Both the position numbers and the translations under genes were made by a program. Of a stretch of DNA of 42,574 bases, positions 1 to 42,574 are shown in pieces (within the stretch, counting starts at the first letter, position 1; the number at the start of each line of letters is the position of its first letter). The notes under the pieces were generated by a model that was not told the origin of the DNA, made no database searches, and saw nothing but the letters and a program-made list of their open reading frames with translations. The stretch spans positions 1 through 42,574 of the forward strand of contig JAJYUU010000019.1 in assembly GCA_021792405.1 (NCBI GenBank), read 5' to 3'. This DNA is from Actinomycetes bacterium (GTDB lineage: Bacteria; Actinomycetota; Actinomycetes; Streptosporangiales; Streptosporangiaceae).

Positions 1-250
1 TGCGGCGGCGTACCCGGTCGGCGACCACTCCGGCCAGCGGCTCGGCCAGGGAGGGCGCGTAGACGCAGACCGATACGAGGGCTGCCTCGCTGCTGCTGCC
101 GGTGAGGGACTTGACCCAGATGCCCGCGGCCAGGGACAGTGCGTTGTTCCCGATCAGCGATACGGCCAGGCCCGTCAGGTACAGCCGCCCGTTGCGGCGC
201 TCGGCACCAGAGGCGGCCTCGCGGCTGGCATCCCGGCCGGCACCAGCCAC
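1..250 (-). CDS. MFS transporter, N-terminal part (cut by window edge)
   Basis: Reading the minus strand gives the start of a major facilitator superfamily permease: a first membrane helix with the text LYLTGLAVSLIGNNALSL, then a second helix ending in GVVADRVRRR, which fits MFS motif A in the loop between helices 2 and 3. The gene runs off the left edge, so only about 80 residues are present and the substrate cannot be guessed. The start is uncertain. A GTG at 250 is the nearest in-frame candidate, no clear ribosome-binding site precedes it, and the frame stays open further upstream. The fold assignment is from motif A and hydrophobicity only. Its link to the neighbouring catabolic genes is unproven because about 325 bases of non-coding DNA separate them. 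Confidence 0.7.
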   Translation of the reverse strand, partial: MAGAGRDASREAASGAERRNGRLYLTGLAVSLIGNNALSLAAGIWVKSLTGSSSEAALVSVCVYAPSLAEPLAGVVADRVRRR

Positions 251-297
251 CGGCGCGTATCGGTATCGGTATTTAGATTTACTGCGCCTATTGAATA

Positions 298-336
298 GCC
301 GGACTGGATACGCGCCCTTCTGTTGCGTAGTCCGGC
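298..336. repeat. bulged inverted repeat upstream of the MFS gene
   Basis: GCCGGAC (298-304) pairs with GTCCGGC (330-336), and inside it TACGC (309-313) pairs with GCGTA (325-329), with a 4-nt bulge on one side. That makes a 12-bp interrupted stem about 50 bases upstream of the putative MFS start. It could be an operator or a 5' leader hairpin of the MFS transcript. A short CGGTAT direct repeat lies next to it at about 258-271. The remainder of 251-574 shows no convincing gene on either strand. Confidence 0.4.
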
Positions 337-574
337 CCAGCAGAACAGCAGAAGAGTTCGCCTTCAGTGGAAAGTCAAAAGCGCTGCAACGAGTGGACCA
401 GGCAGTTCGTGGCCGAGGGTGGCCGCGGGTCCGCTCCCCATGCGGGGCATTCAGGCAGTTCCAAAACAACACCTGACTCCGACATTAAATCCGTCGAGGC
501 GGGATCTGGCTGACAAGCGCCAGGGCAACCCGGCCGGAGCACGCCATGCAGCCGAGGTGCTTAGACCAGTTGGC

Positions 575-970
575 TCATCGCCGACCGCCTGAGCAGGCCA
601 GGTACGCGCGCCATCCTCCGTACTCGGAGATGTCACGGCCGTTCTGCGCGGCAAGCTCTTCGGGATAGAGGATTCCCCACGTCTCGCCCCTGTCCTGAAG
701 CCAGACGCGGCCGCGGTAGAGGTGCGGCGGCTCGCCTGCATCGACCGCGCACATCAGCGCCGGGGGAACCCGGTATAGCTCCCCCGCTACCGCGACGCCA
801 CCGGTCGTCACCTCGAACATGCCAGGGTGCTCATCGGCGCCGATCGAATACAGCCGGTATCTCGGCTCGGTACACACTTCCCCGAGGAATTCCGCACCGT
901 CGAGGTTGGCGTGCAGCGCCAAGCCACGCATTAGAGTGCCGTTGACGTACAGTTCACTGGCGTCGGTCAT
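575..970 (-). CDS. allophanate-hydrolase-C-terminal / gamma-glutamylcyclotransferase-fold protein
   Basis: About 131 residues. The opening ELYVNGTLMRG resembles the YGTL nucleotide/substrate loop of the gamma-glutamylcyclotransferase (AIG2-like) fold. The rest (FLGEVCTEPRYRLYSIG, HPGMFEV, ISEYGGWRAYL) matches the stand-alone form of the C-terminal domain of allophanate hydrolase. Members of this fold act on gamma-glutamyl or small amide compounds, and several are uncharacterised. The start is taken at 970 rather than 988 because that ATG overlaps the TGA of the upstream M20 gene in an ATGA motif, which implies translational coupling. It is the last gene of the minus-strand operon. A gamma-glutamyltransferase-like gene lies upstream in the same locus, so a role on a gamma-glutamyl intermediate is conceivable but unproven. 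Confidence 0.75.
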   Translation of the reverse strand: MTDASELYVNGTLMRGLALHANLDGAEFLGEVCTEPRYRLYSIGADEHPGMFEVTTGGVAVAGELYRVPPALMCAVDAGEPPHLYRGRVWLQDRGETWGILYPEELAAQNGRDISEYGGWRAYLACSGGRR

Positions 971-2145
971 ATCAAGCCTGGATGGCAATCGGTGGCGAGG
1001 GACCAGAGCACCTGCGAGGCATGCTCAAGGTCAGCAATCGGCACGAACTCGTCCGCAGTGTGAGCCCGGTCGGTGGTCCCTGGACCGAACACGGCACACG
1101 AGTCACTGCCGCTCAGCGCGGCCACCATGGAGGCGTCGGTGTAGGCCTCGTGTCCGTCCGGCCCGCCGCTGGGCAGTTCTTCGCCGACTTCCTTGAGGAA
1201 TGCCTCGCGCAGCGCCCGTACTATCGGGGAGTCATCCGAGGCGCGCACTGGCGGCCGTCCCGCTCCCAGGAGTTCGACGTCATAACTGGCACCGGGGAAG
1301 TCGGCAATCACAGACTCGACCACGTTCCGCAGCATTTCCTCGACGCCGCTGATCGTCATCGGCGGCACGATCCTGATGTCGAAGTTGGCCTCGCTAGAGG
1401 GTGGTACCACGTTGGTAGCCACGCCGCCGCGTATCGTCCCGCAGGTGAAGCGAGGACGGCCGAGGATGTCGTCCTCGTAAGGCAGATCCTCAAAGGTCGA
1501 CTTGAACTTGTTGACCACCAGGGCCATGACATGGTTGGCGTCGATGCCCAGATGGGCACGGCCGGCATGAGCCATCCGGCCGTGCACCCGCAGGGTGAGC
1601 CAGCGGAGCCCCATCTGGGCGATCCGCAGCCGCAAGCCGGTCGGCTCGGGAGCAAGGATCTGATCGTCCGGGCGGAAGAAACCCGATTCGAACAAGCTGT
1701 GCACCCCGAGCATTCCGGGCGCTTCCTCATCCACGGTCGCGGCCAGGACAACGTCCCCTGGGGGCTGCCCGTTACTGGCGGCGAGGCTCTCCAGCACGTT
1801 GATGGCGACGGCCAGTCCGCCCTTCATGTCGCAGGAGCCCCGGCCGTAGATCCGACCGCCCGAAATCTGGCCGTCCATGGGCGGGACGGTCCAGCCCTCG
1901 CCGACGGGAATGGTGTCCATATGGGCAAGGATCACGAGCCGAGGGCAGGTTGGGTCAGCACCGCTGATCTGTACGGCGACATTAGCGCGATCGCCATCGA
2001 TCGGTAGCCGGACCGGAGCGAGATTGGCGTCCGCGAGGCGATTGCCGACCCACTCGGCGCACTGGATCTCAAGCGGCCCCGGATTCTGACTGTCAATCCG
2101 AACCAAAGCCTGGGTATCAGCAATCACCTGGTCGAGCGAAATCAT
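967..2145 (-). CDS. M20-family metallopeptidase / N-deacylase (ArgE/DapE type)
   Basis: A 392-residue zinc-dependent hydrolase. Metal and catalytic motifs of the M20 (ArgE/DapE/CPG2) family are visible: LAHMDTIPVG (His and Asp), GRGSCDMKGG (bridging Asp), DEEAPGM (catalytic Glu and ligand Glu), and a late His in AHTADEF. These enzymes cut amide bonds in N-acyl amino acids or small peptides in the cytoplasm. The start at 2145 (MISLDQ) is chosen because an AGGAG sits just upstream, while the longer reading frame carries non-protein-like Arg/Ser-rich sequence over the preceding gene. It follows the SDR gene with a short gap and overlaps the next gene by 4 bases. In this cluster it probably removes an acyl or carbamoyl group from a degradation intermediate. 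The substrate is unknown. Confidence 0.88.
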   Translation of the reverse strand: MISLDQVIADTQALVRIDSQNPGPLEIQCAEWVGNRLADANLAPVRLPIDGDRANVAVQISGADPTCPRLVILAHMDTIPVGEGWTVPPMDGQISGGRIYGRGSCDMKGGLAVAINVLESLAASNGQPPGDVVLAATVDEEAPGMLGVHSLFESGFFRPDDQILAPEPTGLRLRIAQMGLRWLTLRVHGRMAHAGRAHLGIDANHVMALVVNKFKSTFEDLPYEDDILGRPRFTCGTIRGGVATNVVPPSSEANFDIRIVPPMTISGVEEMLRNVVESVIADFPGASYDVELLGAGRPPVRASDDSPIVRALREAFLKEVGEELPSGGPDGHEAYTDASMVAALSGSDSCAVFGPGTTDRAHTADEFVPIADLEHASQVLWSLATDCHPGLI

Positions 2146-2155
2146 ATTGAAGCTC

Positions 2156-2926
2156 CTAAGCCGCTGGTGGTGGTCCATCGACGACAATGCTCTGTCCGCT
2201 GATTCCAGAGGATTCCGGCGAGACCAGCCAGGCGCACGCCTGGGCGACCTCGGCCGGCTCGATGAGCCGACCGAACGCGATCGCGTTGGCCCACTCCGCC
2301 AGCACATGATCGAGAACATTGCCAGTGCGTTCGGCGACCTGCACTGCTAGCTCCCTCAGCATGACGCTGTCGACGTTTCCTGGGCAGACTGCATTGGCAC
2401 GACCGCCATATGCGGCTATTTCACTGGCCAGGCTCTCGACGAAGCCGATCAGCCCGAACTTGGATGCGCAGTAAACCGATCCGCCGTACTCACCCTTCAG
2501 CCCCGCTACAGAGGAAAGGAATACCAGCGCCAGTTCACGCGGGTTCTGTCGCATTCGGGCGCTAACCGCCTTGCCCAGGTGAAATGCACCGCGCAGATTG
2601 ACATTCATGACGCGGTCGTAGTCCGGCCAGGACGTGGTGGCCACCGGACCGGTGTAGTTCGTGCCCGCGGCGTAGACGACACCCTGGCACGATCCCATGG
2701 CCCACACCTGCGACAGGAGGGCCTCGACCGACTGCTCGTCCGTCACGTCCACTTGACAGGCCTGGTGCGTGCGACCGAGCGCGGTCACAAGATCTGTGCA
2801 GTCCCTGGCGTCCGCGGCGCACACCGAGGCGCCCTGATCCGCGAGCACGGCGCAGATCGCCTGGCCGAGCGTTCCCGCCGCTCCGACCACCAGAACAGTG
2901 CCCTTATGCCGAGAGGTGGCGGTCAC
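2156..2926 (-). CDS. short-chain dehydrogenase/reductase
   Basis: A 256-residue classical SDR. The N-terminal nucleotide-binding loop is GAAGTLGQ (a variant of TGxxxGxG), followed by DVT in the adenine-binding region, the catalytic Ser in FLSSVAG and YCASK as the catalytic Tyr/Lys pair, with PGNVDS after it. It should oxidise or reduce an alcohol/ketone with NAD(P)H in the cytosol. The start overlaps the end of the E1-beta gene by four bases (ATGA), so the genes are probably coupled. Being next to the two E1 subunits suggests it makes or uses an alpha-hydroxy-ketone or 2-oxo intermediate. That is inference from position. Confidence 0.88.
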   Translation of the reverse strand: MTATSRHKGTVLVVGAAGTLGQAICAVLADQGASVCAADARDCTDLVTALGRTHQACQVDVTDEQSVEALLSQVWAMGSCQGVVYAAGTNYTGPVATTSWPDYDRVMNVNLRGAFHLGKAVSARMRQNPRELALVFLSSVAGLKGEYGGSVYCASKFGLIGFVESLASEIAAYGGRANAVCPGNVDSVMLRELAVQVAERTGNVLDHVLAEWANAIAFGRLIEPAEVAQACAWLVSPESSGISGQSIVVDGPPPAA

Positions 2927-3945
2927 GACCGGCTCGCCAGTTTTCGGACGGCCCGCTCGATAGACGCCTGACGCGGCACTATCTGCTGCTCAAGCGACAA
3001 GGCTGCGGGCACGGGCACATCCGGGACACCGTGCCTGAGCACATGTCGCACCGCCGAGGTGCCGACGCGCTCGACAGCTCCGGTCACGATCTCGCCGCTC
3101 AGGCCGAATCCCAGGTAGTCCTCGTCGACCACCAGCAGCCGCCCGGTCTTGGCAACCGAGGCGCAGATGGTGTCGAAGTCGAGCGGCACGACGCTCCGCA
3201 GATCGATGACCTCGACGCTGATGCCTTCATCAGCAAGAACAGCCGCAGCTGCCAGGCTCTCGCCCACAGTCAGGCTGAGCGTGACGAGGGTGACATCGGA
3301 ACCCGGCCGCAGCACAGCGGCCCGGTCGAGTGCAGCCAGGTAGCGTTCCCTGGGCACTTCCCGGCCATGGGCGAAGGACCCGGCTTTCCGCAGGAGCAGG
3401 CCCTTGTGCTCGATGAAAACCACCGGGTCGTCGCTGTCAATGGCCGCGGCCATCATGCCCTTGTAGTCATACGGCGAGGACGGAACGACAATTCGCATTC
3501 CTGGCAGATGGGCGAACAGCCCCCACAGGCATTGTGAGTGCTGAGCAGCAGAGCCGATGCAACCGCCAGCGGTCTTGAACACGATGGGCATCTTGACCGC
3601 CCCGCCGGTCATATACGGGATCTTCGCAGCCGCGTTGTACACCTGCTCCAGGCATACCCCGATGAAATCCACGAACATGATCTCGACGATGGGACGATAT
3701 CCCTCCATGGCCAACCCGACGGCCATGCCGGTAAATGCCATCTCCGAAATCGGGGTGTCGCGGACACGGTCCGGCCCGAACTGCCGCTGCAGTCCGCGAG
3801 TAGTGCCGAAAACCCCGCCGCTGCGACCGATGTCCTCTCCCAGCATGACTACGGAAGCGTCGCGGTCCATCTCCAGATTGATCGCCTCCGCCACGCACTG
3901 GGACACGTTGACATTCCGCACTGCCGCTTCGCTCGCGATGCTCAT
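2923..3945 (-). CDS. 2-oxoacid/acetoin dehydrogenase E1 component, beta subunit
   Basis: A 340-residue protein of the transketolase-like pyrimidine-binding family (AcoB/PdhB/BkdA2). Typical blocks are VVMLGEDIGRSGGVFG at the N-terminus, DTPISEMAFTGMAVGLAMEG, and a C-terminal transketolase domain with VEVIDLRSVVPLDFDTI. Together with the alpha subunit it would form an alpha2beta2 thiamine-diphosphate enzyme that decarboxylates a 2-oxo acid or cleaves a diketone/acetoin. Overlap with the alpha gene is ATGA, giving tight coupling. No E2 acyltransferase or E3 lipoamide dehydrogenase gene follows, so it either borrows those from the chromosome or uses another electron acceptor. Confidence 0.9.
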   Translation of the reverse strand: MSIASEAAVRNVNVSQCVAEAINLEMDRDASVVMLGEDIGRSGGVFGTTRGLQRQFGPDRVRDTPISEMAFTGMAVGLAMEGYRPIVEIMFVDFIGVCLEQVYNAAAKIPYMTGGAVKMPIVFKTAGGCIGSAAQHSQCLWGLFAHLPGMRIVVPSSPYDYKGMMAAAIDSDDPVVFIEHKGLLLRKAGSFAHGREVPRERYLAALDRAAVLRPGSDVTLVTLSLTVGESLAAAAVLADEGISVEVIDLRSVVPLDFDTICASVAKTGRLLVVDEDYLGFGLSGEIVTGAVERVGTSAVRHVLRHGVPDVPVPAALSLEQQIVPRQASIERAVRKLASRS

Positions 3946-4910
3946 CTCGCCGTCCCCCTGGTGAAGACATGGTCGCGTGCCTGCATCCCGTCTGGCATCA
4001 GGTCCCGCCGGACCGCCGCAAGCACGGTATCGACCTCATCGGCTATCGCCTGCTCCTCCTGGGCGAGACTGACGGGATCAGCGCCGCCCTCGACCACCAC
4101 GCTCTCCCTGGTGATCAGCAGCGGGTCCCGATCACGCCGGCGGGCATCCCTGTCGCCGGCGGGCCGGTACATGTCGGGATCGCCCTCGTAATGACCTCTG
4201 AACCGATAGCACGTGGCTTCCAGAACCGCCGGGCCGAGACCGGACCTGGCGTAGTCGACGGCTTCGCCGAACGCCGAGGCCACGGCCAGTACGTCAAGCC
4301 CGTCAACTCGCTTGCCCCAGGCCCGGTAGGACACCGCGCGTTCGGCCAGCGTGGCCGTGGCGGTCGATTCCTCGAACGGGACGGAGATGGCCCACTCGTT
4401 GTTCTCGATGAGCACGACAAGCGGCAACCGCAACGAGCCCGCGATGTTCAGGCTTTCGTGGAAGCCGCCCGCGTTCGCGCCCCCATCGCCCGTCACCCCG
4501 ACTGCGACGCTGGCCCGGCCGCTCAGGCGCGCGGCGTAGGCATGGCCGAGGGCGACCGGCAGCGTGGATCCGACAATTCCGGTCGTCGAGAAACGGCGGG
4601 GCAGATCGAAGATGTGCATGTGCCCGCCGAAGCCCCCGCAGAGTCCGGTCCTCTTCTCGAAGATCTCCGCCATCAGCGGGTACATCGGCACGCCCTTCGC
4701 CAGCGCGTGCAGGTGATTACGATGCGTGCTGACCAGTGCATCCTCGTCCGTCAGGTAGCCGAGCAGGCCGGCCGCTATCGCTTCCTGCCCGATCCCCAGG
4801 TGTACCTCGCCGTGAATTTCCCGGTCCGCCACCCCCGCGAGGCAAGCCTCCTCAAAGCGTCGCATCCTGACCATCGCCAGGTACCGGTCGCGAAGCGTCA
4901 GAGTGCTCAC
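3942..4910 (-). CDS. 2-oxoacid/acetoin dehydrogenase E1 component, alpha subunit
   Basis: A 322-residue thiamine-diphosphate-binding subunit (AcoA/PdhA type). The cofactor motif is visible: GDGGANAG, then about 25 residues later ENNEWAIS, matching GDG-x(25-30)-N. Other family blocks are VHLGIGQEAIAAG near residue 37, STHRNHLHALAKG, and CGGFGGHMHIFD. The region around RFRGHYEGDP corresponds to the conserved part after the binding loop. It overlaps both neighbours by four bases, the VOC gene upstream and the beta subunit downstream. The natural substrate cannot be read from sequence; acetoin, pyruvate or branched 2-oxo acids are all used by relatives. Confidence 0.9.
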   Translation of the reverse strand: MSTLTLRDRYLAMVRMRRFEEACLAGVADREIHGEVHLGIGQEAIAAGLLGYLTDEDALVSTHRNHLHALAKGVPMYPLMAEIFEKRTGLCGGFGGHMHIFDLPRRFSTTGIVGSTLPVALGHAYAARLSGRASVAVGVTGDGGANAGGFHESLNIAGSLRLPLVVLIENNEWAISVPFEESTATATLAERAVSYRAWGKRVDGLDVLAVASAFGEAVDYARSGLGPAVLEATCYRFRGHYEGDPDMYRPAGDRDARRRDRDPLLITRESVVVEGGADPVSLAQEEQAIADEVDTVLAAVRRDLMPDGMQARDHVFTRGTAR

Positions 4911-5383
4911 GAAGCCTCGACCCCGGTCACCAGAGCACCCTGCCTCGGCTGTTCCTCCAGCTCGACGACCGTCCCGCTCGGTGACCAGCAGTAGACGGCA
5001 CGTCCCTCAGGGAACGTGACCACCTCTCCGATCGTGGACCCGCCCGCCGCGAGCAGCGCCGCCAGCGAGTCGTCGATGTTCTCGACCAGATAGCAGGCGT
5101 GGCCGATGCCCGGCCAAACCGGCATTCGCGAGTCAGTCCCGGCCGGCACCTCACTGAATTCGAGCAACTCGACAATCTGGCCGCTGAGCGGCGACCTGCA
5201 CTGCGCGAGCTTGCAGCGGACCCCGGAGATTCCGACCGTGCGCTCGATCAGGTCGGTCATATGCCGGTCCTCGAAGACGACCTCGAATCCCAGTGTCTGC
5301 TGGTAGAACCGCAGCGCTACGTCGAGGTCATCCACGACAAAACCTGAATGATGCCACGCCCATGCGTCGCTCGTGCCCGCCAT
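4907..5383 (-). CDS. VOC (glyoxalase/dioxygenase superfamily) protein
   Basis: 158 residues with two beta-alpha-beta-beta-beta modules of the vicinal oxygen chelate fold: WHHSGFVVDDLDVALRFYQ (first module, metal His in HHSGF), then ELLEF as a likely metal Glu, and GIGHACYLVENIDDSLAAL (second module, His in GHACY), ending in VVELEEQ. The HH-E-H-E pattern suggests a divalent-metal enzyme such as an epimerase, glyoxalase, lyase or ring-cleavage enzyme. It lies between the ABC permease gene and the E1 genes and overlaps the E1-alpha start by four bases, so it probably acts just before the thiamine-diphosphate step. The reaction is unknown. Confidence 0.8.
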   Translation of the reverse strand: MAGTSDAWAWHHSGFVVDDLDVALRFYQQTLGFEVVFEDRHMTDLIERTVGISGVRCKLAQCRSPLSGQIVELLEFSEVPAGTDSRMPVWPGIGHACYLVENIDDSLAALLAAGGSTIGEVVTFPEGRAVYCWSPSGTVVELEEQPRQGALVTGVEAS

Positions 5384-5410
5384 ACCGCGTACCTCCTGTA
5401 AGTTCCGCCG

Positions 5411-6190
5411 CTACACCCAGGTGACAACTCGCCGGCCGACGGCGGCAGTGACGGCCGCGGCCCCGACGGCGAGAATCGCGCAAATGATGACCGCAGCCCA
5501 CATGAGAGCGATCTGGAAGGTCAGGCTGCATTGCAGGATCAGGTAACCCAGGCCGCCCCCGGACGCTACCCACTCGGCCAGCAGCGCGCCCAGCACGCTG
5601 GCGCCCGCGGCCACCCGCAAAGCCGCGAAAAAGGAAGGCAGCGCGGCCGGGAGGCGAAGCATCAAGAAGACCTGCCACGGTGAGGCGTTCGCCATCTTCA
5701 TCATGTCGAGCTGGTCCTGCCCGACCGAGCGCAATCCGAGGATGCTGTTGACCAGCGTGGGAAAAAAGACGAGCAGTGCGGAGATCGTCGCCACGGTGGC
5801 GAGTCCCTCGCCCAGGACGAGCGTCAGCAAAGGCGCGAGTGCGATGATCGGGACAACCCTGACCATCACCGCCAGCGGAAGCACCAGCCGCGAAGCGAGG
5901 ACGCTGCGCGCCACCACGATGGCGAGCAGCAGGCCGACCGCGTTGCCGAGCAGGAATCCGAGGAAGGCTCCCTCGGCGGTGATGAGGGTAGCGGTGCAGA
6001 GCTCGGAGAAGTTGCTCATTGCGGCGCCCAGTACATCTTGCGGCTCCGGAAACAACGTCCTGTTCAGGCCGCTGATCCGGGCTATCGCAAACCAGACAAC
6101 GATCAGCAGCGCCAGGATCAGTATTGTCTTCCACAAGGCGGTCAAGACGCGAGCCAGCACCTCATGCCCCCGACGTTGCGTTCGACTCAT
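5411..6190 (-). CDS. ABC transporter permease (SsuC/ThiX type), second subunit
   Basis: A 259-residue polytopic membrane protein with a BPD_transp_1 domain. The EAA-type coupling loop LRLPAALPSFFAALRVAAG is seen around residues 170-190, preceded by VVPIIALAPLLTLVLG, as in permeases for sulfonates, nitrate and pyrimidine-type compounds. The longer in-frame reading upstream overlaps the other permease and is Arg/Ser/Cys-rich, so the start is placed at the ATG at 6190, where the two permease genes overlap by 29 bases. With the neighbouring permease, ATPase and binding protein it completes a heterodimeric importer. Confidence 0.88.
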   Translation of the reverse strand: MSRTQRRGHEVLARVLTALWKTILILALLIVVWFAIARISGLNRTLFPEPQDVLGAAMSNFSELCTATLITAEGAFLGFLLGNAVGLLLAIVVARSVLASRLVLPLAVMVRVVPIIALAPLLTLVLGEGLATVATISALLVFFPTLVNSILGLRSVGQDQLDMMKMANASPWQVFLMLRLPAALPSFFAALRVAAGASVLGALLAEWVASGGGLGYLILQCSLTFQIALMWAAVIICAILAVGAAAVTAAVGRRVVTWV

Positions 6191-6929
6191 GCCAGGGAAA
6201 GAGCTTGCGGCCGAGTACGGCGAAGAAGCCGTAGCTGACCAGAGAGAGCAGGCTGACGACGAAGATAGAACTCCACAGCAAGGGAATGCTGTAACTCTGC
6301 ATCGCGGACAGGATCGTGATGCCGAGTCCCTGATTGGCGCCGACCCACTCGGCGACGGTGGCGCCGATAACCGCCGCAGGCGCCGCAGCGCGAAAGGACG
6401 CGAACAACGACGGCAGCGCATAGGGAATGCGGACTCTAACGGAAACGGTCATGAAAGGCGCGCCGATGACTTCCATCATTTCCAGCGCCTGACGGTCGGT
6501 CGACACGAGCGCGGTGCTGAAATTCACCAGAACTAGGAAGAATGAGGCGAGCGCCGCAATGGTGACCTTGGTGACCAAGCCGGCGCCGAACCAGATCACC
6601 AGCAGCGGCGCGATCGCGATCAGCGGGAGGCTGTACAACACGAGAGCGAGGCGGCCGATGAGAGTGCCCAGGTAGCGGAACCGGATGGTCACCAGGCTCA
6701 ACACGACCGCCAGGCAGACTCCGGCCGCGAAGCCGAGCGCGGCCTCTTCCGCCGTCGCGGCGAGGCTCGGCTGCAGGACCGGCCATTGGTCCCACACTGC
6801 CCGCACCAGTTGCACCGGGCCGACGAACGGGCTGCCCGCACCACGATTCAGGTACGCGATCAGCCACCACAAGAAGATGAGGAGCCCGTACAGCGCTGCG
6901 AACGCGACCCCGGACGTCAGCCTACGCAT
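6162..6929 (-). CDS. ABC transporter permease (SsuC/ThiX type), first subunit
   Basis: A 255-residue inner-membrane subunit. An N-terminal helix (residues about 8-26) is followed by at least four more hydrophobic segments. The coupling loop RIPYALPSLFASFRAAAP (around residue 170) should contact the ATPase. Family signatures are SLPLIAIAPLLVIWFGAG and VAEWVGANQGLG. It overlaps the ATPase gene by eight bases and the second permease by 29, so all three are one transcript. Two different permeases rather than one homodimeric permease is a feature of some riboflavin/pyrimidine-type importers. Confidence 0.88.
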   Translation of the reverse strand: MRRLTSGVAFAALYGLLIFLWWLIAYLNRGAGSPFVGPVQLVRAVWDQWPVLQPSLAATAEEAALGFAAGVCLAVVLSLVTIRFRYLGTLIGRLALVLYSLPLIAIAPLLVIWFGAGLVTKVTIAALASFFLVLVNFSTALVSTDRQALEMMEVIGAPFMTVSVRVRIPYALPSLFASFRAAAPAAVIGATVAEWVGANQGLGITILSAMQSYSIPLLWSSIFVVSLLSLVSYGFFAVLGRKLFPWHESNATSGA

Positions 6930-7752
6930 CGGATTCCGCGCCTACCACCGCACCGGACAGCAGCACGCCGGACAGTTGCCTGGTGTGCTCGAAGAACCGC
7001 GGTTCACCGATCATCTCCAGGGTCCGGGGCCTCGGCAGGTCGATGATTCGCTCAGCGATGATCCGGCCTGGTCGCGCGCCGAGCACGATGACCCGGTCGG
7101 AAAGGAAGACCGCCTCCCCCACGTTGTGCGTGACGAGCACGGCAGTGCATCGCTCCGCGGCCCAGATCCGCTGCAACTCGACGTTCATGCGCTGGCGGGT
7201 GATCTCATCCAGAGAGCCGAATGGCTCATCGAGCAGCAAGATGCTCGGATCCAGGACCAGAGAGCGCGCGATAGCCACCCGGCGGGCCATACCGCCTGAC
7301 AATTTGGCCGGAGCCACCTGTGCGAAGTCAGCGAGCCCGACCAGATCGAGCAGATCCTTCGCCTTCTGGCGGCGCTCTTGCTTAGGCACGTGCGCGACAA
7401 TCATTGGCAGTTCGATGTTCTCGATGACCGTCCGCCATGGGAGAAGGACAGCATCCTGGAATACGAAACCGAACTTACGTTTCTGGCGGGCCGTAGCGGC
7501 GTCTTCGCCGTCGACCCTGACCGTGCCGACGGAGGGCTCGATGAGACCCGCGATCAGGCGGAGCAGCGTTGATTTCCCGCATCCGGAGGGGCCGATGAAG
7601 GAACAGAATTCACCGTGTTTCATCTCAAGCGAGATACCTGCGAGCGCGGTGAGCGACTGCTTACCGAGATCGAAAGTCATCCCGAGCGAATCAACTGTGA
7701 TCGCGCCGCCGGCCGTTTCCGATTGTGACAGCGGCGCGGGCGTGCTGATCAT
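6922..7752 (-). CDS. ABC transporter ATP-binding subunit (SsuB/TauB/ThiZ type)
   Basis: A 276-residue ABC ATPase with all motifs: Walker A GPSGCGKST (near residue 57), Q-loop FVFQDAVLLPW, signature LSGGMARRVAIAR, Walker B ILLLDEPFGSLD, and switch His in LVTHNVGEAV. The DVTH-like ending and the ELQRIW block are typical of nitrate/sulfonate/bicarbonate/taurine family importers. It drives uptake through the two downstream permeases. The substrate-binding protein gene lies just upstream, separated by 40 bases, so the four genes form one importer operon. Confidence 0.93.
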   Translation of the reverse strand: MISTPAPLSQSETAGGAITVDSLGMTFDLGKQSLTALAGISLEMKHGEFCSFIGPSGCGKSTLLRLIAGLIEPSVGTVRVDGEDAATARQKRKFGFVFQDAVLLPWRTVIENIELPMIVAHVPKQERRQKAKDLLDLVGLADFAQVAPAKLSGGMARRVAIARSLVLDPSILLLDEPFGSLDEITRQRMNVELQRIWAAERCTAVLVTHNVGEAVFLSDRVIVLGARPGRIIAERIIDLPRPRTLEMIGEPRFFEHTRQLSGVLLSGAVVGAESDA

Positions 7753-7792
7753 GAGCCCTCCATGATTCCTGGACTGAGCCTGGCCTGCCGGA

Positions 7793-8854
7793 TCAGCTCA
7801 GAAGGTTAGTCTTCCCGCCGTACGCTGCCTCGAGTATCCCCGTCGTCATGACTTCGCTGGCGGTCAGTCGGCGGGAAATAGACTTTATCGCGAACTGCTG
7901 GTCGATGATCTGCTGCATGGTGGTCGGATCGAGCCACAGAACCCCCTTGGGCGAGCTGATCAAAGGGATCTGGGCATGAGCCGTAGCTGTTTCTGATTTG
8001 ATATTGAGGCCCGGCGCCCCATACTTGTCTACGGTTATCTTAGCGGCCGCATCAGGGTTAGCTATGGCGTACTCATATCCCATAATGGTCGCTCGCAGGA
8101 ACTTGACGAGTTCGGCCTTCTTGGTCGCCAGGTTGTGCTTAGTCGTGAACAGCACATCCGCATAGTCACCAAATCCGAGGTCGGATGCGGATACCGAAAC
8201 TATTTTGACGCCCTGAAGCTGAAGGTCCACTCCCTGACTGGTCGAGAACCCGAAGTAACCGTCCGCCTGGTGCGTGACGAGCTGCGTCGGGTCCGCGCCG
8301 GCCGGAATAATCTTCACCTTCGACGGGTCGATGCCCGCAGCCTTCAGCGCCGGGATCAGCTGAGCCGCTTCGGCGGTGTCGATCGCGATCGTCTTGCCTA
8401 CCATGTCCTGCAGCGTCAAGATCGGGTTGCTGGCCAGGCTGATGCAAGACTCAGGTGTCTTCTGGAATATGGCAGCGAACATAACCAGCGGCAGGCCTTT
8501 GTCGATCGCCTGCAACAAGACGATGTTGTCATCGTCACCGAGGTCGGCGCGGCCTGCCGCGACTAGCTCGGACGCCGAGATGTTCGGGCCGCCGGCCGCG
8601 AAGGTGACGTTAAGGCCCTGCTTGGTGTAGTAGTTATTGTTCTCTGCGGCGAAGAACCCGGAGAACTGCGTTATCTTAAGCCACTCAAGCTGATAGCTGA
8701 GATTGACCAGGGAACCTGAGCCAGCGGATGCACTGTTTCCGCAGGCCGCGAGAATCGGAGCTGCCCCAAGCGCGGCCAGGCCGAGCCCCGCGCCCTTGAG
8801 CAGTTGGCGCCTGCCGAACGCCACCGGATGGGTGGACTCGTGAATAGGTTGCAT
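7793..8854 (-). CDS. THI5/NMT1-type ABC substrate-binding lipoprotein
   Basis: 353 residues. The N-terminus has a twin-arginine motif (GRRQLLKG) followed by a hydrophobic stretch and a lipobox (ILAAC near residue 38), so it is likely a Tat-exported lipoprotein. The mature part begins LSYQLEWLKITQFSGFFAA and has AAGGPNISASELVAAG, which resembles ThiY/RibY/THI5 binding proteins that bind pyrimidines, thiamine precursors or riboflavin. GKTIAIDTAEAAQL is a second family block. An AGGAGG-like site (GGAGGATC) precedes the ATG at 8854. It is the first gene of the importer/E1 operon. The ligand is unknown; a heterocycle is the best guess from the family. Confidence 0.88.
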   Translation of the reverse strand: MQPIHESTHPVAFGRRQLLKGAGLGLAALGAAPILAACGNSASAGSGSLVNLSYQLEWLKITQFSGFFAAENNNYYTKQGLNVTFAAGGPNISASELVAAGRADLGDDDNIVLLQAIDKGLPLVMFAAIFQKTPESCISLASNPILTLQDMVGKTIAIDTAEAAQLIPALKAAGIDPSKVKIIPAGADPTQLVTHQADGYFGFSTSQGVDLQLQGVKIVSVSASDLGFGDYADVLFTTKHNLATKKAELVKFLRATIMGYEYAIANPDAAAKITVDKYGAPGLNIKSETATAHAQIPLISSPKGVLWLDPTTMQQIIDQQFAIKSISRRLTASEVMTTGILEAAYGGKTNLLS

Positions 8855-8958
8855 TCCAGATCCTCCAGCTCTGCCACTGGTGCACGGCCGAAATAATTGT
8901 TCGGTGGCGCCTGAGGTGACTAATCACTGCACTCAGATTCGCTTCCTGACTTGTAGGT

Positions 8959-9007
8959 ATTATCTAGGCCAGCGGCGGCGGCTATGAATGATCATAGTGT
9001 CTAGACA
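8959..9007 (-). promoter_or_regulatory. candidate promoter with two adjacent palindromes upstream of the importer operon
   Basis: On the minus strand a -10-like GATAAT lies at 8964-8959. The -35 position falls at 8987-8982, inside the inverted repeat CTATGA-N4-TCATAG (8982-8997). Directly next to this is a perfect 10-bp palindrome, TGTCTAGACA (8998-9007). The -35 hexamer itself is poor, which fits a promoter needing an activator. The rest of the 204-base gap to the SDR gene shows no gene. Confidence 0.5.
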
Positions 9008-9058
9008 AAGTTGGTTCCAGTTAGCACGGTGTAGTGTGGGCTGACTTGCGCGCATCGG

Positions 9059-9781
9059 CTACCGCGCCGTATAGCCGCCGTCGGCCAGCACGACGGCTCC
9101 AGTGAGGAAGCTGCTCTCGTCGGAGGCGAGGAACGCGGTCAGCGATGCGATCTCTGCCGGGCTCGCGAACCTGCCCAGCGGATGGGCCTGTTCGACCTGC
9201 CTGCGGAACTCCGGATGCGGCCGGAACTGCTCGACCGTCATCGCTGTCTCGACTACACCGGGGCACACGGCGTTCGACCGGATGCCGTCCTTGGCATGGT
9301 CGACGGCGATGGCACGCGCCAGGCCGATTACACCAGCCTTGCTCGCGCAGTAGGCCGGCTCGTCCGTTGTGGCGACCACGCCGGACATGGACGCGTGGAA
9401 GACCAGTGAGCCGCCGCCGGGCATTCGCCGCACGGCGTGCTTGGCGCTCAGGAACGCGCCAGTCAGGTTGACCTGTATGACCCGGTTCCAGTCGGCCAGC
9501 GTGGTCTGGTCGAGCCGCACCTCGTGCGCCACTCCCGCGTTCGCGACGAGCACATCCAGACGCGAGAAGCGTTCGAGCACCGCGTCGAGAGCAGCGGCGA
9601 CCGAGTTCTCGTCGGTGACGTCGCAGCGCAATGGCAGCTGGGCTCCTGACGCGGTCGCTCCGTCAAGATCGAGATCGAGCGCCGCAACCAGGGCGCCCTC
9701 GGCCATGAACCGCTGGACCGTGGCCAGGCCTATCCCGGAGCCGCCACCGGTGATGACGCATACCTTGTCGCTCAGTCGCAT
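9059..9781 (-). CDS. short-chain dehydrogenase/reductase
   Basis: A 240-residue classical SDR: cofactor loop TGGGSGIG (residues 11-18), an acidic DLDLDG after beta-2 that favours NAD(H), LVANAGVAH, catalytic Ser in HASMSG, YCASK catalytic pair, and the C-terminal LTGAVVLADGGYTAR end common in 3-oxoacyl/acetoin-type reductases. The start at 9781 has a strong GAAGGAGAAGG upstream; the longer frame reads back through the gamma-glutamyltransferase-like gene and is not protein-like. It closes the PucR-proximal operon, 67 bases after the upstream stop. The substrate is not predictable. Confidence 0.9.
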   Translation of the reverse strand: MRLSDKVCVITGGGSGIGLATVQRFMAEGALVAALDLDLDGATASGAQLPLRCDVTDENSVAAALDAVLERFSRLDVLVANAGVAHEVRLDQTTLADWNRVIQVNLTGAFLSAKHAVRRMPGGGSLVFHASMSGVVATTDEPAYCASKAGVIGLARAIAVDHAKDGIRSNAVCPGVVETAMTVEQFRPHPEFRRQVEQAHPLGRFASPAEIASLTAFLASDESSFLTGAVVLADGGYTAR

Positions 9782-9848
9782 GAGCCGTCCTTCTCCTTCG
9801 TGTTCGCAGGCTGTGCCCGCGCCCGACTGCACGCCTGACTGGCACCGG

Positions 9849-11597
9849 TCATCGAGCGATCGCGTAGGCGCTGCGACGCGGATCGGCGCCGGCGGTGATG
9901 AGGCATTGCTCGCTACCGGGTGCTGCCGCCCGGCAATGCTGGACGGACCCGGCATCGAATTCGTACGGCGGCCACAGGTGAATGTCGTGGCCCCGGCGCT
10001 CCAGCTCATCGCGGACCTCGGGCCCGATCCTGTCCTCGACGAACACCAGGCGATCGGCACCGGGATGCGGATGGAATGCGCTAGGGAAGCTGAACCCGGC
10101 GATCCGAGGCGCCTCCACTGCCTGCTGGGCGGTCATGCCGAACTCCGTCATGTTCAGAAATACCTGCGTCAGCGCCTGCACGATCACGTCGCCGCCTGGG
10201 CACGCCATGGCCCAAGTCTCGGAGTTGCCCTCGCCGCCCAGCGCGATCAGCGCCGCGGGTGTGACGCACGGGCGCTTGCCCGGCGCGAGTGCGTTGGGGT
10301 GGCCGGCGGCCAGCCTGCTTTGCACTCCGCGCGGCGAGCATGAGATCCCCAGGCCGCTGATGATCGGCGCGCCGTCGAGCGTGTCGCTGGGCGCCGTGCA
10401 GAAGGCGTTGCCGTGTGCGTCCACCACGGCTACTGCCGTCGTGCTGCGCAGCGGTGAAGCCGACTCGTCGGCGGCCGCGAGTTTCCCGAGTGCCCGGCGG
10501 CCGATCCTTGCCCGCAATGTAGCCAGGTACCGCTCGGACACCAGTTCCTCGGGGTCGAGGCGGGTGAAGTCTGGATCGCCGTAATACTGCTCGCGGTCCG
10601 CGAAGGCGAGCTTCAGTGCCTCGATAACGTGGTGCAGATAGTCCGGGCTGTTGTGACCCAACTGGGCCAGCGGGATGCCGCGCAGGATGCCCAGCGCCTG
10701 TGCGGTGATCAGGCCCTGACTCCAGGTCGGCGGCACGAACACCCGCCAGTCCCGGTAACTGACGCTGGGGGCCTGCGCCACCTGGGCCTGAAACGAGGCG
10801 AGGTCGGGCTCGGCCAGGTAGCCTCCGGCGGACTGGACGAAGCTCACGATCTGAGCGGCGATCGGGCCGCGATAGAAGGCATTGTGAACGGCATTGAGCC
10901 GCTCCAGCCTCGTGTCGCCTTGCTCGGCCGCCGCCAGGATGCCTAGCAGGCGCCCGAGATCGGCCTGGACCAGCCGCTCGCCAAAGCCGGGCGCGCGCCC
11001 GCTCGGCCAGTAGATCTCGCGGGTTGTCGGCCATCGGGCAAACCCGGTCCCCATCAGCCGCAGGCTTTCGGCGGTGCGCAGGTCAAGCGGGAACCCGCCC
11101 AAGGCGAGTTCGGCTGCGGGCGCCGCGACCTCGCTGAAGCTCCAGGTGCCGAATCGGGCCAGCGCCGTTATCCAAGCCGACGGGGCACCGGGGACAATGC
11201 AAGGCACGCCTCCGAGCGGCAGCCCACCGCCGTAGCGCGCTTGAAGACCCTCGCGGTCTGCCGCCATGCCCCAGCGACCGACGCCGGCCACGCTCTGCGC
11301 CACGTCGCGGCCGGCCACGCGGACCAGAATCGGAGCTATCCCCCCGAAGTTCGCCATGTCGACCTGCACCACATTCGACGCTATTCCGGCCGCCACGCCG
11401 GCATCGATCGCGTTGCCACCACGGCTGAGGACGTCGGCCGCGATCTGGCTCACCAGCGGGTGCCCGGCGACCACGGCCCAGCGGTCGCCCACGACGGTCG
11501 GGCGCATCGCTTCAGGCGGCGAGTAAATGCCGGGAACCAGTCCGCCGCCCATGCCGCCGCCGGTGGGAAGCGGCGGTTGGCCCTGCGCTGCCGTCAT
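9849..11597 (-). CDS. gamma-glutamyltransferase-like Ntn hydrolase
   Basis: 582 residues of the gamma-glutamyltranspeptidase family. Visible blocks are VAGHPLVSQIAADVLSRGG with NAIDAGVAAG near the N-terminus, GGIAPILVRV, and an autoprocessing region STTAVAVVDAHGNA, where the first Thr of TTAVAVVD aligns with the catalytic Thr of TTHxSVVD in classical enzymes. The usual His after TT is Ala here. No signal peptide is seen, so unlike periplasmic or secreted GGTs it is probably cytoplasmic. Relatives include glutathione hydrolases, cephalosporin acylases and enzymes of soil catabolic clusters. Here it probably hydrolyses an amide or gamma-glutamyl bond of the imported compound. It follows the SMP-30 gene by about 39 bases. 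Confidence 0.85.
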   Translation of the reverse strand: MTAAQGQPPLPTGGGMGGGLVPGIYSPPEAMRPTVVGDRWAVVAGHPLVSQIAADVLSRGGNAIDAGVAAGIASNVVQVDMANFGGIAPILVRVAGRDVAQSVAGVGRWGMAADREGLQARYGGGLPLGGVPCIVPGAPSAWITALARFGTWSFSEVAAPAAELALGGFPLDLRTAESLRLMGTGFARWPTTREIYWPSGRAPGFGERLVQADLGRLLGILAAAEQGDTRLERLNAVHNAFYRGPIAAQIVSFVQSAGGYLAEPDLASFQAQVAQAPSVSYRDWRVFVPPTWSQGLITAQALGILRGIPLAQLGHNSPDYLHHVIEALKLAFADREQYYGDPDFTRLDPEELVSERYLATLRARIGRRALGKLAAADESASPLRSTTAVAVVDAHGNAFCTAPSDTLDGAPIISGLGISCSPRGVQSRLAAGHPNALAPGKRPCVTPAALIALGGEGNSETWAMACPGGDVIVQALTQVFLNMTEFGMTAQQAVEAPRIAGFSFPSAFHPHPGADRLVFVEDRIGPEVRDELERRGHDIHLWPPYEFDAGSVQHCRAAAPGSEQCLITAGADPRRSAYAIAR

Positions 11598-11636
11598 CGG
11601 AGTCCTCCCGTCACGTCGCCGAACTGCTGATGTCCG

Positions 11637-12518
11637 TCAGCCGGCATAGGCCGGCATACTCAGGCCGCGAAAGCCAGTCGAGGCACAAAACACCGAGCCG
11701 GCCAGCGGCTCGGCACGCAGCATCCGCTCGGTCATCTCGACCCGGGCTGTCGTGATGAAAAGCTGATCGAGCTCTGGGCCGGCAAAGCAGCAGCTGCTGA
11801 CGTTGCGAACGGGAAGCGGCAGGACGGCATCGAGCTCACCGTCCGGCGAATAGCGCCGCACTTGCCCCCCGCCCCAGATCGCGACCCAGACTCCGCCGAG
11901 GCTGTCGACTGCCAGGCCGTCCGGCGACCCGTCAACGTGGTCGACGCTGGCCCACGGCCGTCGGCCGGTCGCTGATCCGTCGCGTACGTCGTAGTCGAGT
12001 ACGTCGATCCGGCCGACGGCACTGTCGACGAAGTACATCAGCGAGCCGTCGGGGCTCCAGCCGATGCCATTGGCGATGCAGGTCTGATCGATGACCTTCA
12101 CCGGGTCGCCGGCCGGGCTCAGCCGGTACAGGCCGCCCCGCCCAGCCGTCAGATCCTTGTCCAGGGTGCCGAGCCAGAGTCGGCCAGCCGGGTCCACGCC
12201 CATGTCGCCGAGCCGGTTCGTGACGATGTCGGCCTCGACCGGGATATGACGCTCGACCTCGCCGCCGGCGTCGAGAAGCAAGAGCCCGTCGTCGACGGCC
12301 ACCACCGTTCCCCCGGCCACCCGTGGCAGCGCCGCGCTCACCGGCCTGCCGTACTCGCAGACGGACGTGATGCCAGCGCCGATGTCATGGGAATAGAGCC
12401 GACCCCGGATGATGTCCACCCACAGCAAGACGCCTTTCGCCGGATGCCAGGCCGGGCCCTCGCCGAGCTCATCGCACGCGGTGAAGAACTCAGCGGCCTC
12501 GGCGTCGAGGACTCTCAT
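11637..12518 (-). CDS. SMP-30/gluconolactonase/LRE-family lactonase
   Basis: A 293-residue six-bladed beta-propeller. Signature elements are ELGEGPAWHPAKGVLLWVDI near residue 17 (metal Glu), DPAGRLWLGTLD, IANGIGWSPDGSLMYFVDS (metal Asn and Asp), and SPDGLAVDSLGGVWVAIW. Family members hydrolyse lactones or related cyclic esters with a divalent metal in the cytoplasm. The ATG at 12518 overlaps the TGA of the amidohydrolase gene (ATGA), indicating coupling. In this cluster it may open a lactone or lactam-like ring formed by the upstream hydrolase, but that order is an inference. Confidence 0.88.
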   Translation of the reverse strand: MRVLDAEAAEFFTACDELGEGPAWHPAKGVLLWVDIIRGRLYSHDIGAGITSVCEYGRPVSAALPRVAGGTVVAVDDGLLLLDAGGEVERHIPVEADIVTNRLGDMGVDPAGRLWLGTLDKDLTAGRGGLYRLSPAGDPVKVIDQTCIANGIGWSPDGSLMYFVDSAVGRIDVLDYDVRDGSATGRRPWASVDHVDGSPDGLAVDSLGGVWVAIWGGGQVRRYSPDGELDAVLPLPVRNVSSCCFAGPELDQLFITTARVEMTERMLRAEPLAGSVFCASTGFRGLSMPAYAG

Positions 12519-13921
12519 GCGCCGCCCCAGGGCATACGGGTAAGCAACTGGCGCAGCTCGCGTACCTGCTTCCCCGTCGCGGACTGCCGGGCCGCCCTCG
12601 CGCCCTGGTCAGCGGCGAGCCGCTGCCTGGACCTGGCTCGTGCGGCTTCCACCTCGGCGGCGCAATGAAGGCGCCCGCCGGAAACCAGCCGCCGCCCCGC
12701 GCAGATGACCTCGTGAATATCGGCGGTGCTGCCAGCCGCGAGGAACCCCTCAGCGGTCTCCTCGTCCGCCACGGCACTCGCAGCGATCAGATCGGCGCGG
12801 TATCCGGCCGCTATCCGACCAATCTGGCCTGACCGGCCGATCGCCGCCGCGCCGCCGACAGTCGCCAGGCCGAGCGCCTGCCGCCCGGTCAGCGGGTCGC
12901 CGAGATGGCCCGCGGCAGCGACCGCGGCGCGCATCTCGGCTAGCATGTCCACCCGGCCGTCGATCGGATGGCTGTCCAGGCCGAGCGCCACAGACAGCCC
13001 GGCTCGGCGCCAGCGCGCAACCGGGGCCGTGCCGACCCGGAGCCCGGCGTTGGACGATGGGCAGTGCACGACCGTGACTCTGCGAGACGCGAGCTCAGCG
13101 ACCTCGTCAGCGGCGAGCCAGACGCCATGCGCGGCCGACAGCGCGGGCCCAAGCAGGTCCCATCGGCGGAGCCTGGACACCGGGTCTTCACTAATCCAGC
13201 CCCGCTGGAAGGAGCTTTCCAGCAGGTGCGTATGGACTCTGACGCCGGCCACGCGCAGCGCCCTGATCTCGGCGAGCAGGGAATCTGAGCACCACTGCGG
13301 CGCTACCGGCGCCACGCCCACCCGGGTCAGCTTGCCAGGGCAGGACCGGCGCGCGACGCTGACCAAGTCCCGGAGCTGGCGCACTGGCATCCCGCGCTCG
13401 GGACCAGCGCCGCAGGGTGACGCGGGCGAGTATTCTGCCTGATCGGTCAGGCCGATCATGAGCTCGGCGCTGATCCCCGTCGCATCGAGCGCGCGGGCGG
13501 CAGACTGCACCTGGTCCAGGTATTCGTCCCGACCAGCGAAGCTATGCAGCACGCCCTGGACGGCAGTCACGCCGGCGGCGAGCAGGTCTCCGGCCGCAAC
13601 CAGAGCCTCGTCGGCGACGTCGAGCTGAGTGACGGTCCGAAGGCGCAGCAGCCAGCTCTCCAGGTCGATGTCAGGCACGCCCTGCTCGCTCAGGGCTAGG
13701 CCGCGCAGGTGCGAATGAGCGTCCACGAAGCCGGGCAGGACGAGGCCGTCCAGTGCCACGACTTCTGTATTCCTGCTGATGCTCTGATCGGTGAGGGAGA
13801 ACTTAGCTACCTGCCGGATCAGTCCGTTCTCGATGAGCACGCCGACGTCGTGACTGACCGGGGCACGGGAGTCCACGAGCAGCCGCTCGCATCGCAGGAG
13901 CAGCGGCGGCGCCTCAGCCAA
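12515..13921 (-). CDS. Atz/TrzN-type amidohydrolase (metal-dependent deaminase or ring hydrolase)
   Basis: 468 residues of the amidohydrolase superfamily, subgroup of S-adenosylhomocysteine/guanine deaminases and triazine hydrolases. Metal-site motifs are GFVDAHSHLRG (HxH, about residue 66), THLLES (metal His about residue 231, with a following Glu), SAAHGVWL (His) and LGLDSHP (catalytic Asp). A C-terminal composite beta domain ends in IAAGYRADLIA. Such enzymes deaminate or dechlorinate nitrogen heterocycles. The start overlaps the preceding amidohydrolase-2 gene by eight bases. The many substitutions around the HxH and SxxH motifs prevent a substrate call. Confidence 0.88.
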   Translation of the reverse strand: MAEAPPLLLRCERLLVDSRAPVSHDVGVLIENGLIRQVAKFSLTDQSISRNTEVVALDGLVLPGFVDAHSHLRGLALSEQGVPDIDLESWLLRLRTVTQLDVADEALVAAGDLLAAGVTAVQGVLHSFAGRDEYLDQVQSAARALDATGISAELMIGLTDQAEYSPASPCGAGPERGMPVRQLRDLVSVARRSCPGKLTRVGVAPVAPQWCSDSLLAEIRALRVAGVRVHTHLLESSFQRGWISEDPVSRLRRWDLLGPALSAAHGVWLAADEVAELASRRVTVVHCPSSNAGLRVGTAPVARWRRAGLSVALGLDSHPIDGRVDMLAEMRAAVAAAGHLGDPLTGRQALGLATVGGAAAIGRSGQIGRIAAGYRADLIAASAVADEETAEGFLAAGSTADIHEVICAGRRLVSGGRLHCAAEVEAARARSRQRLAADQGARAARQSATGKQVRELRQLLTRMPWGGA

Positions 13922-14648
13922 GGCGCAGCAGCACCGCGAGGTTGCCGCCCTCCACGCGCTGCCTGTCTGCCTCGGACGGGATCGCCCGTGCGATCTTCGC
14001 CCGCTCCAGGTCGAAGTCGCTTCCCGGCCAGTCGGTGCCCATTACGAGCTTTTCCGGGCCGAGCCGCGAGTAGGCCATTTTCACTTCGATGAGCTGCGTA
14101 CCGGAGGTCTCCAGGTAAATCTGGCTGTTCCGCTCGGCTACCAAGATGGCCTCCATCACATTCCAGACGGTCCCCATGTGGGCTACGAGCAATGGCACAT
14201 CCGGGAATCCACGGGAAATCTCCTCGAACGCGAGCGGCGCGCAGAAGGGATCGTCAAGAGCGTTCACCAGGACAACGAGCCCGAGATCGGCGCACGCGCG
14301 GAAGACCGGGTCGAGCAGGCCGTGGTCGGCGAAGTGGTAGCCATGCATCGTCGGATGCAACTTGACCCCGCGTAGCATCAGTTCGCCGGCGCAGCGGCGC
14401 AGTTCGTTGATCGCGTCGGGGCGTCGCGGATCGACCTGGCCAAATCCGATGATCCGGTCCGGGTATTTATCTATGGTCGCTGCGATGAAATCGTTGTCGA
14501 TCATCTGTCCCAGAGAGCAGGCGACAGCTTTGTCGACACCGGCGGCGTCCATGGCGCCGAGCATTGTTTCAGGGCCGTAGGATTCGGCAGTGAGGTAATC
14601 TGAGGTGCCGCCCGCCTGCCAGATATTATTATATGCATCGATAATCAC
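13914..14648 (-). CDS. amidohydrolase-2 (TIM-barrel metal hydrolase fold) protein with altered metal site
   Basis: 244 residues of the amidohydrolase-2 fold, a family of decarboxylases and hydrolases. GFGQVDPRRP, GVKLHPTMHGY, PLLVAHMGTVWN and LVMGTDWPGSDF match the conserved barrel segments, including the late His and Asp ligands. The N-terminal HxH that normally follows IDA is replaced: the text is MIIDAYNNIW, with Tyr and Asn in place of both His. The strand that usually provides another His reads VLVNALDD. The enzyme is therefore either metal-poor, differently liganded or non-catalytic. The start is a GTG at 14648 with GGAG upstream. It is the first gene of the operon after the regulator. 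Confidence 0.82.
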   Translation of the reverse strand: MIIDAYNNIWQAGGTSDYLTAESYGPETMLGAMDAAGVDKAVACSLGQMIDNDFIAATIDKYPDRIIGFGQVDPRRPDAINELRRCAGELMLRGVKLHPTMHGYHFADHGLLDPVFRACADLGLVVLVNALDDPFCAPLAFEEISRGFPDVPLLVAHMGTVWNVMEAILVAERNSQIYLETSGTQLIEVKMAYSRLGPEKLVMGTDWPGSDFDLERAKIARAIPSEADRQRVEGGNLAVLLRLG

Positions 14649-14691
14649 TAAATTGCTCCGCCTAGCATTTCGGATAGGTACGGCATAACTA

Positions 14692-14720
14692 AGATTAACC
14701 GATCAATTTCATTGCGGTAA
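14692..14720 (-). promoter_or_regulatory. candidate sigma70-type promoter for the amidohydrolase operon
   Basis: Read on the minus strand, TTACCG (14720-14715) and TAATCT (14697-14692) are separated by 17 bases, about 45 bases upstream of the GTG start at 14648. The region is markedly more AT-rich than its surroundings. This is a sequence match only. Confidence 0.45.
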
Positions 14721-14752
14721 TTAGCATCATGTATTGGAATGAGTTCGAAGGC

Positions 14753-14767
14753 CTGACACCGTGTCAG
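14753..14767. promoter_or_regulatory. palindromic candidate operator between pucR and its target operon
   Basis: CTGACAC-C-GTGTCAG is a perfect inverted repeat with 7-base arms and a 1-base centre. It lies about 33 bases upstream of the candidate -35 element, a common activator position, and 11 bases beyond the regulator's stop codon. The one-base centre makes it a poor RNA hairpin, so a protein-binding site, plausibly for the PucR-type regulator, is preferred over a terminator. Confidence 0.5.
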
Positions 14768-14778
14768 CAGAGGTCTCG

Positions 14779-16449
14779 TCATGCGTTGCGCATGACTTCG
14801 AGCGCCATCAGCGCCACCTGCAAGCAGACGCAGGTTTCAGCGGACTCCAAGTCGACGCCCAGGATTGACTCCACCTTGGTCAGCCGCTCGTACATCCACG
14901 GCCTGGACACATGAGCAAGCTCGGCCGCTGCCTTCTTGTTGCGGCCGCTCGCGAAGTACGCGCGCAAAAGCGACTCCAGGGTGGTGCCGTGCGCGCGGTC
15001 GTAGTCCAGCAGTGGCGCGACGTGGCGCTCGGCGAAGCTCTGCAGCCGGGTGTCGTCGCGCAGCAGCTGGAGCAGTCCCCGCAAGCCCAGATCGCTGTTG
15101 GCAAAGTAGAGCCGGTCTTCCCCCATACGAGCCGCAGCAGCAGCTACCTGCGTCGCTTCGACGAGGGAACCGCGGATATCGGCGGCTCTAGTCACCGCGG
15201 GCCCGACGCCGATGACAAGACGCTTGGCCGCCTCGTAGCTCCTAAGGTCTTTGGCCCACCTGGTCAGCGCGGGATTCTCCGGCTTGCCGAGCGGAAGTGA
15301 GATCAGCACGGCGACCGTGTCATCTTCGACCAGCCCGACGAGAATCGGGATACCGGCCGCTTGCGCGGCGGCGCTAGCGTTCTCGGCAACGCCGCGCAAC
15401 AGCGCGATGCGCTCGACGGCGTCGCCCGGAATGGCTGTCGAATCGGTCGCTGACGGCTCGGCCAGCCGCAACGCGGCCCCTACGACCCGCCGACCATGCA
15501 ACGGAATGCCGGCTGCCTGTGCTTCTACGGCAATGGACTCGCTTGGCCGCTTGAGCGACAGCAAGCCAGAAAGTAGCGTGCCGCGCGCCTGCATTTCCAG
15601 TGTCGCGGCATCGCGCTCGACTAGGCGGCCGAGCGCGAGTGTCACCGCCGCCCGCTCGGCGAGCATCTCCAGCCGTCGCGACGGGGTGGGCGGCTGGAGC
15701 AGGAGACGGCCCCAGTCCTTACCGCGTGCGCCAACAGAAGACACTAGCCAGCCGCTCGCTTGATCGAAACCGGTGCGCAGCGGGACTCGAACGCTGCGCG
15801 ATCGCGCTTCCCAGTCCCCGATGACCTCGTCGGCCGGGCGGCCGGCCGCATCGTAGGCAAGCACCTGGTGCACCAGATTCTCCAGCACGACCGGGCAGCC
15901 GGCCATGTTGGCCACCTGGTGGACCACATCTTCGAGGCCCATACCTTCCACGACAAGCTCGGTGAAGGTCGTGTGAATGCGCTCGGATTCACGCAACTCC
16001 TCGACCTGCACGTCGACGATGCGGGAGTGAACGTCTTCGGTGATGTCAACGAACCTGGTGAACCTGCGCAGGAGGATCAGGGGCAGCCCGGACTCTTCGG
16101 CGGCGGCCAGCATCATCGGGGGCACCGAGTCCACGAATCGCGGGCCCAGCCCCAGCGCAATGCCGGCGGCATCGGCACCGGCCAGGTCCTTGATGTATCG
16201 GGCAAGCCCCTGCGGCCGCTGCGGCAAGGCGAAGCCCGTCGCAAGCAGCAACTCACCGCCCTTCAGCAGCTCGGCGATGTTGGCCAGCTCGCTCACGTGC
16301 ACCCAGCGGACTCGACGGCCCAGTCCTGCCTGCCCGGCTACTACCTCCGCTCTGCCCTTGCGGAGGGAGTCGAAGGTCAGCACCTCAGCGACGGTCGGGA
16401 GCAGGTGAGCCACCCTCGGCCGCGTTCCCGACCTGGTATCGATTGTCAT
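14779..16449 (-). CDS. PucR-family transcriptional regulator
   Basis: 556 residues. The N-terminal PucR ligand domain is evident (TVAEVLTFDSLRKGRAEVVAG, VRWVHVSELANIAELLKGGELLLATG). A middle region resembles the GGDEF-like domain of PucR/CdaR proteins. The C-terminal helix-turn-helix (HTH_30) reads LLRAYFASGRNKKAAAELAH with HVSRPWMYERLTKVESILG near residues 500-545. The family controls catabolism of purines, amino acids and other nitrogen compounds, usually as inducer-dependent activators. The start is set at 16449 (MTIDTRSG) because a GGAGG lies eight bases upstream and falls inside the longer reading from 16476. It is transcribed in the same direction as the operon it likely controls. Confidence 0.9.
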   Translation of the reverse strand: MTIDTRSGTRPRVAHLLPTVAEVLTFDSLRKGRAEVVAGQAGLGRRVRWVHVSELANIAELLKGGELLLATGFALPQRPQGLARYIKDLAGADAAGIALGLGPRFVDSVPPMMLAAAEESGLPLILLRRFTRFVDITEDVHSRIVDVQVEELRESERIHTTFTELVVEGMGLEDVVHQVANMAGCPVVLENLVHQVLAYDAAGRPADEVIGDWEARSRSVRVPLRTGFDQASGWLVSSVGARGKDWGRLLLQPPTPSRRLEMLAERAAVTLALGRLVERDAATLEMQARGTLLSGLLSLKRPSESIAVEAQAAGIPLHGRRVVGAALRLAEPSATDSTAIPGDAVERIALLRGVAENASAAAQAAGIPILVGLVEDDTVAVLISLPLGKPENPALTRWAKDLRSYEAAKRLVIGVGPAVTRAADIRGSLVEATQVAAAAARMGEDRLYFANSDLGLRGLLQLLRDDTRLQSFAERHVAPLLDYDRAHGTTLESLLRAYFASGRNKKAAAELAHVSRPWMYERLTKVESILGVDLESAETCVCLQVALMALEVMRNA

Positions 16450-17485
16450 CTGCGGAACCTCCGGCCCCCTAAGCACACGAACTTAGCGGCGCTGAACGTG
16501 CATTCTCCCGCAGCGGAACGCACTACGAAACCCCTGATCACGTCAGAGCGGGCAATCATGCGTCACATCGTCGAGTACACGCCATACCGTCAGCTCGATC
16601 ACAGATTTCGGCGACGACACGGACTTCTGTGACTTGCACAAAGACCGATCGGCGGGATGCGTGTCCTGACAACCCCGTACAGCGGTGCTCGACTTCTCGG
16701 CCTCCGCCGCATAGCCCCCGGATCCAGGGCCAGCCTGCGCGGTGCTAGGCGGCTGGCCCCAGGAGCACATGCATTCTCTCAGCGCCATTGGTCATGACCG
16801 GGCGGAACTGCTGCCGGACATACGCTCTCAGTGACCGGTCGGCCGTCATCCACGAACCAGCGTCGGCTGGGTCATGTGCCATGGTGCTCGGTATTCCCAG
16901 GCCTAACCATGGCCGTTCCGGGGCTACGGCCGTCGTCAGAGAACCGCCCGCACGCATACACGCGGATGTGTGTACCGGACCGGCCCATCCAGCCTTGCAT
17001 CAGCACAGGGGATGACCGTGCCGCTAGGTTACAGCGCCGTTGCGCCCCGGCTGGCTGCCGCTAGCTCGGCGCCACAAGGAGGCAGCTCTCGCCGTTCCTA
17101 GTGAGGGAGTCCTCAGCGCTCGCCGATGAGTTAGCCCATAGGGACGGCACGCTGCGGGACAGAGCCTTCGACCGTTGTTGAATCCTTTCCTGACCATCCG
17201 GCCGCGCTGAGGCTGTGACTAGTTGTGCCTGTGTGAGGACTAGTCACCAGGCAGCAGCTTGCCCCTGGGCGCGGCAATCGGACAAGCGAACCTGCTGGCA
17301 GCGGCGACAGTCAAGGCCAGCTCACTAACCGAGCACGCGACGAACCTCATTCTGCTGGCAGCAAGTCGTCAATGGCGACTTTTGGCGTCTTACCGGTGGC
17401 GGCTGGTGCCGCTTGCATGGGCTGCGCGCCGGGTTCGGACAACGCCCGGCGGGATTCGCCGGAACCTGCCGCAGGGAGCAGCCCA
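16450..17485. other. long non-coding boundary between the catabolic locus and the conjugative operon
   Basis: About one kilobase without a convincing gene. Short open frames exist (for example a 70-codon minus-strand frame at 16745-16957), but none has a ribosome site, family resemblance or length that persuades. The stretch contains the 9-base inverted repeat at 17215-17247 and an 11-base direct repeat CTGCTGGCAGC (17292-17302 and 17352-17362). No tRNA, integrase or att-like duplicate of a downstream sequence was found in it by eye. Confidence 0.5.
17215..17247. promoter_or_regulatory. 9-bp inverted repeat upstream of the conjugation operon
   Basis: GTGACTAGT (17215-17223) and ACTAGTCAC (17239-17247) are perfect reverse complements separated by 15 bases. 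It lies about 240 bases before the first conjugation gene. The spacing suits a dimeric regulator or a nicking/recombination accessory site better than a terminator. Function is not known. Confidence 0.45.
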
Positions 17486-18418
17486 GTGTTCAGATGGCTC
17501 GCCGTAGCCGCCGCTCTCGCAGCGGCCGCGCTTCCCCTAGCGCTCCTGTTCCTGGTCGGCGCGGCAGCCGGATCTGCCAGTGCGATGAACACAGGCCTGG
17601 CAGGCGGCCCGAGCGTCGTCGCGTTGTCGGACATCCCGCCGGACTACCTGGCGCTGTACATGGACGCCGCGCAGACGTGCCAGGGCCTTCCCTGGGGTGT
17701 CCTGGCGGGCATCGGCGAGGTCGAGAGCGACCACGGCCAGTCGACAGCACCGGGCGTTCACTCGGGCGCTAACTATGCCGGGGCTGAGGGCCCGATGCAG
17801 TTCGAGCCAGCGACTTTCGCGCAGTACGCCGTCGATGCTGACCCGGCCAGCAGACTGAGCCCCTACGATCCGGCGGACGCGATCTACACGGCGGCCGCGA
17901 TGCTGTGCGCGAACGGCGCATCCGCGGGTACTGCGGCCGGGATCCGGCAGGCGATCTTCGCCTACAACCACTCCGCCGCCTACGTCGGGCAGGTTCTCGC
18001 CTGGGCCGCCCGGTACACCGTCCCGGCACCATCAGCGTCGGCCGTGGTCGCGATCGCCTTCGCGCTGCGGCAGATCGGCAAGCCTTACCGGTGGGGCGCA
18101 TCTGGGCCGGGTGCCTACGACTGCTCCGGCCTGGTCTACGCCGCCTACGCCGCGGCCGGGATCCGGATTGCCCGCACCACCTTCGGATGGCGGCAGGACG
18201 GCCCGCAGGTTCCGCTGACCCAGATCCAGCCGGGAGACCTTGTCTTTTATCCCGGATCTGATGGCACCGCGAAGAACCCTGGTCACGTCGTCATGTACCT
18301 GGGCGGAGGCCAGGTCATCCAGGCTCCGCAAGCCGGCGAGGACGTCCAGATCGACCCGCTGGACCTAGCCGGCGCCGTCGTGGCCGCCCGCCCCGCAGAC
18401 CTTCCCCGTCACGCCTGA
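17486..18418 (+). CDS. conjugative peptidoglycan hydrolase (transglycosylase-like plus NlpC/P60)
   Basis: 310 residues from the chosen GTG. After an N-terminal membrane helix (residues about 2-28) comes a lytic-transglycosylase-like domain with the catalytic-Glu context GIGEVESDHG and AEGPMQFEPATFAQYA, then a C-terminal NlpC/P60 domain with the nucleophile in YDCSGLVYAAYAAAG (Cys about 213) and His in PGHVVMYLGGG (about 267). Such VirB1/TcpG-like proteins open the cell wall for the type IV secretion channel. The GTG at 17486 has GGGAG seven bases upstream; an in-frame ATG at 17372 would add 38 residues but lacks such a site. It heads the transfer operon. Confidence 0.88.
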   Translation: MFRWLAVAAALAAAALPLALLFLVGAAAGSASAMNTGLAGGPSVVALSDIPPDYLALYMDAAQTCQGLPWGVLAGIGEVESDHGQSTAPGVHSGANYAGAEGPMQFEPATFAQYAVDADPASRLSPYDPADAIYTAAAMLCANGASAGTAAGIRQAIFAYNHSAAYVGQVLAWAARYTVPAPSASAVVAIAFALRQIGKPYRWGASGPGAYDCSGLVYAAYAAAGIRIARTTFGWRQDGPQVPLTQIQPGDLVFYPGSDGTAKNPGHVVMYLGGGQVIQAPQAGEDVQIDPLDLAGAVVAARPADLPRHA

Positions 18419-18437
18419 CCGCCAGGAGGAGACGCAG

Positions 18438-18677
18438 ATGAAGCCCGTCACCACTGCCCAGCTGCGCGCCAGCGCCACCGTCGACCTGATGACCGCCGCC
18501 CGCGCGCTTGGCCTGGGCCGCACCAAGGCTTACGAGCTGGCGCGCAGCGACCAGTTTCCCTGCCGGGTGATCCGCATCGGCGACACCTACCGGATCCCCA
18601 CGCCAGGGTTGCTGGAGCTCCTCGGCGTCGCGCCGGAGGAGCCCCGCGGCCAGCTGCTAGCCGTCCACCGGCCCTAG
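18438..18677 (+). CDS. small helix-turn-helix (excisionase/MerR-like) DNA-binding protein
   Basis: 79 residues with a winged-helix pattern: VDLMTAARALGLGRTKAYELAR, then CRVIRIGDTYRIPTPGLLELLG, as in excisionase-like proteins of actinomycete mobile elements. A strong AGGAGGAGA precedes the ATG. It sits between the cell-wall hydrolase and a broken P-loop-like gene. Members serve as Xis factors or as small regulators of the element; which applies here is unknown, since no integrase is nearby. Confidence 0.78.
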   Translation: MKPVTTAQLRASATVDLMTAARALGLGRTKAYELARSDQFPCRVIRIGDTYRIPTPGLLELLGVAPEEPRGQLLAVHRP

Positions 18678-18729
18678 TCACATGACGCACCCGGCCGCCC
18701 CGCTGACTGCCACACGGAGGACCTCCGCG

Positions 18730-19275
18730 ATGTTCCCGCGAACACCGCCCGGCAGCGTGTCTGGCGACTCCGGCACCGTGGCGGAGCGGTCGCCGCGCGG
18801 GCAGTGGGAGCACCGCGAGCTGGTCGTCTGGGGCGCCCATGGCGGTGCCGGGACCTCGACGCTGGCGGCCTGGCTGCAGCCAGCCTGGGACATCGGGGCC
18901 ATGCGTGCCGAGCCGTACCCGTAGTACCCGGCAATTGTCTCCAGCGGCCGTGCCCTGGTGGTGACATGCCGCAGCACCGCCCGGGCGGCAGCGCAGGCCA
19001 CCAGCGCAGTAGCCGCCGTCACCAGCCAAGGCGGCCAGGTCGCCGTCATCGCAGTAGTGAGCGACGGCTGGCCTGAGCCGGCCACGGCGACTAGCCGGCT
19101 CAGGCTGCTGGAGACGCAGGCCGGGCTCGTGATCCGGATCCCGTTCATTCCCGGCCTGCGGCTAGCTGACGACCCGGCATCGGTGCCGCTGCCGCGCCGC
19201 GCGCTGCGTGCCGTGGCCCAGATCCAGGCGGCCTGCGGCCGCGCCCTCCCCATCTCGCGACCCCAGGAGGCCTGA
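18730..19275 (+). pseudogene. P-loop-like element protein (resembles DUF6668) interrupted by an in-frame TAG
   Basis: One reading frame encodes a protein of about 181 codons with a ParA-like loop (GAHGGAGTSTLAAWL, near residue 40) and a conserved second half (VAVIAVVSDGWPEP, RLRLLETQAG, IRIPFIPGLRLADDP). A TAG at 18922-18924 cuts it after QPAWDIGAMRAEPYP, while the sequence on both sides stays in the same frame and protein-like. The ATG at 18730 is preferred over 18682 because GGAGG lies upstream. Single-base loss of function, a sequencing error, or amber readthrough would all look like this. The resemblance to DUF6668 is from memory of the GGAGTST pattern. Confidence 0.7.
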
Positions 19276-19277
19276 CG

Positions 19278-19607
19278 ATGCTGCTCTTACACCTCGCGCT
19301 CGCTGTCCGCCATCTCATCGCCGCGCCGGTCCCGAGCATCAGCAGTGTGCTGGCGGCCCGCGTCCCGAACCCGGCCCCGCTGGCTCCGCCCGGCCTGGCC
19401 GGCCCGGTGAACACCCTGCTCGGCTGGTGGAAGTGGGGCGCCCTGGTAGCCGGAGTGTTCGGCCTGATCGGCTGCGGGGCGATGATGGCGATCGGTCGCC
19501 GGAACCGATCCAGCCTGGCCGCCGACGGCGCGACCGGCATTCCGTGGGTGCTCGCCGGACTGACGCTGATCGCCCTGTCCTCAGGCATCGTCGGCGTCTT
19601 CGCGTGA
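19278..19607 (+). CDS. small membrane protein of the transfer operon (pilin-size)
   Basis: 109 residues with an N-terminal signal-like segment and two later hydrophobic helices (about 49-71 and 87-108) around a short basic loop, GRRNRSS. AGGAGG precedes the ATG. The size and the paired helices, together with the place just before the VirB8- and VirB6-like genes, recall VirB2/TrbC-type subunits, but no family motif was recognised, so this is a positional inference. Confidence 0.65.
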   Translation: MLLLHLALAVRHLIAAPVPSISSVLAARVPNPAPLAPPGLAGPVNTLLGWWKWGALVAGVFGLIGCGAMMAIGRRNRSSLAADGATGIPWVLAGLTLIALSSGIVGVFA

Positions 19608-19614
19608 GGCCCCG

Positions 19615-20376
19615 ATGTTCCTCACCGGGTCCGAGCGCTACGAGTACCGCCTCTACCGGCGCAATCGCAGGCTGCGCAAGCTGGCCTTCGTCCTGGCCGT
19701 CGCGCTCATGCTGACCGCTGCCGCGCTCGCTCACCATGCCAGCGCACATCACGCTCGCCGGAAGGGCGCGCCCGCGACAAGGGCACACGTACATGCCGGG
19801 ACGCCGAGTGCGAGAAAGCCCGCAACCGCCAAGGCGAGCGGCCTGAACTGGACCGACTTCCACGGCATCGAGCTTCCCGTCTCCGCGCAAGACGGGCCGC
19901 ACGACAACAGCGGCGGACTGGCCCGGGGATTCAGCGACACCACGCTGGGAGCGGTACTGGCAGCGGTCAACATCGTTGTCCGCACCGCGCCGCAGTGGGG
20001 ACCGGCCATCTACCTGCCGACTATCCGCGGTCAGGTGACCGGGCCGGGCGCGACTGCGCTGCTGAAAGCCGACGCCAGCGAGTACGCGGCGCTCCGCTCA
20101 GCCGCTCGCGTCCGGCCCGGCCAGCCCGTGGGCCGCGGGTACGCGGTCGAGGTCGCCTACCGCGTCGCGGCGTATGCGCCCGCCGCCGCCACGGTCGACA
20201 TCCTCACCGAGGGCCCCGGTAACAGCGGGGCGACCGTCATGGTCGTCACCCGCATCGACGTCGTGTGGCTTCACGGTGACTGGCGCGTTGTGGCCCCGGC
20301 CGACGGGGACTGGGCCAGCTCTGCAGCCAGAGCATCATCCCTGGCCGGATACATCACCTTCCCGGACGAGAGGTAA
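19615..20376 (+). CDS. VirB8/TcpC-like single-pass membrane protein
   Basis: 253 residues: a basic cytoplasmic N-terminus (YRRNRRLRKL), one membrane helix at about 23-40, a His/Arg-rich linker, and an extracellular domain. This plan fits VirB8/TcpC assembly proteins of Gram-positive type IV secretion systems, whose exported part is NTF2-like. I recognise the architecture rather than a signature motif. GAGG precedes the ATG at 19615. It lies between the small membrane protein and the VirB6-like gene. Confidence 0.65.
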   Translation: MFLTGSERYEYRLYRRNRRLRKLAFVLAVALMLTAAALAHHASAHHARRKGAPATRAHVHAGTPSARKPATAKASGLNWTDFHGIELPVSAQDGPHDNSGGLARGFSDTTLGAVLAAVNIVVRTAPQWGPAIYLPTIRGQVTGPGATALLKADASEYAALRSAARVRPGQPVGRGYAVEVAYRVAAYAPAAATVDILTEGPGNSGATVMVVTRIDVVWLHGDWRVVAPADGDWASSAARASSLAGYITFPDER

Positions 20377-20380
20377 CCCC

Positions 20381-21724
20381 ATGCCATGCAACACTCTGGT
20401 CGAGCCCGCCTGCTTCGTCGTGAACAGCATCGCGAAGTACGCCGTCTCAAGTGCGGCTAGCGGCATCCTCGGCGGCATCGCGCAGGCGCTCACCGGCGGC
20501 ATCCGGTGGTTCGTGGAGAACACGGCCACGTGGTGGGTGCAGATCCCATCCCCCGACCTGTCCGCCGAGCCGGCCGTCAGCCACATCCAGCAGTGGCTGC
20601 TGCCGATCACCGCCGCTGTGGCGGTGGGCGGGGTGATCGCCGTCGGGGTGCGGATGGCGATCACCCGCAGGGCCAACCCCCTGCTGGACCTGGGCGGCGG
20701 CCTGCTCGCCCTGGCCGCGGCGACGACGCTGGGCGCGACGGCGGCCGCGCTGCTCCTTAAGGCCGGTGACGCGTGGTCGTCGTGGGTTCTGCAGGTATCG
20801 ACGGGCGGGCACTTCACTCAGCGCCTGGAGGAGGTCATGGTCCTCGGCGGGAGCGCGGCACCAGGCGTCGTGGTGGTCTTCGGCGTGATCGCGATCGTCC
20901 TCGCACTCGTTCAGGCGGTGCTGATGCTGTTCCGCCAGGCCGCGCTGATCGTCCTTGCCGGAGCCCTGCCACTGGCTGCGGCAGGCTCGATAGCCCCGAT
21001 GACCCGCGCCTGGATGCGCAAGGTCACCGCGTGGATGCTGGCCCTCATCTGCTACAAGCCGGCAGCCGCGGCGGTCTACGCGGCAGCGTTCACCATGATC
21101 GGGTCTGGTAGCACCCCGCGGACCGCGCTGATGGGATTCGCGATGCTCGCGCTGTCGGTGGTCATGCTGCCGGCCCTGATGAAGTTTTTCACCTGGACCA
21201 CCGGCTCCATCGCCGGAAGCGGAGGCGGCGGGCAGTTCGCCGGCACCGCTGCGATGGGCGCGGTGGCCGTCGGTGCCATGCGCTCGTCCCCGAGCGGTGC
21301 CGCGTCAGCAGCGCAGGACCAGGCCTCCTACCTAAGCTCACAGCTCGGCGCGCCGCCGACGGGCGGCGGCGCCGGCCCGCCTGATGGTTCTCCGGCCGGC
21401 CCAGGCGCAGCCGGCGGGCCGAGTGGCTACAGCCCTGGAAGCAGCACTCCGGCTTCCGGCGCCCGCGCGGCCAGCGGCGTGAACTTCCGCGCGGGAACGG
21501 GCAGTGTCTCTGCCGGTGCCACCGCAAGCGGCGCCGTGAGCCCCAGCCTTGGCCCGGTGGCGGCCGGTCCGGCCGGATCCGCCGGCGCTGCCGGGGGAGC
21601 CGCCGCCACTGGCGCCGCGGCAGCCGCGGGACCGGTCGCCGCCGCGGCCGGCGCAGCGGCACGGGCCGCGGGTCACGGTGCCCAGCTGGCCACAGGCGCG
21701 ATGGAACCGGGAGACATCGAATGA
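20381..21724 (+). CDS. VirB6/TrbL-like polytopic channel protein
   Basis: 447 residues. Six membrane helices can be drawn at about 70-92, 102-127, 162-184, 185-203, 215-240 and 247-270, with a loop carrying RAWMRKVTAWMLAL and KPAAAAVYAAAF as in TrbL/VirB6 proteins. The last 170 residues are a low-complexity Gly/Ala/Ser/Pro tail. The start is the ATG at 20381 (MPCNTLVEP), just after the upstream stop, with GAGAGG before it; the longer frame reads through the previous gene. The stop overlaps the ATG of the next gene (ATGA). It should form the inner-membrane channel for conjugation. Confidence 0.85.
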   Translation: MPCNTLVEPACFVVNSIAKYAVSSAASGILGGIAQALTGGIRWFVENTATWWVQIPSPDLSAEPAVSHIQQWLLPITAAVAVGGVIAVGVRMAITRRANPLLDLGGGLLALAAATTLGATAAALLLKAGDAWSSWVLQVSTGGHFTQRLEEVMVLGGSAAPGVVVVFGVIAIVLALVQAVLMLFRQAALIVLAGALPLAAAGSIAPMTRAWMRKVTAWMLALICYKPAAAAVYAAAFTMIGSGSTPRTALMGFAMLALSVVMLPALMKFFTWTTGSIAGSGGGGQFAGTAAMGAVAVGAMRSSPSGAASAAQDQASYLSSQLGAPPTGGGAGPPDGSPAGPGAAGGPSGYSPGSSTPASGARAASGVNFRAGTGSVSAGATASGAVSPSLGPVAAGPAGSAGAAGGAAATGAAAAAGPVAAAAGAAARAAGHGAQLATGAMEPGDIE

Positions 21725-23214
21725 TCCCCGCCCAGTCGCCCGCGCGCACCTACGGCGGATGGCGGCGCAGCCGCAGTATCGGGCTGCTGGGCCTCGGCCC
21801 GGCTGCCACATTCACGATGCTGGGCTGCCTCGTGGTCGTGCTCGTCGTGGCCGCGGTCTCGTTCCGGGCACTGTTGTACGTGGCGCCGCCGATGGCAATG
21901 GCCGGCGCGGCGGGCATGATCCGGACCGGCGGGGTACCGCTCGCCCAGGTCGCCGTTCAGCGGCTGCGGTGGTGGCGCGGCACGCGAGCTGGCCACACCG
22001 CCTACCGGGCCGAGGTCGTGCTGTGCCACGCCGGCGAACTGCAGCTGCCAGGAACCCTGGCCGCCACCCAGCTGCTGTCCGCCGAGGACGGCCGCGGCTG
22101 CCGGTACGGACTAGTCCGCGACCGGCACACCGGCTTCCTCACCGCCACCTTGCGGGTGGTGCCGACATCGACGTGGCTGGCAGAACCGGCCGACGCCGAC
22201 CAGTGGGTGGCGAACTGGGCAGCGTGGCTAGCCTCCCTCGGCTATATCCCAGCGCTGCGGTGGGTGACGGTCACGGTAGATACCGCACCGGATCCCGGGC
22301 TGACGCTCACCGGCCAGATCGCGGGCGCCATCGACACCGCCGCTCCCCGTGGCGCGCTGGAAATCATCGACCAGGTGGTAGCCGCCGCGCCTGCGGCGGC
22401 AGCCGACGTGAACACCTGGGTCAGCATCACGTTCAACCCGGCAGCGTCCGCAATCCAGCCCAGGAACATCGCCGACGCGGTCACCGAGACCGGTCAGTCG
22501 CTGTCTGGCCTGGAATCAGCACTGGCCGCATGCGGTGTGACGGTCCTTGGCCGGGCCAGGGCCAGCGACATCGCGGGCATGGTGCGGACGGCATTTGACC
22601 CGGCTGCGCGCGGCGAGGTCAACCGGCTGCGCGCAGCCGGGCTGAGCACCGCTCTGGAGAATCAGCTGAACTGGTCCACCGCAGGGCCCGCCGGGGCAGA
22701 AGAACGCTGGGACTGTTACCGGCATGACAGCGGCACGTCCGTGACTTGGGCGTGGCGGGAAGCACCCCGGCAGAACGTGACCTCCGATGTTCTGGCCCGT
22801 CTCCTCGCCCCCGGCGGCTGGCCCAAGCGCGTGAGCCTCCAGTACCGGCCGGTGCCCGCCCAGGCAGCGGCAGCCATCCTGGACAGCGAAGTGCGAGCAG
22901 CCGCGTTCCGGCACGAATACTCCCGGCGCACGCGGCGCGACGTCACCGCCCGCGACGTGCATGACCACGCGCGCGCACGGCAGGCCGCCGACGAGGAAGC
23001 GACTGGCGCGGGGGTCGCCATCCTCGGCCTGTACGTGACGGTCACCGTCACCGATCCGGCGCAGCTCGCGCGCGCCGCCGCCGACACCGAGGCCGCCGCC
23101 GAGTACTCCCGGATCCGGCTGCAGCGCCTGTACCGGAGCCAGGCCGCGGGATTCACCGCCACCTTGCCCTGCGGTGTCTGTTTGCCCGAACTCGCCCGCC
23201 GGTTCTGGCGCTGA
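21721..23214 (+). CDS. SCO6880-family type IV secretion protein
   Basis: 497 residues. Two N-terminal helices (about 21-47 and 50-68) are followed by a large soluble region with the SCO6880 pattern: tryptophan-rich WWRGTRAGHTAYRAEV, then ADADQWVANWAAWLASLG, and a C-terminal ARQAADEEATGAG with TVTVTDPAQLARAAADTE. SCO6880 is a conserved actinomycete protein coded next to VirB4 and is thought to replace the PrgI/VirB3-like partner of the ATPase. It overlaps the VirB6-like gene by four bases and is followed 12 bases later by VirB4. Confidence 0.85.
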   Translation: MIPAQSPARTYGGWRRSRSIGLLGLGPAATFTMLGCLVVVLVVAAVSFRALLYVAPPMAMAGAAGMIRTGGVPLAQVAVQRLRWWRGTRAGHTAYRAEVVLCHAGELQLPGTLAATQLLSAEDGRGCRYGLVRDRHTGFLTATLRVVPTSTWLAEPADADQWVANWAAWLASLGYIPALRWVTVTVDTAPDPGLTLTGQIAGAIDTAAPRGALEIIDQVVAAAPAAAADVNTWVSITFNPAASAIQPRNIADAVTETGQSLSGLESALAACGVTVLGRARASDIAGMVRTAFDPAARGEVNRLRAAGLSTALENQLNWSTAGPAGAEERWDCYRHDSGTSVTWAWREAPRQNVTSDVLARLLAPGGWPKRVSLQYRPVPAQAAAAILDSEVRAAAFRHEYSRRTRRDVTARDVHDHARARQAADEEATGAGVAILGLYVTVTVTDPAQLARAAADTEAAAEYSRIRLQRLYRSQAAGFTATLPCGVCLPELARRFWR

Positions 23215-23226
23215 GCGGAGGACGCC

Positions 23227-24783
23227 ATGCTTGCCACCCGCGTCCGCAGCCTGGCCGCTTCGCAGACTCCCGCTTCTGGCCGGAATCTCCGGGCCCGCGG
23301 TCCGCTTGCCCGCGGCGACCGCGCAGCCGTTGCGTCAGCCGGCCACGCGCCCCTGGCGCCTGCGTGGGGATGGGACATCCAAGACGGCGGCCGGGCCGTG
23401 CATGTCACACCGGGCGCGGAGTATCAGGGGACCACGACTCAGCTGTGCGGCCTGTACCCGTTCGTGGCCGGCAGCGGCACCCCGATCGCCGGCACCCCGG
23501 TCGGCCGGCACCAGCTGTGGGGGGAGGTAGCGTGCCTTGACCCGCTGGCCTGGCTGCGCGCCGGCCTGGTCACCAACCCCGGCATGTTCGTCCTCGGCCA
23601 GCCGGGAACCGGGAAATCAGCCCTCGTCAAGCGGCTGGTCACCGGCGCGGTCGCGTTCGGCACCCGGATCCTTGTCCTCGGCGACCCCAAGCCCGACTAC
23701 ACCCCGCTGGTCCGCTACCTCGGCGGCCAGGTCATCCGCGTCGGCCGCGGCCTGGACAAGATCAACCCGCTCGACGCCGGGCCGCTCGGCGGCGCGCTGG
23801 CGAAGATGACCGGCCCGGCCGCCCAGCAGCTGCGCTGGGAACTGCGGTCCCGGCGGCTGGCCCTCCTGATGGCCCTGGCCGCGCTGGTGAGAGCCGAGCG
23901 GATCACCAACGCTGAGGAAGTCGTGCTCGGCCGGGCCATCGACCTGCTCGACGAGCGCCATCGCGGCCAGGCCGAACCCACCGTCGCCGACGTGCTCGCG
24001 GTGCTCGAGGAAGGCCCTGACCTGCTCCGCTCAGCCGCCCGCGCCCGGTCCGCGGACCGCTACCACGACCGGATCGCTGACCTGATCTTCACCCTCGACC
24101 TGCTCTGCAGCGGCTCGCTGGGCGGCGTGTTCGACGGCGCCACCTCCCGGCCGATCGACCTGAACGCCCCGGCGGTCAGCGTGGACCTGTCCGCAGTTCG
24201 CGCCGCCGGAGACAAGCTGCTCACAGCTGCGATGCTGTGCACCTGGAGCTACGGATTCGGGTGCGTCGACGCGGCTTCGGCGATGGCCGATCTCGGGTCC
24301 GGGCCAAGGCGCTCCTACCTCGCCGTCATGGACGAACTGTGGCGTGCCCTGCGCGGCGGCCCTGGCCTCGTCGAGCACGCCGACTCGCTGACCCGCCTCA
24401 ACCGGTCCCGCGGCATGGCCAGCATCATGATCACCCACTCGCTTGCCGACCTCGATGCCCTGGCCACCGAGGAAGACAGGGCCAAGGCACGCGGATTCAT
24501 GGACCGGTCGGCGATCACCGTGCTGGCCGGGCTGCCGCCCCGGGAGCTCGCCAGGGTCAGCGAGATCACCCCGCTCACCGCGCCGGAGCAGGCGCTGGTC
24601 GCGTCCTGGTCGGCCCCGGAGTCCTACCAGCCTGGTGCCCGCCATCCTGGCCGTGGCAAGTACCTCATCAAGACCGGCGAGCGGCTCGGCATCCCGGTCC
24701 AGCTGACCCTGGTCGGACCCGAGCTCGAACTCTACGACACCGATCAGGCGATCCGGCTTAGCCCCGACCGGAGCCTGCGATGA
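23227..24783 (+). CDS. VirB4-like conjugation ATPase
   Basis: 518 residues. Walker A is GQPGTGKSALVKRL (about residues 123-136), and Walker B is YLAVMDELWRAL (about 365-376), followed by RSRGMASIMITHSLADLDAL and DRSAITVLAGLPPRELARV. This order is typical of VirB4/TraE motors in Gram-positive type IV secretion systems. It powers assembly or substrate transfer at the cytoplasmic membrane. CGGAGG is upstream of the ATG. It overlaps the coupling protein gene in an ATGA motif. The protein is shorter than many VirB4s, since the N-terminal half is supplied by the separate SCO6880 gene in this group. Confidence 0.9.
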   Translation: MLATRVRSLAASQTPASGRNLRARGPLARGDRAAVASAGHAPLAPAWGWDIQDGGRAVHVTPGAEYQGTTTQLCGLYPFVAGSGTPIAGTPVGRHQLWGEVACLDPLAWLRAGLVTNPGMFVLGQPGTGKSALVKRLVTGAVAFGTRILVLGDPKPDYTPLVRYLGGQVIRVGRGLDKINPLDAGPLGGALAKMTGPAAQQLRWELRSRRLALLMALAALVRAERITNAEEVVLGRAIDLLDERHRGQAEPTVADVLAVLEEGPDLLRSAARARSADRYHDRIADLIFTLDLLCSGSLGGVFDGATSRPIDLNAPAVSVDLSAVRAAGDKLLTAAMLCTWSYGFGCVDAASAMADLGSGPRRSYLAVMDELWRALRGGPGLVEHADSLTRLNRSRGMASIMITHSLADLDALATEEDRAKARGFMDRSAITVLAGLPPRELARVSEITPLTAPEQALVASWSAPESYQPGARHPGRGKYLIKTGERLGIPVQLTLVGPELELYDTDQAIRLSPDRSLR

Positions 24784-26606
24784 GCCGGGCGCTCGGGCCG
24801 CGGCCGGCGGCCACGGCGGGCGGGAGCGCGGCCGGCTGGGCGGTGCTGGCGATCTGCTGGTCGCTGGTCGGACTTGCCGGGCTGCTCTGGGGCGCAGCCC
24901 GGCTCGCCGCGGCGGCCACAGGCGGCACCGTCCAGCCGTTCGGCATGAATTTTGCTGACGACGTCGTGCACGGGCGTACCGCGCAGGCATGGCCGCACAC
25001 TCCCACCCTCGCCGTGACGGCGATCGCGCTCGCGCTGTCCCTGTGCGCTGCGGTCGTCGCCCTGCTGACCGTGCGGGCCACAGCCCGGATGAGGCCAGCG
25101 CCTGGCGATCCGGTCACTGCCCTGTCCCGCAACCCAAGGATGCGGGCACTTACCCGCCGGCCGGTCGCCCGCGGAGCTGTGAGCCTGCGGCGGTCTCTCG
25201 CGGACGCAGACCCCCGCTCCGTGGAGCCTGCGCAGGCGGGGCTCGCGCTCGGGCAGCTCATGCAACCCGGCGGCCGGCGCGGGCAGAGCGTCTTTGCTTC
25301 CTGGGAAGACACCGTGGTGGCGTTCATGGCACCCCGGTCGGGCAAGACGACCGCGCAGGCGATCCCGTTCGTCCTCACCGCGCCCGGCGCCGTGATCGCC
25401 ACCTCCAACAAGTCCGATCTGTGGGCAGCGACCGCAGCCCTCCGCAACGCCAGCGGGAAGGTGTGGCTGTTCGACCCGCAGCGGATCACCCATCAGCCGC
25501 AGGCGTGGTGGTGGGACCTGCTGCGCGGCCTGCGCACAGTCGAGGACGCTCACCGGCTGGCCGGCCATTTCGTGCTCACCGTCGCCGATGAGAACCGCCG
25601 GGACCTGTGGGGCCCCGCCGCCCAGGACCTGCTCGCCGCGCTGCTCCTGGCCGCCGCCGGCTCCGGTCACACTCTGCGCGACGTAGCCGGATGGCTGAAC
25701 GAGCCCGCTGTCCCGACGCCAATCGAGTTGCTGGCCGACGCAGGGTTCGCCGCCATGGCCGCCTCGCTGCGGGGCGCGCAGAACGGCGCCACCGAGACGC
25801 GCGACGGGATCTACCAGACCGCGCGCACCGCCGCCAGGGCAATGACCGACCCCGACATCATGTCGTGGGTCACGCCGCCGCTGCGTCGCGAACTGCCGGT
25901 CTTCGACCCTGCGGAGTTCGCCGCCAGCTGTGACACGCTGTACCTGCTGTCGAAATCGCGCTCGGCCGCGGCGCCGCTGATCGCCGCCCTGTCGGATACC
26001 GCCATGCGGGCAGCCGAGCGTCGCGCTGAACGGCTCGGAGGCCGCCTCGACCCTCCGCTGGTCGTGCCGCTCGACGAGGCAGCCAACATCTGCCGGATCG
26101 CCGACCTGCCCGACCTGTACTCCCACCTCGGATCACGCGGCATCACCCCCGTCACCATCCTGCAGTCTTACGAGCAGGGCGTCACCGTGTGGGGAGAGCA
26201 CGGCATGGCCACGCTGTGGGGCGCCGCCACGAAGAAAATCATCGGCGCCGGCGTCGACTCACCCCGGCTCGCGCGCGACCTGGCCACTCTGATCGGCCAG
26301 CACGACGTTCCCGTCCGCACCATCAGCTACGGCGACGGGCGTGCCAGCGAATCAGTGTCGCTGCGCCGCCAGGACATCCTGGAGCCCGCCGCGATCCGGG
26401 CTCTCCCGCCAGGCACCGCGCTGCTGCTGGCCACCGGCATCAAGCCAGCCCTCATTCACCTCACTCCCTGGTACGACGGCCCTCGCGCCGCCGAGATCAG
26501 CGCCGCTCAGGACATCGCTCGCGAGCAGATCCGCGCGCAGGCGAACCTGACCGGCCCCGCCGACCCCGTTCCCGCCGGTCCCTCCTGGAGCATCCATGAC
26601 GCCTGA
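24780..26606 (+). CDS. type IV coupling protein (VirD4/TraD/TraG family)
   Basis: 608 residues with two N-terminal helices (about 16-40 and 73-98), Walker A APRSGKTTAQAIP near 183, Walker B VVPLDEAANICRIADLPDL near 428, and SRGITPVTILQSYEQGVTVWG followed by ATLWGAATKKIIGAG, the TraM-recognition type core of TraG-like coupling proteins. It brings the DNA/relaxase complex to the channel and pumps DNA. Its start is four bases inside the VirB4 gene and its end overlaps the DUF4913 gene by 11 bases. A dedicated coupling protein implies ssDNA transfer, unlike TraB/FtsK-type actinomycete elements. Confidence 0.92.
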   Translation: MSRALGPRPAATAGGSAAGWAVLAICWSLVGLAGLLWGAARLAAAATGGTVQPFGMNFADDVVHGRTAQAWPHTPTLAVTAIALALSLCAAVVALLTVRATARMRPAPGDPVTALSRNPRMRALTRRPVARGAVSLRRSLADADPRSVEPAQAGLALGQLMQPGGRRGQSVFASWEDTVVAFMAPRSGKTTAQAIPFVLTAPGAVIATSNKSDLWAATAALRNASGKVWLFDPQRITHQPQAWWWDLLRGLRTVEDAHRLAGHFVLTVADENRRDLWGPAAQDLLAALLLAAAGSGHTLRDVAGWLNEPAVPTPIELLADAGFAAMAASLRGAQNGATETRDGIYQTARTAARAMTDPDIMSWVTPPLRRELPVFDPAEFAASCDTLYLLSKSRSAAAPLIAALSDTAMRAAERRAERLGGRLDPPLVVPLDEAANICRIADLPDLYSHLGSRGITPVTILQSYEQGVTVWGEHGMATLWGAATKKIIGAGVDSPRLARDLATLIGQHDVPVRTISYGDGRASESVSLRRQDILEPAAIRALPPGTALLLATGIKPALIHLTPWYDGPRAAEISAAQDIAREQIRAQANLTGPADPVPAGPSWSIHDA

Positions 26607-27066
26607 CCACTCCCCCGCGACCTCCGCACCCGATGCCGCCATGGGCGCCGGGCCGCCCGAGCCCGTGTACAACGCCGTCGAGGACTGGGTCATCGACTAC
26701 TTCCTGCCCATGTTCCGGCGCACCCTCGGCGGCGAGTACCGCTGGTGCGGGCAATGGTGGCAGCACGGTGAGGCCATCAGCCGGCTCACGTCGCTGTGGC
26801 ATGCCTGGGAAGTGCTCCGGCTGCAGTCGGGAACCGGAATCGCGAGCTGGTACCGCGACCACCTGGACCACCAGCTGCCCATCCTCCTGGGTGCCCGCGG
26901 GCCCTTCTACCAGTGCAGCGAAACCGCTCACCGTGAGCCGCGGGAAGCCAGCACCGTGCCAGCACCCGAAGAGTGGTGGGACCTCAGCGCCGAGCCACCA
27001 GGTCCCGTGGCCTTAACCCCGCAGGAAGACCCGACGTACATCGGAGCCGGCGATGCCGAACCGTGA
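26596..27066 (+). CDS. DUF4913 family protein
   Basis: 156 residues. The central pattern WVIDYFLPMFRR, then WCGQWWQHGEAISRLTSLW and HAWEVLRLQ matches DUF4913, found next to conjugation genes of actinomycetes. The function of the family is unknown. Trp- and charge-rich ends suggest a soluble protein. TGGAG precedes its ATG. It overlaps the coupling protein by 11 bases and the next gene by 14, so it is fully embedded in the transfer operon. Confidence 0.85.
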   Translation: MTPDHSPATSAPDAAMGAGPPEPVYNAVEDWVIDYFLPMFRRTLGGEYRWCGQWWQHGEAISRLTSLWHAWEVLRLQSGTGIASWYRDHLDHQLPILLGARGPFYQCSETAHREPREASTVPAPEEWWDLSAEPPGPVALTPQEDPTYIGAGDAEP

Positions 27067-27982
27067 CCAGCATCCGCCCGGCCTCGACCCTTCTCATATC
27101 TGGTCCATCTGCAGCAGCGCGGCGCCCGGGCGTGATCGTCACGGTAATGCCCTGCTCACCGGCGGTCCCGACGGCATACACGTCTACCTGCCGTCGCGGG
27201 CTGGCGCGCGCGGCGCCCGCACGGCACTGAGCCTCGTTGGCTACAGCGTCCTCAGGAACACCGACGACAGCCACGGTCGTCATCTGCTGGTCCGCGGCTG
27301 GAGCGCCGAAGCCCTGGATGCCCGGCTGATAGCGATGCGCTCGGTCCTCGGGCAGCTGGCCGCCAATCCCGGCTCGACAGCCACGCTGGCGCTTGATCGC
27401 CTCGGTGCCCTTCCCGCAGCCGCATTACCGGGCAGGGCGGGCCAGCAGCAGCTCAGCCGGCAGGCCGCGGCGCAGTTACTACGGTGGATCTTCACGACCT
27501 CCGGCATTCATGCCCCTCATGACCCGCTTGCCCGGCCGGCGGATGCCGGCTGCGCGTTGCTTATCAGCGCCGCCTGGCGGCTGGAAGAAGCGATCGAGGA
27601 CCTTGCCGCCCGGCAGGTGCGCGTCGCCGCCAGCGCAGTCGCGCTCTACCCCGCGTTGCGCCAGGAAATGGGCCACGACACTGCCCGCGATACCGCGGTC
27701 CGGCAGGCGAGCGTCGTCTTCTATCTCGGTAGCCGTGTCGCTCAGGACACCGCCCGGATCCTGCGAAACGCTCGCCAGACTCCCGATGCCGGCGGGTCCC
27801 GGCGCAGCGCGGCGGCAACCCGGGCCTCGCCGTCAAACCGGCGCAGCATCCGGCCCGAAGCCCAGGGTGCGCGGATTTACCCGTTCACCGGCCCCGATGC
27901 TGCGCCAGACCGGCCGCCTAAAGCAACGGCTCGCTCGCGCGGCCGGACCTTCCCCCCCGGCCGCGCAGGACGGCATCCCTGA
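27053..27982 (+). CDS. unknown conjugative-element protein
   Basis: 309 residues that I do not recognise. A helical middle part (SRQAAAQLLRWIFTTSGIHA, AWRLEEAIEDLAARQ, GHDTARDTAVRQASVVFYL) is followed by a basic disordered C-terminus rich in Arg, Ser and Pro. The ATG at 27053 overlaps the DUF4913 gene, and GGAG lies upstream. A DNA-associated or relaxosome-accessory role would suit the position between the coupling protein and the primase, but nothing in the sequence proves it. Confidence 0.7.
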   Translation: MPNRDQHPPGLDPSHIWSICSSAAPGRDRHGNALLTGGPDGIHVYLPSRAGARGARTALSLVGYSVLRNTDDSHGRHLLVRGWSAEALDARLIAMRSVLGQLAANPGSTATLALDRLGALPAAALPGRAGQQQLSRQAAAQLLRWIFTTSGIHAPHDPLARPADAGCALLISAAWRLEEAIEDLAARQVRVAASAVALYPALRQEMGHDTARDTAVRQASVVFYLGSRVAQDTARILRNARQTPDAGGSRRSAAATRASPSNRRSIRPEAQGARIYPFTGPDAAPDRPPKATARSRGRTFPPGRAGRHP

Positions 27983-28048
27983 TCACAGGCACCTCGGCCA
28001 CCCGGGCCGGAGCGACGCGCTGGGAAGGCAGGAAACAAGGAGGCGGAG

Positions 28049-29068
28049 ATGGAAGCCGAAACCCACCCTGACCCGTTGCGCGAGGCCATGACTCACGGGC
28101 TGCAGCGGGCTACGCAAATCGCGTCGTTCGCCGGGACCGCGGCCCAGGTGTTCATCTATCACCAGAAGACCCAGGCCAGAGCAACCGCAGAGCGAGATGA
28201 GCGAGCGCGCCGCGCCCTGCAAGGGCAGATCCGCGCTGAGCGCGACGCGGCCCGGGCAGGCTGGTCACCCGCCCTGGACCCCCAGTGGCTGCGCAACGCC
28301 GGCCTGCGCGACACTGCGCAAGCCTGGGGCGCCGCGATACCTTACGCCGACCGGAACGTCCCCTGGCACGAGCCGACCGCAGCAGCCGCCATGCGTAAGT
28401 CCGAGGAACGCCTCCGCGACCTGCACCCGTTCGCGATGGCCCGGTACGACCGGCTGCGCGCCGAAGGCCTGGGACCGGCAGAAGCCATGCGCCAGACCGC
28501 GCCGCTGTTCGCGCTCAGCCCGCGGGCACGCGCGTGGCCATTCACGCCGGCTCCCGTGCTGGACGCCGGCACCAGCACTGACCCGGCGCGGGCCGCTGAT
28601 CTTCCAGCCACAGGCAGCGGTCGCGCTGACTTTACCGGCGCCGAAGCCCTGGAGTCCCGCGGCCGCAGCATCGTGACAGCACTGCAGGAACGAGCCGTCG
28701 CAGCCGGGCGCGAGCCGCTCGGCCACGACGAGCTGCAAACCGTGCTGGATACAGCCACCAATCTCCCAGCTGACATCATCGACCGCGTCACCCAGCCGGC
28801 GCCCGCCAACGCGCACGCACAGTCCGGACTAGACGACACCGCCGCCCCCAGGGGCGCTCGCGCGGCCGACACCGGCGAGTTCACCGGGCTGAAGGCCGGC
28901 CTGATCAGCCGGACCACTCGGCCGTGGCAACGCGACTTCCCGGTTCCCATCCGCGAAGTTGTCGCCGCCGCAGCTGCAGGCCCGCCCGGTAGCACTGCGG
29001 CGCCCGGTACCACAGCTCGCCCGGCGGCCAGCCACGCCGCCCGTCCCGGCGGTCCCGGTCATGCCTGA
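28049..29068 (+). CDS. unknown conjugative-element protein with N-terminal coiled coil
   Basis: 339 residues, no recognised family. Residues 35-75 are strongly charged and helical (QKTQARATAERDERARRAL, then QIRAERDAARAGW), giving a likely coiled coil. Later blocks include WLRNAGLRDTAQAWGAAIPY and MARYDRLRAEGLGPAEAMR. The C-terminus is Ala/Gly/Pro-rich. A strong AAGGAGG precedes the ATG, so translation is likely robust. Together with the neighbours it may be part of the DNA-processing set. No relaxase HUH motif (HxH with nearby Tyr) was seen. Confidence 0.7.
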   Translation: MEAETHPDPLREAMTHGLQRATQIASFAGTAAQVFIYHQKTQARATAERDERARRALQGQIRAERDAARAGWSPALDPQWLRNAGLRDTAQAWGAAIPYADRNVPWHEPTAAAAMRKSEERLRDLHPFAMARYDRLRAEGLGPAEAMRQTAPLFALSPRARAWPFTPAPVLDAGTSTDPARAADLPATGSGRADFTGAEALESRGRSIVTALQERAVAAGREPLGHDELQTVLDTATNLPADIIDRVTQPAPANAHAQSGLDDTAAPRGARAADTGEFTGLKAGLISRTTRPWQRDFPVPIREVVAAAAAGPPGSTAAPGTTARPAASHAARPGGPGHA

Positions 29069-30842
29069 CGAGCCGGCAACCGGCAGGCCCGCTCGGGAGG
29101 CTGCGTCGGTACGCAGCGGGCAGGACTGGGCCGCATGGCTCCGGCAGGCGCACGCCGCGCGCCTACCCACGCTCCAGACGCGGCGCGGCGAACCCATCAC
29201 TGCAGTGCTCACCGCGCTGGTCCACCTGGCCAGGCGGCACGGATTCGCCGTGGAGCGCGGCGATTGCGTCGACAGCTCCGGGTCTTCCAGCTGGCCGACC
29301 CGGCGGATCCGGGTACCCGCGGGCACTGTGCCAGCGCATGTGGTCATCGCGCTCGCCCACCAGCTCGGCCATGTGCTCCTGCACAGCCAGGTCGCCCGTC
29401 TCGACCCCGGCGGCACCGTACCTTGCGCGGGCCTGCGCAAGGTAGAGGCCGACTCCGTCGCCTACCTGATCGTCGTCCACCTGGGCATTGCCACCGATGC
29501 GATCGTCTTCCCGTACGTGTCCAGCTGGGCCGGGGCCGACGCGCGCGCTCGTCCGGCGGCGACCCTCGAGACCGTGACCTCGCGGGTGCTAGCCGCCGCG
29601 ACGACGGTCACCGGCTACCTGGACGCCGAGCTATCCCCCAGCTGCACACCCGGCAGCTTTGCCGTCACCGCCGAGCCGAGGCCGCCGCGCGCCCATCTGC
29701 CGCCGTCAACGGAAGTGCCGCCAGCGCCAGCCGACGACATCATCAAGGTCAGCAAGGCGGCCCACACCTTCTTCCAGGACATGATGCCTGTCAGCTGGGT
29801 ACCCGGCTATCTCGCCTCCCGCGGCTTCGGGACCGGCATCCAGCAGCTCTGGCAGGCCGGCCACGCCCCGGCATCCTGGGACGCGCTCACCCGTCACCTG
29901 CGGGCGCTGGGATTCACAGACACCGTCATACTGGCCTCCGGCCTCGCCCGGCAATCGCGGCGCGGCACGCTGATCGACACCTTCCGCAACCGCGCCATGC
30001 TGCCGATCCGGTCCGCCGACGGAACCGTGATCGCATTCATCGGCCGCGCTCCCGACTGCCCGAGAGCTGGCGTGCCCAAATACCTGAACAGCCCCACGAC
30101 CAGCCTCTACGACAAAAGCGAGATCCTCTTCGGGCTCTGGGAGGCCCGAGACGCGCTGGCCGCCGGAGCACGACCGGTGCTTGTCGAAGGCCCGTTTGAC
30201 GCCATCGCAGTGACCATCGCCGGGCAAGGACGCTTAGCCGGCCTCGCGCCCTGCGGCACAGCGTTTACCGCCCGCCACACCGATGCACTCAGCCGCATCG
30301 CCGACCTCCCGACCGCCGGCGTCCTCGTCGCGTTCGACCCTGACCCGCCCGGCCGGCGCGCCGCCATCCGCTCCTACCACCTGCTCAGCCAGCTCACCGT
30401 GAAAACCTCGGCCGTCATGTTGCCGGCCGGCCAAGATCCAGCCCAGATCCTCGCCGGCAGATCCCCAGATGCTCTCGCAGCTATCCTCGGTGACCGCGCT
30501 CACCCGCTCGCTGACCTGGTTACCGAGGCGGAACTCAAAAAATGGGCCCGCTGGCTCGACCATGCCGAAGGCCAGATCAGCGCCCTGCGAGCCATCGCTC
30601 CCGTCATCGCCGCGATGCCGCCCGACCACGTCGCCCGCCAGGTCGCACAGCTGTCCAATCGGCTGGGCCTGGCTCACGCAACCGTTACCGACGCCATCAC
30701 CAGCGCGCTGCCAGGCGTCGTCGCACGTATGCCGAGTCCCAACACTAACGCCGACATACCGCGCGATGACCCTGGCCGAGCCGCTCAGCCTGCCGCCCTC
30801 GGCCAATCACGAGAACGAGCGGCTGCGAGCCGCGGGCGGTGA
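29061..30842 (+). CDS. DnaG-like primase with N-terminal ImmA/ArdC-type peptidase-like domain
   Basis: 593 residues. Residues about 85-145 contain AHVVIALAHQLGHVLLH and KVEADSVAYLIVVHLG, the arrangement of zinc peptidases of the ImmA/IrrE and ArdC C-terminal type, but the catalytic Glu of HExxH is Gln (H100-Q-x-x-H104; E129 is kept). From about 220 a DnaG core follows (FIGRAPDCPRAGVPKYLNSP, LYDKSEILFGLWEA) with Toprim motifs VEGPFDAIAV (Glu near 376) and AFDPDPPGRRAA (Asp near 426 and 428). The CHC2 zinc ribbon of ordinary primases is absent. The ATG at 29061 overlaps the previous gene by eight bases. It likely primes the complementary strand after transfer. Confidence 0.82.
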   Translation: MPDEPATGRPAREAASVRSGQDWAAWLRQAHAARLPTLQTRRGEPITAVLTALVHLARRHGFAVERGDCVDSSGSSSWPTRRIRVPAGTVPAHVVIALAHQLGHVLLHSQVARLDPGGTVPCAGLRKVEADSVAYLIVVHLGIATDAIVFPYVSSWAGADARARPAATLETVTSRVLAAATTVTGYLDAELSPSCTPGSFAVTAEPRPPRAHLPPSTEVPPAPADDIIKVSKAAHTFFQDMMPVSWVPGYLASRGFGTGIQQLWQAGHAPASWDALTRHLRALGFTDTVILASGLARQSRRGTLIDTFRNRAMLPIRSADGTVIAFIGRAPDCPRAGVPKYLNSPTTSLYDKSEILFGLWEARDALAAGARPVLVEGPFDAIAVTIAGQGRLAGLAPCGTAFTARHTDALSRIADLPTAGVLVAFDPDPPGRRAAIRSYHLLSQLTVKTSAVMLPAGQDPAQILAGRSPDALAAILGDRAHPLADLVTEAELKKWARWLDHAEGQISALRAIAPVIAAMPPDHVARQVAQLSNRLGLAHATVTDAITSALPGVVARMPSPNTNADIPRDDPGRAAQPAALGQSRERAAASRGR

Positions 30843-31114
30843 CAGCCGTGGCTTCCACCGCCGTGGTGCATCTGGGCAGCGGCAAGACGGTCAGCGCCCG
30901 GTTCAACGCTACACGCCGATCCGGCCGCAGCAGACGCGGCCCCGAGCAGGCGCGAACGGGCGCCGAGCAGGAATACAACGACGCCGTCAAGCAAGCGCTG
31001 CGTGACCTGGGACTGACATACGCGCAGTTGCGCGCCCAGGCCCGCAAGGGCGACTTCCAGTCAGCCCGCGCAAGGCGCCTCTGGCTGACCATAGGCTCCC
31101 CCGACATTGCCTGA
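30839..31114 (+). CDS. unknown small basic protein
   Basis: 91 residues from a GTG whose last bases overlap the TGA of the primase gene. The N-terminal half is Arg-rich; the C-terminal half is helical (QEYNDAVKQALRDLGLTYAQ, LRAQARKGDFQSARARRLW). No family was recognised. Charge suggests nucleic-acid binding. The next gene begins eight bases before its end, so it is coupled on both sides. Confidence 0.6.
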   Translation: MTAVASTAVVHLGSGKTVSARFNATRRSGRSRRGPEQARTGAEQEYNDAVKQALRDLGLTYAQLRAQARKGDFQSARARRLWLTIGSPDIA

Positions 31115-31820
31115 CCTCGCGCAGCAGGCTCGCGCCTTCGCGGCCATGATCCAGCGCGTGCTCAACACGACAATCTGCGACGGGCCAACCATCACCGCCG
31201 TCGTACATCCAGCGCGGCCAGAAGTGTACGTAGGGCACGGCCTCACCAAGGCGTCGCTGGAAAGCCAGCGATTCCGCGTGCGCCGGGGAACTGGCAAGAC
31301 CTGGTGCTGGCTCAACCTCAGCTTCCGGTTATCCCTAGACCACGAGCAGAAATATCTCGCGGTCAAGTCGTCGTTCATCGGCGTTTACGCGGAGGACAAC
31401 GACCCTTCCTGCCTCTGCCACTTCGACTACGAGCGCGAGAAGCCCGACTATCCCGAGGCGCATCTCCAAGTCTTCGGCGACTCGCCGGCGCTGGCAGCCT
31501 GGGCTGGCCGCGCCCAAGACCGCGGCCTGCATCGGCTCCATTTCCCTGTAGGCGGCCGCCGGTACCGGCCATGCCTTGAGGACGTCATCGAGTTCATGGT
31601 GACTGAGAAACTCGCGGTAGGCCGGGACGGCTGGCAGGACGTGGTGGAAGCAGGGCGAGAGGACCTCCGACGTCAGCAGCTACGCGCCGCCGTCCGCAAC
31701 GACCCCGACACGGCGCGGCAAATGCTGAGCGAACTCGACCAGGCGGCCGCTGAAGCCGCGCAGCTAGCCAAGGTACCCAAAGCACGACGCGGATGGCCAT
31801 TGAACCGTGCGCGCACCTAA
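31107..31820 (+). CDS. unknown protein of the element
   Basis: 237 residues from a TTG that overlaps the previous gene by eight bases. The sequence is protein-like throughout (TWCWLNLSFRLSLDHEQKYL, SFIGVYAEDNDPSCLCHFDY, RYRPCLEDVIEFMVTEKL), with a helical, charged C-terminus. It is not a family I recognise. The translational coupling places it in the same transcript as the primase. An ATG further in would be possible if the TTG is not used. Confidence 0.65.
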   Translation: MPDLAQQARAFAAMIQRVLNTTICDGPTITAVVHPARPEVYVGHGLTKASLESQRFRVRRGTGKTWCWLNLSFRLSLDHEQKYLAVKSSFIGVYAEDNDPSCLCHFDYEREKPDYPEAHLQVFGDSPALAAWAGRAQDRGLHRLHFPVGGRRYRPCLEDVIEFMVTEKLAVGRDGWQDVVEAGREDLRRQQLRAAVRNDPDTARQMLSELDQAAAEAAQLAKVPKARRGWPLNRART

Positions 31821-31840
31821 CCGCCCCGCCCGCCAGCGGT

Positions 31841-31954
31841 ATGGACATCTCCACCGTCGGCGATCCCGGCATCTTCGCCGCCACCAACGGCACCGACTCC
31901 TACATCATCGAGCGCACCGGCACTTACATGGAGCTAACCCCGATCGGGCCGTGA
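31841..31954 (+). CDS. possible 37-residue peptide
   Basis: An ATG at 31841 opens a short frame beginning MDISTVGDPGIF and ending MELTPIGP at 31954. The composition is protein-like (acidic and mixed), unlike the His/Arg-rich alternative frame here. No clear ribosome site is seen, 20 bases separate it from the upstream stop, and it may be a small peptide or the remnant of a longer gene. Confidence 0.35.
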   Translation: MDISTVGDPGIFAATNGTDSYIIERTGTYMELTPIGP

Positions 31955-32007
31955 TCGCGCGGCGTGCCCTCCTGCATGCCGGACGAGGCACCAGTTCGGC
32001 GGCCTGG

Positions 32008-32283
32008 TCACTTGCCCTGGTCGTCATCGCCGGGTTCAGCCTCGCCGGCATTTGGACGCTCGTGCTGCGCGGCTTCCCCGCCAGCGTCGTATCCGGCGAG
32101 ATAGCCAGCCCAGGCACCATCCTCGCGGCCCTGCTCACGGCCTTGCGCGTATCCCTGCTGCATTCCGGCCATGTGTGCGCGCGTGGCCTCGACGACCTCT
32201 CCGGGCGTCAGCGCCGCCCACTGCTCGGCTGTTATGCCGGCTCGTCGTGCCCATTCTGGCGGGCTCCCTCCGTCGCTGCTCAC
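32008..32283 (-). CDS. unknown small acidic protein on the opposite strand
   Basis: 91 residues: WARRAGITAEQWAALTPGEV, then a Gln/Glu/Arg-rich helix (YAQGREQGREDGAWAGYL) and an acidic tail. GAGAGG lies seven bases upstream of the ATG at 32283, a better initiation signal than that of the opposing plus-strand frame. It is the only minus-strand gene within the element's transfer region. Codon use and composition look real. No family was recognised. Confidence 0.5.
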   Translation of the reverse strand: MSSDGGSPPEWARRAGITAEQWAALTPGEVVEATRAHMAGMQQGYAQGREQGREDGAWAGYLAGYDAGGEAAQHERPNAGEAEPGDDDQGK

Positions 32284-32432
32284 GTCAGTCCTCTCGGCGC
32301 CGGTTGAACCGCTCGTCAGACGCGCGTACGGCGCCCGCCAGTGAGCCGGACCTGGCCGGCACCGTCAATGCCCTGTCAGCGTTTGTGCCCGGCGCCTAAC
32401 TTTGCTTGTCGCTTACGTGTTCTAATCGCTGG

Positions 32433-32657
32433 ATGGACGTGCAGCGGCCGGACTGGTGGTGCTATCCGCTCCAGTGCTCACACGGGCATCTGTGGGCACC
32501 CGGACGGGTAACCGTCGGGTGGATGCCCTGCGAGTGCCCGTCGGCACAGGCAGGGCCTGGCGGCATGGGGCACAGGTGGGTGCGCTGCCGCGAGCCGGGC
32601 TGCCCGGCGATCTGGTACAAACCTCCTCATGACAGCAACCCTCGGCCAGGTGGTTAG
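32433..32657 (+). CDS. small Cys/His-rich protein
   Basis: 74 residues from the ATG at 32433 (MDVQRPDWW). Cysteines and histidines are spaced CYPLQCSHGH, CEC, GHRW and CREPGC, then AIWYKPPHD, suggesting one or two zinc sites. I recall similar short Trp/Cys-rich proteins in actinomycetes but know no function. Its 3' end overlaps the next gene by 29 bases. Confidence 0.6.
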   Translation: MDVQRPDWWCYPLQCSHGHLWAPGRVTVGWMPCECPSAQAGPGGMGHRWVRCREPGCPAIWYKPPHDSNPRPGG

Positions 32658-33219
32658 CGCAGCTGCTTCCCATCCCGGTAGCTCTGGCCTGCCCGCGTCT
32701 GTCTGGGTCTCGCTGGCCGCGCTGGTGGCAAGCATGCTGGCGCTATCGACCAGCCTGGTCCCTGACCGTCGCCTGCTTCTGCAGAAGGTCCACGAGTCCC
32801 TGACGACGATCGGCCAGCTAGAAGGACGCCGCGAGATTCAGCTTATGGCCGAGGAAGGCCGGGGTGTCGGCGATCTGACGGCCGATCAGCGAGCGCAGTG
32901 CAATAACGCCCTGGCCGCGCTGAACACGATGGCCATCTACTACCAGCGCAACTGGGTCTCGCGTGACGCCCTGCTCCAGTTCTGGGCAGAGCCGGTGCTG
33001 AAGCTGATGGCGCCGGCGCAACCGTTCCTGGATCTCCGCGACACTGAGCACCGCCTCAGCGGCCAGATCTGGCCGGAGCTGCGGCAGTTCGCCGTTGCCG
33101 CCTGGGAGTACGGCCGCGACCAAGGGTGGGACCTGACGGGCATTGACATGGGTCCGTCCGCCCAGATTGCCAACGCGTGGCACGGAACGCTTGCCAGCGG
33201 TCGGCCGCGCCGCGCATAG
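32629..33219 (+). CDS. unknown membrane-anchored protein
   Basis: 196 residues: one N-terminal helix (about 22-44, LPASVWVSLAALVASMLALS), then a soluble helical domain (KVHESLTTIGQLEGRREIQL, ALAALNTMAIYYQRNWVSRD, WPELRQFAVAAWEYGRDQGW). No family was recognised. The shape, a single anchor plus a cytosolic helical domain, is common among small effector or sensor proteins carried by mobile elements. The overlap with the preceding small protein suggests joint expression. Confidence 0.65.
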   Translation: MTATLGQVVSAAASHPGSSGLPASVWVSLAALVASMLALSTSLVPDRRLLLQKVHESLTTIGQLEGRREIQLMAEEGRGVGDLTADQRAQCNNALAALNTMAIYYQRNWVSRDALLQFWAEPVLKLMAPAQPFLDLRDTEHRLSGQIWPELRQFAVAAWEYGRDQGWDLTGIDMGPSAQIANAWHGTLASGRPRRA

Positions 33220-33412
33220 GCAAGCGCCCGGCCGCCGGACAGACTGCCGTGACGGCCGGGCAAGTCCCCGGCAACAGCGACCCTCCTACCGTGCAGGCAT
33301 GACGATGGTCTGGCTTGATCCCGGCTGGTGCCCTGCCCGCGCCGGGCTCGCGACAGTAGACGTAGGGGTGGCCTCAACCGGTCCGAGGACACTTCGCTGT
33401 CGGCTGTGACCT

Positions 33413-33560
33413 AATTGCCAGCCAGCGTACGTAAGGCAATTGCTCATTGTGCCACCTCCAGAGGACGCCCAGATAAACGCTGACCTGCGCTTTCGCGGCT
33501 TCCATTACGTACGTTTAGGTGTACGATGAATTTGTAACGGATAGACATGCCAAACGTACG
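33413..33560. repeat. res-like dyad region upstream of the serine resolvase
   Basis: AATTGCC (33413-33419) and GGCAATT (33435-33441) flank CGTACGT at 33426-33432, making a 29-base dyad site. Downstream, CGTACGTTT (33508-33516) and AAACGTACG (33552-33560) form a second, wider inverted pair that ends ten bases before the resolvase ATG. Three CGTACG cores in 135 bases, placed directly before the recombinase gene, resemble a multi-site res region that would also act as an operator for the gene. Confidence 0.5.
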
Positions 33561-33570
33561 CGGAGGGGGC

Positions 33571-34155
33571 ATGAAGATCGGGTACGCCCGCTGCTCGACC
33601 CAGCACCAGGACGTTGAGCTGCAGATCAAGGCGCTGCTGGCACTTGGCTGTGAGCACGACCGGATCTACACCGACGAGGGCCTGACAGGCACGAACCGCA
33701 AGCGGCCCGGCCTGGAGAAGGCCCTGGCCGCCTGCCGCGCTGGCGACGAGTTCACGGTGACCAAGCTGGACCGTGGCTTCCGGTCGGTCAAGGACGCCAT
33801 CGAGATCATCCAGGGCCTGGCTGAGCGCGGGGTCAAGTTCGCGCTGGGTGGCTCGGTCTACGATTGGAACGACCCCTTCGGCAAGATGTTCCTGCAGATC
33901 CTCGCTGTGGTGGCCGAGTTCGAGGCCGACCTGATCAAGCTCCGCGTGCGCGAGGGCATGGCCCGCGCTAGCGAAGCCGGTCATCTGAAGGGCAAGCAGC
34001 CGAAGCTCACGAGCACCCAGCAGAAGCACCTCGTCAAGACCTACTCCGACGGCGGCCACACCATGGCGCAGCTCGCCGAGTTGTTCGGCGTCACCAGGCC
34101 AACGATCTACAGGACCCTGCGCCGGCATGGCGTCGAGCCGGTGTCGTCAGCCTGA
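33571..34155 (+). CDS. serine recombinase (resolvase/invertase family)
   Basis: 194 residues. The N-terminal catalytic domain begins MKIGYARCSTQHQ, with the nucleophile at Ser9, then YTDEGLTGTNRKRPGLEKAL and KLDRGFRSVKDAIEII (the arginines of the LDRxxRS motif), and the long E helix FLQILAVVAEFEADLIKLRV. The C-terminal HTH is MAQLAELFGVTRPTIYRTLR. This is a small resolvase of the Tn3/Hin kind. The start is placed at 33571 because a GGAGGGGG lies directly upstream; the longer reading adds eight residues. It probably resolves multimers or inverts a segment using the dyad sites in front of it. Confidence 0.92.
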   Translation: MKIGYARCSTQHQDVELQIKALLALGCEHDRIYTDEGLTGTNRKRPGLEKALAACRAGDEFTVTKLDRGFRSVKDAIEIIQGLAERGVKFALGGSVYDWNDPFGKMFLQILAVVAEFEADLIKLRVREGMARASEAGHLKGKQPKLTSTQQKHLVKTYSDGGHTMAQLAELFGVTRPTIYRTLRRHGVEPVSSA

Positions 34156-34500
34156 TCGATACCAGTAGCCGTGCCAGCTAACCGGCACCGGCATCGACAC
34201 GCTTGACGCCGACGCGGTTCCGGTCGCCACCGCAGGGAAGAACCCGCCTGCCGGCGAGATCGGGAACGAGAACCCCGAGTCGTCCCACGCTGTCGGTATA
34301 GCCGGGCGGCAGGATCGCGCCCCCGGCATTACGCCATTTCACCGAGGCGCTCACCGCGCCCGGCTGGCTCATCGCGCCGCTCACAATCTGGTACACCTGC
34401 GCGACGTCCGCTGCCCTGGCCCCGGCCACGGTGAAGGCCATCGCCCCGGCGGCGAACCGGTAGGGCGGGGATGGCCGCGCCGGGCTTCCTCGCGCCGATT
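34150..34500 (-). pseudogene. possible degenerate gene fragment
   Basis: On the minus strand, protein-like text switches frame: PPYRFAAGAMAFTVAGARAA with QVYQIVSGAMSQPGAVSASV in one frame ending near 34250, and GFSFPISPAGGFFPAVATGT with VSMPVPVSWHGYWYRS in another near the stop at 34147. Together they look like one frameshifted gene whose 5' end is missing. No family was recognised and the call rests on composition only. Nothing else was found between 34156 and 34644. Confidence 0.3.
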
Positions 34501-34644
34501 CCGCCCCTCACAGGCGCGCTCGGCCGCTTCCGGGATCGACCGGGTGATGTCCGCCCACTTCCGGCGGCGTTGGCGTTGTCCTGCCGGCACGCCCGTAACA
34601 GCAGCCGCGCTGGGGTGGCCTATAGCCATGCCGGTGTATAGACC

Positions 34645-34924
34645 ATGGCGAAGATCCCCGAGGGCTCGGCTCTCCACACGTGCATCTTGCCGAACGACCT
34701 GTGGCAGGCCGCCAGGGAGCGCACACGCACCGACGGCCATCATCCTCTCGGCGCTCGCCTCATACACGGGCCTCCCGGAGGTCGGCTGCCGTGGATCGCG
34801 CATGCCGCCGACGGCGAGGCCGGGCTCGAACCGCGCGCCGTCTGCGTCGAAGACCGGGAACGTCATCCCCGATATGGTGATCCCGCCGGAGATCCCGGAG
34901 GACCGGCAGCGCTTCGCCAACTAG
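34645..34924 (+). pseudogene. frameshifted small ribbon-helix-helix-like gene
   Basis: The first frame reads MAKIPEGSALHTCILPNDLW with QAARERTRTDG, and the continuation TAIILSALASYTGLPE is found in the +1 frame from about 34735, ending in MVIPPEIPEDRQRFAN before a TAG. The joined text, a strand (HTCILP) then helix (DLWQAARERT) then helix (AIILSALASYT), resembles ribbon-helix-helix DNA-binding proteins. A small deletion around 34730-34737 explains the shift. A plausible antitoxin or plasmid-maintenance regulator has thus been lost. Confidence 0.5.
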
Positions 34925-34934
34925 TCGGGGGCCT

Positions 34935-34968
34935 GGTGGCTCGCCGTTTGTGTGTCGCCAGAGCCACC
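34935..34968 (+). terminator. hairpin terminator after the frameshifted gene
   Basis: GGTGGCTC (34935-34942) pairs with GAGCCACC (34961-34968) across an 18-base loop, 11 bases after the pseudogene's stop. No T-run follows, as is usual in GC-rich actinomycetes. The rest of 34969-35188 carries a 93-codon open frame at 34952-35233 that is not convincing. Confidence 0.4.
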
Positions 34969-35188
34969 TGGAGCAGCACCGGCCCGGTCAACGCGCTGGC
35001 CTGCGCTGATCCGGACTAGCGCCCAACGGCAACTTCACTGCGCACTGCACGCCCTGCTCTGCGACGCCGCCAGTGGCGGTTCTGATGCGGCCCGGCAGGC
35101 GATCGCCTACTGGGATCTCGCGGTCTCGATACGGGCGACACCTCCCGGACATAAGTGCCAAAGGATCCGGCAAGTGTCTGTAGCCATG

Positions 35189-35226
35189 TTTACATGCCTC
35201 TTACCTATGCTATGCTTAGGTAAGAG
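35189..35226 (+). promoter_or_regulatory. promoter overlapped by a 10-bp operator-like inverted repeat
   Basis: TTTACA (35189-35194) and TATGCT (35211-35216), 16 bases apart, form a sigma70-like promoter about 50 bases before the next gene's ATG. CTCTTACCTA (35198-35207) and TAGGTAAGAG (35217-35226) are perfect reverse complements with a 9-base centre, so the -10 element lies inside the repeat. A repressor bound here would block transcription; the adjacent gene's product is the obvious candidate. Confidence 0.6.
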
Positions 35227-35265
35227 CTGCTAGAGAGGCAGCCTAGCCCCTGGAAAGGCACTCAA

Positions 35266-35712
35266 ATGCCCCTGATCGAGGTGACAGTCAAGATCCCGGA
35301 GGAGCGAGTCGGCGAGTTCTATGAACTGGTCGGGCGCTGGCTCGCCGGAGCACAGCTCGAAGCCGAGCCGCTTGACATGCCCGCCACAACACCGACCGAC
35401 TGGACGCAATCCGACGACGATCTCGCACTTGCCCGTGCGGTCTGGGGGAAGTTCAGCCCCCGCGCGCAAGCGTTCTTCGCTCTATTGATGGACCATGCGG
35501 GTCACAAGATGTCGGCCGAGAATCTGGCCGCGACGCTGGACATACCTCACGGCAAAGCCGGCGTCGCCGGTGTCCTCGCGTGGCCCGCGCGGCACTGTGC
35601 GGCGGTCAACAAGACCGTGCCCTGGCAGTGGGAGGAAGGGTCCGAGGGCGGTGGTGCGCTCTACTGGGTCGAGACCAAAGTAGCCATAGTGTTCAGGAAG
35701 GTCCGGAGCTGA
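35266..35712 (+). CDS. small winged-helix-like protein (resembles DUF6416)
   Basis: 148 residues. An N-terminal segment MPLIEVTVKIPEERVGEFYE is followed by a helical domain: ARAVWGKFSPRAQAFFALLM, HKMSAENLAATLDIPHGKAG and VAGVLAWPARHCAAVNKTVP, then WQWEEGSEGGGALYWVE, a pattern of a winged helix with a following wing. I recall this as DUF6416 of actinomycetes, function unknown. GGAAAGG precedes the ATG at 35266. It has its own promoter with an operator-like repeat, which suggests self-repression. It is the last plus-strand protein gene before the tRNA-like RNA. Confidence 0.72.
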   Translation: MPLIEVTVKIPEERVGEFYELVGRWLAGAQLEAEPLDMPATTPTDWTQSDDDLALARAVWGKFSPRAQAFFALLMDHAGHKMSAENLAATLDIPHGKAGVAGVLAWPARHCAAVNKTVPWQWEEGSEGGGALYWVETKVAIVFRKVRS

Positions 35713-35847
35713 CCCCCGACGATCTCACCGAGCCCGCGAGCGCTCAGAGCCCCTGCGCGGTCCCCCTGCGCCGGGGTTCTCTGCTGCCCGGCGTCGATGC
35801 GCCGTCTGCGCGCTCAGATTTGACTATGTGATACCTTGGATCCGCAG

Positions 35848-35977
35848 GTGGGAACCGGGTTCAGCCCTGCTGGTTCGCAGCCAGAGGTTCCACAGAGCGG
35901 GGAGATCTGGGTGCGAGTCCCGGCGGTCCGACGATCCATCGGACTGTAGCTCAAGAGCAGAGCGCCCGTTTTTCCTG
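35848..35977 (+). ncRNA. circularly permuted tRNA-like RNA with structured leader
   Basis: All cloverleaf stems can be drawn with normal lengths, but the 3' half comes first. The 3' half is GCGGG (35897-35901, anticodon stem), GAGAT (variable), CTGGG-TGCGAGT-CCCGG (35907-35923, T arm), CGGTCCG (35924-35930, acceptor) and A35931. After a 9-base linker from 35931 to 35939 comes the 5' half: CGGACTG (35940-35946, acceptor; seven pairs, one G-U), TA, GCTC-AAGAGCA-GAGC (35949-35963, D arm), G, then CCCGT (35965-35969), which pairs fully with GCGGG. U8, A14, A21, U54, C56 and A58 equivalents are present; U55 is G and the D loop lacks GG. Upstream, GTGGGAACC/GGTTCCAC (35848-35893) encloses two small hairpins. 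No CCA is encoded. Confidence 0.7.
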
Positions 35978-36010
35978 AGTGAAGCCACCCTGGACAGGGG
36001 TGGCTTCACT
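35978..36010. terminator. 13-bp hairpin shared by convergent units
   Basis: AGTGAAGCCACCC (35978-35990) pairs perfectly with GGGTGGCTTCACT (35998-36010) across a 7-base loop. It starts nine bases after the last base of the tRNA-like element and ends 11 bases before the stop of the convergent minus-strand gene, so it can terminate both. There is no T-tract after it on either strand; a run of five T lies before it on the plus strand. Confidence 0.75.
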
Positions 36011-36021
36011 GCGTATCGGGC

Positions 36022-36876
36022 TTATGACCGCTGGCTATGACGTGCGACCGCCGCTGATATCTCGCCCTCGGTTAGCTTCAGCGGCCCGTAGTGGCACCTC
36101 GCGAGGCCTTTTGCCCGGCGGATCGCGTCGGGTGCCCTGAGGGCGTTTGGCGCATCGGTAACAAGGTCTTCGACCAGCAGGTCAGCCCACAAATCGCGCG
36201 GCAGTGCAGGCGCCAGGAACCCGGTTGCTTCGCGGGCTAGGACCTTGGTGACCGCTAGCGCCATCAGCGCCTCGCTGCTCCCGAACGTGACAGGGTCCCT
36301 CAAGTCCAGCGCACGCGGTGAGCGCCCAGCGAGCTTCACCCAGCCTGATTCCGCGTCAGGCGGCCAGGTGGCCAGTCGGTTGACGAGCGACTGGTCCGCC
36401 CGGCCGCCGGAGTGGATCGTGCAGTTGCGCATGACCCGCAGGACATGTAGTTGCTCAAGACTTGCGGCATTGAACGACTGCCCGGTGGCCTGTTCGATCT
36501 CCCCGTGCTGCTCGTAGAGCTTCAGGTTGTCAGCCGGTTTCTTAAGTTTCTTCCCGTCGCGTTGCAGCAGGGTCAGACAGGTCTTGAGGTAGTCCTCATG
36601 GATGGCGAGCGCGTAGGCGACCGCCATCGCGCCGAGATGGGTGTCGCCGGCCGCAAGGATTCGCAGTGCGGCCTCGGGTTTCAGGCTGAACCGGCCGATG
36701 TGCGGGATCTGGGGGAAGATCTCCGGCAGGAGCCGGTCCGATCCCTCGGTGAGCTGCAGCATGTGAGCAGCCATCTGCGCGCCGGCCAGAAGCCCCATGA
36801 TGGCGTTGCTGGCCTCAACCCGCACTTGCTCGTACTGCCGGTACTCGGCGAACCGCACGATCTCCACGCCGGACAC
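36022..36876 (-). CDS. HEPN-motif protein (putative RNase)
   Basis: 284 residues, largely helical. The segment LHVLRVMRNCTIHSGGRADQ contains R150-N-x-x-x-H155, the RNxxxH/R-x4-6-H signature of HEPN domains, many of which are ribonucleases that cut RNA, including tRNA, in toxin-antitoxin and anti-phage systems. Helices before it (AMAVAYALAIHEDYLKTCLT, LLQRDGKKLKKPADNLKLYE) fit the four-helix HEPN bundle. The N-terminal ~60 residues and the C-terminus are unassigned. It converges on the tRNA-like RNA, sharing the hairpin at 35978-36010. HEPN is seen; RNase activity and target are inferred. Confidence 0.6.
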   Translation of the reverse strand: MSGVEIVRFAEYRQYEQVRVEASNAIMGLLAGAQMAAHMLQLTEGSDRLLPEIFPQIPHIGRFSLKPEAALRILAAGDTHLGAMAVAYALAIHEDYLKTCLTLLQRDGKKLKKPADNLKLYEQHGEIEQATGQSFNAASLEQLHVLRVMRNCTIHSGGRADQSLVNRLATWPPDAESGWVKLAGRSPRALDLRDPVTFGSSEALMALAVTKVLAREATGFLAPALPRDLWADLLVEDLVTDAPNALRAPDAIRRAKGLARCHYGPLKLTEGEISAAVARHSQRS

Positions 36877-37346
36877 CTTACGACCGCTGCGGGATGGGTT
36901 GTCCAGAGCCAGAAAGCACGTAACTTCAGCACGGGCCAGGGTGTCGCCGTGGACACGCTCCTGCCCTCAGGCCATCCGGAACGCCAGCTAGTCCCGGACG
37001 TGCAGCGCTGCCCGGCCGACCGGTGACCTCGGCACCCTTCCCGGTGACGCTTCCTGTAACAGGTCGGCGAGGCGCAGCCATCAGCCAGGCAGGCCACGCG
37101 CAGGTGGCCGAGGCCGTCGGCGTACCGGCACGGGGTCCAGCTACCGTGATGCGGCCAGGTCCCCATGGGTGCCCGTGGCTGCACCGCTCAGGCCTCTCAG
37201 TGGCCAGCTATGGCTGTCGAGGGTAAAGGCCGCGGCGGTGCCGCTCCTAGCTCCGGTGGGCACCGCTCAGGACGGGTTTTCTGCAGACAGCGGGACCGCT
37301 TGATAGGGCCCGCTCCAGCGTGGTCTGGCGCGGCTAAGGTCTGTGT
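36877..37346. other. non-coding gap between two divergent genes
   Basis: About 470 bases containing the start regions of the HEPN gene (minus) and the 37347 gene (plus). A 12-base direct repeat, GCACCGCTCAGG, occurs twice, near 37179 and 37260. No gene with credible composition and ribosome site was seen. Promoters must lie here, but I could not place them with confidence. Confidence 0.4.
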
Positions 37347-38525
37347 GTGACTGAGATGCTTCGCAGGCCGCTGACTGGCGATCAGCTTCGCCTGCTCGGG
37401 GTGATCTATGAGCCGTTTCACAACTCGGGCGAGTGGCCGTTCTGGCAGTTCGTGGACTTGACGATGCAGCGCCGGTTCGGGGTCAATGCCTGCGAGGTCC
37501 TGGCATCGCTGCCGCGAGCTGGGGACGCCTCACGCGGCTACGGGCTGACGTGGCGGCCTGACCCGATGATCGCGCCACAGCCACACCATGAGGTTGCGCT
37601 GACTGCCGCGGGGTTGTGTCACGTGCCGGAGGCTGGCCGGCTGCTGGAGCTGTTCAGTCTCTTCCTGCAGGCGATGGCGACAGCAGTGACGGGCGTGGTT
37701 CCGGTTCCGCGGCAGGTTGTGGAAGCGGAGATCTCAAGCGACGTGATCACTGAGATCGCGCGGGGAGACCGCGGCATCAGCCGGGAAGTCAACGACCTGC
37801 AGCCGCTGGGGCTGGGGCTGCAGATCACCCAGCGGAAGGTACGACTGCTGCTGGAGCATGAGCCGGTCGCGTTCATCGTTCACCGGCCCGATGCGTCGCA
37901 GGAGCAGTGGACTGTCAGGATCCCGGCCGCGCTGCGCGGCCTGGGCGGCGCTGTCACCATTGACGGCTACCTGGACTGGCTCATCGTGACGGTCGTGCCG
38001 GATCAGTTCCCGCCGACGCCTGCGTCGGCGGGGCCGCTGGACGTGGCCACAGCAGTTGGCTACTTGGATGCGGTATGGAAGGCGAAGACCGGGTCGCGGC
38101 TCTTCGCGAGCCCGGATGTTCTCAGCGTGGCGCGGCTGACACTGATGTGCCGCAGTGAGGAGGAGTTCAACTCGCTGATGAGCGCGCTGGCTGACGTTCT
38201 CGGTCAGGTCGTCTCCCCCGGCGTGAAGGTGCCGCCGCAGCGAGAAGCGCTGGAGAGGGCACGGGACTGGCTGGTGCCGCAGGTCGACCCGGACGTGGCT
38301 GACCGGCTAGCCGCGGCGTTCGGGACGCTGATCATCCTGCGGCACCTGCGCGTCAGCCAGCAGCACTCGGACGCCCGGCACAAGGCTGTCGCGGCGTTCC
38401 GCGACATCGGCCTGACTTTCCCGCCCCCCAGCTGGGACATGGCCTGGACGCGCATCGTGGCACTCGCGCGGGGTGCACTGGACGTGATCCGCGAGGAGGT
38501 CAGCGCCGCTCTGGCGGACAAGTAA
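37347..38525 (+). CDS. unknown helical protein with a C-terminal R-x4-H motif
   Basis: 392 residues from a GTG (an ATG at 37356 is also possible). The N-terminus looks like a winged helix (LTGDQLRLLGVIYEPF, EWPFWQFVDLTMQRRFG). The C-terminal third contains LRHLRVSQQHSDARHKAVAA, with R335-V-S-Q-Q-H340, an R-x4-H spacing like HEPN active sites, inside long helices (WTRIVALARGALDVIREEV). I do not recognise a family. It is divergent to the HEPN gene and 184 bases from hsdR. A defence role is suggested only by neighbourhood. Confidence 0.65.
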   Translation: MTEMLRRPLTGDQLRLLGVIYEPFHNSGEWPFWQFVDLTMQRRFGVNACEVLASLPRAGDASRGYGLTWRPDPMIAPQPHHEVALTAAGLCHVPEAGRLLELFSLFLQAMATAVTGVVPVPRQVVEAEISSDVITEIARGDRGISREVNDLQPLGLGLQITQRKVRLLLEHEPVAFIVHRPDASQEQWTVRIPAALRGLGGAVTIDGYLDWLIVTVVPDQFPPTPASAGPLDVATAVGYLDAVWKAKTGSRLFASPDVLSVARLTLMCRSEEEFNSLMSALADVLGQVVSPGVKVPPQREALERARDWLVPQVDPDVADRLAAAFGTLIILRHLRVSQQHSDARHKAVAAFRDIGLTFPPPSWDMAWTRIVALARGALDVIREEVSAALADK

Positions 38526-38708
38526 CCCGCCGGACGCCCTCAGCGGGCAGCCTCGTGTCCACTCCTGCGGGCCGCCGGTAATCACGACCCGTGGAGCGTT
38601 GATGCCCGAATCGCCCGGCTGCGGACCCGCACCGCCCCGAACGGTCTCATCTGCAAGGACCCGCGAACAAGAAGCAGGGAACTCCGAGGGGATACCTCAA
38701 GATCCTGA

Positions 38709-41700
38709 CTAGGGCAGGCCTGCCCCCTTGTCGATCGCGTGCTCGTAGAACGCGTCTGCGAGCGCCACGATGATCCCGTTCGTCGCAGGCCCGTCGGTGA
38801 AGAAGTAGTCGGCCATGATGTTGTGCGCCTGCTGGTTGTCGGCGATGGCCTCGGTGACGGCGGACTGGAAGTCCTGCGACTCCATGAACTGCTTCTTCGA
38901 GTTCACCCGGGTCTGCTGGACCAGGTCAGGGTTGGCGAGCAGTCTCTGCACGAGTCCCTGCACGAACTCCCGGATCTGGGACTCGGCGAACGACTGTGCG
39001 CCGAAGAGGTCGTTCATCTTGTCGATGACGACCTGGAGCGCGACGTATTTCGGCTCCTTCCTGGTGCCGGTGCCTGCTGCGCTGATCCCCTTCAGCTCGC
39101 CGTCTCCGGTCAGCGAGATGTCGACGGCGATCTTCTTGGTGTGCTTCACCCCGACCAGGACCACGTCGGACAGGTCGACGTCGGCGCTCCAGGAGGACTC
39201 GGCGATGACCTTCTCCAGGAGCCGGAGGAAGATCGAGAGCATCTCCATGTACGGGTCGCCGTAGTCGACGATCTGGCTCATGAAGTCGTAGAGCCGGACG
39301 TAGGTGGAGACGTCCTTGCGGAAGAGATCGAGGGTATTGAGCGTGACCTTGTCGTCGGCTTCGATCGCTGCCGCGTAGCGACGCCGGAAGTCGTGCTGGG
39401 CCGGGCTGATCGCCGCCGAGAGCGCGTTGTTGCCCTTGCGCGCGACCCACAGCCCGGCGACCTGGCGGACCTGCTCCTCGGTGTAGATCCCCGCCTGGGC
39501 GAGCTTATCCGCGAGGTGCACGACGACGTACGGGTCAGTCTCGGTCTCCAGGGCGGCGTTGGTGAAGTACGGCTCGAAGGCGGTCCTGATGTCCTCGGGC
39601 TTGTTGGCGAAGTCGATGACGAACGTCTTAGTCTTCTGCTCTCCGTCTGCGGTGCGGTGGGTTCGGTTGAGCCGGGAGAGCGTCTGCACGGCGGTGACAC
39701 CGGAGAGTTTCTTGTCGACGTACATCGCGGAGAGCAGCGGCTGGTCGAAGCCGGTCTGGAACTTGTTGGCGACCAGCATGATCTTGTAGGTCCCGCCCCT
39801 GAACGCCGCGGCCAGGTCAGCGCTCGCTCCGGGATTCATTTTGGCCTCAGTGAACTCGTCGTCCTTGGACGGCGCCGGGCCCCAGTCCTGGCTCCACTCC
39901 TCGTTCTCAGCCATCGACACCGACCCGGAGAACGCGACCAGGGTCCGGTAGTCATACGACGCGTCCTCGGCGGCCCGCTTGGCGATGTAGGCGTCGATTG
40001 CTTTCTTGTACTTCACCGCAGCCTTGCGCGAGTCGGTGACGACCATCGCCTTCGCCTTGCCCTCCAGCAGGTGGGCGACGTTGGCGTGGAAGTGTTCGAC
40101 GATGATCTGCACCTTCTGGCTGATGTTGGTCGGGTGCAGCTGCACCCACCGCATCAGTCCCTTGCGCGCAGCTGACTCCTCGACCTCGCCACCCTCGCCG
40201 CTCCCGGCTTTGCCGGCGATCTTCAAGGTGGTCTCGTAGGACTGGTAACCCTTGAGCACGTCGAGGATATAGCCCTCCTCGATCGCCTGCTTCATCGAGT
40301 ACAGGTGGAACTCACGCGGTTTCCCGTCCGGCCCCTTGCGGCCGAACAGCTCCAGGGTCTTGTTCTTCGGTGTCGCGGTGAAGGCGAAGTAGGAGATGTT
40401 TGGCGACTCGGCCCGCTCGGCCATCTCCGATGCCAGGATCGCCTCGACGTCGACGGAGCCGCCGTCCTCGATCTCCTTGATCTCCTCGGCGGTCAGAACC
40501 TGTTTCAGTTTCGAGGAGATCTGCCCAGATTGCGAGGAGTGCGCCTCGTCGGCGATGACGGCGAACCGCTTGCCCTTCAGTCCGGAGTCGGCCCGGATTT
40601 CATCGAGTGCGTACGGGAAGGTCTGCACCGTCACCGCGATGATCAGCTCGCCATTCTTCAGCGCCTGGGCCAGCAGGCCGGACTTCGACTTCGCACCGGC
40701 CTTGCGCACGTCCTCAGGGCTGATCGTTGCGACGATGTTCCCGCTGCCGTCGATCTGCCGGATCGCGTCCTGAAGCTGCCCGTCGAGGACTGTGCGGTCG
40801 ACGACCACGATGACCGAGTCGAAGACCTTCTCATCGCTGACGTGCAGCCGGGCGAGACGGTGCGCCGTCCAGGCGATCGTGTTGGTCTTCCCCGATCCCG
40901 CGGAGTGCTCGATCAGGTAACGCTGGCCGACGCCCTCTTCAGCTACGGCGGCCACGATTTTCGTGACTGCCTCCCACTGGTGGAACCGGGGGAACAGCAT
41001 GCTCGTACGACGCACCGACGTGCCGGTCGTGACGTCCCACTCCTCTTTGGTCTCCACGATCATCAGGCGGCCGATGATGTTGAGCCAGGCGTGCTTCTCC
41101 CAGACCCGCTCCCACAGGTATGCCGTAGCCGACCTCCCATCCGCGCCGGGCGGGTTCCCGGCGCCGTCGTCGAAGCCGGTGTTGAACGGCAGGAACTGCG
41201 TCGTCTCACCCTCCAGCCGGGTGGTCATCGCGGCAAGATCGTTGGAGACCGCGAAGTGGACCAGCGCCCGGTGCCCGAACGACAGCAGCGGCTCCGGCCG
41301 GCCGTTCGTCAGCGGATTGCGCTTCTTCCGGTACTGCTGGACCGCCTCGTCCAGCGACTGGGTGAAGTCGGTCTTCAGCTCCACCGTCGCGACCGGGAGC
41401 CCGTTGACGAAGAACACCAGGTCGATGCTGCGCTGGTCGGCCGTCGAGAAATGCACCTGCCGCACCACCCGCACCCGCATCGCCGCATACTCATGGTTCG
41501 TCGTCTCGTTCAGCGTCGTCTCGGGCCGGAACTGCGCCATCTTCAGCCGGCCCCCGCCGATGTACTGCACCCCGGTCCGCAGGATGCTCAGCATCCCGCC
41601 GCCGTGCTCCAGCGGCTTGTCGAGCGCAGTGCTCAGCACGTCGAGGAACTTCGCCTGCGACCCCGCCGCCTTCAGCGCTTTCTCGAACGGCAGCTTCTGC

Positions 41701-41846
41701 GTCTCCCCCAGCCACGCGAACAGATCCTCGGGGAACAGCGCCCGCTCACGGTCGTAGCGGGTGTCGGTCGCCGAGTACAGCCACCCGTGCGCCGCGAGGT
41801 ACTCGCAGATCTCGGTCTCAAAGACGACCTCATTGTGGTCGGCCAT
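38709..41846 (-). CDS. hsdR: type I restriction enzyme, R subunit
   Basis: 1045 residues from the ATG at 41846 (an in-frame GTG precedes it directly). The N-terminal nuclease has SIDLVFFVNGLPVATVELKT (PD-ExK type, Asp near 142 and Glu-x-Lys near 157-159). The translocase has Walker A EHSAGSGKTNTI near 314-325, the DEAH box in VIADEAHSSQSG near 434, and later KFQTGFDQPLLSAMYVDK and LNRTHR in motifs V-VI. The C-terminus is the helical HsdR end. It translocates DNA and cuts after encountering unmodified sites, but only with HsdM and HsdS. Its ATG overlaps the stop of the hsdS remnant (TGATG). Confidence 0.95.
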   Translation of the reverse strand: MADHNEVVFETEICEYLAAHGWLYSATDTRYDRERALFPEDLFAWLGETQKLPFEKALKAAGSQAKFLDVLSTALDKPLEHGGGMLSILRTGVQYIGGGRLKMAQFRPETTLNETTNHEYAAMRVRVVRQVHFSTADQRSIDLVFFVNGLPVATVELKTDFTQSLDEAVQQYRKKRNPLTNGRPEPLLSFGHRALVHFAVSNDLAAMTTRLEGETTQFLPFNTGFDDGAGNPPGADGRSATAYLWERVWEKHAWLNIIGRLMIVETKEEWDVTTGTSVRRTSMLFPRFHQWEAVTKIVAAVAEEGVGQRYLIEHSAGSGKTNTIAWTAHRLARLHVSDEKVFDSVIVVVDRTVLDGQLQDAIRQIDGSGNIVATISPEDVRKAGAKSKSGLLAQALKNGELIIAVTVQTFPYALDEIRADSGLKGKRFAVIADEAHSSQSGQISSKLKQVLTAEEIKEIEDGGSVDVEAILASEMAERAESPNISYFAFTATPKNKTLELFGRKGPDGKPREFHLYSMKQAIEEGYILDVLKGYQSYETTLKIAGKAGSGEGGEVEESAARKGLMRWVQLHPTNISQKVQIIVEHFHANVAHLLEGKAKAMVVTDSRKAAVKYKKAIDAYIAKRAAEDASYDYRTLVAFSGSVSMAENEEWSQDWGPAPSKDDEFTEAKMNPGASADLAAAFRGGTYKIMLVANKFQTGFDQPLLSAMYVDKKLSGVTAVQTLSRLNRTHRTADGEQKTKTFVIDFANKPEDIRTAFEPYFTNAALETETDPYVVVHLADKLAQAGIYTEEQVRQVAGLWVARKGNNALSAAISPAQHDFRRRYAAAIEADDKVTLNTLDLFRKDVSTYVRLYDFMSQIVDYGDPYMEMLSIFLRLLEKVIAESSWSADVDLSDVVLVGVKHTKKIAVDISLTGDGELKGISAAGTGTRKEPKYVALQVVIDKMNDLFGAQSFAESQIREFVQGLVQRLLANPDLVQQTRVNSKKQFMESQDFQSAVTEAIADNQQAHNIMADYFFTDGPATNGIIVALADAFYEHAIDKGAGLP

Positions 41847-41899
41847 CACGCGACCTCATGTACGTCGATCTGGCCTGTCACTGCTGCCGTGATCAGCGC
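41846..41899 (-). pseudogene. hsdS: C-terminal remnant of type I restriction S subunit
   Basis: The last 17 codons and stop of an HsdS gene remain: the text ALITAAVTGQIDVHEVA is the usual conserved end of HsdS, directly before hsdR. Upstream of it the sequence changes at about 41900 into the end of an IS256-family element. Specificity is therefore disrupted unless a second hsdS exists outside the window. Confidence 0.85.
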
Positions 41900-42574
41900 G
41901 GGTCCGTCAAGTTAACGGTGTAACTCTGTTTTCTGTTGTTGTTTGCGGTCCGGTTGTGTCGCGTACTGAAGGTTAGCGCCGAGCCCGGCTTGATACGGGG
42001 CGGGAGGCCATAGCCTTGACTGGCGGCGGGCCGGATCTGTGATCCGCTGCGCCTTTGGGGCCGCTGGTGGCCTCCCGCGAGGGACCCGTGTCAAGCGGGG
42101 CGTTGCTGGCCTGCTGCCGCGTGGCGTTCATCGTGATGCCTGGCCTGCGGAGAGCCGTCCGTCGAAGGTGATATCGAAGGCGTTGAGTGCTGCCTTCCAC
42201 CGGTTGCTCCACCGCTTGCGGCCTTTCCCGGTCGGGTCCAGGCTCATGACCGCCAGGTACAGGCACTTGAGGGCGGCCTGCTCGCTGGGGAAGTGTCCGC
42301 GGGCATTCACCGCCCGGCGCAACCTGGCGTTGATCGATTCGATGGCGTTGGTGGTAGACACCACGGTCCTGATCTCCCGGTCGAATTGCAGGAACGGGAC
42401 GAACTCCGCCCACGCGTTCTCCCAGAGCCGGATGATCGCCGGGTAGCGTTTCTCCCACTTGCCGGAGAAATCAGCGAACCGGTCCAGGGCCTCGGCCTCG
42501 GACGCCGCGGTGTACACGGGCTTGAGGTCCTTGGCGACCTCACCCCAGTCCCGTTTGGAGGCGTACCTGAAGCT
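41900..42574 (-). mobile_element. IS256-family insertion sequence, one end and part of the transposase
   Basis: The end next to hsdS reads, on the minus strand, GAGTTACACCGTTAACTTGAC followed by GGACC, the type of terminal repeat seen in IS256/Mutator elements. About 230 bases without a gene precede the transposase coding region, which runs off the right edge. No target duplication can be checked because the other end is outside. Confidence 0.8.
42128..42574 (-). CDS. IS256-family transposase, C-terminal part (cut by window edge)
   Basis: The visible 148 residues begin in YASKRDWGEVAKDLKPVYTA, then ALDRFADFSGKWEKRYPAII, and the highly conserved RTVVSTTNAIESINARLRRA, which includes the C-terminal catalytic region of Mutator-type transposases. 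The frame is open to the right edge; the stop is at 42128. This protein moves the element that broke hsdS. Confidence 0.93.
   Translation of the reverse strand, partial: SFRYASKRDWGEVAKDLKPVYTAASEAEALDRFADFSGKWEKRYPAIIRLWENAWAEFVPFLQFDREIRTVVSTTNAIESINARLRRAVNARGHFPSEQAALKCLYLAVMSLDPTGKGRKRWSNRWKAALNAFDITFDGRLSAGQASR

Follow-up and report, generated by a model that had tools for sequence, protein, structure and literature searches.

Permuted tRNA genes are known in Cyanidioschyzon and Thermofilum, and to our knowledge it is unsettled why bacterial Y RNAs imitate tRNA. One bacterial Y RNA structure (PDB 6CU1) is reported to coincide with that of tRNA after circular permutation, so the "permuted tRNA" shape was already known from that account (PMC11472068). 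RNAs of the YrlA class are reported to combine a basal stem for Rsr/Ro60 with a PNPase-binding tRNA-like domain, and Ro60 and PNPase are the partners of bacterial Y RNAs that this source describes (PMC8394870); the authors of another study suggest that the tRNA-like domain of YrlA could inhibit an anticodon nuclease (PMC7790460). AbiF is presented as a HEPN toxin held by its noncoding RNA, in a type III-like toxin-antitoxin arrangement (PMC12373285, PMC12737573). Here, we studied a locus in a 42,574-nt stretch of actinomycete DNA (the window, meaning the whole stretch that was analysed) in which a tRNA-like RNA with its halves in reverse order adjoins a gene for a protein of 284 aa.

A permuted tRNA-like core

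An earlier note on this DNA had recognized a cloverleaf at 35897-35969 whose 3′ half precedes its 5′ half, and direct reading of these letters returns the same coordinates for every stem:

35897-35901 with 35965-35969, forward strand: anticodon-type stem, the 3′ strand of the tRNA coming first and the 5′ strand last; pairs G-U, C-G, G-C, G-C, G-C
35907-35911 with 35919-35923, forward strand: T arm with the 7-nt loop TGCGAGT, read from the sequence, from the match to model R1 (below) and from relatives
35924-35930 with 35940-35946, forward strand: acceptor stem of 7 pairs, one of them G-U, closed as a hairpin
35931-35939, forward strand: permutation junction, 9 nt joining the acceptor strands; 35931 and 35939 could form an extra A-U pair
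35949-35952 with 35960-35963, forward strand: D arm, preceded by TA, with the 7-nt loop AAGAGCA

The core lacks an anticodon loop and, on the transcript extent that we infer below, is the tRNA-like domain of a noncoding RNA of ~130 nt. Across the whole 42.6-kb window, ARAGORN predicted zero tRNA and zero tmRNA genes and Rfam returned no family at gathering level; tandem ordinary tRNA genes, an alternative that the earlier note had raised, are thus ruled out as the source here. These results (no tmRNA by ARAGORN, no Rfam match at gathering in the window) also speak against a permuted tmRNA, and a split tRNA gene or tmRNA was rejected on the same grounds together with the 4-nt acceptor insert of some relatives.

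Energy folding of the full window RNA alone favours another fold (-61.0 kcal/mol, vs. -52.9 kcal/mol when the cloverleaf is imposed); for the core on its own, the predicted pair probabilities are 0.15-0.37 for the T arm and 0.35-0.36 for the D arm. The cloverleaf predicted for the window RNA is supported by comparative evidence, not by energy folding.

Resemblance to bacterial Y RNAs

In a lax Rfam scan of 401 bases, positions 35899-35967 align to RF02553 (YrlA) at 20.7 bits (E 0.057; gathering score 69), and four relatives of the RNA that also lie beside a HEPN-like gene (the pair is called the cassette below) score 28-37 bits, again under 69. A sub-gathering score does not by itself exclude YrlA, because RNAs adjacent to Ro60 genes in the same order likewise fall below that threshold (best 57.4). 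RF02553 and the Ro60 domain TROVE were each searched in 249 genomes of the order; RF02553 matches in 192 of the 249, a figure that is not a cassette count (9 of 14 controls matched too). Among the 30 RF02553 loci listed, 26 are followed on the same strand by a TROVE match, at a distance of ~0.6-1.5 kb. The YrlA-type RNAs of these 26 loci were cut to the tRNA-like core, aligned (A1), and used to build a covariance model (R1) that contains no window sequence. The covariation score of A1 is 0.570, compared with 0.185 when shuffled, and 14 of its 21 pairs change on both sides.

With R1, the site at 35897-35969 scores 43.8 bits (E 3.3e-10 for the 42.6 kb searched, the E-values of this search being rough according to the search tool), with the next match in the window at 15.9 bits. 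By this model, the permuted tRNA-like module of the YrlA class (T arm, closed acceptor stem, and D arm) is present in the window RNA, whose acceptor hairpin is the same stem as in the Ro60-adjacent RNAs and which resembles YrlA in its terminal closing stem as well. Where the earlier note looked for precedents, the circularly permuted tRNA-like shape stands, and the bacterial Y RNAs (YrlA) were the precedent that it missed. Elsewhere in these searches, one locus (L053) carries two tandem YrlA-like RNAs, at 1520-1590 and 1667-1736, on a contig with no Ro60 match; the second is without the GG-N-TA motif discussed below.

Linkage of the RNA to a HEPN-like gene

The earlier note had also passed over a partner, the HEPN-like gene that adjoins the RNA:

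36022-36876, reverse strand: gene for the 284-aa protein, convergent with the RNA; predicted HEPN-like fold; motif R150 N151 x3 H155
35978-36010, between the convergent genes, no strand assigned: inverted repeat, recognized as a self-match and by hairpin folding, and possibly a shared terminator

In the window, 52 nt separate the RNA core from the 3′ end of this gene. Three actinobacterial plasmids carry relatives of the 284-aa protein, as do two genomes other than its own among 297 of the order; for each of these first five relatives, R1 matches just past the gene's 3′ end. A genome-contig scan for further relatives gave 20 loci, from Lentzea, Trebonia, Kribbella, Herbiconiux, Curtobacterium, Streptomyces, Allokutzneria, Actinokineospora, Crossiella, Amycolatopsis, Actinoplanes, Nonomuraea (this locus being one of the first five) and a Pseudonocardiaceae bin. 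With the three plasmids, G219, and the window, they make up a set of 25 loci, 23 of which have the RNA at the gene's 3′ end, with R1 scores of 26 to 59 bits. Elsewhere in those 209 kb the best R1 match reaches 27.2 bits (a second match in L077, at 5275-5326, left out of the RNA set) and the next 14.9 bits.

The two loci without the RNA, L070 and L087, are missing the C-terminal part of the protein too, the alignment extending only to residue 212 or 225; near 4600-4650 in both, other sequence follows where the gene end and the RNA are missing. In 19 loci measured, where the gene end is intact, the distance between the stop codon and the start of the RNA core is 1 to 65 nt, and the reading frame of the HEPN-like gene is broken in L081 and L088. 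RNA and gene are convergent in 20 loci and co-directional in three (L082-L084). L027 was left out as the same locus as L086, and L028 (partial gene), L081, and L088 were kept out of the protein alignments and the tree.

A protein profile search of 386 genomes of the phylum found a single match besides the window, in G744, which is from another class and has the RNA in place beside its HEPN-like gene (41.2 bits with R1, 61.4 with R2, a covariance model of the 23 cassette RNAs as aligned in A4). Counted from the gene, the RNA is thus present in 24 of 26 loci that carry the HEPN-like gene, a conserved linkage of protein gene and RNA gene such as is expected of type III toxin-antitoxin systems. 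In the opposite direction, R2 was searched in 394 genomes of the class; among the 30 loci listed, five carry the HEPN-like gene, namely the window and four new loci (L089, L091, L093, and L095), none identical to the training copies. In all, there are at least 28 cassettes, 24 found via the gene and four via the RNA search.

Among the same 30 loci, seven with clear TROVE frames are Ro60 Y RNAs, in a tally that counts only matches to true TROVE frames. A check for tRNAs covered 17 loci (L104, L105, L106, L109, and L110, which have no HEPN-like and no TROVE frame, lie outside it), and eight of these 17 proved to be two tandem tRNA-Asn genes. R2 matches in 290 of the 394 genomes, which is not a cassette count because tandem tRNA-Asn genes match R2. 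Such pairs (L100, L101, L103, L107, L108, L111, L116, and L117) give strong false permuted-tRNA matches and would mislead any count of permuted tRNA-like RNAs. In a separate case, a permuted Y-RNA-like element lies within a long tRNA gene array (L115, 1501-1577, reverse strand).

Covariation and the tRNA elbow

A4 is an alignment of 23 copies made without fitting. In it, 85.1% of cells are paired, both sides change in 12 of 21 pairs, and the covariation score of 0.204 (0.108 when shuffled) was reached by none of 500 shuffles. Pairing is poorer in two helices, the anticodon-type and the acceptor, with 73% of cells each, to which variation in acceptor length contributes, and further pair types occur no more than by shuffling (87 of 500 shuffles as high). 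The permuted tRNA-like RNA that the earlier note claimed for an actinomycete is real, and its stems covary among relatives. Rfam gave no match at gathering level in the eight cassette loci scanned.

The elbow contacts covary as well. Position 18-55 is G-U in 14 of 23 copies, A-G in eight (the window among them), and C-G in one, and position 19-56 is G-C in 20, with C-G, G-U, and C-A once each; all four new R2 loci are G-U at 18-55 with G-C at 19-56. On the protein tree (24 rows, with 9 of 21 inner branches open and three long rows), the switch between A-G and G-U at 18-55 takes four changes, at least three of them forced by starred branches. This recurrence marks the unusual loops of the window RNA as a recurring variant of the tRNA elbow, not as decay.

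The A18-G19 form of the window RNA also occurs in the D loops of a separate group of tRNA-like structures in ordinary order, in L006 (reverse strand, 1458-1529) and in L016, L017, L018, and L019 (~1494-1566), which score 37-49 bits with Rfam tRNA. Within a few nucleotides of their ends begins a conserved frame (ATG start; 485 aa within the reach of the loci), for which the four proteins scanned have no Pfam match, and these structures look like a tRNA-like mRNA leader. Plain DNA similarity gave no relatives of the RNA in plasmids or phages; short DNA-similar pieces in the order were set aside, by eye, as chance or as belonging to the separate tRNA-like leader family. Among viral contigs 54 stretches fit a search pattern, none of them a relative, and in phages there were none.

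If the locus were a permuted tRNA gene giving rise to a charged, two-piece tRNA, a cloverleaf with tRNA spacing and halves in reverse order would be expected, and the window RNA does share with the genes of Cyanidioschyzon and Thermofilum the placing of the 3′ half before the 5′ half. However, the acceptor insert is only 4 nt in five of 23 copies (L077, L079, L080, L084, and L088), which leaves these, unlike permuted tRNA genes, without any acceptor stem; the T loop does not start with TTC in 12 of 23; and the shape, with no anticodon loop in the core, is explained by the Y-RNA precedent. We give this reading almost no credence, and the short inserts leave the processing at the acceptor ends that the earlier note proposed unsupported.

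Transcript features and comparison with Ro60-adjacent RNAs

The core lies within a longer predicted transcript:

35832-35837, forward strand: TACCTT, probable -10 element of the RNA's own promoter
35844-35975, forward strand: putative extent of the noncoding RNA, from the -10 position and the U run; 5′ end ~7 nt past the -10 element, 3′ end in or after the U run
35851-35891, forward strand: 5′ domain in a constrained fold, with an outer stem GGAACC/GGUUCC, an inner hairpin, and P3
35870-35884, forward strand: hairpin P3, CUGG-UUCGCAG-CCAG, whose loop resembles an anticodon loop
35969-35973, forward strand: U run after the closing stem, the probable 3′ end

Of 23 convergent copies tested, 21 have a TANNNT box at a distance of 58-85 nt upstream of the core, an interval set after viewing the sequences. 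RNAalifold across the relatives supports P3 alone in the 5′ domain, with no support for the outer stem or the second hairpin. P3 with a 7-nt loop is present in 21 of 23 convergent copies, the exceptions being L073 and, because the script picked another hairpin there, L025. Position 6 of the loop is a purine in 18 of 21; the U at position 2 is not evidence because it was used as a filter. ARAGORN calls a tRNA-Ala in L024, L093, and L095 with P3 serving as the anticodon arm. The three copies on the same strand as the gene (L082-L084) have neither the 5′ domain nor P3.

The 3′ end and a stem motif separate the cassette RNAs from those next to Ro60 genes. A TTT within 7 nt past the closing stem is found in 21 of 27 cassette copies versus none of 26 Ro60-adjacent RNAs, whereas the motif GG-N-TA before the core, an empirical mark of the Ro60-adjacent RNAs in this order that was set after viewing the sequences, is found in 24 of 26 of these and in two of 27 cassette RNAs, and is absent from the window RNA (L120 was left out of these counts and of the promoter-box count). 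Cassette RNAs thus mostly lack the stem motif and have the U-run end, and the Ro60-adjacent RNAs are the reverse. No TROVE gene was found in the window's own genome (G000, a 98.4% complete draft), and of seven cassette genomes tested two have one and five, the window's own included, have none.

These comparisons bear on whether the RNA could be a normal YrlA Y RNA with Ro60 and PNPase as its partners, its HEPN-like neighbour being incidental. The shared tRNA-like module, found by a model built from Ro60-adjacent RNAs, agrees with that reading, as do the weak RF02553 alignment and the Ro60 gene in two of the seven genomes. We nevertheless consider it very unlikely, given the missing TROVE genes, the contrasting distribution of GG-N-TA, and the near-complete linkage to the HEPN-like gene. 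The window RNA is not a typical Ro60 RNA: unlike YrlA, it has a 5′ domain of its own, a HEPN-like gene as neighbour, and no detected Ro60 gene in its genome.

A predicted HEPN-like protein

The seven best structural matches to the 284-aa protein are all HEPN proteins: we take 5yep, 1ufb, 7bxo, Csm6, and HepS to be such, and 6m6w is one by its title. They come from a structural realignment of the AlphaFold2 model (pLDDT 92.4, pTM 0.87) to 978 chains, in which HepT-type chains reached Z 9.0, 8.9, 8.8, and 8.7, Csm6 7.9, and HepS 7.6 and 7.0, with others from 6.3; Z scores of 7-9 are modest for a helical protein, as are those under ~13 generally. Foldseek gave no significant match to the model (best E 0.86), NCBIfam nothing above cut-off (PA3715_dom, E 0.13), and a PDB sequence search three weak matches (best E 0.023). 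No Pfam family is shared among the 20 members aligned, the window protein has no Pfam match, and Abi_2 matches none of the 20.

The HEPN definition is given as Rx4-6H at the end of helix 3 with a polar residue after the R (PMC3710099). In the window protein, the motif R150 N151 x3 H155 stands at the end of a predicted helix (137-155), and RN-x3-H is found in 19 of 20 members, with R150 in 19 and N151 and H155 in all 20; the motif and its position agree with that definition. Ex3[KR] is found in 15 of 20. Together, motif and model give good but not final support for a HEPN-like protein. One member, from Kribbella albertanoniae (L073), has L at the position of the predicted catalytic R150, yet keeps the RNA.

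A HEPN-fold protein might bind RNA without nuclease action, the pair then regulating or modifying tRNA outside any toxin system. The loss of R150 in L073 and the several loci placed among metabolic genes fit such a role, but the near-invariant R150, N151, and H155 follow the Rx4-6H pattern described for active HEPN RNases (PMC3710099), and we regard it as improbable.

Among described systems, AbiF resembles the cassette in joining a HEPN protein with Rx4-6H to a linked noncoding RNA, as far as the accounts of it go; the cassette protein, in contrast, has no Abi_2 match in Pfam, and its RNA is a tRNA mimic, mostly convergent and preceded by a promoter-like box of its own. In fold, the 284-aa model resembles HepT of HepT-MntA and the prophage protein HepS (Z 9.0-7.0). 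The partner in HepT-MntA differs from that in the cassette, which is an RNA, and no nucleotidyltransferase occurs among the few neighbours annotated or scanned.

Genomic neighbourhood

Neighbouring genes were chosen by a codon-composition script, and 20 proteins were submitted to Pfam and 10 to PADLOC. They vary by locus (acyl-CoA oxidase, YchF GTPase, thiolase, glycosidases, and transporters among the 20 scanned), 11 of the 20 being of metabolic or transport type. Because the neighbours differ between loci, the RNA and the HEPN-like gene seem to form a stand-alone cassette; because they are mostly metabolic or transport genes, a defence role rests on few loci. Defence neighbours are PD-Lambda-5 and a D12 methylase in L077 and Pycsar in L023, and the window carries a type I restriction subunit and a resolvase. 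PADLOC had no match for four window proteins. The gene on the other side of the RNA is:

35266-35712, forward strand: DUF6416 protein, just upstream of the RNA

Relatives of this protein occur in two Herbiconiux plasmid records, in one of which the best R1 match is 11.8 bits.

A tRNA mimic that may restrain a HEPN RNase

With the architecture, the covariation, the linkage, the HEPN motif, and the predicted fold as described, the best explanation, which we judge somewhat probable, is a cassette of two parts, a HEPN RNase that acts on tRNA and an RNA mimic of tRNA that restrains it. The 284-aa protein would be the RNase and the RNA would be transcribed from its own promoter, binding the protein via the tRNA elbow and, in copies that have it, hairpin P3 with its likeness to an anticodon arm. 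Resembling tRNA yet resistant to cleavage, the RNA would keep the RNase off; were it lost, cut, or outcompeted, for instance during phage infection, the RNase would be freed and translation would stop. Blocking of the HEPN partner by an RNA in the guise of tRNA is favoured by analogy, from the precedent of AbiF and the anticodon-nuclease suggestion made for YrlA.

The same linkage and tRNA mimicry would also suit an RNA acting as a sensor or activating cofactor, which reports damage to tRNA-like RNA, or the tRNA-processing enzymes of a phage, and switches the RNase on, and the separate promoter-like box and convergent layout are compatible with either sign of regulation. The one HEPN-RNA pair to set beside it, AbiF, is however described as inhibitory (PMC12373285, PMC12737573), and we think activation unlikely.

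Restraint of the RNase by the RNA can be taken further, to a proposal that we offer tentatively and with less than even confidence: a HEPN toxin that cuts tRNA would be held by an RNA antitoxin, itself a rearranged copy of the substrate tRNA, with the elbow and anticodon arm kept and nothing left to charge or cut, and the Y RNAs of Ro60 would share ancestry with nuclease-blocking tRNA decoys. No description of the cassette was found in the literature searched, which included few subscription papers, and the pairing of RNA and protein, the RNA family, and the logic of the tRNA elbow appear to be new. With a Y-RNA-like mimic tied genetically to a HEPN-like protein, the idea of nuclease inhibition becomes directly testable in a two-gene system, and RNA-controlled HEPN systems would extend beyond AbiF to one in which the logic of the RNA can be read from its shape.
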